Below are positions 1-64,000 of a stretch of 64,000 nucleotides of DNA, in pieces (position 1 is the stretch's first letter; each line of letters opens with the position of its first letter). Location: NCBI RefSeq assembly GCF_007954585.1, contig NZ_CP042382.1:3162001-3226000 (forward strand), in the 5' to 3' direction. The notes beneath the pieces are model-generated. The model made no database searches and was not told where the DNA came from. It saw only the letters and a program-made list of their open reading frames with translations. A program made the translations under genes and the position numbers. The DNA is from Pistricoccus aurantiacus. GTDB lineage: Bacteria > Pseudomonadota > Gammaproteobacteria > Pseudomonadales > Halomonadaceae.

Positions 1-786
1 ACGCTCCACCATGCCCTTGCCGAGAATCGGCAGCGGCGCCGCGGTGGAGGAAATCACGATATCCGCCTTGGCCAGGGCGTCCGGAATCTCGTCTAGGCTG
101 ATGGCCTGGGCGTTGATGCTCCCGGCCACACGCTCCGCCCGCTCCCGGGTTCGATTGGCGACGATCAGGCTGCCGACCCCGGCGTCGAACAGATGCCGCG
201 CTACCAGCTCGATGGTCTCTCCGGCGCCGATCAAGAGTGCGGTGGCGCGAGAGAAGTCATCGAAGATGTGGCTTGCCATACTGACCGCCGCGTAGGCCAC
301 GGAGACCGGATTCTCGCCGATGGCGGTTTCCGTGCGTACCTGCTTGGCCACTGCGAAGGTATGCTGGAACAGCCGCTCGAGCTCTCCGCCGAGCCCTTTG
401 TGCGTTCGCGCGAACTGATAGGCATCCTTGAGCTGGCCGAGAATCTGCGGCTCTCCCAGCACCATGGAATCCAGCCCCACGGCCACCCGCATCAGATGAC
501 GCGCCGCCTCGCCTTCATGGTAGTGATAGGCACAGCGGGTCAGCTGTTCGATCCTCAAGTCATGGAAACGGCTCAGCCAGGCAAGCACCGGCTGCTCGCC
601 GGCGTCATCGACCACGCAGTAGAGTTCGGTGCGGTTGCAGGTGGAAAGCACCGCCGCCTCGTGCACCACGCTGAGGGCGCGCAGCTCCGTCAGCGCCTTT
701 TCCAGCTGTACCGGAGTAAAAGCCACCTGCTCGCGCACCTCCACGGTGGCGGTCTTGTGGTTGATGCCAAGGGCCAGAAGCGTCAT
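1..786 (-). CDS. hemA: Glutamyl-tRNA reductase, N-terminal part (runs off the window)
   Basis: Reverse-strand frame open from an ATG at 786 to the window edge, giving about 262 of the usual ~420 residues. The product starts [13 protein letters not shown] and carries the STCNRTE motif with the catalytic cysteine, then [15 protein letters not shown], then the NADPH-site glycine motif LLIGAGE, all typical of HemA. HemA reduces glutamyl-tRNA(Glu) to glutamate-1-semialdehyde, the first committed step of C5 tetrapyrrole synthesis in the cytoplasm. It is divergent from the TPR lipoprotein-lolB-ispE-prs genes, an arrangement familiar in gammaproteobacteria. The C-terminal dimerisation domain lies outside the window. 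Confidence 0.95.
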
Positions 787-1095
787 GCAGTCAGGGTCAT
801 CGCTGGAAATGGTTGAAAAAGAGGCGTTCTTGGACGCCTTCAATCAATCGGGATAGGCGTGCACATCACTGATGCGTCGATCGGGTATTGTATCGCCGCT
901 GGGCAAGTCTATCCACCACGAGCATTAGCGTGAGAACATTCAGGCCGGGCGGGCCAAGAAACCCAAGGGATCAAGAAAAATATGGGGCCCCTGGAATCAC
1001 CTCGCCTATCCTATTCGCCTTGGTCTTCAAGACCGGCTTTGCCCCGGGGTGGCGAATCGTTATGCTGAGCCCTCGATCACCCAGATGAGACCACC
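787..1095. other. Intergenic region between divergent hemA and the lolB gene group
   Basis: This 309-base gap must hold the promoters for hemA (leftward) and the TPR lipoprotein-lolB-ispE group (rightward). I see only weak -10-like hexamers, TACAAT on the minus strand near 890 and TATGCT on the plus strand near 1060, without convincing -35 partners. I see no hairpin with a T-run, no small ORF with a ribosome site and no repeat. Confidence 0.5.
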
Positions 1096-2826
1096 ATGCG
1101 CTTATTCCTGCTTTGCCTGGCGCTGATACCCACGACGACCTTGCTGCTGACCGCCTGTCAAGGCATGCCTTCCAATCGAGCGCCGGACAAGGATCCGCTT
1201 GAAGGCGCTCCGCCCATTACCCGAGGACTGGATGCCGAGGGCCTGAATACCCTGTTGATCGCCGAGCTGGCGGGGCAGCGTCGTGATTTCGCTCGGGCTG
1301 CCCAAGGCTATCTGAAGGCCGCTCGGCGCTACCGGAGCGAGCCACTGGTGGAGCGCGCCGCCCTGGCGGCACGGTTCAGCGAGCAGCCGGCGCTGCTGCA
1401 GGCGGTGTCCAACGAGTGGCGGCAACTGTCGCCGAATTCCACCGCGCCGCTGCGGCTTCTGGCCAGCCTGGCCATGCAGCGCGGCGACTGGCAGCAAAGC
1501 CTGGACCAGCGTCTGGCGCTGGTGAAGCAGGGAGAATACGGAGAGCTTGCGGATTTCGCCGAACAAGCGGTAGAAGCCGGCGCACCCCTGCCGCCTCTGA
1601 TCGCCCGGCTTCGCCGCTATCTGGACCGGAACCTCGACCCTCAACATCCGCATTATCACGACGCGATACTGGCCACCGCGCTGCTGGAAGCCGCCAACGG
1701 CGAAACGGCTCGAGCGGAGGCACGGCTCAAGGAACTCGCCAGGACCCACCCCGAACTGCCGGAGCTATGGCTGATTCGTGCCACCCTGGATCTTGAACGC
1801 GACGACCCGGTTCAGGCCAGACGCGCCGCGAAGCGGGGGCTCGAGGCGGCGCCTCAGGACGGACGCTTCATGGTGATGCTGGTGCAAAGCGAGCTGCGCC
1901 TGAACAATCCAGAGGCGGCGGAAACCCAGGCCGATCGTCTGTTGGCCAGCCAGGAACGCAACGACGACCTGCGCATCGCCCTGGCCAGGCTGTATCTCGA
2001 CGAGGGTTATCCGGCCCCGGCGGAGCGCCTGCTGCTGCCCCTGACGGAACGCCAGGACGCCAGGCCGATGGTATTCATGCTGCTCGGCGCCATCGATGAA
2101 GCGCAGAATGATGTGGATAACGCCCTGCTGTACTACCGCCAGGTACCCCCGGGAGACGAGTTTCTGGAAACCCGGGCACGGGCCGCGCGCATGTTGATCG
2201 AGGCGGAGCGTCAGCCGGATGCCTGGGAATTTCTGGAAAGCGAACGCCGGCGTTATCCGGAGCAGGCAAGCGAGCTGACCATGCTGGAAGTCGAGCTGCT
2301 CGACCAGCAGGGCGAGCAGCGCCAGGCCACGCAAATCCTCGACAGGGCCCTCGAGGCGCAGCCGGAGGATCCGGATCTGCTGTATGTCCAGGCCATGCGC
2401 GCCTACCGACAGGGCGACCTGGCGACGCTGGAGCGCAATCTGCGCCGGATCATCGAAAACGATCCGGATAGTGCCATGGCGCTCAACGCCTTGGGTTATA
2501 CCCTGGCGGACGATACCCGGCGCTACGACGAAGCCCAGACGTTGATCGAGCGCGCCCACCGCCTGCAGCCAGACAGCCCGGCGATTCTCGATAGCCTGGG
2601 CTGGGTGCTTCACAAGCAAGGCCAGAACGACGAGGCTCTCCCGTATCTGCAGCGCGCCTACGCGCTGATGCCGGATCAGGAAGTCGCCGCCCATCTGGCG
2701 GAAGTGCTGTGGCGGCTGGGACGCGAGGAAGAAGCCAAGGCCCTGATCGAACAGGCGGTAGAACGTTTCGAGCCGCGTCCCAAGATCGACGATCTGCTGC
2801 AGCGAATTCCGGCACTGGCGCCCTGA
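1096..2826 (+). CDS. Tetratricopeptide-repeat lipoprotein upstream of lolB
   Basis: 576 residues with a lipoprotein signal peptide ending in the lipobox LLTAC (Cys21), then a long alpha-helical protein made of TPR-like repeats. The clearest repeats are towards the C-terminus, for example ALNALGYTLADDT and ILDSLGWVLHKQGQNDEAL. TPR arrays bind other proteins, so the likely role is a membrane-anchored periplasmic scaffold; the partner is unknown. It lies 40 bases before lolB on the same strand, and TPR genes are often found here in pseudomonads and halomonads. The link to lipoprotein sorting is inferred from position only. Confidence 0.85.
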   Translation: MRLFLLCLALIPTTTLLLTACQGMPSNRAPDKDPLEGAPPITRGLDAEGLNTLLIAELAGQRRDFARAAQGYLKAARRYRSEPLVERAALAARFSEQPALLQAVSNEWRQLSPNSTAPLRLLASLAMQRGDWQQSLDQRLALVKQGEYGELADFAEQAVEAGAPLPPLIARLRRYLDRNLDPQHPHYHDAILATALLEAANGETARAEARLKELARTHPELPELWLIRATLDLERDDPVQARRAAKRGLEAAPQDGRFMVMLVQSELRLNNPEAAETQADRLLASQERNDDLRIALARLYLDEGYPAPAERLLLPLTERQDARPMVFMLLGAIDEAQNDVDNALLYYRQVPPGDEFLETRARAARMLIEAERQPDAWEFLESERRRYPEQASELTMLEVELLDQQGEQRQATQILDRALEAQPEDPDLLYVQAMRAYRQGDLATLERNLRRIIENDPDSAMALNALGYTLADDTRRYDEAQTLIERAHRLQPDSPAILDSLGWVLHKQGQNDEALPYLQRAYALMPDQEVAAHLAEVLWRLGREEEAKALIEQAVERFEPRPKIDDLLQRIPALAP

Positions 2827-2866
2827 GTCTCGACTTTCAACCATCAGTTTTCAAGAGATCGAACCC

Positions 2867-3481
2867 ATGAAGCGAAGCTTGGCCTCTGTCTCAGCCCTGT
2901 TGTTCACTCTTGCTCTGCTGGCGGGCTGCGCTGGCCGCGCGCCGGCGCCGGAAAGCCAGATGCGCGGCCAGTGGAGCGATCAGCAGTCCCGCCTGGAAGC
3001 CATGAACAACTGGCAGCTGACCGGCAAGGTGGGACTGCGTACCCCGGAGGATTCCGTCAGCGCCAACCTCGACTGGTGGCAAAGCCCGACCTATTATCGC
3101 CTGCTGCTGAGCGGCCCTTTCGGCAGCGGTCGCAGCACCCTGGAAGGCAATGACCAGGGCGTCACTCTCATCACCAGCGAAGGCCGTTTTCAGGCGGACA
3201 CTCCGGAAGCCCTGATGGAAGAGCAGCTCGGCTGGTCGCTGCCGGTATCCGCCCTGGACTACTGGGTACGCGGCCTGCCGACGCCAGATGCCAGCTATCA
3301 GCGCGAGACCGATGCCAAGGGCTATCCGCTCTATCTGCAGCAGCAGGGCTGGGAAATCGCCTATCGAGACTGGGTAGCCGCCGGCGATGTTTGGCTGCCG
3401 CGCCGCCTGGTCATGAGTCAGAAAGGGCTGCGCGCCACGCTAGTCGTCAATCAATGGCGGCTGGAGCCCGACGATGAATGA
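2867..3481 (+). CDS. lolB: Outer-membrane lipoprotein receptor LolB
   Basis: 204 residues with a type II signal peptide and lipobox LLAGC (Cys21). The mature part contains the LolB family features NWQLTGKVGLRTP, SANLDWWQS and GPFGSGRSTLEG. LolB takes lipoproteins from the periplasmic chaperone LolA and inserts them into the inner leaflet of the outer membrane. The stop overlaps the start of ispE by 8 bases, so the two are translationally coupled, the usual lolB-ispE pairing. Length fits the family. Confidence 0.95.
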   Translation: MKRSLASVSALLFTLALLAGCAGRAPAPESQMRGQWSDQQSRLEAMNNWQLTGKVGLRTPEDSVSANLDWWQSPTYYRLLLSGPFGSGRSTLEGNDQGVTLITSEGRFQADTPEALMEEQLGWSLPVSALDYWVRGLPTPDASYQRETDAKGYPLYLQQQGWEIAYRDWVAAGDVWLPRRLVMSQKGLRATLVVNQWRLEPDDE

Positions 3482-4343
3482 GGCGCTGACGCTGCCCTCC
3501 CCGGCCAAGCTCAACCGTATGCTGCATATCACCGGACGCATCGAGGCGGGCCCGCAGCGGGGCTATCACCGCCTGCAGACGCTGTTTCAATTTCTCGATA
3601 TCGGCGACACCCTGAGCTTTCGCCCGCGGGACGATGGCGAACTTCGCTTGAGCCCGCAAATTTCCGGCGTCAATGAGCAGGACAACCTGATCCTGCGCGC
3701 CGCTCGAAAACTCCAGGAAGAAAGCGGCACTCGGCTGGGGGCAGATATCCTGCTCGACAAGCGCCTGCCGCTGGGGGGCGGTCTGGGGGGCGGCAGTTCC
3801 AACGCCGCCACTACTCTGCTGGCCCTGGATCATCTATGGGACCTTGGCTATTCCCGACAGCATCTGGCGGACCTCGGCCTCGCCCTGGGGGCGGATGTGC
3901 CGGTCTTTCTGCTGGGCCGGGCGGCCTGGGCGGAAGGCGTCGGCGAACAGCTCACCCCGGTGGAGCTGGATACCCCTTTTTTTCTGGTGGTGCATCCGGG
4001 TGTTTCCGTGTCCACCCCGGCGATATTCCAGGCGCCGCAATTGACACGCCACAGCCCCCCCATTACTATGGCGCGCGCACTGCAGAGGGGAGCGTCGTCC
4101 TGGCGCAACGACTGCGAAGCGACGGTATGCGCACTTTACCCCCAGGTAGCCGAAGCCCGTGAATGGCTCTCCGGCTTCGCACCGACCCTGCTGACAGGCA
4201 CCGGTGCCTGTCTGTTCGCCCGCTTCGACAGCGCGGATCAGGCGGCTTGGGTCAAGCAGCAGATCGATCATGACTGGCAAGCCTTCGTGGCTCGTGGCGT
4301 GAACGTCTCCCCCCTTCATGCAGCACTGGGATGTCGCCACTGA
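3474..4343 (+). CDS. ispE: 4-diphosphocytidyl-2-C-methyl-D-erythritol kinase
   Basis: 289-residue GHMP-family kinase. The N-terminal substrate motif [10 protein letters not shown] and the ATP-binding glycine-serine loop [15 protein letters not shown] (about residues 100-114) are intact, and a C-terminal TGTGAC motif is present. IspE phosphorylates CDP-methylerythritol in the non-mevalonate (MEP) isoprenoid pathway. Its start lies inside the end of lolB, implying translational coupling, and prs follows closely. Confidence 0.96.
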
Positions 4344-4416
4344 CGCCTTTCTCCGCTCTTGCGATACAAACGTCGGCATCCCTTTAAGCGATTTTCAATT
4401 CCAAAGGTGGCTGCGC

Positions 4417-5358
4417 GTGTCAAAATTGATGGTTTTCGCCGGGAACGCCAATCCCGAACTCGCCCGCAAGATTGCCGAAGCCCTGGACAATCGCCTGGGT
4501 CACGCCATGGTCGGCCAGTTCAGCGACGGGGAAATCACGGTCGAGATCAATGAGAACGTGCGCGGCAAGGATGTCTTCATCCTGCAGTCGACCTGCGCGC
4601 CCACCAATGACAATCTGATGGAACTGATCCTGATGGTCGACGCGCTGCGCCGAGCCTCCGTCGCTCGCATCACCGCGGTGGTGCCCTACTTCGGCTACGC
4701 TCGCCAGGATCGCCGGGTACGCTCCGCCCGAGTACCGATATCCGCCAAGGTGGTGGCGGACATGATGGTCAAGGCCGGGGTCGACCGGGTGATGACCATG
4801 GATCTCCACGCGGATCAGATTCAGGGGTTTTTCGACGTGCCGGTGGACAACGTCTACGGCTCGCCGATTCTCCTCGACGATATCGAGCGCCAGAACTACG
4901 ACGACCTGGTGGTCGTCTCTCCGGACGTGGGCGGCGTGGTGCGCGCCCGGGCCATCGCCAAGCAGCTCAACGTCGACCTGGCGATCATCGACAAGCGTCG
5001 CCCCACTGCCAACCAGGCCCAGGTGATGAACATCATCGGGGATATCCAGGGCCGCACCTGCGTGGTGGTGGACGACATGGTGGATACCGCCGGCACCCTG
5101 TGCAAGGCGGCGGAAGCCCTGAAGGAACGCGGCGCCCAGCGGGTCGTGGCCTACGCCACTCATCCCATACTGTCCGGGCCGGCGGTGGACAACATCGCAG
5201 GCTCCGTGCTCGATGAGCTCGTCGTCACCGACACCATCTTGCTGTCCGAGCCGGCGCGGCGCTGCGGCAAGATCCGCCAGCTCAGCGTGGCCGGCCTGAT
5301 CGCCGAGGCGATCCGCCGGGTCAGCAACGAAGAATCCGTCAGCGCCATGTTTCATTGA
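4417..5358 (+). CDS. prs: Ribose-phosphate pyrophosphokinase
   Basis: I chose the GTG at 4417, preceded by AAAGGTGG, giving [20 protein letters not shown] and 313 residues; E. coli Prs has 315. Family signatures are visible: [25 protein letters not shown] and the PRPP-binding loop [13 protein letters not shown]. The enzyme makes phosphoribosyl pyrophosphate from ribose-5-phosphate and ATP for nucleotide, His and Trp synthesis. A longer reading frame opens at 4318, but its extra N-terminus overlaps ispE and looks unlike the family. Confidence 0.97.
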
Positions 5359-5381
5359 GCGCGCTTTATCGAGCGCTTCAG

Positions 5382-5489
5382 TTGACAACATGGTTGCGGG
5401 TACAAGCGTCGCGAGACGCTATCGGAAACGTCGAGGTTTGGTCGCGAGCCTCGATGATTTCCTTATCATAACCAACGAGGTTTACCTAA
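5382..5489 (+). promoter_or_regulatory. rplY leader with a TTGACA box and two hairpins
   Basis: Between prs and rplY there is a TTGACA hexamer at 5382-5387, then two stem-loops: AGCGTC/GACGCT at 5405-5420 and TCGAGG/CCTCGA at 5431-5454. No good -10 box sits at the normal distance from the TTGACA, so the transcription start is unclear. The hairpins may be a structured leader or chance G+C pairing. Confidence 0.35.
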
Positions 5490-6176
5490 ATGTCCGATTT
5501 CAAACTCAACGTCAAGGTCCGTGACGATCTGGGGAAAGGTGCGAGCCGCCGCCTGCGTCGCGAAGACAAGTATATTCCCGCTATCGTCTATGGCGGCGAC
5601 CGAGCGCCACGCCCCATCGCCGTGGAAAAGGCTGCTTTCTACAAGGCCATCGAGGATGAACTCTTCTTCTCTTCCCTCATCGATCTGGTGGTGGACGGCA
5701 AGAAATATCAGGTCGTGGTGCGCGATCTGCAGCGCCATCCCTACAAGCCGCTGGTCACCCACGCGGACTTCATGCGCGTCAGCGCCAAGGAAATCTTCAC
5801 CATGAACGTGCCGCTGCACGTGACCGGTCAGGACGAGTGCGTGGGTATCAAGGATCAGGACGGCGAGCTGCATCAGCTGATGACGGAAGTCGAGATCAGC
5901 TGTCTGCCGAAGGATCTGCCGGACTACCTGGAAGTGGATATCGCCAAGCTGGAAGTCGGCACCACGCTGCACCTGTCCGACGTCACCCTGCCGGAAGGCG
6001 TGACCTCCGTGGCCCTCAGCCATGGCGAGGAGTACGACTACGCCATTCTCAACATCGCCAAGTCTCGAGTTCGCGATGAAGAGGAAATCGAAGGCGAGGA
6101 AGCTGCTGCCGGCGAGGAAAGCGCCGAGAAGGATCAGGAAGGCGGTGAGGAAGAAGGCGAGAACAAGAGCGAGTAA
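5490..6176 (+). CDS. rplY: 50S ribosomal protein L25 (Ctc type)
   Basis: 228 residues, the long two-domain L25/Ctc form. The N-terminal 5S-rRNA-binding L25 domain (RDDLGKGASRRLRR, PAIVYGG, VRDLQRHPYKP) is followed by the TL5-like beta domain. It ends in a strongly acidic tail, about 30 residues made mostly of Glu and Asp with Gly and Ala, as expected of proteins from salt-adapted bacteria. It binds 5S rRNA in the large subunit. The prs-rplY-pth order is conserved in many proteobacteria. A clear terminator follows. Confidence 0.96.
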   Translation: MSDFKLNVKVRDDLGKGASRRLRREDKYIPAIVYGGDRAPRPIAVEKAAFYKAIEDELFFSSLIDLVVDGKKYQVVVRDLQRHPYKPLVTHADFMRVSAKEIFTMNVPLHVTGQDECVGIKDQDGELHQLMTEVEISCLPKDLPDYLEVDIAKLEVGTTLHLSDVTLPEGVTSVALSHGEEYDYAILNIAKSRVRDEEEIEGEEAAAGEESAEKDQEGGEEEGENKSE

Positions 6177-6214
6177 ACTCGCTTTTTGGATCGAACGACT
6201 CCCTCCGTCGTTGA

Positions 6215-6248
6215 ATCAAGCGCCGCTGACCCGGCGCTTGATTTTTTT
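6215..6248 (+). terminator. Rho-independent terminator after rplY
   Basis: Stem ATCAAGCGCCG / CGGCGCTTGAT with a short loop, followed by seven T residues. It ends the rplY transcript 31 bases before the pth start, so pth needs readthrough or its own promoter. Confidence 0.85.
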
Positions 6249-6279
6249 GCAAGGAAGTCCGCTTCTTTGGAGAAAGCCA

Positions 6280-6864
6280 ATGAGTCAACTCAAGGCGATC
6301 ATCGGCCTCGGCAATCCCGGTCCGGAATACGACGCCACTCGACACAACGCCGGCGCCTGGCTGGTGGAAGCCCTGGCAGACGAAGTCAATCAGCCCCTGC
6401 GACCGGAGCGCAAGTTTCTCGGCCACTACGCCAAGGTGCGGCTAGCGGATTCCGACATTCACCTGCTCAGTCCTCAGACCTTCATGAATCGCAGCGGCGG
6501 CGCGGTGGCGGCGCTCTGTCAGTTCTTCAAGCTGACGCCCCAGGAACTGTTGATCGCTCATGACGAACTGGATATCGCCCCGGGCATCGCCCGCTACAAG
6601 CAGGGCGGTGGCCACGGCGGTCACAACGGCCTGCGGGATACCATCAGCGCCTTGGGCGGCGTACGGGACTTCCACCGCCTGCGTATCGGCATCGGCCATC
6701 CCGGCGAGGCGCGTCAGGTGGTCAACTACGTGCTGAGCCGGCCCGGCAAGACGGAACGCGCGGCCATCGACGCCGCCATCGACGAGATCAAGGCCACCCT
6801 GCCGGACGCCATTCACGGCGACTGGGCCAAGGCGATGAATCGACTCCACAGTTTCAAGGGTTAG
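6280..6864 (+). CDS. pth: Peptidyl-tRNA hydrolase
   Basis: Start at 6280 (MSQLKAIIGLGNPGPEY) behind a GGAGA ribosome site; 194 residues, the normal size. The catalytic histidine in TRHNAG (His22 here), the HDELDI acidic motif and the glycine-rich KQGGGHGGHNGLRD loop are intact. Pth cleaves peptidyl-tRNAs released prematurely from ribosomes. A longer upstream reading frame from 6022 is an artefact crossing rplY and the terminator. ychF follows after 63 bases. Confidence 0.97.
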   Translation: MSQLKAIIGLGNPGPEYDATRHNAGAWLVEALADEVNQPLRPERKFLGHYAKVRLADSDIHLLSPQTFMNRSGGAVAALCQFFKLTPQELLIAHDELDIAPGIARYKQGGGHGGHNGLRDTISALGGVRDFHRLRIGIGHPGEARQVVNYVLSRPGKTERAAIDAAIDEIKATLPDAIHGDWAKAMNRLHSFKG

Positions 6865-6927
6865 TGAAGGACTGCTCAGTGGCGTAGAATGCCCGCATCG
6901 TTTTTCACCGAATTTCAGGAATACTCC

Positions 6928-8019
6928 ATGGGTTTCAACTGCGGTATCGTCGGCTTGCCCAACGTCGGCAAGTCCACTCTTTTCAATGCGTTGACCAGAT
7001 CCAGCATCGACGCGGAGAACTTTCCCTTCTGCACCATCGAGCCCAACGTGGGCATCGTGCCCATGCCGGATCCCCGACTCGACAAGCTGGCGGAAATCGT
7101 CAAGCCCCAGAAGGTGCTGCCCACCACCATGGAATTCGTCGATATCGCCGGGCTAGTAGCCGGCGCTTCCAAGGGCGAGGGCCTGGGCAACAAGTTTCTC
7201 GCCAATATCCGCGAGACCGACGCCATCGCCCACGTGGTGCGCTGCTTCGACAACGATAACGTGATTCACGTCGCCAACCAGGTCGACCCCGGCGCGGATA
7301 TCGAGATCATCAACATAGAGCTCGCTCTCGCGGATCTGGACACCGTCGAGCGCGCCATTCAGCGCCTGGTGCGAGTGGCTAAAGGTGGCGACAAGGAGGC
7401 CGTTGCCACCAAGGCGATTCTCGAGAAGATTCAGCCGCATCTGGCGGAGGGCCTGCCCCTGCGCAGCTTCGGCCTGGAAGACGAGGAAAAGCGCGCGCTC
7501 AAGGGTTTCGGCTTCCTGACTCTCAAGCCCACCATGTATATCGCCAACGTCAACGACGACGGTTTCGAGAACAACCCTTATCTGGACACGGTACGGGAGG
7601 TTGCCGCCCAGGAAGGCGCCACGGTGGTGCCGGTGTGCAATCAGATCGAGGCGGAAATCGCCGAGCTAGACGAGGAGGAACGGGCCATGTTCCTCGACGA
7701 GATGGGCATGGAAGAACCTGGCCTCGACCGGGTGATTCGTGCCGGCTACGCCTTGCTTGACCTGCAGACCTACTTCACCGCCGGGGTCAAGGAAGTGCGC
7801 GCCTGGACCGTGCCGGTCGGCGCCACCGCGCCGCAGGCCGCCGGAGTGATCCACACGGATTTCCAGAAGGGCTTCATCCGCGCGGAAGTGATCGGCTATG
7901 AAGATTTCGTCACCCTGGGGGGCGAGCAGGCGGCCAAGGACGCGGGCAAGTGGCGGCTGGAAGGCAAGGACTACATCGTCCAGGATGGGGACGTGATTCA
8001 TTTCCGCTTCAACGTCTAA
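6928..8019 (+). CDS. ychF: Redox-regulated ATPase YchF (Obg family)
   Basis: Start at 6928 ([20 protein letters not shown]), 363 residues, equal in length to E. coli YchF. The P-loop GLPNVGKST and switch region [19 protein letters not shown] are present, the nucleotide-specificity motif is the non-GTPase type, and a C-terminal TGS domain ([14 protein letters not shown]) completes the family pattern. YchF binds ATP and ribosomes and affects the oxidative stress response and translation. pth-ychF is a conserved pair. Confidence 0.96.
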
Positions 8020-8077
8020 AAAGGCGTTACAAAATCCTTGACCGTTCATGGGTCTATCAGTAATATTCGCACCCGTC

Positions 8078-8154
8078 GGCTACGTAGCTCAGTTGGTTAG
8101 AGCACATCACTCATAATGATGGGGTCCCCTGTTCGAGTCAGGGCGTAGCCACCA
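8078..8154 (+). tRNA. tRNA-Met (CAT)
   Basis: 77 bases including an encoded CCA. Acceptor strands GGCTACG and CGTAGCC pair; the D-arm has AGCTCAGTTGGTTAGAGC; the anticodon arm is CATCA-CTCATAA-TGATG with CAT as anticodon; the T-arm contains GTTCGAGTC. Pairing at position 1-72 and the general form fit elongator rather than initiator tRNA. Confidence 0.95.
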
Positions 8155-8170
8155 GAACATGCGCACTATG

Positions 8171-8204
8171 AAAACCCCCGCTTCTCGAGAAGCGGGGGTT
8201 TTTG
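8171..8204. terminator. Bidirectional terminator between tRNA-Met and apeB
   Basis: Perfect hairpin CCCCCGCTTC-TCGA-GAAGCGGGGG flanked by AAAA on the left and TTTTT on the right. It can end the tRNA-Met transcript rightward and the apeB transcript leftward. Confidence 0.9.
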
Positions 8205-8217
8205 GTTGCCGCGATCG

Positions 8218-9528
8218 TTAATCCAGCCGCGCTCGGTTGAAGAATAGTGTCAAAACACGAATCAGCTGTTCCGCGTCCTGACTGCCGGCGGTTTCGCGGA
8301 TCGAGTGCATGCCCCACTGAGGAATGCCTACATCAAGCGTCGGCACCCCGAGTTCCGCGGCGGTAATCGGTCCGATGGTGCTGCCGCAGGCCATGTCCGC
8401 CCGAGTGACGAAGCGTTGTACCGGCACGTCCGCTTCTCGGCACAGCTCGCTGAACATGGCGGCGGTAGCGCTGGTGGTGGCATAGCGCTGATTGGCGTTG
8501 ACCTTGATCACCGGCCCGCCGTTGATGGCCGGGCCGTGCTGGGCATCGTGCTTGTCGGTGAAGTTGGGATGCAGGGCATGGGCGTTGTCGCAGGAAATCA
8601 GCCGCGAGGACTGGATCAGCCGAACAAAGCCCTCTTCACCACTCTCTCCGACCTGAGCATTGATACGTCGCAGTACATCGCTCAGGAAAGGCCCCTGAGC
8701 GCCGCCGGCGCTGGCGCTGCCCACTTCCTCGTGATCGTTGGCTACCAGCAACGCGCCCTGGCTGCGGTCGCTGGCCAGCAGGGCCTCAAGGCCGATAAAG
8801 CAGGAAAGCAGGTTATCCAACCGAGCGCTGGCGATCAACTCGCCCGCCACACCGACTCGGGCCGGCGGCTGGGTGTCGTAGAGCGCCAGCTCGAAACTCA
8901 AGGGCGTAGCATCCTTGATAGCGTGCTGTTCCTCTATCCAGCCCTTGAGCAAGCGTTCGAAGTCCCCTTCCTGGCCGTACTGCATGAACACCGGCGCCAT
9001 CTGGGTCTGGGGATTGATGGCGCGGCCGTTGTTGACCTCCCGGTCCAGATGGATCGCCAGGCTGGGAATGATCGCCACCGGGCGCCGGGTATCGAGCAGC
9101 ACGCTGGCAATCTCGCCGCTGGGCTTTCGCATGTGCACTCGGCCCGCCAGGGCCAGGTCGCGGTCGAACCAGGGCGCCAGCAAGGCGCCGCCGTAGACCT
9201 CGACGCCGAGCTGCAGCCAGCCGGCGCTTGTCTGTTCGGGATTCGGCTTGAGCCGGAGCCCGGGGCTATCCGTGTGGGCCCCCACCAGGCGCAGCGCCGT
9301 CAGCGGACTCTCCGGCAGCCGACAGGCAATCAGCGAGGAATCGTTGCGGGTCACATAGATTCGATCACCGGGACTCAGCTGCCAGGATCGCATTTCTTCC
9401 AGGCGGCGAAACCCTGCCGTTTCAAGCCGCTCGGCCATGTTGGCGGTGGCGTGCCAAGGGGTCGGCGAGCGCTCGAGGAAATCAAGCAGTGAGTCCGAGC
9501 TATCATTCAAGGGCATCATCATTCTCAT
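8218..9528 (-). CDS. apeB: M18 family aminopeptidase
   Basis: 436 residues, right for the M18 (aspartyl aminopeptidase/ApeB) metallopeptidase family. Zinc-site motifs are visible: VGAHTDSPGLRLKPNP, VANDHEEVGSASAGGAQG, ISCDNAHALHPN and MACGSTIGPITAAELG. M18 enzymes remove N-terminal residues from peptides in the cytoplasm, often preferring acidic ones. The N-terminus has several closely spaced Met codons (MRMMMPLND), so the exact start is uncertain by a few residues. It converges on tRNA-Met across a shared terminator and is divergent from prc. Confidence 0.94.
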   Translation of the reverse strand: MRMMMPLNDSSDSLLDFLERSPTPWHATANMAERLETAGFRRLEEMRSWQLSPGDRIYVTRNDSSLIACRLPESPLTALRLVGAHTDSPGLRLKPNPEQTSAGWLQLGVEVYGGALLAPWFDRDLALAGRVHMRKPSGEIASVLLDTRRPVAIIPSLAIHLDREVNNGRAINPQTQMAPVFMQYGQEGDFERLLKGWIEEQHAIKDATPLSFELALYDTQPPARVGVAGELIASARLDNLLSCFIGLEALLASDRSQGALLVANDHEEVGSASAGGAQGPFLSDVLRRINAQVGESGEEGFVRLIQSSRLISCDNAHALHPNFTDKHDAQHGPAINGGPVIKVNANQRYATTSATAAMFSELCREADVPVQRFVTRADMACGSTIGPITAAELGVPTLDVGIPQWGMHSIRETAGSQDAEQLIRVLTLFFNRARLD

Positions 9529-9644
9529 CCGGGGCTATGTCTCGTGACCCATACTGTTACAATAAGGGTTCGGCCTTCGCAACGCGGCTGCCGAACGAGG
9601 GTCTTCAAGGAAAGAGTGTACATGAATCTGGGAGTGCTTCATCG

Positions 9645-11783
9645 ATGAGCCTGACTGCAGCCCTGCGGCGATTCCCGCGGCAAGCGTTCTTGTGGCAAGC
9701 CTTCTTGCAGCGAGCGACGATTATCGCAATATTGCTGCTTGCCAGCAGCTCGGCCCTTGCCGAGCCCCAATCCATCAGCGAGCCAAAGCCCACCAGCGAA
9801 CAGCGCCAGGCCGCTGCGGAAGTCGCCGATGCCCTGCGCTACGGCCACTACGCGGATGTGAAGCTTGACGACGCCTGGTCGCTGCGTACCTTTCAGCGCT
9901 ATCTCGACTATCTCGATCCCCAGCGTGCCTATCTACTGTACCGGGACGTGGAAGAGTTTCGCCAGCCGCTGCAGACGAAGCTCGATGACGTGCTCTACGA
10001 CGGCGATCTGGAAGACGTCTTCGCCCTCTATCAGCGTTATCAAGAGCGTCTGGAAGCTCGGCTCGAATGGATTCTGGCCAAGCTGGAGGGGGGGCTCGAC
10101 TATGCCTACGATACAAACGAGCGCTTGATTATCGACCGCAAGGACGAGGATTGGGAGCATACCAATTCGGCTCTCGACACCCTCTGGGAAAAGCGCCTGG
10201 AGAACGCCGCCTTGAGCCTTTCCCTGAGCGGCCAGAGCGATCAGGAAGTGGAAGATGCCCTTCGTCAGCGTTATGAAGGCCAGCTTTCGCGAATCCGTCA
10301 GACCAACGCGGAAGACATCTTCGGCGTGTTCATGGCGGCGGTAACCAGCAGCATCGATCCGCACACGGACTATCTTTCTCCGCGTCAGGGGGAATCCTTC
10401 GATATTCAGATGCGGCTTTCTCTGGAAGGCATCGGCGCCCTGCTGCAGAGCGACGGCGAATACGTCAAGGTGGCAAGTCTGGTGCCCGGCGGCCCGGCGG
10501 AAAAAGCCGGGGTGCTGAAACCCGCGGATCGCATCATCGCGGTGGGTCAGGACAATAACGGTGAAATGGTCAACGTGGTGGGCATGCGGCTCGACGACGT
10601 GGTGGAGCTGATTCGCGGTCCCAAGGGTTCCACGGTGCGCCTGGACGTCATTCCCGCGGAATCCGTCGACACCACCCGCTCCCAGGTCGTCAAGATCACC
10701 CGGGACACGGTCAAGCTGGAAGATCAGGCCGCCAGCAGCGAGGTGCTCGAGTTCAAGCGGGATGGCAAGAGGCAGAAGGTCGGCGTCATCAAGGTTCCCG
10801 CCTTCTACGTGGATTTCGATGCTTGGCAGGCGGGTGACGAGAACTACCGCAGCTCCACCCGAGACGTGGCCAAGGAGATCGAAAAGCTCAAGAAACAGGA
10901 CGTTGACGGCATCGTGCTGGATCTGCGCGGCGACGGCGGCGGCGCCCTGCAGGAAGCCAACTCCCTGGTAGGACTATTCATCGATCGCGGACCCACGGTA
11001 CAGGTCAGGGACGCCGACGGGCGCATCAACCTCTACGGCGATACGGAAAGCGGCATGCTCTACGACGGCCCTCTGGCGGTGATGGTGGATCGCCTCTCCG
11101 CTTCCGCCTCGGAAATCTTCGCCGGCGCCATTCAGGATTACGGTCGCGGCCTGGTATTGGGCAGCGACACCTTCGGCAAGGGCACCGTTCAGGTGCTCAA
11201 CGAACTGAGCCACGGCGAGATCAAGCTGACCCGGGCCAAGTTCTATCGAATTTCCGGAGAAAGTACCCAGCTGCGCGGGGTCGAGCCGGATATCGTCTAC
11301 CCCAGCCTGCTGGATGCCGAGTTGATCGGCGAAAGCAGCCTGGACAACGCCCTGCCCTGGGATACGGTGCGGGACGTGCAGTATCGCCATTACGGCAAGC
11401 CTTGGCGCTATCTAGAAACGTTGCGCGCCAGGCATCGCGATCGCATTCTCGACGACCCCAACTTCGTCTATCTGCAGCGTCAGGCGGAACTGTCTCGGCA
11501 GCTGCGCGAGCAGCAGACCAGCGTCAGCCTCAATCGGGAGCAACGTCAGAAGGAGATGGATGCCATCGAAGCGGAACAGCTGTCTCTGGAAAATCAGCGG
11601 CGTCGGGCTCTGGGCCTCGAGCTGCTGGACAGCTGGGTCGATGCGCGCGGCAAAGAGGTGGAGGAAAACGGCGGTGTTCCGGCGGATCACACCACCGAGA
11701 AAGATGATCCCATCGACCGGGCCGAGGTGCTGGAAAGCGCCGAGATACTGCTGGACTATCGCGAGCTGAGTCAGCCCAGCTGA
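9645..11783 (+). CDS. prc: Carboxy-terminal (tail-specific) processing protease
   Basis: I prefer the ATG at 9645 (MSLTAALRRFPRQAF), which leads into a hydrophobic segment ending at ALAE, a type I export signal; this gives 712 residues. After the N-terminal helical domain come a PDZ domain (GIGALLQSDGEYVKVASLVPGG) and an S41 protease domain with the catalytic Ser in SASASEIFAG and the Lys in GKGTVQ. Prc trims or degrades periplasmic proteins through their C-termini and processes FtsI. A longer frame from 9489 overlaps the apeB start region and is less likely. A terminator follows. Confidence 0.95.
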   Translation: MSLTAALRRFPRQAFLWQAFLQRATIIAILLLASSSALAEPQSISEPKPTSEQRQAAAEVADALRYGHYADVKLDDAWSLRTFQRYLDYLDPQRAYLLYRDVEEFRQPLQTKLDDVLYDGDLEDVFALYQRYQERLEARLEWILAKLEGGLDYAYDTNERLIIDRKDEDWEHTNSALDTLWEKRLENAALSLSLSGQSDQEVEDALRQRYEGQLSRIRQTNAEDIFGVFMAAVTSSIDPHTDYLSPRQGESFDIQMRLSLEGIGALLQSDGEYVKVASLVPGGPAEKAGVLKPADRIIAVGQDNNGEMVNVVGMRLDDVVELIRGPKGSTVRLDVIPAESVDTTRSQVVKITRDTVKLEDQAASSEVLEFKRDGKRQKVGVIKVPAFYVDFDAWQAGDENYRSSTRDVAKEIEKLKKQDVDGIVLDLRGDGGGALQEANSLVGLFIDRGPTVQVRDADGRINLYGDTESGMLYDGPLAVMVDRLSASASEIFAGAIQDYGRGLVLGSDTFGKGTVQVLNELSHGEIKLTRAKFYRISGESTQLRGVEPDIVYPSLLDAELIGESSLDNALPWDTVRDVQYRHYGKPWRYLETLRARHRDRILDDPNFVYLQRQAELSRQLREQQTSVSLNREQRQKEMDAIEAEQLSLENQRRRALGLELLDSWVDARGKEVEENGGVPADHTTEKDDPIDRAEVLESAEILLDYRELSQPS

Positions 11784-11810
11784 CGAATGAGCCGTTTTTG
11801 ACGCAGCTAT

Positions 11811-11841
11811 CGCCCTTGCCAAGCGCAGGGGCGCTTTTTTT
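11811..11841 (+). terminator. Terminator after prc
   Basis: Stem CGCCCTTG / CAGGGGCG with one G-T pair and a 7-base loop, followed by CTTTTTTT. It ends the prc transcript before the convergent fliA gene. Confidence 0.8.
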
Positions 11842-11876
11842 GCGATGCCATTCTCGAAAGCACCGTCCCTGAAGGT

Positions 11877-12581
11877 TCAGGCGGCCTTGACAAGCTTGGC
11901 GCGCAGTCGGCTGATCGCCTGACTATGCAGCTGGCTGACCCGGGATTCGGTAACGCCCAGCACCGCGCCGATTTCCTTCAGGTTGAGCTCTTCCTGGTAA
12001 TAAAGCGCCATCAGCAGTTTCTCCCGCTCCGGCAACGCCTCGATGGCGGCGATCAGCCCTTCCCGCTGCTCTCCGCTGGCCAGCGCCGCGAAAGGCGAAG
12101 GAATGGGTTCCGCGCAGAGACGGGCTTCTCCGCCGGCTTCCATCAATTCCTCGAACGGCAGCAGATAGCCGTTGTTGGTATCGTTGAGCAGGCGGCGATA
12201 GTCGTCCAAGGACATATCCAGCTGTTCGGCGATTTCCGCCTCTTCCGGCGGTCGTCCCAGCTGCTGTTCCAGACGCTGCACGCAGGCATCCATCTCTCTA
12301 GCGCCGCGTCGCACGCTGCGCGGCAGCCAGTCTCGGCTACGCAGCTCGTCGATCATCGCCCCGCGCACCCGCTGGCTGGCGAAGGTAGCGAAGCTGGCGC
12401 CGCCCTTGGCATCGAAGCGTCCTTGCGCTTCGAGTAGCCCCACCATGCCGGCCTGGATCAGATCCTCCAGTTCGACGCTGGCCGGCAGCTTCACCCGCAA
12501 CGCCAAGGCCTGGCGTCGCACCAGGGGAAGGTATTGTTCGAGAATATCGCGCTGGTCGATCTTGCCTTGTGCGGTATACAT
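11877..12581 (-). CDS. fliA: Flagellar sigma factor 28
   Basis: 234 residues. Sigma-70-family regions are clear: region 2 (LVRRQALALRVKLPASVELEDLIQAGMVGL split over two helices), FATFASQRVRGAMIDELR, region 3, and a region 4 HTH (LKEIGAVLGVTESRVSQLHSQA). FliA directs RNA polymerase to late flagellar promoters, several of which can be recognised in this window. The ATG is preceded by GAGG. It lies downstream of flhA on the same strand; flhF and flhG, found between them in polar flagellates, are absent. The anti-sigma factor FlgM is not in the window. Confidence 0.96.
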   Translation of the reverse strand: MYTAQGKIDQRDILEQYLPLVRRQALALRVKLPASVELEDLIQAGMVGLLEAQGRFDAKGGASFATFASQRVRGAMIDELRSRDWLPRSVRRGAREMDACVQRLEQQLGRPPEEAEIAEQLDMSLDDYRRLLNDTNNGYLLPFEELMEAGGEARLCAEPIPSPFAALASGEQREGLIAAIEALPEREKLLMALYYQEELNLKEIGAVLGVTESRVSQLHSQAISRLRAKLVKAA

Positions 12582-12623
12582 CCGGTTGCCTCAACGCCAT
12601 TGAGCCATGGAACAGCCGACCAG

Positions 12624-12658
12624 AAATACAAAAGTCAGCATTTATGCTGACCATTATT
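12624..12658 (-). promoter_or_regulatory. fliA upstream palindrome and probable extended -10
   Basis: On the minus strand an extended -10-like TGTAATAAT is followed directly by an 8-bp inverted repeat GTCAGCAT-AA-ATGCTGAC (12634-12651) and then TTTTGTATTT. No good -35 is visible, as expected for an activator-dependent (FlhDC class II) promoter. The palindrome could be an operator at the start point or a small attenuator hairpin with a T-run; the sequence does not decide this. Confidence 0.45.
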
Positions 12659-12685
12659 ACACTTAGTTACCTTTTGAAAGCATCG

Positions 12686-12723
12686 AAAAGACGACGACGA
12701 CCGGGACTATTCCCCGGATCGTC
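12686..12723 (-). terminator. Probable terminator after flhA
   Basis: Reading leftward, a G+C-rich hairpin (GACGATCCGGGG / CCCGGTCGTC, loop AATAGT) lies 25 bases beyond the flhA stop. A short CTTTT follows five bases later, so it is a moderate rather than strong terminator. It would separate flhBA transcription from fliA. Confidence 0.5.
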
Positions 12724-12747
12724 CTAGGGAGGGAATCGAGGATCGCA

Positions 12748-14841
12748 TCACGAAGCGCTGCCGATGAGCTGGGTCACCTTCAACAGCCGATCATCCGGCA
12801 GTTCCGCCTGGGACATCACCGCCAGCTGCGGCAGGTGTTTACGCAGGAAACGCGACATCAGCGGACGCAGCGCGTGCTGCACCACCAGTACCGGCGGCTC
12901 GCCGCTGGTTTCCTGACGATTCAACGCATTCTGCGCCTGGCCCATCAGGGTATCCGCCAGGCCCGGCTCCATGGCGCCGCCGCCGTTGAGGGCCTGCATC
13001 AACACCTGCTCGAGCCGGCTATCCAGCCCGATCACATGCATGTCCTGGCCGCCGGGGAACCATTGCTGAGCAATGGCCCGACCCAAGGCGATGCGCACTA
13101 GCGCGGTGAGATCGTTGGGGTCCTGGCTGGCGCCGTGTTCCGCCAGTACGTCGAGGATGGTGCGCATGTCGCGAATCGAGACCTGCTCTTCCAGCAGATT
13201 CTGCAGCAGACGCTGCAAGGTGGTGAGAGATACCGCCTTGGGCACGACCTCTTCCACCAGGGCCTTGTCGTTTTCGCCGAGCTTGTCCAGCAGCTGCTGG
13301 ACTTCCTGGCGCCCCAGCATTTCACTGGAATAGCGGTGCAGCAGATGGTTGAGGTGGGTCGCCACCACGGTGCTCGCGTCAACCACCGTATAGCCGTAGA
13401 CCTGAGCGTGTTCCCGCTGACTGGCGTCGATCCATAGCGCCGGCAGGCCGAAGGCCGGGTCTTGAGTCGCGATGCCTTCCACCTGACCGGTGGTCTGACC
13501 CGGATCGATGGCCAGCCACTTTCCTGGATAGGCCTCCGCCCGGCCGATTTCCACGCCCTTGAGGGACACCAGATAGGTATTGGGTCCCAGTTCCAGATTG
13601 TCGCGGATATGCACCACCGGTGGCAGGAAGCCGACTTCCTGGGCGAATTTCTTGCGCACGCTCTTGATGCGGCCCAAGAGCTCCCCCTGCTGACGCTGAT
13701 CCACCAGGGGAATCAGACGATGGCCGACTTCCAGCCCCAGGGTGTCCACCAGCTGCACGTCGTCCCAGCTCGCCTCCGGCGCTTCCGGGGGCGGAGGCGG
13801 CGGCGCGCTGTTGGCTTCCTCGACAATGCGCTTTTCCTCGCTGTGCTTGAGCCACCAGGCCAGCCCGCCGAGGAAGCCGGTGAACAGCAGGAACACAAGA
13901 TTGGGCATTCCCGGCACCAGGCCGAGCAATCCCATCACCCCGGCGGCCAGCCACAAGACCCGAGGATTGACGAACAACTGGCTGATCATCTGCTGCCCCA
14001 CGTCTTGCTCCGTGGTCACCCGGGACACGGTCACACCGGCGGCGGTGGAAATCACCAAAGCGGGAATCTGCGCCACCAGGCCGTCGCCGATGGTCAGCAG
14101 CGTATAGGTACGGGCGGCGTCGGCAAAAGCGAGATCGTGCTGCAGCATGCCGATCAGCAGGCCGCCGATCACGTTGACTACCATGATCACCAAGCCCGCC
14201 ATGGCATCGCCGCGCACGAACTTGCTGGCGCCATCCATGCTGCCGTAGAAATCCGCTTCTTGGGATACCTCGGCGCGCCGGGTACGGGCATCGTCCTCGC
14301 CGATAAGACCGGCGTTGAGGTCCGCGTCGATGGCCATCTGCTTGCCGGGCATGGCGTCGAGCATGAAGCGCGCCCCCACCTCGGCGATGCGCCCGGCGCC
14401 CTTGGTGATGACCATGAAGTTGATGATGACGAGAATCAGGAAGACCACCAGGCCCACGGCGAAATTGCCGCCGATCAGGAACTGGCCGAAGGCCTCGATG
14501 ACCTTGCCCGCGGCGTCGCCGCCTTGGTGACCTTCCAGCAGCACCACCCGGGTGGAGGCCACGTTGAGGGACAGCCGCAGCAGGGTGGTAAACAGCAAGA
14601 CCGCCGGAAAGGCGGCGAAATCCAGCGGCTTCTGGGTGAACATGCTGACCAGCAGCACCATGATGGACAGGGCGATATTGAAGGTGAACAGCATGTCCAG
14701 GGCAAAGGGCGGCAGCGGCAGGATCATCATCGAAAGGATCATGATGATCAGAAGCGGCCCCGCCAGCAGTTTCAGCTGCAGATCGCCGAACATCGAGGCA
14801 CCGCCAGCGCGATTGCCCAGTAACTGCCCCAGTGCCTTCAT
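12748..14841 (-). CDS. flhA: Flagellar export gate protein FlhA
   Basis: 697 residues, normal for FlhA. The N-terminal half has eight or so membrane helices with the FHIPEP signature region (SLNVASTRVVLLEG, FMVITKGAGRIAEVGARFMLDAMPGKQMAIDADLNAG), and the C-terminal half is the soluble domain that docks export chaperones. FlhA forms the nonameric ring of the flagellar type III export gate and couples proton-motive force to export. It lies downstream of flhB and upstream of fliA on the same strand. Confidence 0.97.
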   Translation of the reverse strand: MKALGQLLGNRAGGASMFGDLQLKLLAGPLLIIMILSMMILPLPPFALDMLFTFNIALSIMVLLVSMFTQKPLDFAAFPAVLLFTTLLRLSLNVASTRVVLLEGHQGGDAAGKVIEAFGQFLIGGNFAVGLVVFLILVIINFMVITKGAGRIAEVGARFMLDAMPGKQMAIDADLNAGLIGEDDARTRRAEVSQEADFYGSMDGASKFVRGDAMAGLVIMVVNVIGGLLIGMLQHDLAFADAARTYTLLTIGDGLVAQIPALVISTAAGVTVSRVTTEQDVGQQMISQLFVNPRVLWLAAGVMGLLGLVPGMPNLVFLLFTGFLGGLAWWLKHSEEKRIVEEANSAPPPPPPEAPEASWDDVQLVDTLGLEVGHRLIPLVDQRQQGELLGRIKSVRKKFAQEVGFLPPVVHIRDNLELGPNTYLVSLKGVEIGRAEAYPGKWLAIDPGQTTGQVEGIATQDPAFGLPALWIDASQREHAQVYGYTVVDASTVVATHLNHLLHRYSSEMLGRQEVQQLLDKLGENDKALVEEVVPKAVSLTTLQRLLQNLLEEQVSIRDMRTILDVLAEHGASQDPNDLTALVRIALGRAIAQQWFPGGQDMHVIGLDSRLEQVLMQALNGGGAMEPGLADTLMGQAQNALNRQETSGEPPVLVVQHALRPLMSRFLRKHLPQLAVMSQAELPDDRLLKVTQLIGSAS

Positions 14842-14922
14842 TGTCTTGATACCTTTATCGTACTGATGCCTTGATTAACTTCACTCATTCTTCTCTGAGA
14901 TCACTCATGGTCAGATGTGACA

Positions 14923-15032
14923 GGGGCGCCGGGGGCAGGTCCGGGAGGAGGTCTTTTGCCATGGATGGCAAAAGTAGCGCCCAAGGAGGGGTTCACAGCG
15001 CCTCCTCCTGGATCTGCCGACGGGTTAGCCCC
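14923..15032. repeat. Nested inverted-repeat element between flhB and flhA
   Basis: A compound palindrome fills the flhB-flhA gap. The outer arms are GGCAGGTCCGGGAGGAGG (14934-14951) and the near-perfect complement at 15001-15018 (16 of 18 positions), with GGGGC/GCCCC at the very ends. Inside is a second, perfect 9-bp inverted repeat TTTTGCCAT-GG-ATGGCAAAA (14954-14973). No ORF or T-run is associated. The nested form looks like a dispersed REP/MITE-type repeat rather than a terminator, but only one copy is in the window. Confidence 0.6.
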
Positions 15033-15073
15033 ACAACACTGCCAACCGCGGCTTTCAGGCATTTCTTTTCGCG

Positions 15074-16222
15074 CTATTCTCCCGACGCTGCATCAATATC
15101 CAGCTCCTGCGGTACCGGCAGATTCCGCGGCGTGACCGGTGCCTCGCTGCCTTCCGTTTGCGCGCGTTTCAGGCCGAAGGCCCAGGCCAGCACTTCCGCC
15201 ACCGCGGTATACAGCGCCACGGGGATTTCCTGATCGAGATCCACATGGCCGTACAGCGCCCGGGCCAGGGGCGGTGCTTCCAGCAAGGGAATGCGGTGCT
15301 CCCTGCCCAGCTCGCGAATCCGCGCCGCCACCTGATCCGCGCCCTTGGCGACGACTCGAGGCGCGCCCATGCCGGTTTCGTCGTAGGCCAGCGCCACCGC
15401 GTAATGGGTGGGGTTGGTGACGATCACGTCCGCCGCCGGCACCTTGCTCATCATGCGTCCACGAGCCATAGCCTGCTGCTGGGAACGAATGCGCGCCTTC
15501 TGCTGAGGATCGCCCTCGGATTCCTTGTGTTCGCGCTTGACCTCCTCCTTGCTCATGCGCATCTTCTTGGCGTGACTCCATAGCTGGTAGGGCACGTCGA
15601 TCAGAATCACCACCACCAGGGTCAGGATCATCAGCCCGCAGGCCTGGGCCGTCAGGCGCAGTGCATGGGCCAACGCCTGATGGGTCGGCATGTCCATCAA
15701 GGTCATGAACTCGCCCAGGTGCGTCATCAGGAAGAAGGTGGCCACACCTCCCACCAGCACCGACTTGGCGATCGCCTTGGCCAGTTCCGCCAGGGCCTGG
15801 CTGGAAAACATCCGCTTGAGCCCCTTGAGCGGATTGAGCTTGGAAAACTGGGGCTTCAAGGATTTCCCGGAAAACAGCCAGCCCCCCAACATCACCGGCG
15901 CCGCCAGGGCAAGTACCGTCAGCAGCAGAAACAGCGGTATCAGCGATAGCAGGGTTCTCTGCCCGAGGTCCAGCGCCTTCACCAGCATGACGTTGGGCTC
16001 GAAGGCGTGAGCGCGATCGAAGGTAAACGCCTGCTCCATCACGCCGCTCAGCTGATCGTTGAGCAGCTGCCCCATGAACCACAGCCCCATCACGCCACCC
16101 AGCAGCAGCAAGAAGGTGGTCAGCTCTCGCGAACGCGCTACCTGGCCGTCGTCCCGCGCTTTCTGCAGGCGTCGCGGCGTCGCCTCTTCGGTCTTTTCCT
16201 GATCGCTCGTCTCGTCGGCCAT
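15074..16222 (-). CDS. flhB: Flagellar export switch protein FlhB
   Basis: I chose the ATG at 16222 (MADETSDQEKTEEATPRRLQ), the conserved N-terminus; 382 residues. Four membrane helices are followed by the cytoplasmic domain with the autocleavage motif NPTH in VIVTNPTHYAVALAYDE. FlhB cleaves itself at Asn-Pro and, with FliK, switches export from hook to filament substrates. A longer frame to 16315 adds an N-terminus unlike the family. It follows cheZ after 218 bases and precedes flhA. Confidence 0.96.
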   Translation of the reverse strand: MADETSDQEKTEEATPRRLQKARDDGQVARSRELTTFLLLLGGVMGLWFMGQLLNDQLSGVMEQAFTFDRAHAFEPNVMLVKALDLGQRTLLSLIPLFLLLTVLALAAPVMLGGWLFSGKSLKPQFSKLNPLKGLKRMFSSQALAELAKAIAKSVLVGGVATFFLMTHLGEFMTLMDMPTHQALAHALRLTAQACGLMILTLVVVILIDVPYQLWSHAKKMRMSKEEVKREHKESEGDPQQKARIRSQQQAMARGRMMSKVPAADVIVTNPTHYAVALAYDETGMGAPRVVAKGADQVAARIRELGREHRIPLLEAPPLARALYGHVDLDQEIPVALYTAVAEVLAWAFGLKRAQTEGSEAPVTPRNLPVPQELDIDAASGE

Positions 16223-16394
16223 GCCGTTAGCCCTCATGGCACTGAAATTGCTGCAAGGGCAGCGTGGCTCTGGAAGACAGCGCTCTTGAAGAACCCTGTT
16301 CCTGCGGAGCATCATCCTTGCGGAACATTGTCGAAAAAACCTGCCCCGAGCGGTGCGTCGAGCAGCCGCTGAATCCGACGCCTAATCGGCTTTT

Positions 16395-16416
16395 AGCCGG
16401 ACAAGAGCCGGACAAG
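16395..16416. repeat. Perfect 11-bp tandem repeat
   Basis: AGCCGGACAAG occurs twice head to tail in the cheZ-flhB gap. It is adjacent to a short CGGCT/AGCCG hairpin. No function is evident. Confidence 0.6.
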
Positions 16417-16440
16417 AAATACGCGTTCTCGCAAAAGCGG

Positions 16441-17124
16441 CTAAAAACCCAGCTCGTCCAGCAGGTCGTCCACCTGGTCCTGGCTGCTCAGAGTATCTAC
16501 TTCATTCGCCTTGACCGCGGGGCCATTGATCAAGGATGCCATTGGGGAAGAGTTTTCTACTGCCCTGCTCTTTATGCCGGTCTGCCACAGATTTTTGGTC
16601 TCGCTGCTGCTATCCAGCAGAACCTGCAGCAGCTGCTGCTCGATACCGCAGATCACCACCGTCATCTTCTTGATGACCTGCCCGGTGAGATCCTGAAAAT
16701 CCTGCGCCATGATGATTTCAAGCAGTTCATCTCGAGTGACCTGCACCGAGCGGGTCACGTCATCGAGATGCGCCTGGGTATCCAAGGCCAGCTGCCGAGT
16801 GCGCTCGCAGGCGTCCTCGCTTTCCAGCCAGTTCTGCCATCGGGCATTCAGGCCTTGTGTCCGGATATCGAGCTCGTCTTGGATCGGTTGCACGCGATCG
16901 ACGGCATTCAGCGCCCGTTCCGCCGCCCGCTCTGAGACGGTGACGACATAGTTCAGCCGATCGCGGGTGTCTGGAATGGCGTTGGCGACCTTTTCGACCT
17001 CCTTGTCCAGCCCCAGCTCGCGCAGGCTGTCATGCAACATACGGGTGATATGGCCGATACGGTCGACAAGCGCTTCATTGCTTATCTCGCTCTTTGACCC
17101 TTTATCTGTTCTAGCTGAATTCAC
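16441..17124 (-). CDS. cheZ: Chemotaxis protein CheZ (CheY-P phosphatase)
   Basis: Start taken as GTG at 17124, 7 bases after a perfect AGGAGG; an in-frame TTG at 17130 is too close to it. 227 residues, mostly alpha-helical. The catalytic-helix motif AQDFQDLTGQVIKK with its key Asp and Gln is present, and the C-terminus ends QDQVDDLLDELGF, the CheY-binding peptide. CheZ dephosphorylates CheY-P so the motor signal decays quickly. It follows cheY closely. Confidence 0.95.
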   Translation of the reverse strand: MNSARTDKGSKSEISNEALVDRIGHITRMLHDSLRELGLDKEVEKVANAIPDTRDRLNYVVTVSERAAERALNAVDRVQPIQDELDIRTQGLNARWQNWLESEDACERTRQLALDTQAHLDDVTRSVQVTRDELLEIIMAQDFQDLTGQVIKKMTVVICGIEQQLLQVLLDSSSETKNLWQTGIKSRAVENSSPMASLINGPAVKANEVDTLSSQDQVDDLLDELGF

Positions 17125-17151
17125 GGTCAAACCTCCTGGAATCTCGATGCA

Positions 17152-17541
17152 TCATTTGCCGATCTTGGCAAAGATCTTGCCAATCTTTTCTTCAAGGGTG
17201 GCGGCGGTAAAGGGTTTGACCACGTAACCATTGGCACCGGCCTGGGCCGCGGCGATGATATTCTCCTTCTTGGCCTCTGCGGTTACCATCAACACGGGAA
17301 GATGCTTCAATGCCTCATCCTTTCGAATGACCGTAAGCATTTCCAATCCATCCATATTGGGCATGTTCCAGTCAGACACCACGAAGTCGTAGCGGTCCTG
17401 ATGGAGCATCCTCAACCCTTCCTTGCCATCTTCCGCCTCGTCGATATTGCTGAAGCCAAGCTCCTTGAGCAGACTGCGTACGATACGCCGCATGGTCGGA
17501 AAGTCGTCTACCACCAGAATGCGAATACTCTTGTCAAACAT
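17152..17541 (-). CDS. cheY: Chemotaxis response regulator CheY
   Basis: 129-residue single receiver domain. The acidic pocket ([16 protein letters not shown]), the phosphorylatable Asp in [18 protein letters not shown], the Thr in [14 protein letters not shown] and the Lys in GYVVKPFT are all present. CheY-P binds the flagellar switch to change rotation. It is close kin of enterobacterial CheY in motif and length, sits between cheB and cheZ, and is probably in one transcript with them. Confidence 0.97.
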
Positions 17542-17629
17542 GACGTTAATCCCCTGTTGTACGCTTTGGATTCTTTCTCTTTGATGGCCGTCGACCTCGA
17601 CATGAAGCCAAACCAGCCAGGACTCGAAA

Positions 17630-18688
17630 TCAGTGTTCAGCCGCGCTAGCAGCGGATTCCATGAGCCGACGCGGTATCTCGCTCAGGGCCAGTACTTCCC
17701 GCGCGGCGCCTTGCGCCACCGCCTCTCGCGGCATGCCGTAAACCACGCAGGTAGCCTCGTTCTGCGCCAAGGTCATCGCGCCGGCCTGGCGCATCCTGCC
17801 AAGCCCCGCCGCCCCGTCCTTGCCCATGCCGGTCAATAGAATGCCGATGGCAAGTTTTCCCAGGTGCTGCGCCGCGGACTCGAAAAGCACATCCACGGAA
17901 GGCCGGTGTCGATTGACCGGCTCGCCGTCATCCAGCTTGAGAACGTATCGGGTACCCTCGCGGGCTACCTTCAAGTGGATGCCCCCGGGGGCCACGTAGG
18001 CGTGACCGGGCAATATGGGCTCCCCGTGGGTCGCCTCGCTGACCTTGATGCGACAGGAACGGTCCAGACGCTCCGCGAAGGAGCGAGTGAAGCCGCTCGG
18101 CATGTGCTGAGCGATCACGATACCCGGCGCGTTTTCCGGCAGCGGCTCGAGCACGTGGCGAATGGCCTCGGTGCCGCCAGTGGAGGCGCCGATCATCACG
18201 AATCGCTTGCTGGCTTGGGGATAAGAGCTAGATGTCAAGGCGGCGAGGGCATGCCGTGGCGCGGCGCCGAGCCGACAAGGCTTGGACTGCGCCGCGGCGC
18301 GAATCTTGTCGACAATCAACGAATCGTCATGCATCCGATTGTCGCGGATTCCCAGGCCGGATTTCGCGATGACGTCCACAGCGCCAAGCTCCAGCGCCTT
18401 GAGACTTGTCTTCGAGTTCTTGCGAGTCAGGCTCGACACCATCAGTACCGGCATTGGCCGCAGGCGCATCAAATGGGTTAGAAATACCAGGCCATCCATG
18501 CGCGGCATGTTGATATCCAGCGTCAATACATCCGGGTCGTGACGCTTGATCAGATCCCGGGCAATCAATGGATCAGAGGCGGTGGCGACGACGTGCATAT
18601 CCGGCTGCGCGTTGATTATTTCAGTCAGCAGGTCGCGCATCAACGCGGAATCATCCACGCATAGCACCTTGATTTTCTTAGCTATCAA
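17630..18688 (-). CDS. cheB: Protein-glutamate methylesterase/deamidase CheB
   Basis: 352 residues: an N-terminal receiver domain ([30 protein letters not shown]) and a C-terminal methylesterase domain with the catalytic Ser in GASTGGTEA, His in IAQHMP and Asp in [12 protein letters not shown]. CheB removes methyl groups from, and deamidates, chemoreceptors to adapt the system. No cheD is present nearby. It is separated from cheR by 191 bases holding a FliA-type promoter match, so cheBYZ may be partly uncoupled from cheAWR. Confidence 0.96.
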
Positions 18689-18833
18689 GTCGGATACCTC
18701 TCATCCGTCACGCAATCGTTCATTTGTTTATCGCCGTACTGTTCTTAGAAAAATAAAACTCGGATAATTTGGCGTTAATGTCGCATCATCTTTAGATAAT
18801 TCACGTCCTCTAGCGGACAGACTGATAGATAGG

Positions 18834-18860
18834 TTATCGACCATGAAGGCCATCGCTTGA
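18834..18860 (-). promoter_or_regulatory. Sigma-28 promoter match upstream of cheB
   Basis: Minus strand TCAAGCGA-N11-GTCGATAA, against the consensus TAAAGTTT-N11-GCCGATAA: the -10 matches 7 of 8, the spacing is exact and the -35 matches about half. It lies in the otherwise empty cheR-cheB gap, 146 bases from the cheB start. Confidence 0.5.
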
Positions 18861-18879
18861 ACGAATAATATCGACGGTC

Positions 18880-19752
18880 TTATTTCAAGCCATAAACCGT
18901 CTTTCCGAGAAGACGAAAGCGGCTATCCATTTGTGTGAAGTTCTCGGAATGTCCGGCGATCAGCAATCCATCCGGTTTCAGCATGGGGGCAAACCGCTGG
19001 AGGATTTCCGCCTGGGTCTTTCTATCGAAATAGATCATCACGTTGCGACAGAATATGACATCGAAAGGACCATCAAGGGGCCAGCGAGGCGCACACAGAT
19101 TCAACGACTTGAACTCCACGAGACGCGAAACCGTGGGATGAACCCGAGCTAGCCCTCCTCGACTCCCCTTGCCTCGCTGAAAGAAACGCCTGACGCGCTC
19201 CGGGCCGAGCTTGAGAACCTGATCGACGCTATAGATACCCGAGCGAGCGATCTCCAGGGCATCCGTATCAATATCCGTACCGATCACCTGGACCTGATTC
19301 GCCGCCGCCGACCCTAGCGTCTCGATCGCCGTCATCGCGATGGAGTAAGGCTCTTCTCCGGTAGAGGCGGCGGCGCACCAGATCCGGATCGGCGCTCGAC
19401 GCTCGGCAATATGCGCCGCGAGCAACGGGAAATGATGAGCCTCGCGGAAAAAAGCCGTGAGATTGGTGGTCAAGGCATTGGTGAAGGCGTCCCATTCCGA
19501 CGACCCGGGATACCGTTCCAGCTGATCGATATATTCCTTGAAATCGGCCATTCCATGGTGCTGCAACCGCCTGGCAAGGCGGCTATAGACCATTTCCTTT
19601 TTATGCTCCGTCAGCACGATACCGGCCCGGGCGTAAATCAAGCGCCTGATTCGCTCGAAATCCGCCGGCATCAGGACGAGATCGCGCTTATTGAACATCG
19701 AGCCGTCGGTGAATGTCCGAGACCTGTCGGCTTCCTGTTTATCCATTATCAA
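18880..19752 (-). CDS. cheR: Chemoreceptor methyltransferase CheR
   Basis: 290 residues. An N-terminal helical domain (FERIRRLIYARAGIVLTEHKK) precedes the SAM-binding methyltransferase fold with IRIWCAAASTGEEPYSIAM, VIGTDIDTDALEIAR and FDVIFCRNVMIYFD, all typical of CheR. It methylates glutamates on chemoreceptors. No chemoreceptor gene is in the window. It follows cheW by 15 bases and is clearly in the motAB-cheAW operon. Confidence 0.96.
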   Translation of the reverse strand: MIMDKQEADRSRTFTDGSMFNKRDLVLMPADFERIRRLIYARAGIVLTEHKKEMVYSRLARRLQHHGMADFKEYIDQLERYPGSSEWDAFTNALTTNLTAFFREAHHFPLLAAHIAERRAPIRIWCAAASTGEEPYSIAMTAIETLGSAAANQVQVIGTDIDTDALEIARSGIYSVDQVLKLGPERVRRFFQRGKGSRGGLARVHPTVSRLVEFKSLNLCAPRWPLDGPFDVIFCRNVMIYFDRKTQAEILQRFAPMLKPDGLLIAGHSENFTQMDSRFRLLGKTVYGLK

Positions 19753-19767
19753 GATAGGGATCTCGCC

Positions 19768-20283
19768 TTAGCCGGCTTGCCGGCTTTCTTCGGGCATCAG
19801 TGCCATTTCCCGGCTGGACAAGAGCTTGTCGATATCCACCAGGATCAGCATGCGATCCTCGAGACTTCCCAGGCCGTACAGATATTCCGTGGACAGGGCG
19901 CCGCCGAATTCCGGCGTCGGTTTGATCTGTTCCGGCGTCAGCGTCATCACATCGGAGACCCCATCCACCACGATGCCGATAATACGCTGCCCGATGTTTA
20001 TCACGATGACCGCGGTCAGATCGCCGTATTCCACCTTCTCGAGATCGAACTTGATACGCAGATCCACGATCGGCACGATCACGCCGCGCAGGTTGGTCAC
20101 CCCTTTGACAAAGGCCGGCGCATTGGCGATACGCGTCACGTTTTCGTAGCCACGAATCTCCTGCACCTTGAGAATATCCACCGCGTACTCTTCCTCTCCC
20201 AGGGAGAAGACGAGATATTGACGGCTCTGATTATCGGTATCGATACCGAATTCATTACGAATGATAGCCTGCTGTTCGCTCAT
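19768..20283 (-). CDS. cheW: Chemotaxis coupling protein CheW
   Basis: 171 residues forming one CheW domain, with [24 protein letters not shown] and the [19 protein letters not shown] signature. CheW links CheA to chemoreceptors in the polar array. Its ATG overlaps the cheA stop by four bases (ATGA), so translation is coupled. Confidence 0.97.
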
Positions 20284-22313
20284 GATGACTGAAGCTCCTC
20301 GAAGCGTTCCTTTTGGTTACAACTCAAATGATGTAGACCCGCGATATCCAGAATCAGCGACACGCTGCCGTCGCCGAGTATGGTGGCCGCGGAAATACCG
20401 GGTACCTTGCGATAATTGGTCTCAAGATTCTTAACCACCACCTGCTGCTGGCCCACCAGTCGATCCACCAGCAGTGCGTAACGTCGCCCTTTGCCCCGCA
20501 CGATCACGAGAATTCCTTGGGTGGGTTCCTGGCAGGCATCATCGATATCCAGCAGTTGATTCAGTGCCACCACCGGCAGGTAGTCGTCGCGCACCTTGAG
20601 CAGGAGATCCCGGCCGTTCATGACATGCAGCATCGATGGCGTCGGCTGCAGCGATTCGATGACGGCGCTCAAGGGCAGTACAAATATTTCATTGCCGACC
20701 TTGACGGACATGCCGTCGAGAATCGCCAGGGTCAGCGGCAGTACGATGCGGGTGGTGGTACCTTCACCGGGCCGAGAAAATATTTCGACGTGCCCTCCCA
20801 GGCTCTGGATATTGCGCTTGACCACATCCATGCCTACGCCCCGACCGGAAACATCGCTGACCGTCTTGCTGGTGGAGAACCCCGGGGCGAAAATCAGCTG
20901 CCAGACGTCTTCATCGCTCATGTCATCGCTTATATTGCCGTTCATCGCCAACCCGTTTTCCCTGGCCTTGGCCAGCAGGATTTCCCGATCCATGCCCGCG
21001 CCGTCGTCGACGATTTCGATCAGGATCTGGCCGCCTTGATGCTGCGCGGAAAGCGTCAAGCGCCCGGTTCTCGGCTTGCCCGACGCCTCGCGTTTTTCGG
21101 GGGTTTCGATCCCGTGATCCAGGCTATTGCGTATCAGATGAGTCAAGGGATCAATGATGCGCTCGGTCAGGCTCTTGTCGAGCTCCGTGGCTTCGCCGTC
21201 GGTGATCAGCTCGACTTCTTTGCCTAACTGCTTCGCGAGATCGTGCACCAGGCGAGGAAAACGACTGAAGACATAATCCATCGGCACCATGCGTATCGAC
21301 ATGACCGCTTCCTGGAGATCCCGGGCGTTGCGTTGGAGAAGGCTCATGCCGTTGACCAGCGCCGCATTCCCCGAGGTTTGCAGTCGGCTTACGGTTTCAT
21401 CGAGCATGGATTGGGTAATGATCAACTCCCCGACCAGGTTGATGATCTGGTCGACTTTCTCAACGGATACGCGGATAGAGGATTCCACCGCCGCCTTGGG
21501 CTTGGATTGACGCGAAACCGTGCCCGGCGACTTGGACGCTTTATCGACGGTCTTTTTTTCGATAGGCGCTTTCTCGACAAGTGTCTTCTCGACCGGCGCT
21601 TCCTCATCGGTTTCTTCGGGCGCTGCCTTATTGATACGCAGCTGATCCGGCTCGATGATAAAGCACATCACCGTCTCGATATCTTCCGCGGTGACCTCGG
21701 TAGCGAGCCTCACCTCGAAGCAATGCTCGTCTCCCTGGGTTGACTTGACCTCCCCTAGATGCGCCAGCTCCTCGAGCAGGAGCCCACGATTCTTCTCGTC
21801 TATCCCAGAAAAAAGCAGCTGCAGATCGCCTTCGACTCGCGGCGTGTTCCCGTCGATATCGGAGGATGACAGCTGCCCAGGGATCGCGACCGCGGGCGCG
21901 GCTTGCGTTTTCTTGACCGGCTGGCCGACTTCCTGGCTGGCGAGCCTTTCGAGCCGTTGGCAAATAGTCGCGTATTCTTCGGCGTCCGGTTCCGCGCCGC
22001 TTCGATAGGCGCTCAGTTGATTCTGCAGACCATCCTTGGCGAACAGGAAGAGGTCTATGATTTCCTGGTCGAGGGTCAGCGTCTCGTGGCGCGCGTGGTC
22101 CAGCAGGTTCTCCAGCAGATGGGTCGTATGCTGCAGGACATCGAAACCGAAGGTGCCCGCACCGCCCTTGATCGAGTGTGCCGCGCGAAAAATCGCGTTG
22201 AGCTGCTCCGGGTCAGGCGTCTCGATATCCAGATCCAGCAGCTGGCGTTCCATATCCGCCAGCAGTTCGTCCGCTTCTTCGAAAAAGGTGGCGTAAAAGT
22301 CACTGATATCCAT
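20280..22313 (-). CDS. cheA: Chemotaxis histidine kinase CheA
   Basis: Start taken at 22313 ([20 protein letters not shown]), behind GAGG; 677 residues. Domains in order: HPt with the phosphorylated His in [15 protein letters not shown] (near residue 47); a P2-like region with an acidic Lys/Glu linker around residues 240-270; dimerisation helices; the HATPase with [11 protein letters not shown] and [10 protein letters not shown]; and a C-terminal CheW-like domain. CheA autophosphorylates under receptor control and passes the phosphate to CheY and CheB. It follows motB by 45 bases. Confidence 0.97.
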
Positions 22314-22358
22314 GCATAACCTCAAACAGGCGGGTAACCCACCATTGAAAAAAATTAT

Positions 22359-23300
22359 CTAGCCGCCAAGCGCCTGACGCAGACCCTGTTGAAAGCCTTG
22401 CAGCGGCGTGGTTTCGCTCGCGGCTCCGCTACCCGCGGGAGACGGCAGCCGACTGCTGACGGAATAAGGCTTCTGGAAGCGAATGTGCTGAGCGACCTGC
22501 TTGTCCAGCACCAGCAGTTCGATACGCCGGTTGACCGGATCGCCGGCCTGGCTTTCCGCCACCGGCACTCGATCGCCGAGGCCGGAAACCCGCAACAGTT
22601 TTTGCGCGTCCAGTCCCGCACGAATCAGTTCCCGTCGAGAGGCATTGGCACGGTCCGCGGAGAGCTCCCAGTTGCTGTACCCCTGATGGCCGTTGACGAA
22701 AGGCACGCTATCCGTGTGGCCGCTGATGCTGAGCTCGTTGGGCACTTCGTTGAACAGGGGCGCCAGGGTATGCAGCAGGCGTCGCATGTGAGGCGCTACT
22801 CGATCGCTGCCGGACTCGAACATCGGCCGCTGCTGGGTATCCACCACCTGAATGCGCAGCCCTTCCGGGGTCATTTCGATACGCAGCTGATCACGCAGCT
22901 TGCGCAGCACCGGGTCCGCCGCGATAGCCTGCTCGATGCGTTCCTTGAGATTGCGAAAACGCTGGCGCTCCAAGCTGGGCCGAGTTTCCATACGCAGGTC
23001 GATACGCATCAGCTCCCCTTCCTCATGGGCCGGGTCCGGGCCGCCGCCGGGAATGATATTGCTGCTGGCGGCCTGGCCGTTGCCACTGGTGATCGCCTCC
23101 GCCAGCGGCGTGCGAAAGTATTCCGCCACGCCCTCGCGCTGCTCTTGGCTTGAGCTTGAGAGGATCCACATCACCAGGAATAGCGCCATCAAAGCAGTCA
23201 TGAAATCCGCCAGGGCTATCTTCCAGCTACCGCCGTGGTGGCCGTGCACCACCTTCTTGCGCCGGATGATAATGGGACGATGTTGCTTTTCCTCGCTCAT
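22359..23300 (-). CDS. motB: Flagellar motor stator protein MotB
   Basis: 313 residues with a single N-terminal membrane helix carrying the ion-binding Asp in ALADFMTALMALFLVMWIL, and a C-terminal OmpA-like peptidoglycan-binding domain (LSISGHTDSVPF, NWELSADRANASRREL). It anchors the stator to the cell wall. The start overlaps the motA stop by four bases. The helix sequence looks like the proton-type MotB rather than PomB, which is worth noting in a bacterium that also has a sodium pump (Nqr). Confidence 0.96.
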   Translation of the reverse strand: MSEEKQHRPIIIRRKKVVHGHHGGSWKIALADFMTALMALFLVMWILSSSSQEQREGVAEYFRTPLAEAITSGNGQAASSNIIPGGGPDPAHEEGELMRIDLRMETRPSLERQRFRNLKERIEQAIAADPVLRKLRDQLRIEMTPEGLRIQVVDTQQRPMFESGSDRVAPHMRRLLHTLAPLFNEVPNELSISGHTDSVPFVNGHQGYSNWELSADRANASRRELIRAGLDAQKLLRVSGLGDRVPVAESQAGDPVNRRIELLVLDKQVAQHIRFQKPYSVSSRLPSPAGSGAASETTPLQGFQQGLRQALGG

Positions 23301-24196
23301 GCGCCACCCGTGACCGCGGCCGGATTACCCGTAGGAGTGCCCGTTGGTTTGCCGCGAACGTGATCTTCCAGCTCGGTGAAGCTCGGCCGCTCCGCGGTGT
23401 GCAACGCCTTGCGCCCAAACTCCACGGAAAGCGGCGGCGCATAGCCGTTGAGATTGGCCAGCAGGGTGACGCGAATGCACTGCAGCATCTTGATCGCCTC
23501 TCCCGCCTGACGGTCGAGGCGGCTGGCGATAGGATTGATGAAACCGTAGCCGAGCAGGATGCCCAGAAAGGTACCCACCAGCGCATGGGCGATCATGATG
23601 CCCATCTGATCCGGGCCCGCATCCGCCGCGCTCAGCGCCTTGACCACCCCCATTACCGCCGCCACGATGCCGAAGGCGGGCATGGCGTCTCCTACCTTGG
23701 CAATGGCGTCCACTGGAATATGCAGCTCGTGCTCGAGGGTTTCGATCTCGTGGAGCATCAACTCGTCGAGCTCCATCGCTTCGATATTGCCGCTCACCAT
23801 CAGACGCAGATAGTCGGTGATGAATCCCATGATCATGGGATCATCGATGATTCGTGAATACTCGCTGAAGATCGCGCTTTCCCGGGGGTTGTCGATATCC
23901 TTCTCGATCCCCAGCATGCCTTCCCGACGTGCCTTGGTCAGCAGCTTGTAAAGCAGCGCCATCAGATCCATGTAGATCGCCTTGTCGTACTTGTTGGTAC
24001 GCTTGAGCTTGGAGAAGGCCTTGAAGGTTGCCTTGATGGCCTTGCCGTTGTTGGCGGCGATGAACGCCCCCAGGGCCGGGCCGCAGATCATCAGGATTTC
24101 CGTGGGCTGATAAAGAGGCCCCAAGTGGCCGCCGGCCAGGGCAAAGCCGCCGAATACCGACAGGATCACGATTACAAAGCCAATGGGTATCAACAC
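23297..24196 (-). CDS. motA: Flagellar motor stator protein MotA
   Basis: 299 residues with four membrane helices. Family signatures are the first helix (IPIGFVIVILSVFGGFALAG), the cytoplasmic loop with its conserved charged Arg and Glu residues, and the VVKALSAADAGPDQMGIMIAHALVGTFLGILLGYG region. MotA with MotB forms the ion-driven torque generator. It begins the mot-che operon, is preceded by a FliA-type promoter match and is followed by overlapping motB. Confidence 0.96.
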   Translation of the reverse strand: MLIPIGFVIVILSVFGGFALAGGHLGPLYQPTEILMICGPALGAFIAANNGKAIKATFKAFSKLKRTNKYDKAIYMDLMALLYKLLTKARREGMLGIEKDIDNPRESAIFSEYSRIIDDPMIMGFITDYLRLMVSGNIEAMELDELMLHEIETLEHELHIPVDAIAKVGDAMPAFGIVAAVMGVVKALSAADAGPDQMGIMIAHALVGTFLGILLGYGFINPIASRLDRQAGEAIKMLQCIRVTLLANLNGYAPPLSVEFGRKALHTAERPSFTELEDHVRGKPTGTPTGNPAAVTGGA

Positions 24197-24246
24197 GCGA
24201 ACTCATCCTTTTAAGACGTAAAGGGTTACCTTGTCTTGCATGAGAA

Positions 24247-24273
24247 CTATCGGCAGGCGGGCGGTCGACTTGA
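24247..24273 (-). promoter_or_regulatory. Sigma-28 promoter for motA
   Basis: Minus strand TCAAGTCG-N11-GCCGATAG; the -10 matches the consensus GCCGATAA in 7 of 8 positions, spacing is exactly 11 and the -35 matches in 5 of 8. It lies between the flhDC terminator and motA, so the mot-che operon is a FliA-dependent late operon, as in enterics. Confidence 0.85.
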
Positions 24274-24310
24274 GGGTAGGCTGTTGATCCGGAATAAAAA
24301 AACGCTTGAT

Positions 24311-24361
24311 AAAAAATAAAAAAACGCTGCCTCGGTGTCGGGTTCAACACCGGGGTAGCGC
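24311..24361 (-). terminator. Terminator after flhDC
   Basis: Leftward reading gives a long hairpin (GCTACCCCGGTGTT / GACACCGAGGCAGC with three mismatches) followed by CGTTTTTTTATTTTTT. It separates flhDC from motA. Confidence 0.8.
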
Positions 24362-24431
24362 AAAAGGAGCATCAAGAAGTCAGGAGCATCAAGGTATTGC
24401 GAAAGCGAGCCTGGACGTGGTGAAGCCCTAT

Positions 24432-25001
24432 TCAGGCGTAGCGAGACATCGGCGCCGGCTCGTTTTCCACCAGCTTCAGCGCAGCGCTCTTGCGGGTCTT
24501 GCCGGCCCTTGAGGGCGGCTGGCAGATGCCGCAGACATAATTCTGCCCCGGGGTATGAGCGTGAGCGACGAATTTTCCACTGCAGCAGGTGCAGGAAGTC
24601 AGCTCCAGCAGGTTGCTCTCGAAAAAGCGGACCAAGGTCCAAGCCCGGGTCAGCCCAAGCACCGGCTCGCCGCCATCCAGGGATATCTGCTCGAGATACA
24701 GACGGTATGCCTTGACGAAGGCTTCCAGCCGCTCACAGCCGTACTGCTTGCACAGCTGCAGGTAGCTATTGTAGAACAGCGACGCATGGATGTTCGGCAG
24801 CCAGGTGATGAACCAGTCCGTGGAGAACGGCAACATTCCCTTGGGCGGTGAAACGCCGCGCACCTCCTTATAGAGCCGCACCAAGCGACCGCGGCTCAGT
24901 TCGGTTTCGGTTTCCAGCACCTGCAGGCGTGCACCCAGTTCGATCAGTTCGATCGCCAGCTGAACCTGCTGCATTTCCTGAACGAGACTCTTGTCCGCCA
25001 T
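24432..25001 (-). CDS. flhC: Flagellar master regulator subunit FlhC
   Basis: 189 residues. The family features [18 protein letters not shown] at the N-terminus, [38 protein letters not shown] and the four zinc-binding cysteines (CTCCSGKF and [11 protein letters not shown]) are all present. With FlhD it forms the FlhD4C2 activator of class II flagellar promoters. It starts 3 bases after flhD. FlhDC control in place of FleQ/FlrA points to a peritrichous-type regulatory scheme. Confidence 0.96.
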
Positions 25002-25004
25002 GAC

Positions 25005-25334
25005 CTAAACTCCCTGCGCGGCGTTAAGGCCGGAAAACGAGGCGGAAGCCATCAGTAGAGCGGTATGGGTGGGGGAAAGCCCCTGCTCGCGACGATGCTG
25101 GGTCAAGGCACGCAGCTGAGCGGCGCCTTCGAAGCCCGGCTGGCACAGCAGTTGGTTGGTGCGAGACAGCTGGCTTAACTGCTTGGAGCCCAGGGACTGC
25201 AGCAGGTCCGCCATTTCCGCATCGATCTTGAGGCGGAACATGGCGGTGGCCCGGTCCTCTCTCAATAAACGCTGAACCAGCAGAAGATAAGACAGATTGA
25301 GCTCCTGGATTTCGTTCAGGACCGTGTCGTTCAT
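25005..25334 (-). CDS. flhD: Flagellar master regulator subunit FlhD
   Basis: Start taken as the ATG at 25334 (MNDTVLNEIQELNLSYLLLVQRLL), the conserved beginning; 109 residues. Motifs LREDRATAMFRLKID and LSQLSRTNQLLCQ fit the FlhD family, whose members are small helical dimers that bind FlhC. A longer frame to 25394 adds residues outside the family. It is preceded by a strong sigma-70 promoter in an A+T-rich region. Confidence 0.95.
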   Translation of the reverse strand: MNDTVLNEIQELNLSYLLLVQRLLREDRATAMFRLKIDAEMADLLQSLGSKQLSQLSRTNQLLCQPGFEGAAQLRALTQHRREQGLSPTHTALLMASASFSGLNAAQGV

Positions 25335-25698
25335 TGTGTGTCTCCCAGCTTGTGCTTGTTGTGGATCAGGCTCGTCATTATGCGAGCATTCCATTAGCGA
25401 ACAGGTTAAACCAAATTTCTAATGCGTCGGTATGGAGGCATTATAGTCCTTGTTTCTCGGCTTTCAATACCTTGAGAAAAAAATTGAAATATAAAATTAC
25501 AAATGAAGTTACAAAAGACTACTACGTAACTATTTTTTCACGATTAACTTTTTAAAAATCAAATGCTTATTCTACCAGCGCGCCAGAATAAAAAATCTAG
25601 TAACAGAAACGCTGTACGGACAAAAAGCGTGATTCATGCGGAATGGGGGTAAAAACCGCTATCGGAGGAGTTAGGAGGGAAAGAATCGGGAGACGGGG
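25335..25698 (-). promoter_or_regulatory. flhDC control region with a sigma-70 promoter
   Basis: The 364-base gap upstream of flhD is markedly A+T rich between about 25470 and 25620. A near-ideal minus-strand promoter, TTGAAA-N16-TATAAT, occupies 25440-25467, placing the start point near 25433 and giving a leader of about 100 bases. The A+T-rich stretch upstream is where activators or an H-NS/MvaT-type silencer would bind; no specific operator is recognised. Nothing in the gap looks like a gene. Confidence 0.75.
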
Positions 25699-25995
25699 TT
25701 ATTCCGCGGAGGCCTCTTCGTCCAGCTGCTTGACCCACACCAGCAGCTCGGCGATGACCTGATATAGCGCCGGCGGAATCCGCTCATCCAGGTCAAGCTG
25801 CATCAAAAGCGCTACCAGGGTCGGGGCGTCATGAACGTGGATGCCCTCCCGCTGGGCCTGAGCGATGATGCGCTCGGCGGTTTCCCCGTAGCCCTTGGCC
25901 AGCACCTGGGGCGCGCTTTCTCCCTCACGATAGGATAGCGCCACCGCCTGGCGGCGAGGATCCTCGGCGCTTTTATTCGTCATGTCATCGCTCAT
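25699..25995 (-). CDS. FlhB C-terminal-domain homologue (FhlB/FlhX type)
   Basis: 98 residues from MSDDMTNKSAED; the exact start is uncertain (GTG at 26022 and ATG at 25983 are also in frame). It resembles only the C-terminal half of the FlhB cytoplasmic domain: AVALSYREGESAPQVLAKGYGETAERIIAQAQREGI and a DERIPPALYQVIAELLVWV ending that parallels the end of the true FlhB in this window. The NPTH cleavage motif and the membrane part are missing. Such stand-alone proteins can partly replace the cleaved FlhB fragment. It lies directly after the FliK-like gene, fitting a role in substrate switching. Confidence 0.85.
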   Translation of the reverse strand: MSDDMTNKSAEDPRRQAVALSYREGESAPQVLAKGYGETAERIIAQAQREGIHVHDAPTLVALLMQLDLDERIPPALYQVIAELLVWVKQLDEEASAE

Positions 25996-26022
25996 GTAGG
26001 GCACTGCTCGTGACGGGGTCAC

Positions 26023-27009
26023 TCATGAGAGACTTTCTCCCTGAGACGTCTCGGGCTGTTGGAGGATATGTAATGCCACCTCTCCGATACCGCTGCCCTG
26101 CAGCCGCGAGCGCAGTGATTCCTGGCCGCCACGCAGTACGCGAACTACCTCGGGGTCTTCGGCGAAAAGCGTCAGATCAACGCCCTTCGCGTCCAGGCGC
26201 AGCTTCACCTTTAGCCGCCCGAGCCGTTGCAGGGTCAAGGCCAGCTCGGACTGCCAGGCGGAAGATTCTTCCTCCTTCGTCGGCGCCTCGCCCTCTCCTT
26301 CCTCGGCGTCGCCGTGCTGTGCCGGCGGCATAACGGTCAGCGCCATGAACAGCCCGCTCCAGGCTTCCCCTTCCCAGCGCAATACCGGCAGGGCAAGCAT
26401 TTCCAGCTGATGGCGCAGAATGGTCTGAAGCTCGCTATCCGGCTCATCCATCGAAACAAGAAGCGCATTCGCCTGGCGTTCCGATACCGCCGCCTGGCGC
26501 TGCATCTGCGGCTCCCGCTCCAGCTGCCTGCGGGGCAGCTCGCCGCGAAACCAGCGCGCCAGGTGAGATTCATAGAACAGCCCGCTGTCGCGAATGCTCG
26601 CCTGCAGCTGCTGCGCCAGCTGCTGAGAGGTGGGAGAATCCGTGTCCATCAGCGGCTTCGAAAGCCCCAGTACCGAGGGCTGGCCGGGAAAGGCTTGTCC
26701 CGGCAGCCGAGCCAACACCTGGGCGATGGCCCGAGCGGAAGCGCTGAAATGCACCTGAGCGGATTCAGACGCCGCCCGCCCCGCCGTGATGCTCGGCGCC
26801 GGCGGCGCTTTCCTGTCAGCGCCACCCTGTTCCGTCGGCGTCGCCTGACGCCTGGGTTCCAGCCGGGAATCGCCTTTCAGCGCCTGAAGCGCGTCCTCGG
26901 GGCTGATCGGCGTGACCGGCGCATTGAGTTCCCGCGGCAGCGGCACGTCCGCCCGCTTCCCCAGCACCTGATGCAGAAGCGTATCGATCAGAGGCGTGAT
27001 ACCGCTCAC
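26023..27009 (-). CDS. fliK: FliK-like flagellar hook-length control protein
   Basis: 328 residues. The N-terminal two thirds are low in conserved motifs, rich in Gln, Ala and Pro. The C-terminal part (ELALTLQRLGRLKVKLRLDA, VDLTLFAEDPEVVRVLRGG, LRSRLQGSGI) has the form of the FliK/Flg_hook C-terminal domain. FliK measures hook length and triggers FlhB switching. Location next to an FlhB-C-domain protein and fliST supports the call, but it sits away from the usual fliFGHIJK cluster and could be a FliK paralogue. Confidence 0.75.
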   Translation of the reverse strand: MSGITPLIDTLLHQVLGKRADVPLPRELNAPVTPISPEDALQALKGDSRLEPRRQATPTEQGGADRKAPPAPSITAGRAASESAQVHFSASARAIAQVLARLPGQAFPGQPSVLGLSKPLMDTDSPTSQQLAQQLQASIRDSGLFYESHLARWFRGELPRRQLEREPQMQRQAAVSERQANALLVSMDEPDSELQTILRHQLEMLALPVLRWEGEAWSGLFMALTVMPPAQHGDAEEGEGEAPTKEEESSAWQSELALTLQRLGRLKVKLRLDAKGVDLTLFAEDPEVVRVLRGGQESLRSRLQGSGIGEVALHILQQPETSQGESLS

Positions 27010-27033
27010 CGCAAGTCACTCATGGTCGACCCC

Positions 27034-27450
27034 CTATCTGGCGGTTGGCCCGGCGTTTAGCGTCGCAATGAAGCGCTCGCTGGCATCCACGACCCGGCCA
27101 CCGCTCTGGTAGGCCTTGCCGAGATCACGCTTGCGCTGGCTGCTGCCGATCAGCTCGCCCAGAGTGTCCCGCTTGGCTTCCAGCAGCTGGCGAAGCTCCA
27201 TATCCTGTTCCAGAATACGCTCCACCAGTGCGCTCTTGCTATCCCGGCAGCTTTCATCCAGTTCGAGCTCCGGCTCGTACTGGGAGAGCCGGTCGATTTC
27301 GATGACGTAATGAGATTGCTCGTCCAGCAGTGTTTCCCAATCACCCTCTTGGGCGGCCTGCAGCATACGCCCGGAGCGCGCCAGCAATGCCTCGTAATAC
27401 TCCACCACCTGTTGAGGCGTCTCGATCGGTGCTTGGGATAGTTTCATCAT
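27034..27450 (-). CDS. fliT: Flagellar export chaperone FliT
   Basis: 138-residue helical protein (VVEYYEALLARSGRMLQAAQEGDWETLLDEQSHYV split around a conserved Trp) that matches the size and pattern of FliT. FliT binds the cap protein FliD before export and, in enterics, inhibits FlhDC. It overlaps the fliS stop by four bases. Sequence conservation in this family is low; position after fliD-fliS carries much of the weight. Confidence 0.85.
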   Translation of the reverse strand: MMKLSQAPIETPQQVVEYYEALLARSGRMLQAAQEGDWETLLDEQSHYVIEIDRLSQYEPELELDESCRDSKSALVERILEQDMELRQLLEAKRDTLGELIGSSQRKRDLGKAYQSGGRVVDASERFIATLNAGPTAR

Positions 27451-27893
27451 GGGTCAGGCCTCGCTGAGTCGTTGGCCGCGGGAAGATTACCGCCGATTTC
27501 CTTCCATGCGTCGCCGATTTCCCTCAGCAACCGCTCCGCTTCTTCCAGCGCCTGGGCGTCGTTGCGCAGGTTAGCGGTCACCAATCGACGTGCGATGTAC
27601 TCGTAAAGATTCGCCAGGTTCGCCGCGACTTCGCCGCCTCGCTCATGGTCCAGCGCCGCCAGCAAGCCGTTGTTGACGATATCCAACGCCTTGGAAATCG
27701 CCTTGCCTTTCGCCGCGATGTTGCCACCCTGCATATGGATGGCGGCGGTACGAATCGCCGCCTGGGCGCCGTCGAACAGCAACACGATCAGCTGGTGGGG
27801 GCTCGCGGACAGCACGCCGCTCTCGACGCCGACCCGGGCGTAGGCGCTGGCCCCCTGGGCATAAGGGTTCATCCCGCGCATCGCATTCATCAA
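27447..27893 (-). CDS. fliS: Flagellin export chaperone FliS
   Basis: 148 residues. The family core is clear: AYARVGVESGVLSASPHQLIVLLFDGA, AIRTAAIHMQGGNIAAKGKAISKALDIVNNGL and the following YEYIARRLVTANLRND. FliS caps the C-terminus of flagellin and stops it polymerising in the cytoplasm. It lies 60 bases after fliD and overlaps fliT. Confidence 0.95.
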   Translation of the reverse strand: MMNAMRGMNPYAQGASAYARVGVESGVLSASPHQLIVLLFDGAQAAIRTAAIHMQGGNIAAKGKAISKALDIVNNGLLAALDHERGGEVAANLANLYEYIARRLVTANLRNDAQALEEAERLLREIGDAWKEIGGNLPAANDSARPDP

Positions 27894-27953
27894 AGTGTCT
27901 CCTTGTCCCGTCTGGGGAGTTGCTTAGGTATCAATCAGGCCATTAACCAAGGG

Positions 27954-29315
27954 TTACTTGCGCCCCAGCTGGGCATTCATGTTGTCGAATTGTTGGGTCA
28001 GATAGTTGGTGGTGGAATTCATGCTGGCGATCATGCCGTCGAGCTGAGAAAACTGGCTGCGATAGCGGGAAATGGTCGCGTCGATGCTTTTTTCCGTGCG
28101 CGCATAGCGCTCGCTCAGCCCTTCGATACGGGTCTCGAGTCCGGAGGTCGCGTTGTCGAGCAGGCCGTCGTCCTCGAGTATCAGCCCGAGCGCCTTGTCG
28201 ATATTCCCGGCGAAACCGCCTTTCACGCTGTCGGTCTCATCGTTGCCCTCGCCGGCAAAGAAGGTCTTGAGCGCCGCCGGCTGCTCGGCGACCACCTGGC
28301 CGAGCTTTTCCTTGTCGAGCTTCAGGCTGCCGTCCAGCTTCAGGCTGATGCCGATATCCGCCAGGCTGCCAAACTCCCCCGGGGCGCCGCTGCCCATGGC
28401 GTTGCGCAGCCGGGACTCCACGTTACGCAGCGTCGAATTGCCCAGCAGTTCCCCGGCGGTGCCGCTCTTGGCATCGAAGCGGGTCAGCTTGGCGATATTG
28501 CTCTGCAGCCCGTTGTAGGCATCCACGAACCCGGTGATCGCCTTTTCGATCCCCGCATCGTCGCGCTTGATATTCAGTGTCGCGGTGGCATCCGCACCGG
28601 CTTCTTCCAGATTGAGGGTCACACCCTGAATGGCGCCCTCGACCTGGTTGTTCTGGCTGGTAATAGTGATGCCGTTGACCTTCAAGGCAGCGTCCTTGGC
28701 CTCGGTTCCAGCACTGGCGTCCATCGTGAGCCCGATACCGCCAAAAGCCACGTTGCTGATCGCCGCGTCCGTGCCGGTTTCACGAGAGGACAGCGCCAGA
28801 CGATAACTGCTGCCGTCGTTGACCAGGGACGCCTGCACGCCGCCGTTCTTGGCGTTGATGGCATCGCGAATATCCTCGAGGGAGCTCTCCCCCTCGGCGA
28901 TATCCACGCTCAGGGTTTCGCCGTTACCGAAGCTGAAGGCAATCTGGCCGCTTCCCAGTTGGGCTTCCTTGTCCGCCACCCCCAGGGTCGCCCGGCTGGA
29001 CGCTTGTGCCAGCTGCTCGACCTCGACCCGATAGCTTCCGGGCACCGCTTCCGGCCCGGCGGCGGCGGTCAGGGCGCTGCCGCTGACCTCGCTGGTCACG
29101 CCCTTGAACAAAGAACTCTCGGACAGCATCTTGGCGGCTTCCTGAAACTGGGAAAGCGCGCCCTCCAGCTTGCCGAAGGCGGAAATCTCCGCCTGATAGC
29201 TCTTCTGCTGGCGAACGATCGGCGCAAGCTGCTGACGCTCCGCGGATTCCAGCTGATCCAGCAGACCGTTGAGATCCAGCCCCGAACCGATACCCAGCGA
29301 CGAAATCGATGCCAT
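27954..29315 (-). CDS. fliD: Flagellar filament cap protein FliD
   Basis: 453 residues. The N-terminal FliD domain (ISSLGIGSGLDLNGLLDQL), the middle domain with LKVNGITITSQNNQVEGAIQGVTL and the C-terminal coiled coil (ARTEKSIDATISRYRSQFSQLDGMIASMNSTTNYL in two helices) match FliD. It caps the growing filament and folds flagellin into place. A FliA-type promoter lies about 90 bases upstream, so fliDST is a late operon. Confidence 0.96.
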   Translation of the reverse strand: MASISSLGIGSGLDLNGLLDQLESAERQQLAPIVRQQKSYQAEISAFGKLEGALSQFQEAAKMLSESSLFKGVTSEVSGSALTAAAGPEAVPGSYRVEVEQLAQASSRATLGVADKEAQLGSGQIAFSFGNGETLSVDIAEGESSLEDIRDAINAKNGGVQASLVNDGSSYRLALSSRETGTDAAISNVAFGGIGLTMDASAGTEAKDAALKVNGITITSQNNQVEGAIQGVTLNLEEAGADATATLNIKRDDAGIEKAITGFVDAYNGLQSNIAKLTRFDAKSGTAGELLGNSTLRNVESRLRNAMGSGAPGEFGSLADIGISLKLDGSLKLDKEKLGQVVAEQPAALKTFFAGEGNDETDSVKGGFAGNIDKALGLILEDDGLLDNATSGLETRIEGLSERYARTEKSIDATISRYRSQFSQLDGMIASMNSTTNYLTQQFDNMNAQLGRK

Positions 29316-29406
29316 GATGTTTCCCCGTGCCCGTGGCTACGTATTTTGCCTCGCCCGTCTATCTCGCGAGACGAGAAATAACCGCGCAATTGATGGTTAC
29401 TTCATA

Positions 29407-29433
29407 ACATCGGCAGCGGCTCGGATGGCTTTA
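29407..29433 (-). promoter_or_regulatory. Sigma-28 promoter for fliDST
   Basis: Minus strand TAAAGCCA-N11-GCCGATGT, exact spacing, with perfect TAAAG and GCCGAT cores. It lies in the fliD upstream gap. Confidence 0.8.
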
Positions 29434-29482
29434 GGCCCTTCAAAACATATTCGTGGCCTAGCGAGCTAGGGCCAGACAAGGC

Positions 29483-29573
29483 AAATTCAATCGAAAAAGC
29501 GCATTGGACTCGCACACGAGTTTACGTTTGGTAAATGAGCATTTTGATCGGACTCGCGCTCGAGATTGAATTT
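29483..29573. repeat. Distant inverted repeat between fliD promoter and ycgR
   Basis: AAATTCAATC (29483-29492) and its exact complement GATTGAATTT (29564-29573) flank about 70 bases containing the smaller ACTCG/CGAGT repeat. It lies just beyond the ycgR stop, so it may fold in the 3' end of that transcript. No T-run follows. Confidence 0.4.
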
Positions 29574-29606
29574 AACGATGTATGGCCGACGCGCAGCAGG
29601 CCATGA

Positions 29607-30335
29607 TCAGGTAAGTTCAAATAAAGGCGACGGCAATCGACGAGACTGCCCCGTACTGCGCGCCGCCTCCCGCTCGATCTCCCGCACGAAGTACCACAGC
29701 TTGCGATCCTGCTCCGCGCTGCTGGTATGAAAGCGCAGCCCCGCCTGCAGCGCCTGGCGGCCTTTGATCGGCGACCGGTGGCTCAGCCAGGCATTGACGC
29801 TGAACTGGGTGGCATCCGGAAAACACAGGCTCACCGCTACCATGGTTTCATCCTTGGGCAGTATTTCGTCCGCCTTCAAGGGCAGCTCCACCAGGCAGCC
29901 GCCGATGGAAAGATTGTGCAGCCGCGCCTGTACCTGACGAGTCTCCAACCCCTCGCCAACCCGCAGCAGCACGTCCACCCGCATGCTCAGGCACAGCTCC
30001 GCCCGGTAGACCAGGCGGCGGTTGTCGTCTTCCACTTCATCCCGACGCGGCTCCAGCGCCCAGTCGTCTTTCTTCGGCTTGTCGAGAGACAGGGATTTTT
30101 CCTGCACCCGGGCCGTCAGACGGCATTCATCCCCTCGGGTCAAGGCTTCCAGCGCCTTGTTCATTCCCTGACGGCCCGCCTGCAGCGTCTTGTCCTGCCC
30201 CGCCACCAACACCGGCAGCGAGGCGCCGTCCGAACACTCCAGGGAAAGAATCGTTCCAGCGGGCAGACTCTCGAGCCAGCTCATCAGCTCTTCACCAGTC
30301 ACCGCTTGCTTATCGTCGCGTTTGAAAAACGCCAT
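29607..30335 (-). CDS. ycgR: YcgR-type flagellar brake protein (PilZ domain)
   Basis: Start taken as the ATG at 30335 (MAFFKRDDKQ), 5 bases after GAGG; 242 residues, close to the 244 of E. coli YcgR. The first 100 residues form the YcgR-type N-terminal domain, and the rest is a PilZ domain with both c-di-GMP-binding motifs intact: R107-LVY-R111 and N141-LSIGG. YcgR with bound c-di-GMP slows the flagellar motor. A strong FliA-type promoter and its place between fliD and fliC support a flagellar role. The longer frame to 30398 starts inside the promoter region. Confidence 0.88.
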   Translation of the reverse strand: MAFFKRDDKQAVTGEELMSWLESLPAGTILSLECSDGASLPVLVAGQDKTLQAGRQGMNKALEALTRGDECRLTARVQEKSLSLDKPKKDDWALEPRRDEVEDDNRRLVYRAELCLSMRVDVLLRVGEGLETRQVQARLHNLSIGGCLVELPLKADEILPKDETMVAVSLCFPDATQFSVNAWLSHRSPIKGRQALQAGLRFHTSSAEQDRKLWYFVREIEREAARSTGQSRRLPSPLFELT

Positions 30336-30422
30336 ATTCACCTCGTCATCAACGTCAAGATCGTGGCCCGGCACGAGGCCGCTCCTTTGACTTTCCATCT
30401 CGTTTTCTTCTATCTGCAGGCT

Positions 30423-30449
30423 CTATCGGCAAAGGCGAAACCAGCTTTA
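30423..30449 (-). promoter_or_regulatory. Sigma-28 promoter for ycgR
   Basis: Minus strand TAAAGCTG-N11-GCCGATAG: exact spacing, -10 7 of 8, perfect TAAAG. About 88 bases upstream of the ycgR start. Confidence 0.88.
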
Positions 30450-30457
30450 ACAACCGC

Positions 30458-30484
30458 TAAAGATTTCGGCGTCACCGCCGATGT
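30458..30484 (+). promoter_or_regulatory. Back-to-back sigma-28 promoter pointing to fliC
   Basis: Plus strand TAAAGATT-N11-GCCGATGT, exact spacing, only 8 bases from the -35 end of the ycgR promoter. No convincing gene lies between it and the fliC promoter at 30791, so it would make a leader or a separate RNA of unknown role. Confidence 0.7.
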
Positions 30485-30790
30485 CAGGAACGGCATTTTT
30501 TGCGATAGCCTTCTTCTTTCTTCGAAGACAACACCCATGTCGAAGCTCTCTTCTAATCTACTGATTCGGCTTGGACAAAATCAGCCAGGATGTCAGTAGC
30601 GTTCTCAGCCAGCGCCGGCGCTAGTGGACGAATGGGAAGAGCTCTGAAGCCATGACAAGCAATTTACCGCTGCCACGTAGATCGACCGCAATATAAGTAG
30701 AGCCACCCGATCGGGTGGCTCTATCATTGTATCAATCTGTAAACGCAGTAAAAATTTCACTCTTCCCTCAAATTTTTTGCATTTTCTTCC
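30485..30790 (+). other. Untranslated or sRNA region between ycgR and fliC
   Basis: About 300 bases without a recognisable gene. It holds a 14-codon ORF at 30652-30696 behind GGAAGAG, which is too short to trust, and, two bases after its stop, a perfect 26-bp palindrome at 30698-30723 (arms TAGAGCCACCCGA). The palindrome lacks a proper T-run, so it may be a weak terminator, an RNA 3' end or an operator for fliC. This region would be transcribed from the FliA-type promoter at 30458. Confidence 0.45.
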
Positions 30791-30817
30791 TAAAGCTTTT
30801 TCACCCCGCTCCGATAA
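30791..30817 (+). promoter_or_regulatory. Sigma-28 promoter for fliC
   Basis: Plus strand TAAAGCTT-N11-TCCGATAA; 7 of 8 in each box with exact spacing, the best match in the window. The flagellin start is 86 bases further on, giving a leader of roughly 80 bases. Confidence 0.92.
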
Positions 30818-30902
30818 CAGGAATAACGGCACGGCGCCGTTGTAGCAAGCGACTTCTTCACGGCATCTAACGCCACCGCAACGACCAAAAAGGAAGCAGA
30901 CA

Positions 30903-32099
30903 ATGTCCGTCATCAATACCAATATCACCGCCATGATTGGCCAGCAGAACCTCGGCAAGGCGCAAAACTCCCTGCAGACCTCCATGGAACGCCTTTCCTC
31001 CGGCCTGCGTATCAACAGCGCCAAGGATGATGCCGCCGGCCAGGCCATCGCCAACCGCATGAGCAGTCAGATCACTGGTCTTTCTACTGCACAGCGTAAC
31101 GCCAACGACGGTATTTCCGTTGCCCAGACTGCCGAAGGTGCTCTGAACCAGGTCAACGACAACTTGCAGCGTGTTCGTGAGCTGACGGTTCAGGCGCAGA
31201 ATGGCACTAATTCCCAAGACGATTTGGACTCCATTCAGGCAGAAATTGGCCAGCGTCTTAATGAGATCAACCGTATTTCCGAAGAAACTGACTTCAATGG
31301 AACCAAGGTGCTTGCTAAAGATCAGGCTGTGAGCATCCAAGTAGGCGCTAATGATGGCGAAGCTATTAATATCAATTTAGAAAAAATTGACGCCGCATCT
31401 CTCAGCTTAAGTACTTTTAATGTTAGCGGCCCAAAGGGCACACCCACAGGTGTTGATCCCGCAGCAGCACAAAAAGAGTTTGGCGATACCACTCAAATCG
31501 CAACAGCAAGTTTGACTAGTGAGCCAGCAGTCGCAGATTTTGCGTCTAAGTTTGATCTTTCTGCAAATCCAGCGACAGCTGTTAATTCTATCGTTACTGA
31601 CGATAACGGTAATTGGTTTATGGAGTCTACGGTTACAGCAGCGAATGCTGCTGATACGACTAAGCTTGAAGAAATGGGATATGAAAATACGGGCTCGGCG
31701 ACCGCTGGGGTATTTAAGATTTACGCATCCGTTGATCCCCAGGCCGCTACTCCAAATGGTACAGATCTTGAGTTTGGGGTTAGTCTGGACAGTTATGACA
31801 CGAATGAGCTCACTAACGGCTCTACAGCCAACCCGCTTGCAGCTCTAGATAGTGCACTGAGCAAGGTCGACACCCTGCGCTCTGACCTGGGTGCCGTACA
31901 AAACCGTTTTGAGTCTGCCATCACCAACCTGCAGACCAACGAGACTAACCTCTCCGCTGCTCGCTCGCGTATCGAAGATGCGGACTACGCAACGGAAGTG
32001 GGCAATATGACCAAGGCCCAAATTCTGCAGCAGGCCGGTACTTCCATCCTGGCCCAGGCAAATCAGCTGCCCCAGGGCGCCCTGTCACTGCTGGGTTAA
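30903..32099 (+). CDS. fliC: Flagellin
   Basis: 398 residues with the conserved D0/D1 ends: MSVINTNITAMIGQQNLGKA, LSSGLRINSAKDDAAGQAIA at the start and SRIEDADYATEVGNMTKAQI with the final LPQGALSLLG at the end. The middle (about residues 110-320) is the surface-exposed variable part. Its DNA is visibly richer in A+T and uses different codons from the two ends, which suggests exchange of the central domain. FliC polymerises into the filament after export with FliS. A terminator follows. Confidence 0.97.
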   Translation: MSVINTNITAMIGQQNLGKAQNSLQTSMERLSSGLRINSAKDDAAGQAIANRMSSQITGLSTAQRNANDGISVAQTAEGALNQVNDNLQRVRELTVQAQNGTNSQDDLDSIQAEIGQRLNEINRISEETDFNGTKVLAKDQAVSIQVGANDGEAININLEKIDAASLSLSTFNVSGPKGTPTGVDPAAAQKEFGDTTQIATASLTSEPAVADFASKFDLSANPATAVNSIVTDDNGNWFMESTVTAANAADTTKLEEMGYENTGSATAGVFKIYASVDPQAATPNGTDLEFGVSLDSYDTNELTNGSTANPLAALDSALSKVDTLRSDLGAVQNRFESAITNLQTNETNLSAARSRIEDADYATEVGNMTKAQILQQAGTSILAQANQLPQGALSLLG

Positions 32100-32122
32100 T
32101 AGTGGAATAGTAGTAACAATGA

Positions 32123-32145
32123 AGGTCGGCGAAAGCCGGCCTTTT
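32123..32145 (+). terminator. Terminator after fliC
   Basis: Stem AGGTCGGC-GAAA-GCCGGCCT with a stable GAAA tetraloop, then TTTTTAT. Confidence 0.92.
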
Positions 32146-32191
32146 TATATAAAAAAAATTTATTTTAATAAATCTCATGCAGGCATTTAAA

Positions 32192-32851
32192 ATGGATAAA
32201 ACAAAACAAACTTTAAACTTTCTTAATGAAGCATCAAACAAGATAGATAACGTCTCTATAATTGCAATGAATCCATGTGATTTTTTAAGATTTTTAGCTA
32301 GAATATATGGAATTATAAATGACTATAAAAAAGAAAAAAACTCAAGCCAAGACTCCCTTGTAATTATAAAAAAGTCATATCAATTGCTTGAATTAATTTT
32401 GGAATACCATACCAATAATAACTTACCTGTTGAGAAGGAAGCTATTGACATATTCCAAAATATTTTGGATTTACTATTATCAATCCTTTCAACAGATTTT
32501 AATGTGAATAGGAGTACATATTATGAAGCCAAAAAAATCAATCTTTTTATTCGAGCACTGAGAGCATCTGGAATAAATCCGGCTGCTTATTTAAACAAGC
32601 CATTTACTAATAGTTTTTATAACAAAGAATTAGAAAAAGACTTTAATGAAGAAGCATTAATTTATGCAAGACAAAACATAGAGAATTACTCTAAATTTAT
32701 CTATCATTTGGCTGATGGTAGCGCTTTTACACCTGACCTTTTTGCATTAGAGCCTTCTGCTAGCCAGTTTGAGACCTATTCGAATTTAGTTTCTCTTGAG
32801 GCGTCATGCAAATTATTGATTCATAAAAACAGCACAATAATTCAATACTAA
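32192..32851 (+). CDS. A+T-rich orphan protein downstream of flagellin
   Basis: 219 residues from the ATG at 32192, 8 bases after GCAGG; an in-frame ATG at 32177 is an alternative. I do not recognise the family. The product is helical and rich in Lys, Asn, Ile and Leu, with no signal peptide, membrane helix or catalytic motif that I can see. Its DNA is far richer in A+T than the neighbours, so it is probably a recent arrival. Its place right after fliC raises the possibility of a flagellin-modifying or defence role, but nothing in the sequence shows that. Confidence 0.7.
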   Translation: MDKTKQTLNFLNEASNKIDNVSIIAMNPCDFLRFLARIYGIINDYKKEKNSSQDSLVIIKKSYQLLELILEYHTNNNLPVEKEAIDIFQNILDLLLSILSTDFNVNRSTYYEAKKINLFIRALRASGINPAAYLNKPFTNSFYNKELEKDFNEEALIYARQNIENYSKFIYHLADGSAFTPDLFALEPSASQFETYSNLVSLEASCKLLIHKNSTIIQY

Positions 32852-33047
32852 GTGCTAGATATCAGCCAATATCTATAGGGCAAAAAATAATTAATTATGC
32901 CTTTCTTTCCTTAAGTAAAAGAACCAAGAGCAGCGTCATTCAATATCCGTTTAATAGCCTCCGTCAGAAGCTCCTCACCGAGCCCCTGATTGAAGAAAAT
33001 CCGAACAAGCGCTCTCGCGGCACTTGTTTTCTTATCGGGAGCCTCTC

Positions 33048-33272
33048 ATGACCCAGAGTGAGTACCAGTACGTTATCGACGAACTGGACCGGCTGATCAT
33101 CGACTCGCGTGCGCTGATGAAACGCTTCGAAGCCACCGGCATGGAGAAGAAAATGGCGCAGGACTATCAGCTACTGGAAGATAACCTGGTGCGCGCCCTT
33201 AAGGATCAGCGACGCTATACCCTGGCGATGCTGGAAGCGGACGGCGTCTTTCTACCCTCCTCGATGGCATAG
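33048..33272 (+). CDS. Small hypothetical protein
   Basis: 74 residues from the ATG at 33048 (MTQSEYQYVIDELDRLI), 7 bases after GGGAG. The product is a single alpha-helical, charged protein with no membrane part; a short helical-hairpin protein is likely. Codon use and base composition match the core genome, unlike the orphan gene before it. Function unknown. Confidence 0.7.
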   Translation: MTQSEYQYVIDELDRLIIDSRALMKRFEATGMEKKMAQDYQLLEDNLVRALKDQRRYTLAMLEADGVFLPSSMA

Positions 33273-33293
33273 ATCGTTTGCAGCAACACGAAT

Positions 33294-33569
33294 TCAAGCT
33301 GCTACATGCATTTCAACACGCAACCCCACCGCAGCCACCATACCCACCAGCGTATCGAGGCTGAAAAGCTGAATCTTGCCGCGCATAAGGTCGGAGACAC
33401 GGGGCTGAGTGACGCCAAGCTGCCTGGCCGATTCCGCCTGGGTCCGCCCCTGTTTCTTGATATATCGCTCAAGCGCCATCATCAGTTCCGAGCGAAGCCG
33501 CATGTTTTCCGCTTCGGCGGTTGTGTCGGTAATAGCGTCCCAAACACTGGTAAAGGTATCGTCGCTCAT
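33294..33569 (-). CDS. XRE-family HTH protein (antitoxin-like)
   Basis: 91 residues with a helix-turn-helix in GRTQAESARQLGVTQPRVSDLMRG and the C-terminal LFSLDTLVGMVAAVGLRVEMHV. This form is typical of small XRE antitoxins that follow a RelE/Gp49-like toxin. Here no such toxin is directly upstream; the nearest genes are another antitoxin and its RelE-like toxin. It is either an orphan antitoxin or a third gene of that module. Confidence 0.85.
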   Translation of the reverse strand: MSDDTFTSVWDAITDTTAEAENMRLRSELMMALERYIKKQGRTQAESARQLGVTQPRVSDLMRGKIQLFSLDTLVGMVAAVGLRVEMHVAA

Positions 33570-33609
33570 CCTGGCATTTCACTAAAATAGGCTTGCTATG
33601 GATCAACAG

Positions 33610-33909
33610 CTACACCTCTCGGACATGAATCGCAGCCAAAGCGTCCGGATTTACCTCAATGATTTTCAGCAGTGCTCGCGCAGGACCCGTTGGACGAACC
33701 CGCTTCTGTTCCCAGTTCTGGAGCGTCTTCGGTTTCACGCCTATTAAATAGGCGAATCGAGTCTGTGATAAGCCGGTACGCTCGCGGATAGCTTTCACGT
33801 CTGGTTCAGGAAATTCTCGAGTCCGAACTCCCTGCACCAGTTCACCACGCATGTGATGACCCATATCTCGAACGCTTTCCAGCAGTTCGTCAAAAGACTG
33901 TTCATTCAT
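33610..33909 (-). CDS. HTH antitoxin of a RelE/NadS-type pair
   Basis: 99 residues from MNEQSFDELLESV. A C-terminal HTH (GLSQTRFAYLIGVKPKTLQNWEQ) is joined to an N-terminal helix containing ESVRDMGHHMRGE, the usual build of the HigA/NadS antitoxins. It overlaps the end of the toxin gene by 8 bases, in the toxin-first order seen in higBA-like systems. It probably represses the operon through the palindrome upstream of the toxin. Confidence 0.88.
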   Translation of the reverse strand: MNEQSFDELLESVRDMGHHMRGELVQGVRTREFPEPDVKAIRERTGLSQTRFAYLIGVKPKTLQNWEQKRVRPTGPARALLKIIEVNPDALAAIHVREV

Positions 33910-34225
33910 CTCGCACCTCCGCTTCAATGACGGCAGCCAAACGGTGTAATTGATCTTTCGTCAAGTCTGCTGCCACATTCTTGGCATAGGCATATACGAG
34001 ATAGCATTTCTCTTTCGATACCCAATAATAATAAATGACTCGAGCGCCACCTCGTTTTCCTCGCCCCGGTAAAGGAGCGCGTATTTTGCGCAATCCCTTG
34101 CCGCCAGGAATAAGATCGCCTGCTGCTGGATTCTCGAGCAACGTAATTTGAAGCTCGGTCAAATCTGCATCTGTAAATAGTGCATTAGCGCAGCGAATAA
34201 AAATGGGCAGTTCGATGAAGACCAT
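33902..34225 (-). CDS. RelE/HigB-like toxin
   Basis: 107 residues from the ATG at 34225 (MVFIELPIFIRCANALFTDA). The pattern LLENPAAGDLIPGGKGLRKIRAPLPGRGKRGGARVIYYY, with its basic core, is typical of RelE-like mRNA interferases, which cut mRNA on the ribosome. The last bases overlap the antitoxin gene. The 34233-34253 palindrome just upstream is the likely operator. Confidence 0.88.
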   Translation of the reverse strand: MVFIELPIFIRCANALFTDADLTELQITLLENPAAGDLIPGGKGLRKIRAPLPGRGKRGGARVIYYYWVSKEKCYLVYAYAKNVAADLTKDQLHRLAAVIEAEVRDE

Positions 34226-34232
34226 TACCGTA

Positions 34233-34253
34233 CTATACGCTTCCAGCGTATAG
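34233..34253 (-). promoter_or_regulatory. Palindromic operator of the RelE-like toxin-antitoxin operon
   Basis: Perfect 9-bp inverted repeat CTATACGCT-TCC-AGCGTATAG starting 8 bases upstream of the toxin start codon. Its position and symmetry fit the autoregulatory operator of an HTH antitoxin. Confidence 0.7.
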
Positions 34254-34267
34254 CGAAGCAAGTAGCC

Positions 34268-34465
34268 TCAGTGCTCTAACTCACGACGCTGTTCAACCAT
34301 CTCGCTTTCCGGCAAACCTGAAAGCTCCGCAATCAAGGCGTCGTTCATCTCAGTTTGTGCGATCATGCGTAGTGCAGTTTCACGCTGGTTTTCTTGACGG
34401 CCCTTTTGAAGGCCTTGCTGAAGTCCCTTTTCGATACCATGCCGTTCGGCTGAATTCACGGACAT
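34268..34465 (-). pseudogene. C-terminal remnant of an Rpn/YhgA-type nuclease
   Basis: A 65-codon frame whose product (GIEKGLQQGLQKGRQENQ followed by ALIAELSGLPESEM) resembles only the C-terminal tail of the recombination-promoting nuclease (Rpn, YhgA-like) family. The PD-(D/E)XK nuclease domain is missing. Its upstream end runs into vapC-like sequence, so it is a decayed fragment. Confidence 0.65.
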
Positions 34466-34700
34466 TATTGGTCACCAACCAGCATGCAGCCACTGGCGAT
34501 CGCGTGGCCAGCGCTGGCGGTGTCGATTTCACCGATCGGCGTGCCCGCCTGACTCAATTGCCGCTTGATATGCACCGTGGCATCTAACACTTTATGATCC
34601 CAAGGCAAGATGGCACCGAGACGCCGGACGAATTTATCGACGAGTTCCGCGTGTTGGGGCAGCAGTTTTTGGCGTTCGGAGGGAGATAGCGCGCAGGCGG
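34440..34700 (-). pseudogene. Frameshifted and truncated vapC-like PIN toxin
   Basis: Reading leftward, the frame gives LPWDHKVLDATVHIKRQLSQAGTP then GEIDTASAGHAIASGCMLV, the C-terminal half of a VapC PIN-domain toxin. The frame then breaks near 34471-34480. In the next frame the expected VTNNVREFSR continues (34475-34446). The N-terminal half with the first catalytic Asp is not present upstream. It is therefore a remnant that runs into the Rpn-like fragment. Confidence 0.75.
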
Positions 34701-34865
34701 ATTTCGTAAAGATATGCGGAGCGGCTGGTGGTGGTATCGTGGCGGGAAACGTCGATTTTTTTGCTAAGATGGCTGGTGAGATACGCGGGCGGAGAGTAGG
34801 ATGATTGCTGCGCTGGGTAAAGTAATACCAGGAAGACGCATCAGGTTTTTCCCACAATTAAATCA

Positions 34866-34890
34866 TCAAAAAGGCCGGCGGATGCCGGCC
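34866..34890 (-). terminator. Terminator after pilA
   Basis: Leftward reading: GGCCGGC-ATCC-GCCGGCC then TTTTTGAT, 40 bases beyond the pilin stop. Confidence 0.88.
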
Positions 34891-34929
34891 ATGCCAATAA
34901 GATTTAATATTTTTTACTAACTTATAACA

Positions 34930-35427
34930 TTATGCGCTTTTTTCCTTACAGGTATTAGGAACGTAATCTTCATCCCAACCGTTGCCATCTTTTCCAGCAG
35001 TATATTCGCACTTCCACGTACCACTTTTATCGCGAATCCAGGTCAACTTTGCTTCTTTAATAGCTGTACTTACATTAGTTTCGTCACCTTCTCCGAGCTC
35101 AATCTCTATTTCCATATTTGAAGCCCCTGCATTCTTCAAGCTAATGGTTCCAAAAGAAGTAACAGTATTTGCAGCGCCGATTTCTGTTGCGTCAGAGATA
35201 GTAACACCTTGAAGTATTTTTTCTTCTGCCATTGTTTTTAGCGAGGTAATTTCTTGTAAAGCACTTGTCATTTGAGACCGCGCTACATAATTTTGATACT
35301 GCGGAATCGCAATTGCTGCCAATACCCCAATAATCGCCACCACGATCATTAGTTCGATCAGGGTAAAGCCGCCTTGCTTGCTGGCCTGCCCTTGAATGCC
35401 TTGCGTAAATGTCTGTTTCATTTCCAT
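34930..35427 (-). CDS. pilA: Type IV pilin (major pilin-like)
   Basis: 165 residues from the ATG at 35427 ([10 protein letters not shown]), behind GAGGA; an ATG two codons on is equally possible. A 20-residue leader ending in Gly-Gly precedes the processing site and the methylated-Phe helix [20 protein letters not shown], with Glu5 present. A C-terminal pair of cysteines (WKCEYT and NTCKEK) would form the pilin disulphide loop. The gene is richer in A+T than pilBCD, which is common for pilins. It is divergent from pilB. Confidence 0.95.
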
Positions 35428-35656
35428 CGTTCCTCGTTTGCCGTGTGACGCCTGGGTGCTATAAGCCCTTTCGCGGTAGAACTTTACCATCAGTCTCTTT
35501 AAACTTACAATGCTTTACGTTTTGAAAAAATCAATATCCTGGCTTTGCGGATACTAGAAATCTGCCATTTTTCTCGGACTTGCCCTAAAATGACGGTTTT
35601 GAGCATGCCGCCGGCCGGGATCACTGCTCTTTATCGGTCCGCCAGGAGTTTTCTTG

Positions 35657-37411
35657 ATGCCCTTCTCACCCGCCCCGCCTTCCGACGCCGCCCCGAGCAT
35701 CACGCTACGGGGGCTGGGGCGGCGCCTGGTCGATCAGGGGTTGCTGACGGAAACGCTGGCGGCACAGGCAGTGGAAGGCGCCAAGGCGGCGGGCACCTCG
35801 CTGATGCACTATGTGATTGAGCAGGAATTGGCCAGCCCGGAGGAAACCGCCTGCGCTGCGGCCTGGGAATACGGCATGCCGCTGATCGACCTGGAAGCGC
35901 TGCGAATTTCCGCTCTGCCCGCGGCGGATCGCATGCCGGAACAGCTGCTGCGCCGCCACTGCATGCTGCCGGTGGCCTGCAACGAGTATCGGCTGACGGT
36001 GGCGGTGGCCTACCCGTCGGTACTCAGCCATCTGGACGAGCTGGGAGTGGCCACCGGGCTGACGGTGGAAGGAGTGCTGGCCCCGGCGAATCAGCTGCAG
36101 AGCATGCTCGATCGCTATCTGCAGCAGCACGAGCAGGCCCAGCTCAGCGATCAGCTTGGCAGCGGGGATTCCAGCCTCGAGGATATCGACTTCGAAGGCA
36201 GCGGCAACCAGGAGGCGGAAGAGGATCAGGCGGTCACCGCCGCCGAGAGCGACGCACCCATCGTGCGCTTCGTCAACAAGGTACTGCTGGACGCCATTCA
36301 GCGCGGCGCCTCGGATATCCATTTCGAGCCCTACGAGACCAGCTACCGCATCCGCCTGCGGATCGACGGCATTCTGCTGGAAACCGCCAGGCCGCCCTTC
36401 GGCCAGCGCAACCGTATCGCCGCCCGCCTGAAGGTCATCTCCCGGCTGGATATCTCCGAGCGCCGCCTGCCCCAGGACGGCGCGATCAAGCTGCGGGTGT
36501 CCAAGACCCGCTCCATCGATTTCCGCGTCAGCACCCTGCCTACGGTGTACGGCGAGAAGATCGTGCTGCGGATACTCGATCCGGCCTCCGCCCAGATGGG
36601 CATCGACGCCCTGGGCTTCACCCAATCCCAGCGTGCGCTCTACGAGCAGGCGCTTTCCGAGCCCCAGGGCATGGTGCTGGTCACCGGCCCCACCGGCAGC
36701 GGCAAGACGGTGACGCTGTATACCGGCCTCAATATGCTCAACACGGACGAGCGCAATATTTCCACCGCGGAAGACCCGGTGGAGATCAAGGTACCGGGCA
36801 TCAATCAGGTCAACGTGCTGCCGCGCATCGGCCTGACCTTCGCCAGCGCCCTGCGCGCCTTTTTGCGCCAGGACCCGGACGTGGTGATGGTGGGCGAGAT
36901 CCGCGATCTGGAAACCGCGGAAATCGCCGTCAAGGCGTCCCAGACCGGCCACCTGGTGCTTTCCACCCTGCACACCAACTCCGCCGCGGAAACCCTGACC
37001 CGCATGATCAACATGGGGGTTCAGGCCTTCAATATCGCCAGCTCCGTGTCGCTGATCATCGCCCAGCGCCTGGCCCGGCGGCTGTGCCCCTACTGCAAGA
37101 CGCCCACGGAGATTCCGCACCAGGCGCTGATCGAGGCGGGCTTCAGCGAGGAGGAGATCGGCGATGCGACGATCTATCGCCCGGTGGGCTGTCGCCGCTG
37201 CACCCTGGGCTACAAGGGCCGGGTGGGCATCTACGAGGTGGTGCCGATCAGTGATGCCATGAGCCAGCTGATCATGCAGCAGGGGAATTCCCTGGAACTG
37301 GCGCAGCAGGCCCGCGATGAAGGTCACCCGGATCTGCGCAGCAGTGCCTTGGCCAAGGCCATGGAGGGGTTGACCAGTCTCGAGGAAGTGCATCGAGTCA
37401 CTACCGACTGA
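35657..37411 (+). CDS. pilB: Type IV pilus assembly ATPase PilB
   Basis: Start at 35657 (MPFSPAPPSDAAPS) with AGGAG upstream; 584 residues. An N-terminal GSPII_E/MshEN domain is followed by the ATPase core with Walker A GPTGSGKTVTLYTGL, the Asp box around TAEDPVE, Walker B VVMVGEIRDLETAEIA and a C-terminal zinc site of four cysteines (CPYC and CRRC). PilB drives pilus extension. pilC, pilD and coaE follow on the same strand. Confidence 0.97.
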   Translation: MPFSPAPPSDAAPSITLRGLGRRLVDQGLLTETLAAQAVEGAKAAGTSLMHYVIEQELASPEETACAAAWEYGMPLIDLEALRISALPAADRMPEQLLRRHCMLPVACNEYRLTVAVAYPSVLSHLDELGVATGLTVEGVLAPANQLQSMLDRYLQQHEQAQLSDQLGSGDSSLEDIDFEGSGNQEAEEDQAVTAAESDAPIVRFVNKVLLDAIQRGASDIHFEPYETSYRIRLRIDGILLETARPPFGQRNRIAARLKVISRLDISERRLPQDGAIKLRVSKTRSIDFRVSTLPTVYGEKIVLRILDPASAQMGIDALGFTQSQRALYEQALSEPQGMVLVTGPTGSGKTVTLYTGLNMLNTDERNISTAEDPVEIKVPGINQVNVLPRIGLTFASALRAFLRQDPDVVMVGEIRDLETAEIAVKASQTGHLVLSTLHTNSAAETLTRMINMGVQAFNIASSVSLIIAQRLARRLCPYCKTPTEIPHQALIEAGFSEEEIGDATIYRPVGCRRCTLGYKGRVGIYEVVPISDAMSQLIMQQGNSLELAQQARDEGHPDLRSSALAKAMEGLTSLEEVHRVTTD

Positions 37412-37436
37412 CCCCTTTCATCAGCAGAACAACCGC

Positions 37437-37463
37437 TCAAGTCATTGCTTATTGCGCCGATAG
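37437..37463 (+). promoter_or_regulatory. Sigma-28-like promoter between pilB and pilC
   Basis: Plus strand TCAAGTCA-N11-GCCGATAG. The -10 matches 7 of 8, spacing is exactly 11, and the sequence is almost the same as the motA promoter in this window (TCAAGTCG-N11-GCCGATAG). It lies 70 bases before pilC in a non-coding gap. Confidence 0.65.
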
Positions 37464-37533
37464 AAAACACCAGAGTCAATTTTTGACAGCGGATTTTCGA
37501 TAATCGGATTTTCTATACGGCGGGGAAGCAGCG

Positions 37534-38763
37534 ATGGCAACGCGGCAGACGAAGGCGTCGAAAGAAGCGAAGCTCTACCGCTGGCAGTGGACCGGCAAGG
37601 GTCCGGCGGGAAGAAAGGTCAGCGGCGAGGTAATCGCCGGGGCCCGTCAGGAAGTCGTCGATGAGCTTTCCGGCCAGAACGTGATGGTCAAGCGGGTACG
37701 CAAGAAAGGCGGCCTGAGCGGCGGCGGCCGGGTCAAGGCCCGGGACGTGATGCTTTTCGCCCGCCAGATGGCCACCATGATTCGTGCCGGGGTGCCGATA
37801 CTGCAGGCCTTCTCCGTGGTGGCGGAAAGCCTCAAGAAGCCCGCCATGGTGGATCTGGTGCGGCGCATGAAGAACGACGTCAGCGCCGGCGCCAGTTTCT
37901 CCGAGGCCCTGGCAAGCCATCCCAGGTATTTCGACAAGCTGTTCGTCAGCATGGTGGCCGCCGGGGAACAGGCCGGCGCCCTGGACAACATGCTGGAGCG
38001 TATCGCCACCTACAAGGAAAAGACCGAGGCGCTGAAGGCGCGGGTCAAGAAGGCGCTCTATTACCCGGTGGCGGTGGTTCTCGTGGGCATCGGCGTGACC
38101 GCGGTGCTGTTGATCAAGGTGGTGCCCCAGTTCGAAAGCCTGTTTTCCGGCTTCGGCGCGGAGCTGCCCGCCATGACCCAGATGACGATTCGCATGTCGG
38201 AATTCGCCCAGCACTATTGGCTGTGGGGCCTTGCCGGCGTGGTCGCGGTGGGTATCGCTTTCTTCCAGGCCTTGAAGCGCTCCTCGGCCTTTCGCTATCG
38301 GGTGCATGCGCTGGCGCTGAAGCTGCCGGTGCTGGGCAACATTCTCGACAAGTCCGCGGTGTCCCAGTATTCCCGCACCCTGGCCATCACCTTCGCCGCC
38401 GGCGTGCCGCTGGTGGAGGCGCTGAACACCGCCGCCGGCGCCGTGGGCAACAACGTCTACGAGCGGGCCATTCATCAGATTCGCGAAGACGTGGCCAACG
38501 GCCAGCAGCTCAACTTCGCCATGCGCCTGACGGAGCGCTTTCCCTCCCTGGCGACCCAGATGGTCGGCATCGGCGAGGAATCCGGTTCCCTGGACGCCAT
38601 GCTCAACCGGGTGGCGGACTACTTCGAGGAAGAGGTGGACAACCAGGTGGACGCCCTGACCTCGCTGCTGGAACCCTTTATCATCGTCATATTGGGCGTA
38701 CTGGTGGGCGGCCTGGTGGTCTCCATGTACCTGCCGATCTTCGAGCTGGGCAGCGTGGTGTGA
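37534..38763 (+). CDS. pilC: Type IV pilus inner-membrane platform protein PilC
   Basis: 409 residues with the two GspF/PilC repeats: FARQMATMIRAGVPILQAFSVV near residue 75 and YSRTLAITFAAGVPLVEALN near residue 280, each followed by membrane helices, the last near the C-terminus. PilC is the inner-membrane base acted on by PilB. The stop overlaps the pilD start. A FliA-type promoter match sits upstream. Confidence 0.97.
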   Translation: MATRQTKASKEAKLYRWQWTGKGPAGRKVSGEVIAGARQEVVDELSGQNVMVKRVRKKGGLSGGGRVKARDVMLFARQMATMIRAGVPILQAFSVVAESLKKPAMVDLVRRMKNDVSAGASFSEALASHPRYFDKLFVSMVAAGEQAGALDNMLERIATYKEKTEALKARVKKALYYPVAVVLVGIGVTAVLLIKVVPQFESLFSGFGAELPAMTQMTIRMSEFAQHYWLWGLAGVVAVGIAFFQALKRSSAFRYRVHALALKLPVLGNILDKSAVSQYSRTLAITFAAGVPLVEALNTAAGAVGNNVYERAIHQIREDVANGQQLNFAMRLTERFPSLATQMVGIGEESGSLDAMLNRVADYFEEEVDNQVDALTSLLEPFIIVILGVLVGGLVVSMYLPIFELGSVV

Positions 38764-39650
38764 TGATGAACGGCATGAATAGCGCGATAAGCGGCGAACT
38801 GTCCTTCTCCCTTCTTTTCCAGCAGACATGGCCGCTGGTGCTGATCCTCGGGCTGTGCCTGGGCAGTTTTCTCAACGTGGTGATCGCCCGGCTGCCGGTG
38901 ATGCTGATGCAGGGCTGGCGCGCGGAAGCCCGGAAAGCGCTGGAACTCGAAACGGAAGACACTCCCACCTTCAACCTGATGACTCCGGCCTCCTGCTGCC
39001 CCCGCTGCGAGGCGCCGATCCGCTGGCACGACAACATTCCCCTGCTGGGCTATCTGAAACGTCGCGGCCGCTGCGCCCGCTGTCAATCTCGCATCAGCCC
39101 GCAGTATCCGCTGGTGGAACTGGCCGCCGGCGTGCTGAGCCTGGCGGTGGTGGCGACTCACGGCGCGAGCCTGCAGAGCCTGGCGCTGATCGGCGCTTGC
39201 CTGGCGCTGCTAGTCCTGGCGGTGATCGACTGGCGCACTCAGCTGTTGCCAGATGCGATCACCCTGCCGCTCTTGTGGACGGGATTTCTCTATCAGCTGC
39301 TGTTTCAGCCTTACCTGCTTGAATCCGCGGTGATCGGTGCCATGCTGGGATATCTGATCCTGTGGAGCTGCTACTGGCTGTTCCGGCTGGTGACCGGCAA
39401 GGAAGGCATGGGCTATGGGGATTTCAAGCTGCTGGCGGCCCTGGGCGCCTGGCTGGGCTGGTCCTATCTGCCGTTACTGCTGCTGATTTCCGCCGGCATC
39501 GGCGCGGTGGTGGGCATCATCGCTCAGCTGGCGCTGCCCCGGCTGCGGGGTCTGCCGATGCCCTTCGGGCCTTATCTGGCCCTGGCGGGCTGGGTGATGC
39601 TGATCGTCGGCGAACCGCTGATGGCGTTTTATCAAGGAGTCTTTCTGTGA
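38763..39650 (+). CDS. pilD: Prepilin peptidase/N-methyltransferase PilD
   Basis: 295 residues. After the first membrane helix (LGLCLGSFLNVVIARLP) comes the cytoplasmic zinc loop with two CxxC pairs (CPRCEAPI, CARCQSRI). The A24 aspartyl protease motifs follow: the first catalytic Asp in LAVIDWRTQLLPD and the second in GMGYGDFKLLAALGAW. PilD cleaves the pilin leader and methylates the new N-terminus, and may also process type II secretion pseudopilins. Its stop overlaps the coaE start. Confidence 0.97.
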   Translation: MMNGMNSAISGELSFSLLFQQTWPLVLILGLCLGSFLNVVIARLPVMLMQGWRAEARKALELETEDTPTFNLMTPASCCPRCEAPIRWHDNIPLLGYLKRRGRCARCQSRISPQYPLVELAAGVLSLAVVATHGASLQSLALIGACLALLVLAVIDWRTQLLPDAITLPLLWTGFLYQLLFQPYLLESAVIGAMLGYLILWSCYWLFRLVTGKEGMGYGDFKLLAALGAWLGWSYLPLLLLISAGIGAVVGIIAQLALPRLRGLPMPFGPYLALAGWVMLIVGEPLMAFYQGVFL

Positions 39651-40255
39651 GCTTGAGCATCGGCCTGACCGGCGGCATCGCCTCGGGGAAATCCAGCGTC
39701 GCCCGGGCCTTCGAGGTCCTGGGCATCGAATGGGTGGACGCGGACGACACCGCCCGGGAAGTCGTCGCTCCCGGCGAGCCGGCGCTGGCGGATATCGTCG
39801 CCCGGCACGGCAAGGAAATCCTCGACGAGCACGGCGAGCTGAACCGCCGCGCTCTGCGGGAACGGGTCTTCGCGGATGAAACCGAGCGCCGCTGGCTGGA
39901 AGGGGTGATCCACCCTCGGGTACGAAAGCGGCTGTTGGAACACATGGCCCGCATGGCTCAAGGCCCCGCGCCCTATCATCTGGTGGTGGTGCCGCTTCTG
40001 TTCGAGGCGGGCCTGAGCGAGATCGTCGATCGCCGCCTGGTGATCGACGTGCCGGAGTCCCTGCAGATCGAACGCACCGCAAGCCGAGACGGTGTCACCG
40101 AAGCTCAAGCCCAGGCCATCGTCGATGCCCAGCTACCCCGTGAAGAACGCCTCGCCCGGGCGGACGACGTGATCGACAACAGCGGCGATCTCGAGGCTCT
40201 AAAGCGCCAGGTGGCGGAACTGGACGAGAAATATCGGCGGCTTGCCAAGGAGTGA
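39647..40255 (+). CDS. coaE: Dephospho-CoA kinase
   Basis: 202 residues from a GTG at 39647, 9 bases after AAGGAG and overlapping the pilD stop. The P-loop GLTGGIASGKSSVARAF, the substrate motif VDADDTAREVV and the VVVPLLFEAGL region are typical. CoaE phosphorylates dephospho-CoA in the last step of coenzyme A synthesis. pilD-coaE-yacG is a conserved neighbourhood, here interrupted by a toxin-antitoxin pair. Confidence 0.97.
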   Translation: MSLSIGLTGGIASGKSSVARAFEVLGIEWVDADDTAREVVAPGEPALADIVARHGKEILDEHGELNRRALRERVFADETERRWLEGVIHPRVRKRLLEHMARMAQGPAPYHLVVVPLLFEAGLSEIVDRRLVIDVPESLQIERTASRDGVTEAQAQAIVDAQLPREERLARADDVIDNSGDLEALKRQVAELDEKYRRLAKE

Positions 40256-40258
40256 AAG

Positions 40259-40273
40259 CGTAAGAACCTTACG
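40259..40273. other. Small hairpin after coaE
   Basis: CGTAAG-AAC-CTTACG directly beyond the coaE stop, without a T-run. It may aid 3' end formation of pilBCD-coaE mRNA. Confidence 0.3.
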
Positions 40274-40356
40274 GCTTACTTACCAACACCATCGACGACA
40301 AAGCTGTATCGGCCTATAGTAGTCACAGGTATTACCCTTCTATCACGGAAATCGAT

Positions 40357-40635
40357 ATGGCATCGCCAACTTCCATCAAACTCGATGACAACTTGAAAGA
40401 GCGGATTCAGCATCTCGCAGAAGAACGCCGACGCTCGGCGCACTGGGTCATGCGTGAAGCCATCAGTCAGTATGTCGAACGTGAAGAAAAACGCGAAGCG
40501 TTCAAACGAGACACGCTTAAGGCTTGGGAAGAATACCAGCGCACCGGCCTGCATCTGACGCTGGAAGAAGCGGACGCTTGGCTTGCGAGACTTGAAGCTG
40601 GCGAGGACGCAGAGATACCCACTTGCCACACCTGA
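40357..40635 (+). CDS. Ribbon-helix-helix antitoxin (ParD-like)
   Basis: 92 residues. The N-terminal RHH (SIKLDDNLKERIQHLAEERRRSAHWVMREAI) binds DNA as a dimer, and a C-terminal helix rich in Glu and Ala (LTLEEADAWLARLEAGED) would wrap the toxin. It overlaps the following ParE-like gene by 13 bases. The pair interrupts the usual coaE-yacG order, so it is an inserted module. Confidence 0.9.
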   Translation: MASPTSIKLDDNLKERIQHLAEERRRSAHWVMREAISQYVEREEKREAFKRDTLKAWEEYQRTGLHLTLEEADAWLARLEAGEDAEIPTCHT

Positions 40636-40913
40636 AATGGTCAACCCGCTCATTAAACGATATGCAGCGTCTTCATCGTTTCCTTGCGTACAAGGATCAG
40701 GATGCTGCCAGTCGCGCGATAAAATCGATCCGTTACGGAGTAAGAGTTCTAGCTCATCAGCCTCAGGCGGGGCGACCCATTGATGACATGGAACCAGAGT
40801 ATCGAGAATGGCTAATCGACTTTGGCAATAGCGGCTATATCGTTCGATACCGTATCGACAACGACACCATTATATTGCTGGCTATCCGACATCAAAAAGA
40901 AGCTGATTTTTGA
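40623..40913 (+). CDS. ParE/RelE-family toxin
   Basis: 96 residues from a TTG at 40623 (MPHLKWSTRSLNDMQRLHRFL), a start consistent with relatives that begin MPxVxW. The core AYKDQDAASRAIKSIRYGVRVLAHQPQAGRPIDDM and the end GYIVRYRIDNDTIILLAIRHQKEA are typical of the ParE/RelE fold. Whether it acts on gyrase (ParE) or mRNA (RelE) cannot be told. It partners the RHH gene before it. Confidence 0.9.
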   Translation: MPHLKWSTRSLNDMQRLHRFLAYKDQDAASRAIKSIRYGVRVLAHQPQAGRPIDDMEPEYREWLIDFGNSGYIVRYRIDNDTIILLAIRHQKEADF

Positions 40914-40998
40914 TATTGAATTTTGAAAGTCTAAATTCCAATGAAACACTGTTCAGTACGCTGAAAACTTCCCTCAGCATCAATGAAGTGGAGCTGTA

Positions 40999-41238
40999 AT
41001 GAGTCAAAAAACCTCTCCCCGCCCGCTTGAAGTCGCCTGCCCGCAGTGTCACAAGAAGGTGGCCTGGGTGGAGGAAAACCTCTATCGCCCGTTCTGTTCC
41101 AAGCGCTGCAAGCTGCTGGACCTGGGCGCCTGGGCGGATGAATCTCACCGTATCGCCGGTGAGACGGCGATGGATGAAACCTCCATCGACGAGATGATAT
41201 TGCAAGCCGAGCGGGATTTCTCCGGCTCGAATTCCTGA
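40999..41238 (+). CDS. yacG: DNA gyrase inhibitor YacG
   Basis: 79 residues with the zinc-binding pattern CPQCHKKV and [14 protein letters not shown], the hallmark of YacG, which binds the GyrB C-terminal region and inhibits gyrase. An acidic C-terminal tail follows. It normally lies near pilD-coaE, as here. Confidence 0.95.
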
Positions 41239-41249
41239 GACGATCCCTC

Positions 41250-42134
41250 GTGACCCCTAACGGAACGCCCGCCCCGCCGCCGCTCTATCATCTGCAGGCG
41301 GAATTGGAAAATGCCTTCGACGAGATCGTCGCGCGTATCGAAGCGCTGATCGAGATTTATCGCCGGGAAGGCGGCGCCGCCTGGGCGTTGGAGGAAGCGA
41401 CGCCGGACGCGGACTGGCTGCGCCGCATTCTGCTGGATTTCTGGTACGAGGAAGGCCAGGACGGGCGGGTGACCCGCAGCTATATCGGCCTGGTCGCCGC
41501 CAGCCAGGCGCTGCTTGATGAAGTGGGCCGGGTCAATCGCGCCAAGGCGCAGTTTTCCGGGGTGCTGGAGCGTATTCGTCAGGAAGACGCCACGCTGATT
41601 CCCGGCCTCAAGGCACTACTTCCCGCTCGGCACCCGGCGCTCAACGCGCAACTGCGTGACCAGGGGCTGGCGCGGCTGCATCTCAAGCAGTGCTGGCGCG
41701 CCCTGCCGACGGCGGACGCACCGCTCTCCCGGGTGCGAATGGCCTGGTATGCCAGCGGCCGCTCGATCAAGAAACTCAGCGTGCGAGAGGCGGAAAGGAA
41801 GTTGATGGCCTTTGATACGGAAGCCCCGCATATTCGTATCCAGCTACGCCACTTGGCGGGTATTCCGGATGGCGAGCCGCTGGCCCAGGTACAAAAACAG
41901 GCGCCGCTGATGCGCGCCAATGTGTTCTTCGCGGAACCCTTGGCGGATGGCCGTAGCCGCCGCGCCATGAACGTCGCCCTGCCGCTGTTCATTCCGAGCC
42001 CCGATGGTCGCCTGCCGGACTACAACCGCCCTCCACCTTTCCCCCAGCCGGAACGCACTCGCGCCAAGCGCAGCGACGAACGCCTCGAGGACGAACCTTT
42101 TCTGCCGAGCATTCGGGTTTATCGGTATCGGTGA
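41250..42134 (+). CDS. tus: Tus-like DNA replication terminus-binding protein
   Basis: 294 residues from a GTG at 41250, close to the ~309 of E. coli Tus. By eye it lines up with Tus along its length: an N-terminal helix (ELENAFDEIVARIEALIEIYR), then LHLKQCWRALPTAD with RMAWYASGRSIKKLSVREAERKL (Tus: RFGWANKHIIKNLHRDEVL), then APLMRANVFFAE (Tus: QPIARVWY) and a last strand PSIRVYRYR (Tus: PRLHLYVAD). Tus binds Ter sites and stops replication forks in one direction. Homology is inferred from memory of the E. coli sequence; fork-arrest function is not shown. Confidence 0.72.
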   Translation: MTPNGTPAPPPLYHLQAELENAFDEIVARIEALIEIYRREGGAAWALEEATPDADWLRRILLDFWYEEGQDGRVTRSYIGLVAASQALLDEVGRVNRAKAQFSGVLERIRQEDATLIPGLKALLPARHPALNAQLRDQGLARLHLKQCWRALPTADAPLSRVRMAWYASGRSIKKLSVREAERKLMAFDTEAPHIRIQLRHLAGIPDGEPLAQVQKQAPLMRANVFFAEPLADGRSRRAMNVALPLFIPSPDGRLPDYNRPPPFPQPERTRAKRSDERLEDEPFLPSIRVYRYR

Positions 42135-42151
42135 TTCTTCACATACTGATG

Positions 42152-42412
42152 CTAACGCCGCGTGGCGTCATAGCCCAGATCCATGCCGCGATTGGCGTCG
42201 CTGGCGCGGCGTTCGGCCATTGTGGAGCGCTTGCGGTTTTCTTCCTCGCAGACCTGGTCGTTGCCGCCACAGACTTCGCAGCCTTCCTTGAGCCCCAGCT
42301 TGTTGAGGCCGCCGCAGGAGCCGGCGATGGGTTTGTTGCTGAAGATCACACCAACCGCCATGCCCGCCATCAATATCAACATCAGACCCAGGGCCAGTAA
42401 CCAGACAGTCAT
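42152..42412 (-). CDS. nqrM: Na+-NQR maturation protein NqrM
   Basis: 86 residues: one N-terminal membrane helix (LLALGLMLILMAGMAVGVIFSN) then a cysteine-rich part GSCGGLNKLGLKEGCEVCGG, the NqrM (DUF539) pattern. NqrM is needed to deliver iron for the Fe centre of the NqrD/NqrE subunits. It lies just downstream of nqrF, the usual place, but is separated by a terminator. Confidence 0.93.
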   Translation of the reverse strand: MTVWLLALGLMLILMAGMAVGVIFSNKPIAGSCGGLNKLGLKEGCEVCGGNDQVCEEENRKRSTMAERRASDANRGMDLGYDATRR

Positions 42413-42424
42413 GAGTTTCTCCTT

Positions 42425-42446
42425 GGTACAAACAAGTGCTTGTACC
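42425..42446. promoter_or_regulatory. Inverted repeat upstream of nqrM
   Basis: GGTACAA/TTGTACC arms enclosing a second short repeat ACAAG/CTTGT, 13 bases ahead of the nqrM start. It could be an operator or a small leader hairpin. Confidence 0.35.
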
Positions 42447-42494
42447 CACTAGGACAATAAAACGGGGTCGAGGTTTTCAATCAGAGGATCGAAG

Positions 42495-42525
42495 TAAAAA
42501 ACAGGGCCGACTAAGAGCCGGCCCC
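42495..42525 (-). terminator. Terminator after nqrABCDEF
   Basis: Leftward reading: GGGCCG-GCTCTTAGT-CGGCCC then TGTTTTTTAC, just beyond the nqrF stop. Confidence 0.85.
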
Positions 42526-42540
42526 GAGACTGCTGCGTTT

Positions 42541-43773
42541 TTATCCGCCGAAGTCGTCCAGCATGATGTTTTCCGGCTCGACCCCCAGATCGAGCAGCAT
42601 CTTGATCACGGAGGCGTTCATCATCGGCGGACCGCACATGTAGTACTCGCAGTCCTCCGGCGCCGGGTGATCCTTGAGGTACATGTCGTAGAGCACATTG
42701 TGGATGAAGCCGGTGGGCCCTTCCCAGTTGTCTTCCGGCAGCGGGTCCGACAGCGCCAGGTGCCACTCGAAGTTGTCGTGCTCCTTGGCCAGCTGGTCGT
42801 ACTCTTCGTTGTAGAAGGTTTCCCGCCAAGAGCGCGCGCCGTACCAGAAGCTCATCTTGCGCTTGGAGTCGAGGCGCTTGAGCTGGTCGAAGATATGGCT
42901 GCGCATGGGCGCCATGCCCGCGCCGCCACCAACGAATATCATTTCCGCCTCGGTATCCTTGGCAAAGAATTCGCCGAAAGGCCCCATCACGGTGATCTTG
43001 TCGCCGGGCTTGAGGCTGAACACGTAGGTGGACATCAGCCCCGGGGGATGGCTGGTGCCCGGGGGCGGTGTGGCGATACGGATATTGAACTTGAGGATAC
43101 CCTTCTCTTCCGGATAGTTGGCCATGGAGTAGGCGCGGATTACCTCTTCTTCATTCTTGTGAGACACGTCGAAGAGCTTGAATTTTTCCCAATCGCCGCG
43201 GTATTCCTCCTCGATATCGAAGTCGGAGAACTTGATATCGTAAGGCGGCGCCACCAGCTGCACGTAGCCGCCGGCGCGGAACGCAACTTCTTCGCCTTCC
43301 GGCAATTTCAGGTTGAGTTCCTTGATGAAGGTGGCGACGTTGGGGTTCTTGATGACCTCACATTCCCACTGCTTGACGCCGAAGACTTCCTCCGGTACTT
43401 CGATCTTCATGTCCTGCTTGACCGGTACCTGGCAGGATAGCCGCCAGCCTTCCTTCTTTTCACGCAGGGTGAAGTGGGATTCCTCCGTGGGCAGAATCGC
43501 GCCGCCGCCCTCTTCGACCCGGCACTTGCACTGGGCACAGGAGCCGCCGCCGCCGCAGGCGGAGGACAGGAAAATACCGTTGGCCGCCAGGGTATTGAGC
43601 AGCTTGCCGCCGCCCTGGGTCGTGATGGTGTTCTCGGGATCGTCGTTGATCTCGATGGTTACGTCGCCGGAGCTGACCAGCCGGCTGCGAGCAGCCAGGA
43701 TGATCGCCACCAGGCCGATGACGATGACCGTGAACATGACCACGCCGATCAAGATGATGGATAAATCAACCAT
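42541..43773 (-). CDS. nqrF: Na+-NQR subunit F
   Basis: 410 residues: an N-terminal membrane helix, a 2Fe-2S ferredoxin domain ([14 protein letters not shown] and a later cysteine), an FAD domain with [11 protein letters not shown] and an NADH-binding C-terminus ([27 protein letters not shown]). NqrF takes electrons from NADH. It is the last gene of the operon before the terminator. Confidence 0.97.
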
Positions 43774-43802
43774 GTCGGGTTCCTATTAGTGTTCGTCGAC
43801 GC

Positions 43803-44423
43803 TTAGAGCTGAATACCGGAGAAGGACATGAATCCCAGCGACATCAGGCCTACGGTAATGAAAGTGATACCCAGGCCCTGAAGACCGGCGGGAACATCGC
43901 TGTACTTGAGCTTCTCGCGAATGCCCGCCAGGGCGGTGATCGCCAGGGCCCAGCCCACGCCGGCACCGGTGCCGTATATCACGGACTCACCGAAGGTGTA
44001 ATGGCGTTCGACCATGAACAGCGTGCCGCCGAGAATCGCGCAGTTGACGGTGATCAACGGCAGAAACACTCCCAGCGCGTTGTAAAGCGCGGGAACGAAC
44101 TTGTCGAGGAACATCTCGAGAATCTGCACGATGGCGGCGATGACGCCGATATAGCTCAGCAGACCCAGGAAGGTCAGATCGATGTTCTCCGCCCCGGGCA
44201 GCCCGGTCCAGGACAAGGCGCCTTCCTGCAGCAGATAGGTCAGGATCAGGTTGTTGACCGGTACGGTGATCGCCAGTACCGCCACCACGGCGATACCCAG
44301 ACCGAAAGCCGCGGAGACCTTCTTGGAAACCGCCATGAAGGTACACATGCCCAGGAAGAAGGCCAGCGCCATGTTCTCGACGAAGACCGCGGTGATAAAC
44401 AGGCTCAGGTAATGTTCCAGCAT
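43803..44423 (-). CDS. nqrE: Na+-NQR subunit E
   Basis: 206 residues, six membrane helices, [27 protein letters not shown] start, very close to known NqrE. It forms with NqrD the membrane pair that holds an iron centre. One base separates it from nqrD. Confidence 0.97.
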
Positions 44424-45092
44424 TTACACGGCCTCCTTGGGCTGGGTGTGTTCCTTCATTTCGAACTCGGCTTCCTCGATCTGCTCGGTGTTGAGGCTAC
44501 GCATCACCCAGATGATCAGACCGATGACGAAGAATGCGGACGGCGGCAGCAGCATCAAGCCGTTGGTCACGTACCAGCCGCCTTCGGACACCGTCGGCAG
44601 GATGCTGAAGCCGAAGAGGGTGCCGGAGCCCAGCAGCTCGCGGAAGAAACCCACGGTCATCAGAATGAAACCATAGCCCAGGCCATTGCCGATACCATCC
44701 AGGAAGCTCAGCACCGGCGGGTTCTGCATGGCGAAACCTTCCGCCCGGCCCATGACGATGCAGTTGGTGATGATCAGGCCGACGAACACCGAGAGCTGCT
44801 TGGACATCTCATAGGCATAGGCCTTGAGCACCTGGTCCACCACGATGACCAATGACGCGATGATGGTCATCTGCACGATGATGCGAATCGACGACGGAAT
44901 GTGATTGCGGATAGCCGAGACGAAAAAGCTCGACAGCGCCGTCACGGCGATTACCGCCACCGACATGACCAGTGAGACACTCATGCTGCTGGTCACCGCC
45001 AGCGCCGAACAGATACCGAGGATCTGCAAGGCGATGGGGTTGTTCTTGAAGATAGGCGTGATCAACACGCCCTTGGGAGTTACGGCTGACAT
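44424..45092 (-). CDS. nqrD: Na+-NQR subunit D
   Basis: 222 residues, six membrane helices, with the family motifs [20 protein letters not shown] and [18 protein letters not shown]. Symmetric partner of NqrE. It follows nqrC by two bases. Confidence 0.97.
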
Positions 45093-45094
45093 GC

Positions 45095-45874
45095 TCAGGC
45101 TCCTTGCGTCGTGTTGTCGTAGAACTTCGCCAGGTACTTACCGAAACCTTCATCGCTTAACCAGTATTGCACCAGGGCAGAAACGCCACGGCTGGTCAGG
45201 CTGGCACCGGACAGGGCATCGACTTCCGTGGGACCGCTGGCCCCGCTCTTGACCAGGGTGATTTCCGGCCAGCCTTGGCCGACGTCTTCCGGTTTGTAAA
45301 CCTTCTTGCCTTCCCACTGGCTTTTCCACTTAGGGTTGTCCACCTCACCCCCCAGGCCCGGGGTTTCCGCATGGGAGTAAAAGGTGATGCCTTCGATGGT
45401 GTTGCCATCGCCTTGCAGAGCGATATAGCCGCGCATCAGCCCCCACAGACCCTGGCCACGAATCGGCATGATGATCTTTTCCGGATTATCCGGGTCACCG
45501 ACCAGATAGACCACGGAGTATTTTTCCTGGCGGGACAGCCCGGCGATGTCCTGCTCGCCGGAAAGCGTGCGGGACGCCGCCGGATCGGAAGCCGCTTCGA
45601 AAGGCGTATAGGTTTCCGGATCGACCTCATCGGTGTATTCACCGGTCTCGAGATTCACCGCCCGGGCGGTGACCTGCTCGAACTGCTCGGTGATTGACAC
45701 GCCCTCTTCGTACAGGCCGGCGACCTGCAGGATATTCGACTTGCGATCCGCTTCCTGATTGAACTCCTGCTTGGAGCGCAGCGCCACCGCCGCGGTGGAA
45801 ACGATCACCGAGCAGACGATGCATAGCGCGAAGGCAACGATCAGCGTCTTCTTGGTGGAATTGTTGCTCGCCAT
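45095..45874 (-). CDS. nqrC: Na+-NQR subunit C
   Basis: 259 residues with one N-terminal membrane helix and a periplasmic FMN domain. The covalent FMN attachment motif, in the form SGATpT-like SGASLTS ([13 protein letters not shown]), is near the C-terminus. NqrC passes electrons to NqrB. Its start overlaps the nqrB stop by one base. Confidence 0.96.
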
Positions 45875-47100
45875 CAGGCACTCTCCTCAACCAGTACGTT
45901 GGTTCGCTTGAGCCGCCGCTTGACGTTGGCCTGAACGAAGAAATGATCGATCAGGGGAGCGAACAGGTTGGCGAACAGAATCGCTAGCATGATGCCTTCG
46001 GGGAAAGCGGGATTGACCACGCGGATCAGCACGGTCATCACACCGATCAAGACACCGAACAGCAGACGTCCGGGGTTGGTCATGGAAGCGGACACCGGGT
46101 CGGTGGCCATGAACACCATGCCGAAAGCGAAACCGCCCAGCACCAGATGCCAGTACCAGGGCATGGCGAACATGGGGTTGGTGTCGGAACCGGCCAGATT
46201 CAGCAGGGCGCTGGTGGCCACCATGCCCAGAAACACCCCCAGCACGATGCGCCAGGAAGCGATGCCAGTCCACAGCAGTACTGCCGCCGCCAGCAGAATC
46301 AGCAAGGTCGAGGTTTCACCGACGGAGCCGGGAATGAAGCCAAGGAAGGAATCCCACCAGCTGAACTGACTGGATACCGCGGACATGCCATCCTGGGCCG
46401 CCACGGAAAGCGCCGTCGCCCCGGTGTAGCCATCCGCGGCAACCCAGATGGCATCCCCGGAAATCTGCGCCGGATAGGCGAAATACAGGAAGGCCCGAGC
46501 GGTGAGCGCCGGGTTGAGGAAGTTCTTGCCGGTGCCGCCGAAGATTTCCTTGCCGATCACGATACCAAAGGTGATGCCCAGGGCCACCTGCCACAGGGGA
46601 ATCGTCGCCGGAAGAATCAGCGCGTACAGCACGGAGCTGACGAAGAAGCCTTCATTGACCTCGTGACCGCGACGCACCGCGAACAGCACTTCCCAGAAGC
46701 CACCGACAATGAAGGTCACCGCATAGATCGGAACGAAGTAGGTGGCGCCGAGCACGAAGTTCGACCACAGGCTGCTGGCGTCGTGGCCGCCGGCCAGGGT
46801 CAGCAGCACATCCTCGCGCCAGCCGCCCATGCTGGCATAGCCGCTGGCGATGGCGTCATTGGCCTGCCAGCCGGCGTTCCACATGCCGAAAAACATGGCC
46901 GGGAAGGTACACAGCCAGACGGTGATCATGATCCGCTTGAGGTCGATGCCATCGCGCACAAACGCCGTTGAGCGAGTCACGTCCGGCGGCGAGTAGAAAA
47001 TGGTGTCGACGGCTTCGTAAAGCGGATAGAACTTTTCGTACTTGCCGCCCTTGCTGAAATGCGGCTCGACATTGTCGAGTGTTTGTCGAATTCCCATCAT
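45874..47100 (-). CDS. nqrB: Na+-NQR subunit B
   Basis: 408 residues with ten or so membrane helices. The FMN-linking Thr lies in the [10 protein letters not shown] region, and [20 protein letters not shown] is typical. NqrB binds ubiquinone, FMN and riboflavin and forms the Na+ path. It overlaps the nqrA stop by one base. Confidence 0.97.
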
Positions 47101-48452
47101 CAGGCCTCTTTCTCGATCATGGTGAGGTTATCACGCAGGATGGGACCGTATTCATACTTGCCCGGGCACACATAGGTGCACAGCGCCAGGTCCTCTTCCG
47201 CCAGTTCCAGGCAGCCCAGCTGCATGGCGGTTTCTATGTCGCCAACGATCAGCGAGCGCAATAGTTGAGTGGGCATGATATCCAGCGGCATGACCCGCTC
47301 GTAGTTGCCAACCGGCACCATGGCGCGCGCGGAGCCGTTGGTGGACGTATTCGGCGCGTAATCCCGCAGCCCGAACAGTCCGGAGACATAGATTCCCATT
47401 ATCGAGTGACGATTCAGCCCCGGCGACATCCAGCCCATGAAGGTACGCTTGTTGCCTTCCTCGATGAGCGTGATCTGATTGTGGAAACGCCCCAGATAGC
47501 GCAAGGCGCCCTCTGCGGTAAAGCCGCCGAACACCGAGCCGGAAATCACTCGAGTATCATCGGGTTCGACGATTTCTCCGGCCAATAGTTCTTCCGTGCT
47601 TGCCCCCAGGCGGGTTCTCACCAGCCGCGGCTTCTCTGCCCGGGGGCCGCCCAGGGCAACGACACGAAACGGGTCGATCTTGCCTTCCACGAAGAGCTTG
47701 CCAAAAGCGATCACATCCTGATAGCCGATATGCCAGACCTGGCGTTTCAGCCCCACCGGGGAAAGAAAATGAATATGCGTGCCGGGCAGGCCCGCGGGAT
47801 GAACCCCGCCGAAGGTCTCGACCTGAACACCCGCGACGTCACCACCGGGAATTTGCGCGTCCGGCGCCTGACAGAGATAGACCTTGCCTTGCGTCAGGCG
47901 GGTCAATACCTCGAGGCCCTGAGTGAACGCCTCGGGCTGCTCCTTGATCACCACGGCAGGATCCGCGCTGAGAGGATGCGTATCCATGGCAGTAACGAAA
48001 ATATCCTGGGGAACGGCGTTCAGGGCGGGGGTACGGGAATAGGGGCGGGTACGCAGCGCGGTCCAGAGGCCGGAAGCGACCAGCTGATCGACGACCTGCT
48101 GACGCTCGAGATTCGCCAGGCCGGCGGTGCCGTGGGCGGTGAACTCCTCAGCCTGCTCCTGGTCTTCATCGATCTTGATCACCACGGACAGCAGACGGCG
48201 CTTTTCGCCGCGATGAATGGCGATCACTTCCCCGGCCGCCGGCGCGGTAAAGCGCACTCCATCGATTTTCTTGTCGGTGAACAGGAGCTGGCCCAGCTTG
48301 ACCCTGTCCCCTTCCTTGACCTCCATGGTCGGTTTCATCTCAACGTAGTCAGTGCCCAGTACCGCCACGTGGCGCACCGGCCGCGCATCCTCGATACGCT
48401 GTTCCGGGGCGCCAGTGATGGGCAGATCCAGGCCTCGCTTGACTTCGATCAT
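47100..48452 (-). CDS. nqrA: Na+-NQR subunit A
   Basis: 450 residues, soluble. [18 protein letters not shown] and the [19 protein letters not shown] biotin-like repeat near the start are diagnostic. NqrA binds quinone next to NqrB. It is the first gene of the operon. The Nqr complex oxidises NADH and pumps Na+, suiting a salt-loving aerobe. The 270-base gap upstream holds the operon promoter, for which I see no clear boxes. Confidence 0.97.
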
Positions 48453-48666
48453 AGTCTCGCCCAGTTATCGTCTCTGATTATGCAGGAAAGCATTTCGATA
48501 GACGCGCCGGATCCGGGTTGCATTAAATACCCAGGCCAACGGTCACGGCGTCCGAATTCTTTTCTTATCAGAAAGTTGCCAGTTCACATCCGAAGTCGCT
48601 CGGATAATCCTAAAAATCCGATCCAGTATAAAGATTCGTCTGGGCAAAAACCAGAAGTCATAAAGT

Positions 48667-48698
48667 CGAACGCGACCCATCACATCGGGTCGCGTTCG
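48667..48698 (-). terminator. Terminator after the GAPDH gene
   Basis: Perfect 12-bp stem CGAACGCGACCC / GGGTCGCGTTCG located 26 bases beyond the GAPDH stop. The run after it in the minus direction (ACTTTAT) is weak in T, so efficiency is uncertain. Confidence 0.65.
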
Positions 48699-48723
48699 GG
48701 GAGACAGGAGCTCGACGGCGAGC

Positions 48724-50175
48724 TTAGGGAAAGGACAGGAAGCGAACGTTGGACATGTGCTGCAGAATACGCACCACCTGGCAGCTGTAGCCAAACTCGT
48801 TGTCGTACCATACGTAGAGCACGACGTTCTTGCCGTCGGCGATGGTCGCCTTGGCGTCGACGATTCCCGCATGGCGATTGCCGACGAAGTCCGAGGAAAC
48901 CACTTCCGCGGAATCCACGTAGTCGATCTGCTTCTGCATCGGGGAATGCAGGGCCATGCGGCGCAGGTAGTCGTTGAGCTCCTCGGCATTGCATTCGCGA
49001 TGCAGATTGAGATTGAGGATCGCCATGGAAACGTTCGGCGTCGGCACGCGAATGGCGTTGCCGGTCAGCTTGCCGGAAAGCTCAGGCAGCGCCTTGGCCA
49101 CCGCCTTGGCGGCGCCGGTTTCCGTCAATACCATGTTGAGCGGTGCGCTGCGACCGCGACGATCGCCCTTGTGGTAATTGTCGATCAGGTTCTGATCGTT
49201 GGTATAGGCATGCACGGTTTCCACGTGACCATGCTCGATGCCGTACTGGTCATTGAGCGCCTTGAGCACCGGCACGATGGCATTGGTGGTACAGGAAGCC
49301 GCGGAAACGATGCGGTCGTCGTCGGCGATATCGCCGTGATTGATGCCGAAGACGATGTTCTTGACGTTGCCCTTACCCGGTGCGGTCAGCAGCACCTTGG
49401 CCACGCCGTTGCAATTCAGGTGCTGGGACAGGCCGTCTTCATCGCGCCATACGCCGGTGTTATCCACCACCAGGGCGTTGTCGATGCCGTAATCCGTGTA
49501 GTCGATCTCGCTGGGGGAGTTGGCGTAGATCACCTTGATCACGTTGCCGTTGGCGATCAGCGTGCTGTTTTCCGTATCCGCGGCGATGGAGCCGGCGAAG
49601 GGCCCGTGCACGGAGTCCCGACGCAGCAGACTCGCGCGCTTTTCCAGGTCCGCGGCCAGATCGCCGCGTCCGCGCACCACGATGGCCCGCAGCCGCAGCA
49701 GGTTGCCGCCGCCGGCTTTCTCGATCAGGATGCGCGCCAGCAGACGGCCGATACGACCGAAGCCGTACAGCACCACGTCCTTGGGCTCGCCGTTGCCGCG
49801 ACTGGAATCGTGCTTGCCGACGATATCCGAAAGCTCTTTTTCGAGAAAGGCCTTGGGATCACCATTGCCATCATTCTTGAACGCTACCGCCAGCTTGCCG
49901 ATATCCACATGCGCCGGCCCCAGGCCGAGCTCGCTCATGGCCTTGATCAGCGGGAAGGTGTCCCGCACGGACAGCTCGGTGCCCTCGACCTTCTTGACGA
50001 AGCGGTGATGCTTGAGAATGCCGATCACCGACTGATTGATCAGCGAGCGACCGAACATGGAGGTCACCACGTTGTATTGGCGATAAAGCTTGCCCAGCAG
50101 CGGAATCATTTCCTCCGCCAAGGCTTCGTTGCCCTGCCAATCCTCGAATACGGTATCCGGCGTTTGTTGACTCAC
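48724..50175 (-). CDS. Glyceraldehyde-3-phosphate dehydrogenase (long form)
   Basis: 483 residues, about 150 longer than the classic enzyme because of an N-terminal helical extension. The Rossmann motif VVLYGFGRIGRLLARIL begins near residue 128, and the catalytic Cys is in AASCTTNAIVPVLKAL, with the later HTYT-like VHAYTNDQN. It interconverts glyceraldehyde-3-phosphate and 1,3-bisphosphoglycerate. This long form occurs in pseudomonads, vibrios and relatives, often considered gluconeogenic. It is divergent from mfd. Confidence 0.95.
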   Translation of the reverse strand: MSQQTPDTVFEDWQGNEALAEEMIPLLGKLYRQYNVVTSMFGRSLINQSVIGILKHHRFVKKVEGTELSVRDTFPLIKAMSELGLGPAHVDIGKLAVAFKNDGNGDPKAFLEKELSDIVGKHDSSRGNGEPKDVVLYGFGRIGRLLARILIEKAGGGNLLRLRAIVVRGRGDLAADLEKRASLLRRDSVHGPFAGSIAADTENSTLIANGNVIKVIYANSPSEIDYTDYGIDNALVVDNTGVWRDEDGLSQHLNCNGVAKVLLTAPGKGNVKNIVFGINHGDIADDDRIVSAASCTTNAIVPVLKALNDQYGIEHGHVETVHAYTNDQNLIDNYHKGDRRGRSAPLNMVLTETGAAKAVAKALPELSGKLTGNAIRVPTPNVSMAILNLNLHRECNAEELNDYLRRMALHSPMQKQIDYVDSAEVVSSDFVGNRHAGIVDAKATIADGKNVVLYVWYDNEFGYSCQVVRILQHMSNVRFLSFP

Positions 50176-50380
50176 GTGAAAGACCCCTTTTCGTCGATAA
50201 TCGTGTATTCAAATTATTTCAATAGGCTCGTTTGACGCTTATTGTCCGTCGTCCCTCTTTCAGTCGCAATCGATGAATGGTCGCAGGCCCTGTAAGGTAA
50301 TTACACAATCGCGGATTTGACTACAAGATCGCCGAAGACTGGTATCATTCGCCCCACGTTGACCAATGAATCCAGGGATC

Positions 50381-53300
50381 ATGCCGCACTTTTCTCCTCT
50401 CGACCCGCCGCTCCCCCAAGGCACTCGCGATACGCTCTACTGGCAAGCCCCCCAGGGCAGCGCTACCGCCCTGGCACTCTCGCGTCTGGCGGATGAAACG
50501 GCGCTGCTGCTGGTCACCGCGGACACCGCCAGCGCCCAACGCCTTGAGAACGAACTGCGTTTTTTCTCCTGGGTACCGGTGATGCCGTTTCCGGACTGGG
50601 AAACCCTGCCCTACGACAGTTTCTCGCCGCATCAGGACATCGTATCCGCGCGGCTGCGCACCCTGCGGGAGCTCCAGCAAGCGGAGAACGGCATCGTGCT
50701 GGTGCCCATCAATACCCTGATGCAGCGGCTGCCACCCACGGACTATATCGCCGGGCGGGTGCTGACCCTCGAGGTCGGCATGACCGTCGACCGGGAGCAG
50801 TTCCGCCAAACCCTTTCCCGGGCGGGCTACCGGGCGGTGGAAACCGTCTACGAACCGGGCGAATACGCCCTGCGGGGCGCGCTGATCGACCTTTACCCCA
50901 TGGGCTGCGAGGCGCCGCTGCGCCTGGATCTGTTCGACGACGAGCTGGACAGCCTGCGCTATTTCGACCCGGACACCCAGCGCAGCACCGACAAGGTGGA
51001 AAGCGTCGAGCTGCTGCCGGCTCACGAATATCCGCTGACCCGCTCCGCCATCGCCTGCTTTCGTGAAGGTTTCGAGACTCTGTTCGACGTGGATCCGCGC
51101 CAGAGTCCGCTATACAACGATGCGCTGAAAGGCATCCCATCTCCAGGGCTGGAGCAGTATCTGCCGCTGTTTTTCGAGAAAACCGCCACGCTGTTCGACC
51201 ACCTGATGGATGACGCTCGGGTTGCGCTGATGCCCGGCGTGTATCACGCCGCGCAGCAGCACTGGGCTTCAATTCAGTCCCGCTTCGAGAATCTCGGCGT
51301 GGACCCGACCCGCCCATTGCTGCCACCCCATCGGGCCTTCGTGCCGGTGGACGAAGTCTTCGCCGCCATCAAGCGCCGCCCCCGAGTCGAGCTGGTGACG
51401 GATGATGAACACCCCCACGCGCGGCTTTCCGCCACTCGCGCGCTGCCGGCGATTGCCATCGATGCCCGGGCCCATACCCCTCTCGCGGCGCTGAATGCCT
51501 TTATTACCGAGCATGGCGACACTCGAATCCTGTTCCTGGCGGAATCCCGAGGCCGACGGGAAGCCCTGGAAGAAACCTTGGCGCCGCTCGGCCTCGAGCC
51601 CCGGGAAGTGGCGAGCTGGCAGAAATTCCTGGAAAGCGATGCGCGTATGGCGATCGGCCAGGGACAGCTGGATAGCGGCCTATGGATTGACTCACCGAAT
51701 CTCGCGATCATTTCGGAAACCGAACTGTTCGGCGAAGTGGTACGCCAGAGCCGGCGCCGAGAAAAGGCCACGGATGACAGCGAACTGGCAGTGCGCCATC
51801 TTTCCGAACTCAGGCCCGGCAATCCGGTGGTGCATCAGACTCATGGCGTGGGCCGCTATCTGGGACTGGAGACTCTGGAAGCCGGCGGCCAGGCGGCGGA
51901 ATTCCTGGCGCTGGAATATGCCGGCGGCGCCAAGCTTTACGTGCCGGTGGATAGCCTGCAGCTGATTTCCCGCTATGCCGGGGCCAGCGATGAAACCGCC
52001 CCGCTCCATCGGCTCGGCTCGGATCAGTGGGAAAAGGCCAAGCGCAAGGCGGCTGAGAAGGTGCGAGACAGCGCCGCGGAACTGCTGGATATCTATGCCC
52101 GACGTGAAGCCCGGGAAGGCTTCGCCTGCGATTTCCCCGCGGAGGACTACGCCCGTTTCGCCGCCAGTTTTCCCTTCGAGGAAACCCCGGATCAGCGCCA
52201 GGCCATCCAGGCGGTGATCGACGACATGACCGCGCCGCGTCCCATGGACCGCGTGGTGTGCGGCGACGTGGGCTTCGGCAAGACGGAGGTCGCCATGCGC
52301 GCCGCTTTCCTGGCGGTGAATTCCAGCCGCCAGGTGGTGGTGCTGGTGCCCACCACCCTGCTCGCCCAGCAGCACTACGACAACTTCCGCGACCGCTTCG
52401 CGGATACGGCGATACGCATCGAGCTGGTATCCCGCTTCACCGGCGGCAAGGGTCAGGCTCAGGCGCTGGAACGCATTCGCGACGGCCAGGCGGATATCGT
52501 CATCGGTACCCATAAGCTGCTGTCCCGCTCCATGGAGTTTCCCAACATGGGTCTCTTGATCATCGACGAGGAGCACCGCTTCGGCGTGGCCCAGAAGGAG
52601 CGTCTGAAGCAGCTGCGGGCGGAGGTGGATATCCTGACCCTGACCGCGACGCCGATTCCCCGCACCCTGAACATGGCCATGAGCGGCATGCGGGATCTTT
52701 CGATCATCGCCACCCCACCGGCTCGGCGACTCTCCGTCAAGACCTTCGTGCAAAGCCGCAACGAAGCGGTGATCAAGGAGGCGCTGTTGCGGGAAATCCT
52801 GCGCGGCGGACAGGTCTATTACCTGCACAACGAGGTCAGGACCATCGAGGCCGCCGCGGAAAAACTGCGGGAAATGCTGCCGGAAGCCCAGGTGGGAGTG
52901 GCGCACGGCCAGCTGCCGGAGCGCTCCCTGGAGCGCATCATGTCGGACTTTTATCATAAGCGCTTCAACGTGCTGGTATGCTCCACCATCATCGAAACCG
53001 GTATCGACGTACCCACCGCCAACACCATCGTCATCGAACGGGCGGACAAGTTCGGTCTGGCCCAGTTGCATCAGCTGCGCGGTCGGGTGGGTCGCAGCCA
53101 TCATCAGGCCTACGCCTACCTGCTGACGCCGCCGCCCAAGGCGATCACCCGAGACGCGGTGAAGCGCCTGGAAGCCATCAGCCAGGCGGAAGATCTCGGC
53201 GCCGGCTTCACCCTGGCCAGTCACGACATGGAGATTCGCGGCGCCGGCGAGCTGCTGGGAGACGAGCAGAGCGGTCAGATCGAGACCATCGGCTACAATC

Positions 53301-53830
53301 TATACATGCAGATGCTCGATCGGGCGGTGAAGGCCATTCGTACCGGCAAGACGCCGAATATCGAGGCGCCTCTGGACGAAGGCGTGGAAATCAAGCTCAA
53401 TCTCCCCGCGCTGATTCCGGATGACTACCTGCAGGATGTACAGCAGCGCCTGATCATGTATAAACGCATCGCCAATACACAGAACGACGCGGAACTTCGA
53501 GAGCTGCAGGTGGAAATGATCGATCGCTTCGGCCTGCTGCCGGCGCCGGTCAAGACGCTGTTTCGGCAGACGAGCCTGCGCCAGCGCGCCGAGCGACTGG
53601 GCATTACTCGCCTGGAAGCCGGCGAGCAGCGTGGCCGAGCGGTGTTCGGCGCCGAGACCCGAGTCGATCCCATGACCCTGGTCGGTCTGATCCAGCAGGA
53701 TCCGCGCCACTTTCGCCTGGAAGGGGCGCACACGCTGCGTTTCGAGGCGGACATGGCCGCCCCGGAAGCTCGCTTCGAACAACTCGAAGCGCTGCTTGAG
53801 ACATTCAATCGAAAGGCCGAAGCCGCTTGA
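50381..53830 (+). CDS. mfd: Transcription-repair coupling factor Mfd
   Basis: Start taken at 50381 (MPHFSPLDPPLPQG), giving 1149 residues against 1148 in E. coli; an ATG at 50366 adds five residues. UvrB-homology module (WETLPYDSFSPHQDI, GEYALRGALIDLYPMG), RNA-polymerase interaction domain (VVHQTHGVGRYLGLETL), SF2 translocase with Walker A CGDVGFGKTEVAMRAA, DEEH box and TATPIPRTLNMA, then a C-terminal TRCF domain. Mfd pushes stalled RNA polymerase off lesions and recruits UvrA. The L,D-transpeptidase gene follows after 29 bases. Confidence 0.97.
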   Translation: MPHFSPLDPPLPQGTRDTLYWQAPQGSATALALSRLADETALLLVTADTASAQRLENELRFFSWVPVMPFPDWETLPYDSFSPHQDIVSARLRTLRELQQAENGIVLVPINTLMQRLPPTDYIAGRVLTLEVGMTVDREQFRQTLSRAGYRAVETVYEPGEYALRGALIDLYPMGCEAPLRLDLFDDELDSLRYFDPDTQRSTDKVESVELLPAHEYPLTRSAIACFREGFETLFDVDPRQSPLYNDALKGIPSPGLEQYLPLFFEKTATLFDHLMDDARVALMPGVYHAAQQHWASIQSRFENLGVDPTRPLLPPHRAFVPVDEVFAAIKRRPRVELVTDDEHPHARLSATRALPAIAIDARAHTPLAALNAFITEHGDTRILFLAESRGRREALEETLAPLGLEPREVASWQKFLESDARMAIGQGQLDSGLWIDSPNLAIISETELFGEVVRQSRRREKATDDSELAVRHLSELRPGNPVVHQTHGVGRYLGLETLEAGGQAAEFLALEYAGGAKLYVPVDSLQLISRYAGASDETAPLHRLGSDQWEKAKRKAAEKVRDSAAELLDIYARREAREGFACDFPAEDYARFAASFPFEETPDQRQAIQAVIDDMTAPRPMDRVVCGDVGFGKTEVAMRAAFLAVNSSRQVVVLVPTTLLAQQHYDNFRDRFADTAIRIELVSRFTGGKGQAQALERIRDGQADIVIGTHKLLSRSMEFPNMGLLIIDEEHRFGVAQKERLKQLRAEVDILTLTATPIPRTLNMAMSGMRDLSIIATPPARRLSVKTFVQSRNEAVIKEALLREILRGGQVYYLHNEVRTIEAAAEKLREMLPEAQVGVAHGQLPERSLERIMSDFYHKRFNVLVCSTIIETGIDVPTANTIVIERADKFGLAQLHQLRGRVGRSHHQAYAYLLTPPPKAITRDAVKRLEAISQAEDLGAGFTLASHDMEIRGAGELLGDEQSGQIETIGYNLYMQMLDRAVKAIRTGKTPNIEAPLDEGVEIKLNLPALIPDDYLQDVQQRLIMYKRIANTQNDAELRELQVEMIDRFGLLPAPVKTLFRQTSLRQRAERLGITRLEAGEQRGRAVFGAETRVDPMTLVGLIQQDPRHFRLEGAHTLRFEADMAAPEARFEQLEALLETFNRKAEAA

Positions 53831-53859
53831 CGCCTTCAAAGAAAGGATAAGGATTACGC

Positions 53860-55044
53860 ATGGTACGCAACTCATGGCATGTTTGGAGATATTTGTCCGG
53901 GCGACACCTCCTGCTGGCGCTAGCGACGCTGACACTTATATCGCCCGCTCTGTCGCTGGCAGTGCAGGGTGCTCCCGAGAACGCCTCCATCATCGAATGG
54001 GCGGATCAGACGAAGACCAAGGAAAGAGAAACGACAAAGGAAAGCGATAAGACGGACAAGTCTAAGCGACCCGCGGAGCCGGAGCGATGGACCCGGGAAA
54101 CCTGGGAGCAGGGAAAATGGCCCCAGGGCTTTTATCCGCTACCGGAGGAAGGCGAACTGGTCGGTGAAGTGTATACGGTGACCGCCAAGAAAGCAGACAC
54201 GCTGCTGGATATCGGCCACAAGCACGGTATCGGCTATGAAGAAATGCGTCGCGCCAACCCGGATGTCAACGTCTGGTATCCCCAGGAAGGCAGCGAGATC
54301 ACCATCCCCGCTCGCTTCATTCTCCCCAAGGGGCCCAAGGAAGGCGTCACGGTAAACGTCGCGGAAATGCGCCTGTATTACTATCCGCCGACCAAGAAAG
54401 GCGACATTCCCCGGGTGGAAACCTATCCGGTCAGCGTCGGCCGCATGGACTGGAAAACGCCGCTTGGCACTACGCGAATCACGGAAAAAACCAAGAATCC
54501 CAAATGGTATCCGCCCGCGTCGATCCGCAAGGAGCACGCGGAAGCCGGCGATCCCTTGCCAAGCGTGGTCCCCGCGGGACCGGACAATCCGATGGGCAGC
54601 CGCAAGATGCGCCTGGACATTCCCGGCTATCTGATCCACGGCACCAACCGCCCGGATGGCGTCGGCATGCGCGTTACCCACGGCTGCATCCGCATGCTGC
54701 CGGAGGACGTGGAATCCCTGTTCGACAAGCTCGAGGTTGGCACCAAGGTCCATCTGATCAACGAGCAATTCAAGCTGGGCTGGTCCGACGGCACGCTTTT
54801 CGTACAGGCCTATCCCTACCTGGACAAGGAGGAAGGCACCACCCTGGACCGGGTCACGGAGGCGGTAGACAAGGTCAATACCTCGGTCAAGGGGCTGGAT
54901 TACGAAGTTGATTACAAGCGCTTGAAGGAAGTGGTGGAGGTACCGCGTGGTCAACCCGTTGCCCTGAATTACACTCCCATGCCGCAATACTGGCATAACG
55001 AAGTGATACTGGTGGCGGCCCGGCAGTCTCAGCAAGGCGGCTAG
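53860..55044 (+). CDS. LysM-containing L,D-transpeptidase
   Basis: 394 residues. A signal peptide (HLLLALATLTLISPALSLA), a charged Lys/Glu linker, a LysM-like segment (YTVTAKKADTLLDIGHKHGI) and a YkuD domain with the catalytic pattern HGTNRPDGVGMRVTHGCIRM, where His, Gly and Cys form the active site. Such enzymes make 3-3 crosslinks or attach proteins to peptidoglycan in the periplasm; which one applies here cannot be told. It shares a transcriptional direction with mfd and is followed by a hairpin. Confidence 0.94.
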   Translation: MVRNSWHVWRYLSGRHLLLALATLTLISPALSLAVQGAPENASIIEWADQTKTKERETTKESDKTDKSKRPAEPERWTRETWEQGKWPQGFYPLPEEGELVGEVYTVTAKKADTLLDIGHKHGIGYEEMRRANPDVNVWYPQEGSEITIPARFILPKGPKEGVTVNVAEMRLYYYPPTKKGDIPRVETYPVSVGRMDWKTPLGTTRITEKTKNPKWYPPASIRKEHAEAGDPLPSVVPAGPDNPMGSRKMRLDIPGYLIHGTNRPDGVGMRVTHGCIRMLPEDVESLFDKLEVGTKVHLINEQFKLGWSDGTLFVQAYPYLDKEEGTTLDRVTEAVDKVNTSVKGLDYEVDYKRLKEVVEVPRGQPVALNYTPMPQYWHNEVILVAARQSQQGG

Positions 55045-55081
55045 CCGCCAGCTTGCCTTATGGGCAAAAGCACCAAAACGA

Positions 55082-55117
55082 GAAGCGCCCTGCAAGAAAT
55101 TTCGCAGGGCGCTCTTC
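55082..55117. terminator. Hairpin between the L,D-transpeptidase gene and tRNA-Val
   Basis: Stem AGCGCCCTGC / GCAGGGCGCT with a 10-base loop. Short T-rich runs lie on both sides (CTTC rightward; TCGTTTT leftward), so it may act on both convergent transcripts. Confidence 0.6.
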
Positions 55118-55130
55118 ATGTCATGGTATC

Positions 55131-55207
55131 TGGTAGGACCAAGCGGATTTGAACCGCTGACCTCCACGATGTCAACGTGGCGCTCTAACCAACTGAGCTA
55201 TGGTCCT
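55131..55207 (-). tRNA. tRNA-Val (GAC), copy 1
   Basis: 77 bases with encoded CCA. Acceptor AGGACCA/TGGTCCT, anticodon arm CCACG-TTGACAT-CGTGG with GAC, T-arm GGTTCAAATCC. Identical to the second copy 50 bases upstream. Confidence 0.95.
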
Positions 55208-55257
55208 GGAACGCGCGTCCCGGGAAAACTCCGACGGATGCGATTCAAGCGAGATGA

Positions 55258-55334
55258 TGGTAGGACCAAGCGGATTTGAACCGCTGACCTCCACGATGTC
55301 AACGTGGCGCTCTAACCAACTGAGCTATGGTCCT
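55258..55334 (-). tRNA. tRNA-Val (GAC), copy 2
   Basis: Same sequence and structure as the first copy; it is the promoter-proximal of the two, and both are probably cut from one transcript. Confidence 0.95.
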
Positions 55335-55377
55335 ACAGATGCCGGCGGCGGGTAAGCCGCCCCAACGACGGATGAGC

Positions 55378-55405
55378 ATTTTACGCATCCTTCCCTGGAT
55401 TGCAA
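55378..55405 (-). promoter_or_regulatory. Sigma-70 promoter for the tRNA-Val pair
   Basis: Minus strand TTGCAA-N16-TAAAAT, 44 bases upstream of the first tRNA. A G+C-rich stretch follows the -10, as in stringently controlled promoters. Confidence 0.7.
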
Positions 55406-55511
55406 GCCTCCAGCGATCTATCGACAAGCGCGTCGAGCCATGATTATTTAACAATCAATTCTTATATGCTTAATCCAGTTTGATATGCTGAACCAACACA
55501 AGGAAACGCCC

Positions 55512-56576
55512 ATGCTGAGTCTCGCCTTGGCTGTCGTCACCGCCATACTACTCGCCGCTACGACGCTGGGGCGTATTCCGATTCATCGCTGGTGGGCCAG
55601 GGCCTGCGAATTTCCTCGCCTGCAAATCGCCGGGATGGCGCTGCTGCTGCTGCTGGCCTCGTTTTTCGCCGAACCGGGCTGGCGGCTGACGCTGATATTG
55701 ATCAACGCCTTTATTTTAGTAACGCAATTGGTACGTATCCTGCCCTATACCCCTTTCATGCCCGTTCAGGTCAAGAAGACGGACCCTGATGGTGACGACA
55801 GCCGCTGCGTTACCCTGCTGGTGTCCAACGTGCTGACCCCCAACCGGGAGTCCCACAAGCTGATTGAACAGATCGACGCGCATCAGCCGGATATCGTGCT
55901 GACCCTGGAAAGCGACGACTGGTGGCAGCAGCAACTGGACCCGGTGCTCGACGAAAAGTGGCCGTATAGCGTCAAGATCCCCTTGGACAACCTTTACGGC
56001 ATGCACCTGTATTCTCGCCTACCCCTGGAAAACACCGAGGTCAAGTGGCTGATTCAAGACGATATCCCTTCCATTCACAGTTGGCTGCGCCTGCCCAGCG
56101 GCGACCGGGTACGGCTCTACGCCCTGCATCCGCGCCCTCCCGCCCCCAGCGAAAGCGAGACCTCCCTATGGCGGGACGGCGAACTGCTGCTGGTGGGTCA
56201 GCAGATCCACGAGCATCAGGACCCTACCCTGGCGGCGGGAGATCTCAACGACGTGGCCTGGTCCCGTTCCACCCGCATGTTCTGCCGGGTCAGCCACATG
56301 ATGGACCCGCGCCGCGGTCGCGGCATGTTCAGCACCTTCCATGCCCAATATCCATTCCTGCGCTGGCCGCTGGACCATATCTTCGTCAGCGAACACTTTA
56401 CCCTGACCCGAATGCAGCGCCTCAAGGAGATCGGCTCGGATCACTTCCCGATTCTCGCTACCCTGTGCTTTCAACCCAGTCGCTCCGATGAGCAGGAGGC
56501 GCCGGAAGCGAAGGACGATGACCGCGAAGACGCGGATGACACTATCAAGGAAGCAAAAGAAAAGGGACAGCAATAG
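55512..56576 (+). CDS. Endonuclease/exonuclease/phosphatase family membrane protein
   Basis: Start at 55512 (MLSLALAVVTAILLAA) with AAGGAA upstream; 354 residues. Three N-terminal membrane helices are followed by an EEP (DNase I-like) domain: LVSNVLTPN, DIVLTLESDDWW, AGDLNDVAWS and the closing GSDHFPILATL. Members act as phosphodiesterases or phosphatases; the substrate is unknown. It ends in a charged acidic/Lys tail. Divergent from the tRNA-Val genes. Confidence 0.9.
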   Translation: MLSLALAVVTAILLAATTLGRIPIHRWWARACEFPRLQIAGMALLLLLASFFAEPGWRLTLILINAFILVTQLVRILPYTPFMPVQVKKTDPDGDDSRCVTLLVSNVLTPNRESHKLIEQIDAHQPDIVLTLESDDWWQQQLDPVLDEKWPYSVKIPLDNLYGMHLYSRLPLENTEVKWLIQDDIPSIHSWLRLPSGDRVRLYALHPRPPAPSESETSLWRDGELLLVGQQIHEHQDPTLAAGDLNDVAWSRSTRMFCRVSHMMDPRRGRGMFSTFHAQYPFLRWPLDHIFVSEHFTLTRMQRLKEIGSDHFPILATLCFQPSRSDEQEAPEAKDDDREDADDTIKEAKEKGQQ

Positions 56577-56720
56577 CCGAACTACACGAGCCAACGCAAA
56601 ACGCCTCGTCGAGATTTGATCGGCTAGCCGTTGTCAATCATGGCATCACACGCCAGTTCTTGTGCAAGTTGAAAGGACGCTTATATACTTTGTGCAGCTT
56701 GAATCCTAGCTTTACTATAA

Positions 56721-58031
56721 TTATTTAGACAAATAGTTATCATTACATCGATCTTGTAAATACACATTTGTATAAGGATACTGATTTGAACTGTCATACA
56801 TGGCATACGCTTTATCGATACAGTACTGACAAGACTTCCTTGGCACCGTAATGGCAAGTATATGTGCGGATTCGTCATTGCTTGAATCAATAACGCTGAG
56901 ACCAGAGCAATCATCACAAATTATGAATTTTTGCACCTGGTGCTCCGTAATTCCAGCAGTGTCAAAGTAAATTTTCCGTTCTCTTGTCACTTCTTTTTTA
57001 TTTTTAAACTTTTCTTCCGCCAGCTCTTTCTTATGTCTCCAAAGACTATAGACAGCCTCAGACAGTTTTTCGATATGATTTGTTATGGCTGTATCTTGTT
57101 TTAACTTGTCAGCATCGTAGTCAGGCTCAAATACATGTGAATAATCAAGACCGGCCATCGCCAAAATAATACCCAAATTGATATAAGGCAGTGCTCCTTC
57201 TATCGAGTAGCCACCTTCCAGCACCGCCATATCTGGATTCAAACGCTCATTTAGTATTGCATAACCTTGAGCTGTAAAATTCATATTTGTGAGCGGATCG
57301 CTGTAGTGATTATCTTGTCCAGCCGAATTGATAATGATATCCGGTTTGAAATCATTCAAAATCGGAATAACTACATTATCTAATATATATAAAAACCCTT
57401 CTTCACCGGTTCCAGGCGGAAGTGGAATATTGATATTATAACCATATGCTGATGGTCCACCAAATTCTTCTATACTTCCCGTTCCCGGATATAAACTTCT
57501 TCCATCCTGATGGAGTGAGATAAAGAGTGTATCCTTGTCATTCCAATAAATATCTTGAGTTCCATCACCGTGATGTGCATCTGTATCAACTATAGCGACT
57601 TTTAGATCACCATAGTCTTGCCTGATGCGTTCTAACGCTACTGCTCCGACATTGACAGTACAAAAACCTCGACCTCCATATACAACCCGGTGTGTATGAT
57701 GCCCTGGGGGTCTGACCAAGGCAAAAGACTTGTTTACTTCTTTTTCCATTACTGCCTTATATGCTCTTATCGCTCCTCCAGCAGCAACAAGATGTGACTG
57801 CGATAGCTGACTCGCTACATTGGGCACCACAATGTGAACTCTTGATACATCTTTTTCGCTTGCAATAACTGGATTGTAAAATTCGATCCCTTCAGTATCT
57901 TGAATTCCTTCTTCAAAGATTTGGTCTTGTGTATATAACAGCCTCTCTTCACGTTCAGGGTGTGTTTTTGAAATTGCCCAGTCAAAGGCTGGAAAAAAGA
58001 CTAAGCCCAACCTATTCTTGGCTTTAAACAT
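56721..58031 (-). CDS. Histone deacetylase-like amidohydrolase with a C-terminal zinc-ribbon-like tail
   Basis: 436 residues. Residues 1-300 form an arginase/deacetylase-fold domain with all active-site elements: RPPGHHTH (His111-His112), DTDAHHGDGTQ (zinc ligands Asp151 and His153), SAGQDNH (third ligand Asp240) and LEGGYS (Tyr275). Relatives deacetylate proteins, acetylpolyamines or other small acetyl-amines. Residues 365-410 add two CxxC pairs (C372/C375 and C401/C404), a probable zinc ribbon. The strong AAGGAGAAGGTG ribosome site and the A+T-rich codons differ sharply from the genome and point to transfer. It lies 142 bases after a HyuA-type gene on the same strand. Confidence 0.88.
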   Translation of the reverse strand: MFKAKNRLGLVFFPAFDWAISKTHPEREERLLYTQDQIFEEGIQDTEGIEFYNPVIASEKDVSRVHIVVPNVASQLSQSHLVAAGGAIRAYKAVMEKEVNKSFALVRPPGHHTHRVVYGGRGFCTVNVGAVALERIRQDYGDLKVAIVDTDAHHGDGTQDIYWNDKDTLFISLHQDGRSLYPGTGSIEEFGGPSAYGYNINIPLPPGTGEEGFLYILDNVVIPILNDFKPDIIINSAGQDNHYSDPLTNMNFTAQGYAILNERLNPDMAVLEGGYSIEGALPYINLGIILAMAGLDYSHVFEPDYDADKLKQDTAITNHIEKLSEAVYSLWRHKKELAEEKFKNKKEVTRERKIYFDTAGITEHQVQKFIICDDCSGLSVIDSSNDESAHILAITVPRKSCQYCIDKAYAMYDSSNQYPYTNVYLQDRCNDNYLSK

Positions 58032-58173
58032 TTCACCTTCTCCTTTTAAACGGTAATCTCATATTCCAAGCACGCATATAGTCTCCATATAGCCATATAT
58101 CCGGCCTGTTGTTGCAGCCTGGGACTTTGGACCTCGTTGAAAAATTCGTGCATCGCATGTTTATAACGCTAGA

Positions 58174-59838
58174 TCATTGAGACCGCCAATCATGGATCAA
58201 TCCTGGTGTTGTCTGAGCCCTGACTCTGATATTCTTGAAAACTCCTGAAAATCCTTTGACCATGTTAAAACTATTTGACTCGACGATTTCGGCTTCAATA
58301 TCAGCTTTATTCGCTCCGAGCTTGATAGCGCTGTCTCTAACGATTTCCAAGGCTCTATTCTCAGCCATTTCTAAATTATAATTTCGATTAATCGTTTCGT
58401 ATATTCCTGCTTCTGGTGCGGACAATATTCCACGTTCAGTGTCAGCAAGCATATTAATTTCTATTGTTGGCTTGGCAAGTGCTGCCCCAACTGCGTTTGC
58501 GGTTTTGTATTCTTCTGGATACTTGACTTTCACTGCAAATTTTTTCTCTAAAAGAGGTGCTAATATTTTAGCTGGACCGCCAATGACATTAACGAACTGC
58601 GGTTCTATTCTTTTGTTTTCAAGTAATTCTTTAACTGTATAAACCGGGTGGGCATTAATTTTTATCAATAAGTTATCGACTTTCTCTTTAATCAGACCGG
58701 TCATTATATCCAATATTTTATTTGCGGCTTCTTTTATAGATAAATCTAACCTCTTGGCTAACTCTCCTACTGCCAAAACCGCTTTTTCTTTATTTCCCCC
58801 ATCGAGTTTACCTAGAGCAACCATTGCATCAGTTGGCGTTAGATATTCACCGCCAAAGGCAATTGGAGGTCCCATCCTTTGCGGGCCTATCTTAAGCTTA
58901 TTATCCTCCATCCTTACATAGCTATCGCCACCGAGGCCAATGGAAACTGAATAAATCGCTCTAATCAAAGTTTTATGATTATCAATATTTATTCCTAGTG
59001 GTTCGAACAGTTGAACTCCATCTGCCAGGAAAAAGATGTCCGTCGTTGTCCCACCAATATCTAAAAGCACCCCATCGTCAATTTCTGAAAACAAGGCACT
59101 AAGTCCCATAAAACTAGCTGCCGGTCCTGATAGGATAGTCTCGATAGGATTATTTTTCGCCGTATCTAAATCCATTGTTCCACCATCCGCCTTCAGTACA
59201 TAGATCGGAACGTCGACCCCTTCTAGCTTAAGCGATTTTTCAAAATTTTCAGCAAATTCCCTGAACGTGTTATTTACGGCTGCACTTAGGTAAGTTGTAT
59301 TAACTCTTCTGGGAAAGTTTAATCTTCCTGATGAACTATGCCCCATTGCAACGGTGTCAAAGTCGTCTATCAACATTTCTGAAATTTGTTTTTCGTGGCT
59401 CGGGTTCCTAGTAGAAAATTTGCTAACTATCCCGATAGATTCCATATTATTTTTAATAAAATTATCTCTAATAGTCTTTATTTCATCCTCGACTATTTCT
59501 TTAACTACAACCCCTCGATGGTCAGTATAACCAGAAATAAATTCTAATTGATCACCTACACGACTAAAATCATAATTCATGCCAGGGCCGCTTTGAACTA
59601 TCATTCCAACCTTGCTTACCCTTTTCTCAACAATCGCATTTGTTGATACGGTCGTACTCAAGTTAATTCTAGAGACTTTACTTTTATCGATATCTTCTAA
59701 TAAAATTTTCAGCGTAGTCCAGATAGTCTCAAATAAATTATTTCTGTCTGTGATTTTTTTTGATGTTTTAACTATATTGCCATTACTAATGACTGCACCG
59801 TCTATATGAGTTCCACCTACATCTATTCCAATAATCAT
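58174..59838 (-). CDS. Hydantoinase/oxoprolinase (HyuA)-type ATPase
   Basis: 554 residues. The ASKHA nucleotide fold shows GIDVGGTHIDGAV at the start, STTVSTNAIVEKR, then LLDIGGTTTDIFFLADG near residue 265 and a late GGPAKILAPLLEKKF. HyuA-type proteins use ATP to activate cyclic amides or similar carbonyls and often need a HyuB partner; no HyuB is here and the protein is shorter than typical HyuA (~680). The DNA is A+T rich with Ile-ATA and Lys-AAA codons, unlike the flanks. It begins 50 bases after the fumC terminator, behind GGGAGG. Together with the deacetylase gene it forms a two-gene cassette. Confidence 0.88.
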   Translation of the reverse strand: MIIGIDVGGTHIDGAVISNGNIVKTSKKITDRNNLFETIWTTLKILLEDIDKSKVSRINLSTTVSTNAIVEKRVSKVGMIVQSGPGMNYDFSRVGDQLEFISGYTDHRGVVVKEIVEDEIKTIRDNFIKNNMESIGIVSKFSTRNPSHEKQISEMLIDDFDTVAMGHSSSGRLNFPRRVNTTYLSAAVNNTFREFAENFEKSLKLEGVDVPIYVLKADGGTMDLDTAKNNPIETILSGPAASFMGLSALFSEIDDGVLLDIGGTTTDIFFLADGVQLFEPLGINIDNHKTLIRAIYSVSIGLGGDSYVRMEDNKLKIGPQRMGPPIAFGGEYLTPTDAMVALGKLDGGNKEKAVLAVGELAKRLDLSIKEAANKILDIMTGLIKEKVDNLLIKINAHPVYTVKELLENKRIEPQFVNVIGGPAKILAPLLEKKFAVKVKYPEEYKTANAVGAALAKPTIEINMLADTERGILSAPEAGIYETINRNYNLEMAENRALEIVRDSAIKLGANKADIEAEIVESNSFNMVKGFSGVFKNIRVRAQTTPGLIHDWRSQ

Positions 59839-59887
59839 CTATAACCCTCCCAAGCCTTTCAGTAGGAGCATATATTAATAGACACAT

Positions 59888-59923
59888 AAAAAGCGCCTCA
59901 TCGATACTGGATCGGTGAGGCGC
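59888..59923 (-). terminator. Terminator after fumC
   Basis: Leftward reading: a 13-bp stem (GCGCCTCACCGAT with its complement, one G-T pair) and five-base loop, followed by TTTTTATG. Confidence 0.92.
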
Positions 59924-59946
59924 AGTCAAAATCCGGAACCGACCGG

Positions 59947-61326
59947 TTATTTCGGTATGCCACCGTCCGCCAGCTGCGCCGGATCGAGCAATCGCTCAAG
60001 CTCCTCACGGCTCAGGTCGGTTTCTTCTTCCGCGACATCGACGATCGGTCGACCCGCCTGATAGGCCTTCTTGGCCAGCGCCGCTGCATCGCTGTAACCG
60101 ATTACAGAGTTGAGGGCGGTGACCAGAATCGGATTGCGGGAGAGCGGCTCGCTGACGTTGTCCTCGCGCACCTTGAAGGTAGTGATGGTCGGGTCCGCCA
60201 GCAGCTTGCTGGCCTGGGTCAGCAGGGTCAGCGAGGTATGCAGGTTATGGGCGATCAGCGGCAGCATGACGTTGAGCTGGAAGTTGCCGCTCTGACCGGC
60301 CACGGCAATAGCGCTATCCAGACCGATCACCTGAGCAGCGACCTGGGCGGTAGCCTCGGGAATCACCGGGTTGACCTTGCCCGGCATGATGGAACTGCCC
60401 GGCTGCAGCGCCTCGAGCTCGATTTCACCCAGTCCTGCCAAGGGCCCGGAATTCATCCAGCGCAGGTCGTTGCTGATCTTCATGATCGCGCAGGCGTAGG
60501 TGCGCAGGTGACCGGAAAGCTCTACCGCCGCGTCCTGGGAAGCGAGACTGGCGAAGAAGCTGTCGTTGGGGGATAGATCGAGTTCCGTCTGCTCGCTCAG
60601 GGTCTTGGCCATGCGTTCGGCGAATTCCGGATGCGCGTTGATGCCGGTGCCCACCGCGGTACCGCCCTGGGCCAGCCGCGACAATCGCTTCTGGCCGTCC
60701 TCCAGGCGCTCGATGGCCTGGTTGACCTGGCTGGACCAGCCGCCGAGCTCCTGGCTGAGCCGGATCGGCATGGCGTCCATCAGATGGGTGCGGCCGGTCT
60801 TGACCACGCCGTCCACTTCTTTGGCCTTGGCGTCGATGGCCTGCTTGAGGGTCTGCATCGCCGGCAGCAGACGATTCTTGACCGCCAGGGCCGCGGAAAG
60901 GTGAATCGCGGTGGGAATCACGTCGTTGCTGGACTGACCCATGTTGACGTGATCGTTGGGATGCACCTCGCAGTCACCCTTGGACGCCAGATGCGCGATC
61001 ACCTCGTTGACGTTCATGTTGGAGGAGGTGCCGGAGCCGGTCTGGAAGACGTCGATGGGAAACTGATCGTCGTACTTGCCGGCGATGATCGCTTTGGCGG
61101 CACTGACGATCGTTTCCGCCCGCTCGCCGTCCAGCAGTTCCAGATCCCGGTTGACCTGGGCCGCCGCCAGCTTGATGCGAGCGATGGCATGGATGAAGGC
61201 GCTCGGCAACCCCTGGCCGCTGATGGGGAAGTTGTTCACCGCTCGCTGGGTCTGGGCACCGTAGAGGGCGCTTGACGGCACCTCCAGCTCTCCCATGCTG
61301 TCGCGTTCGATACGTGTCTCGCTCAT
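59947..61326 (-). CDS. fumC: Class II fumarate hydratase
   Basis: 459 residues. The fumarase/aspartase signature GSSIMPGKVNPVIPEA, the catalytic-site segment TGRTHLMDAMPIRL and SSNMNVNEVIA are intact. FumC interconverts fumarate and malate in the TCA cycle without an iron-sulphur cluster. Its terminator is intact, so insertion of the downstream A+T-rich cassette did not damage it. Confidence 0.96.
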   Translation of the reverse strand: MSETRIERDSMGELEVPSSALYGAQTQRAVNNFPISGQGLPSAFIHAIARIKLAAAQVNRDLELLDGERAETIVSAAKAIIAGKYDDQFPIDVFQTGSGTSSNMNVNEVIAHLASKGDCEVHPNDHVNMGQSSNDVIPTAIHLSAALAVKNRLLPAMQTLKQAIDAKAKEVDGVVKTGRTHLMDAMPIRLSQELGGWSSQVNQAIERLEDGQKRLSRLAQGGTAVGTGINAHPEFAERMAKTLSEQTELDLSPNDSFFASLASQDAAVELSGHLRTYACAIMKISNDLRWMNSGPLAGLGEIELEALQPGSSIMPGKVNPVIPEATAQVAAQVIGLDSAIAVAGQSGNFQLNVMLPLIAHNLHTSLTLLTQASKLLADPTITTFKVREDNVSEPLSRNPILVTALNSVIGYSDAAALAKKAYQAGRPIVDVAEEETDLSREELERLLDPAQLADGGIPK

Positions 61327-61469
61327 TCCTTTACTCTCCTTTCGAAGTCACCGATGAAAGAACGCATCTTTCGACCGCCTTCCCTGAACCGGCGCTATCG
61401 ATTTCCATGAAAACCGTTTCAAGATAATTCTTTATTGACTGTTTCATGCTAGCAGAGGAAATCAAAAGC

Positions 61470-62204
61470 TCACCAGCCCAGCACCCGCTTGACGAAGGGG
61501 ATGGTCAGCTTGCGCTGGGCGGAAAGAGAGGCATGATCGAGGGACTCGAGCATTGCAAAGAGCTCATCCAGTCGCCTGGGGCCGCGATGCAGGATGTAGC
61601 GGGCGACTTCCTCCGACAAGCTCATGCCCCGGTCCCGCGCCCGCAGCTTGAGCGCCTCCAGACGCCCCGGGTCGTCCAGGGACTGCACATGAAAGGTGAC
61701 GCCCCAGCCGAGCCGGGACGCCAGGTCCGGCAGCTTTACAGCGAGCTGGCGGGGCGCCGCCCGGGCGGAAACGATCAGCCGCTTGTCCGCGTCCCGCAGC
61801 CGGTTGAAGCAGTGAAACAACGCCTCCTCCCAGCGGCTGCGGCCCAGCACGCACTCCAGATCGTCGATGGCCACCAGATCGAGACGTTCGATGTTCTCGA
61901 GCATCAGCGGCGGAAAGTGTCCCAGCTCTTCCAGGGGAAGATAGAGGGCGCGCAGATCTCGAGCGCTGGCCTGGTGGCAGGCGGCCTGCAGCAGGTGACT
62001 GCGTCCGACGCTTTCGCCTCCCCACAGGAAAACGAAAGGCTCGCCCCGGGAGTCGAACTGGTTTCGCAACGCCTCGACCAGGGAAGCATTGGCGCCGGGA
62101 TGAAAGTTGGCGAAGGTCGCGGTATCGCGCAGGCCGACCCGAAGTGGCAGCTGATGACCCGACGGCGGCCGAACGGCGCCGGAACGAGGCGTCGACGCTT
62201 TCAA
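61470..62204 (-). CDS. hda: DnaA regulatory inactivator Hda
   Basis: 244 residues from a TTG at 62204 that overlaps the stop of the upstream transporter gene (TTGA) and is 5 bases after AAGGAG. The N-terminal LPLRVGLRDTATFANFHPG resembles the clamp-binding region of Hda, which then has a DnaA-like AAA+ domain (FLWGGESVGRSHLLQAA, IDDLECVLG, SARAAPRQL). Hda with the sliding clamp promotes hydrolysis of DnaA-bound ATP. A longer frame reaching 63269 is only the anti-frame of the transporter gene. Confidence 0.92.
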   Translation of the reverse strand: MKASTPRSGAVRPPSGHQLPLRVGLRDTATFANFHPGANASLVEALRNQFDSRGEPFVFLWGGESVGRSHLLQAACHQASARDLRALYLPLEELGHFPPLMLENIERLDLVAIDDLECVLGRSRWEEALFHCFNRLRDADKRLIVSARAAPRQLAVKLPDLASRLGWGVTFHVQSLDDPGRLEALKLRARDRGMSLSEEVARYILHRGPRRLDELFAMLESLDHASLSAQRKLTIPFVKRVLGW

Positions 62205-63280
62205 GACGGCTCCTTGGCGGACATGTTCTTGCGGTTTTTTGAGCCGTAAAGATCGCTTCCCTTGTAGCGCTCCAGCAGATAGCGCAGCAACACCATTACC
62301 ACCGCGGCTACCGGCAGGGCCAGCAGCACGCCGGTGAAGCCGAACAGCTGGCCGCCGGCCAGCACGGCGAAGATCACCGCCACCGGGTGCAGGCCGATCT
62401 TGTCTCCCAGCAGTTTCGGCTGAAGCACCACGCTTTCCATCATCTGGCCGAAGGCGAAGACACCGCCCACCCCTAGGAGAATCAGCAGGCTCTCGAACTG
62501 AAAGAAAGCGACCAGGGCGGCCACGCTGATGCCGACGATCACCCCGAGATAGGGCACGATGCTGGCAAGCCCGGCCAGCAGGCCGATCAGCACCCCAAAG
62601 CGCACCCCCAGAAGCGTCAGGCCCACCGCGTAGATGATGCCCAGACACAGCATCACCAGCAGCTGTCCGCGCAGGAAGGACGACAGCACCTCGTCGCATT
62701 GTTTTGCCAGGCGAACAATTTCCGGCTCCCAGTTGCGCGGCAGGCAGGCGCGCAGGTTGGCGGTCATGCGATCCCAGTCGAGCAGCAGATAGAAGGTGAC
62801 TACCGGAATCAACGCCAGATTGCCGATCAGCGCCACCAGCGCCAGGCCGGAGCGGGAGACCTGAGCGAGCAGAGTCGCTGCGACGCTGCCGGTTTCCTTC
62901 CAGTTGTCGACGAGTATCTGGCGCATGTTGTCGATATCCGTGCCCAGGTCGAAACCGGTCAGGGACTGCACCCAAGGCACCGCGGTGTTCTGAATCCACA
63001 GATAGACAAGCGGCAGCGCCTCGAGCAGCTGCCCTAGCTGGCGCCCGAGAATCGGCACGATGAACAGCAGGGCAAGCCCGAAGATCAGCGTCAACACCAG
63101 AAAGACCACGCTGACCGCCAGGCGTCGGGACAGCCCCCAGGCTTCCAGACGGTCCGCCAGGGGATCGCCGAGATAAGCCAGTACCATGCTGACGAAAAAC
63201 GGCATCAAAATCGGCTCGATCAGTATCATCAGCCATATCAAGGCCACCGTCGCGGCGAGTATCCACCACTTTCTAGGCAT
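62201..63280 (-). CDS. AI-2E/PerM family membrane transporter
   Basis: 359 residues with about eight membrane helices, starting MPRKWWILAATVALIWLMIL. The family region YLGVIVGISVAALVAFFQFESL and the GVGGVFAFGQMMESVVLQPKLLG segment are typical of PerM/AI-2E exporters, whose substrates include autoinducer-2 in some members and Na+/H+ exchange in others. It is translationally coupled to hda and divergent from purM; perM-hda next to purM is a conserved setting. Confidence 0.93.
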   Translation of the reverse strand: MPRKWWILAATVALIWLMILIEPILMPFFVSMVLAYLGDPLADRLEAWGLSRRLAVSVVFLVLTLIFGLALLFIVPILGRQLGQLLEALPLVYLWIQNTAVPWVQSLTGFDLGTDIDNMRQILVDNWKETGSVAATLLAQVSRSGLALVALIGNLALIPVVTFYLLLDWDRMTANLRACLPRNWEPEIVRLAKQCDEVLSSFLRGQLLVMLCLGIIYAVGLTLLGVRFGVLIGLLAGLASIVPYLGVIVGISVAALVAFFQFESLLILLGVGGVFAFGQMMESVVLQPKLLGDKIGLHPVAVIFAVLAGGQLFGFTGVLLALPVAAVVMVLLRYLLERYKGSDLYGSKNRKNMSAKEPS

Positions 63281-63472
63281 CGAGGATTTCCTGTTGGTTC
63301 GTTCTCGCTTGTGGATTCGAAGCTGCCGGTTCGGTGCTCATGATACGCTTTTCTTCGCCTGCCTATCAGCCTGTCACCGCTGACAACGGGGTTCTCATGA
63401 ACGATGCGACACCCTGGGGGTGATGCTACAATTCCCGCCTTCTTCAGGCAGGCATCGCGACAGGACTTTTTC

Positions 63473-64000
63473 ATGACCCCCGATCATCCTTCTTCTTCCA
63501 ACGGCGCCGGTTCGAACCCGAGGCCCTCGCTCAGCTACAGGGATGCCGGAGTGGATATCGATGCCGGCAACGCCTTGGTGGAGCGTATCAAGGGCGTCGC
63601 CAAGCGCACCACGCGCCCGGAAGTGCTGGGCGGCCTGGGAGGATTCGGCGCCCTGTGCGAACTGCCCGGCGGCTACCGGGAGCCGGTACTGGTCTCCGGC
63701 ACCGACGGGGTGGGCACCAAGCTGCGCCTGGCGATGGATTTCGGCCGACACGATACCATCGGTATCGATCTGGTGGCGATGTGCGTCAACGACCTGGTCG
63801 TAGCCGGCGCTGAGCCGCTGTTCTTCCTCGACTATTACGCCACCGGCAAGCTCGATGTGGAAATCGCCGCGGACGTGGTCACGGGCATCGGCGAAGGCTG
63901 CGCCCAGGCGGGCTGCGCCCTGGTGGGCGGCGAAACCGCGGAGATGCCCGGCATGTACGCGGGCAACGACTACGACCTGGCGGGGTTCTGCGTCGGCGTG
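63473..64000 (+). CDS. purM: Phosphoribosylformylglycinamidine cyclo-ligase, N-terminal part (runs off the window)
   Basis: The frame opens at 63473 with CAGGA upstream and runs to the window edge, 176 residues. After a short Ser/Asn-rich start come [20 protein letters not shown], the [14 protein letters not shown] motif and [14 protein letters not shown], all diagnostic of PurM (AIR synthetase), which makes aminoimidazole ribotide in purine synthesis. The gene is incomplete here. It is divergent from the transporter gene; a weak TACAAT -10 lies near 63427. Confidence 0.96.

Follow-up and report, generated by a model that had tools for sequence, protein, structure and literature searches.

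HyuA-type ATPases are widespread and mostly without a known substrate, and the same is true of the bacterial proteins with a histone deacetylase (HDAC) fold. In the caprolactamase CapAB, the ATP site is on CapA and the zinc site on CapB, neither of which is dispensable; the CapA aspartates equivalent to the motif Asp of HyuA are required for activity, and the task of the HyuA/CapA subunit ends with activation of the amide, the ring being opened by the metal subunit, HyuB or CapB (PMC8453981). Another group of short HyuAs, represented by one on the Parageobacillus plasmid pGEOTH01 and one at L034, adjoins a gene for an S-Me-THD-like protein (DUF917), and so a short HyuA with a partner other than HyuB is already known. 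Among HDAC-fold enzymes, HDAC10 has Glu as its gatekeeper, and the substitution E274L made this polyamine deacetylase a lysine deacetylase (PMC5454378). Ectoine hydrolase EutD and the deacetylase EutE form a bimodule, for which the available part of the source describes no ATP step (PMC8739950).

A gene pair of Pistricoccus aurantiacus can be set beside each of these systems. It lies in the window, the whole 64,000-nt stretch of DNA analysed here (positions 3162001-3226000 of a 3.78 Mb genome in a single contig), and consists of two minus-strand ORFs, both intact in the ORF list and exactly where the initial annotation had placed two adjacent genes: first that of a short-form HyuA-type (hydantoinase/oxoprolinase) ATPase of 554 aa (58174-59838), and then that of an HDAC-fold zinc amidohydrolase, class II or HDAH-like, of 436 aa (56721-58031). 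Like caprolactamase, 5-oxoprolinase and N-methylhydantoinase, the pair has a HyuA-fold subunit for ATP that contains both phosphate motifs, and a partner gene for a metal-dependent hydrolase, but its HyuA is sequence-distant and has 554 rather than ~690 aa, and the partner position is taken by an HDAC-fold zinc enzyme instead of HyuB. With the pairs of short HyuA and DUF917 it shares a single adjacent partner and the lack of HyuB; there the partner is S-Me-THD-like, whereas here it has the HDAC fold, which is the new element, and the HyuA is in a clade of its own. The HDAC keeps the fold and the zinc and catalytic residues of HDAH, the dimethoate and propanil hydrolases and HDAC6, yet it forms its own clade and, unlike the HDAH-type class II amidohydrolases and HDAC6, has an extra C-terminal CxxC...CxxC domain and, in seven of seven loci, a HyuA neighbour. 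EutD and EutE belong to enzyme families other than HyuA or HDAC, and their likeness to the pair, that of neighbouring genes for ring opening and deacetylation, is one of functional analogy only. To that extent the comparison with ectoine breakdown originally drawn holds, an ATP step being outside what the available part of the EutD/EutE source describes. The open-access literature searched holds no paper on a HyuA-HDAC pair, in agreement with the early remark that no such system was known, and hydantoinases do not figure in a 2024 survey of bacterial deacylases. Strict pairing of HyuA and HDAC ties two orphan families to each other and may offer a small system for a role of the HDAC fold in an ATP-driven amidase.

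The two proteins

HyuA belongs to the Pfam families Hydantoinase_A (3.9e-51; 174.4 bits against a gathering score of 22.9) and Hydant_A_N (4.4e-28; 98.6 bits against 25.2) and is without the C-terminal part of the HyuAs of ~680 aa. The motifs of its ATP site, namely DxGGT at D6, K27, DIGGTTT at D260 and GGPA at 420, are invariant in seven members; D6 and D260 are the counterparts of CapA D11 and D295, and both phosphate-binding DxGGT motifs, each with its catalytic Asp, are thus present. There is also weak similarity to the acyl-CoA dehydratase activase and other ASKHA proteins.

HDAC matches Hist_deacetyl (2.2e-62, 211.5 bits), which places it with the zinc HDACs and HDAH. Its zinc and catalytic residues, H111/H112, D151, H153, D240 and Y275, for which equivalence is taken from the HDAC6 alignment, are invariant in seven members, and the zinc site is as intact as it had been read to be. 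The best PDB matches are HDAC6 and HDAH, both of which outscore HDAC10 and the acetylpolyamine amidohydrolases. The Leu in HDAC6 'GDPLGG', which we take to mark the gatekeeper position, is matched in the alignment by a Leu (L247) that is invariant in the family, where HDAC10 has Glu, and an acetylpolyamine substrate is therefore weakly disfavoured; a polyamine function as the leading idea was ruled out by this residue. The subfamily-specific C-terminal domain (~aa 300-436, ~135 aa; 56724-57134, minus strand), recognized by its invariant alignment columns, contains C372-x2-C375 ... C401-x2-C404 and LQDR..D, all invariant. It matches no Pfam or NCBIfam family, a Foldseek search against the PDB gave no significant match, and it is a probable metal-binding ribbon. 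AlphaFold modelling of HDAC from two sequences gave a pLDDT of 34.5, too low for use, and that of the C-terminal part alone 68.2, with values of ~80-90 in the last ~45 residues only. The window genome has four further HDAC-fold genes (L001, L002, L003 and L005), 24-40% identical to the paired HDAC and with no HyuA within 1.5 kb.

Distribution and descent of the pair

A Thiorhodococcus MAG (G767, locus L006) carries the pair in the same order with a 0-nt gap, the HyuA being 74% and the HDAC 81% identical to those of the window, and with a G+C of 0.379 against 0.613 in its flanks. In the order to which this MAG belongs, the HDAC profile detects five more full-length members (G912, G887, G785, G779 and G804); in all five, HyuA (41-43% identity) is directly upstream of HDAC, with a 7-nt overlap between the hyuA stop and the HDAC start. 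The HDAC subfamily is present in 6 of 195 genomes of that order and the HyuA subfamily in the same six (of 210), with no solo copy of either gene seen in these scans; the six carriers represent few lineages and form three clusters, so that the counts are not independent events. The HDAC subfamily was otherwise not found in 369 gammaproteobacterial genomes, nor the HyuA subfamily in 398 genomes of the phylum, and 201 genomes of the window's family contain no second HyuA of the subfamily (the best scores 205 bits, the window copy 980). With the window included, gene order and strand are identical in seven of seven carriers, and the co-occurrence search first proposed as a check therefore finds the two genes adjacent in every carrier rather than rarely so.

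The pair-linked HDACs form one clade (100/100) and so do the pair-linked HyuAs (100/99), which are separate in the tree from the DUF917-linked ones. Where resolved, the two trees are congruent, with (window, L006) apart from (L074, L075) and (L076, (L077, L078)); since the HDAC out-group has long branches and not every inner fork is settled, only the clade and the close pairs are firm. Between the window and L006, dN/dS is ~0.05 for HDAC and ~0.09 for HyuA, with dS near saturation, and both genes are under purifying selection. The constant adjacency, the shared set of carriers and the congruent trees support the view that HyuA and HDAC function as a pair, and on comparative grounds they are a real two-gene unit, conserved, dedicated and horizontally mobile. 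In five GC-rich carriers (0.65-0.71) the G+C of the pair is about that of the host, so there the pair is resident, and only the copies of the window and L006 can be recognized as foreign; a small mobile cassette thus came as AT-rich DNA into at least two unrelated GC-rich gammaproteobacteria.

Neither a HyuB nor a DUF917 (S-Me-THD_N/C) gene is next to the window pair, the gene adjoining HyuA being that of HDAC, and HyuB is adjacent at none of the seven loci. No match to Hydantoinase_B was obtained in G767, G785, G779 and G804, four of the seven carriers, and in these HyuA can therefore not rely on HyuB, with the qualification that G767, as a MAG, is possibly incomplete; in G779 the pair is on a 3.78-Mb contig. 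The description of this HyuA as one without HyuB is supported both at the locus and in these genomes.

Composition, insertion site and junction

The pair has a G+C of 0.390, against 0.594 +/- 0.041 in 3118-bp stretches of the window (z = -5.0), and its GC3 is 0.32, against 0.73-0.82 in the flanking genes; the chromosome has ~60% G+C. The A+T-richness that drew attention to the locus is thus real, and the flanks do not share it. Shine-Dalgarno-like sites, also remarked on then, can be read directly for both genes on the minus strand, GGGAGGG for HyuA (59845-59851) and AAGGAGAAGG for HDAC (58036-58045). The insert is held in the interval (56577-59946) between a gene of the EEP (endonuclease/exonuclease/phosphatase) family and fumC. 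fumC was found in 25 genomes of the family, and at seven same-family loci (L043, L044, L045, L046, L048, L049 and L055) only 32-155 nt, without the pair, separate it from the EEP-family gene, which bears out a clean insertion after fumC. A terminator-like stem-loop of fumC with a T run behind it (59893-59923, minus strand), close upstream of HyuA, was found by eye and is absent from the terminator-scan output. No clear target duplication is seen at the insert edges; the two edges share an imperfect 40-nt similarity, which may merely be that of two terminators. Searches of viral contigs and plasmids and, with HDAC as query, of phages yielded no orthologue, and nothing therefore points to carriage on a plasmid or phage. 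Arrival of the pair in the P. aurantiacus genome by lateral transfer, the origin initially proposed, is supported by its sequence. Elsewhere in the window, an ORF of 224 aa (32177-32851, plus strand) directly behind a flagellin-like ORF (30903-32099) is AT-rich (34% G+C in the 1-kb stretch 32001-33000) and has no Pfam match; it is possibly another foreign gene.

The spacer between HyuA and HDAC is 142 nt in the window, and its treatment as a plain intergenic region was dropped once a repeat was found. The repeat inserted at the junction (58051-58187, ~137 bp) has an end sequence, GGCGGTCTCAATGATC, and a ~60-nt core in common with two more copies in the window genome. Part of the insert is an 82% match over 60 nt to two other genome sites (L091 and L092; G000:C1:3478178 and 217600) that share a 193-nt repeat, and this dispersed repeat, which starts GGCGGTCTCAATGA(T/C)C with the same bases at the end of the junction insert, looks like a small non-autonomous element. 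In L006, TTTAAAAGGAGAA is inside the hyuA end, immediately before the HDAC start; in the window it is 5′ of the HDAC start, with the ~137 bp between it and the body of hyuA. From the shared repeat sequence it is most likely that a small resident repeat element interrupted the junction after the arrival of the pair, that it replaced the last few HyuA residues and separated the genes, and that a junction originally overlapping or abutting was in this way broken by a repeat of the host. Both genes retain ribosome-binding sites and open frames after the insertion.

Candidate reaction and rival explanations

The pair may be an ATP-plus-zinc amidase with an HDAC-fold enzyme in the place of HyuB, a reading that is preferred here tentatively and as somewhat short of probable. 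The short HyuA, with its intact actin-like ATP site, would spend ATP on the activation of an amide or lactam, probably phosphorylating its carbonyl oxygen as has been proposed for CapA and 5-oxoprolinase, and the HDAC-fold zinc enzyme would be its dedicated hydrolytic partner, cleaving the activated C-N bond and so filling the role of HyuB or CapB in the classical enzymes and probably that of DUF917 beside other short HyuAs. In the carriers where the pair is GC-native, HDAC would be translated from a start codon overlapping the hyuA stop. Activation by ATP, hydrolysis at the HDAC site and physical contact of the two proteins are what we infer, and as substrates, small amides of the acylated or cyclic kind are more likely than acetylpolyamines. 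A fuller version, that of a new class of ATP-dependent amidase in which the HDAC fold has replaced HyuB, the Cys4 C-terminal domain docks the two proteins and the phosphorylated amide is attacked, is possible though decidedly doubtful. Against a joint amidase, HDAC retains every element of the canonical deacetylase site, and such a site works without ATP activation of its substrate; the HDAC tunnel, moreover, is narrow and is not known to accept a phosphorylated intermediate.

Ring opening followed by deacetylation had been the scheme of the initial annotation, and as a two-step catabolism, in which a cyclic amide is opened with ATP by HyuA, possibly together with a subunit encoded elsewhere, and HDAC then removes an acetyl or other acyl group, it would account for both the strict pairing and the intact canonical deacetylase site. 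A hydrolase-deacetylase bimodule has a precedent in EutD/EutE (PMC8739950), but characterised HyuA-type subunits need the metal subunit for ring opening (PMC8453981), no HyuB was found in four carriers, and there is no transporter or downstream catabolic gene that accompanies the pair at all loci. The functional pairing in that scheme stands and its order of chemistry is possible, but in characterised relatives the CapA-type subunit does no more than activate the amide. Because HyuB was not found in four carriers and a non-HyuB partner has precedent, it is no less likely that HDAC supplies the hydrolytic half of one joint reaction, and the joint amidase is preferred to two independent steps, which we regard as rather unlikely.

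A regulatory pair, with HDAC a protein deacylase recruited through its Cys4 domain and HyuA an ATP-driven activator or a small-molecule sensor, would make use of the invariant CxxC...CxxC domain, of the weak likeness of HyuA to activase and ASKHA proteins, and of the neutral gatekeeper Leu found also in acetyl-lysine deacetylases; it is improbable, as HyuA scores far higher with the hydantoinase family and the hosts are unrelated, with no neighbouring target gene common to all loci. Still less probable is stand-alone hydrolysis of acetylpolyamines or other amides by HDAC, with HyuA acting elsewhere in that pathway: the PDB matches do include the polyamine deacetylase HDAC10 and acetylpolyamine amidohydrolases, but HDAC6 and HDAH score higher, and L247 is invariant where HDAC10 has the Glu whose change in E274L switched its specificity (PMC5454378). 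That the two genes are chance neighbours which came in on a single fragment by horizontal transfer and do not function together would suit the foreign copy in the window and its present spacer, but it is already contradicted by linkage in every carrier down to 41-43% HyuA identity, by overlapping frames, an identical carrier set and long purifying selection, and has very little probability left.

Several genes are near the pair at some of its loci. In L006 a type I restriction-modification methyltransferase gene (9139-11520) starts ~160 nt past HDAC; a defence role considered because of it was rejected, since it is present at one of seven loci and neither HyuA nor HDAC matches a PADLOC defence model. 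A Hyf/complex-I-like cluster (Proton_antipo_M and NADHdh, in L077 also Oxidored_q6) lies ~0.5 kb behind HDAC in the GC-rich carriers L074, L076, L077 and L078, and none was seen at L006, at L075 or in the window. Two related carriers have a group 1 glycosyltransferase gene (L074 1675-2838; L075 1374-2453) shortly before the pair.
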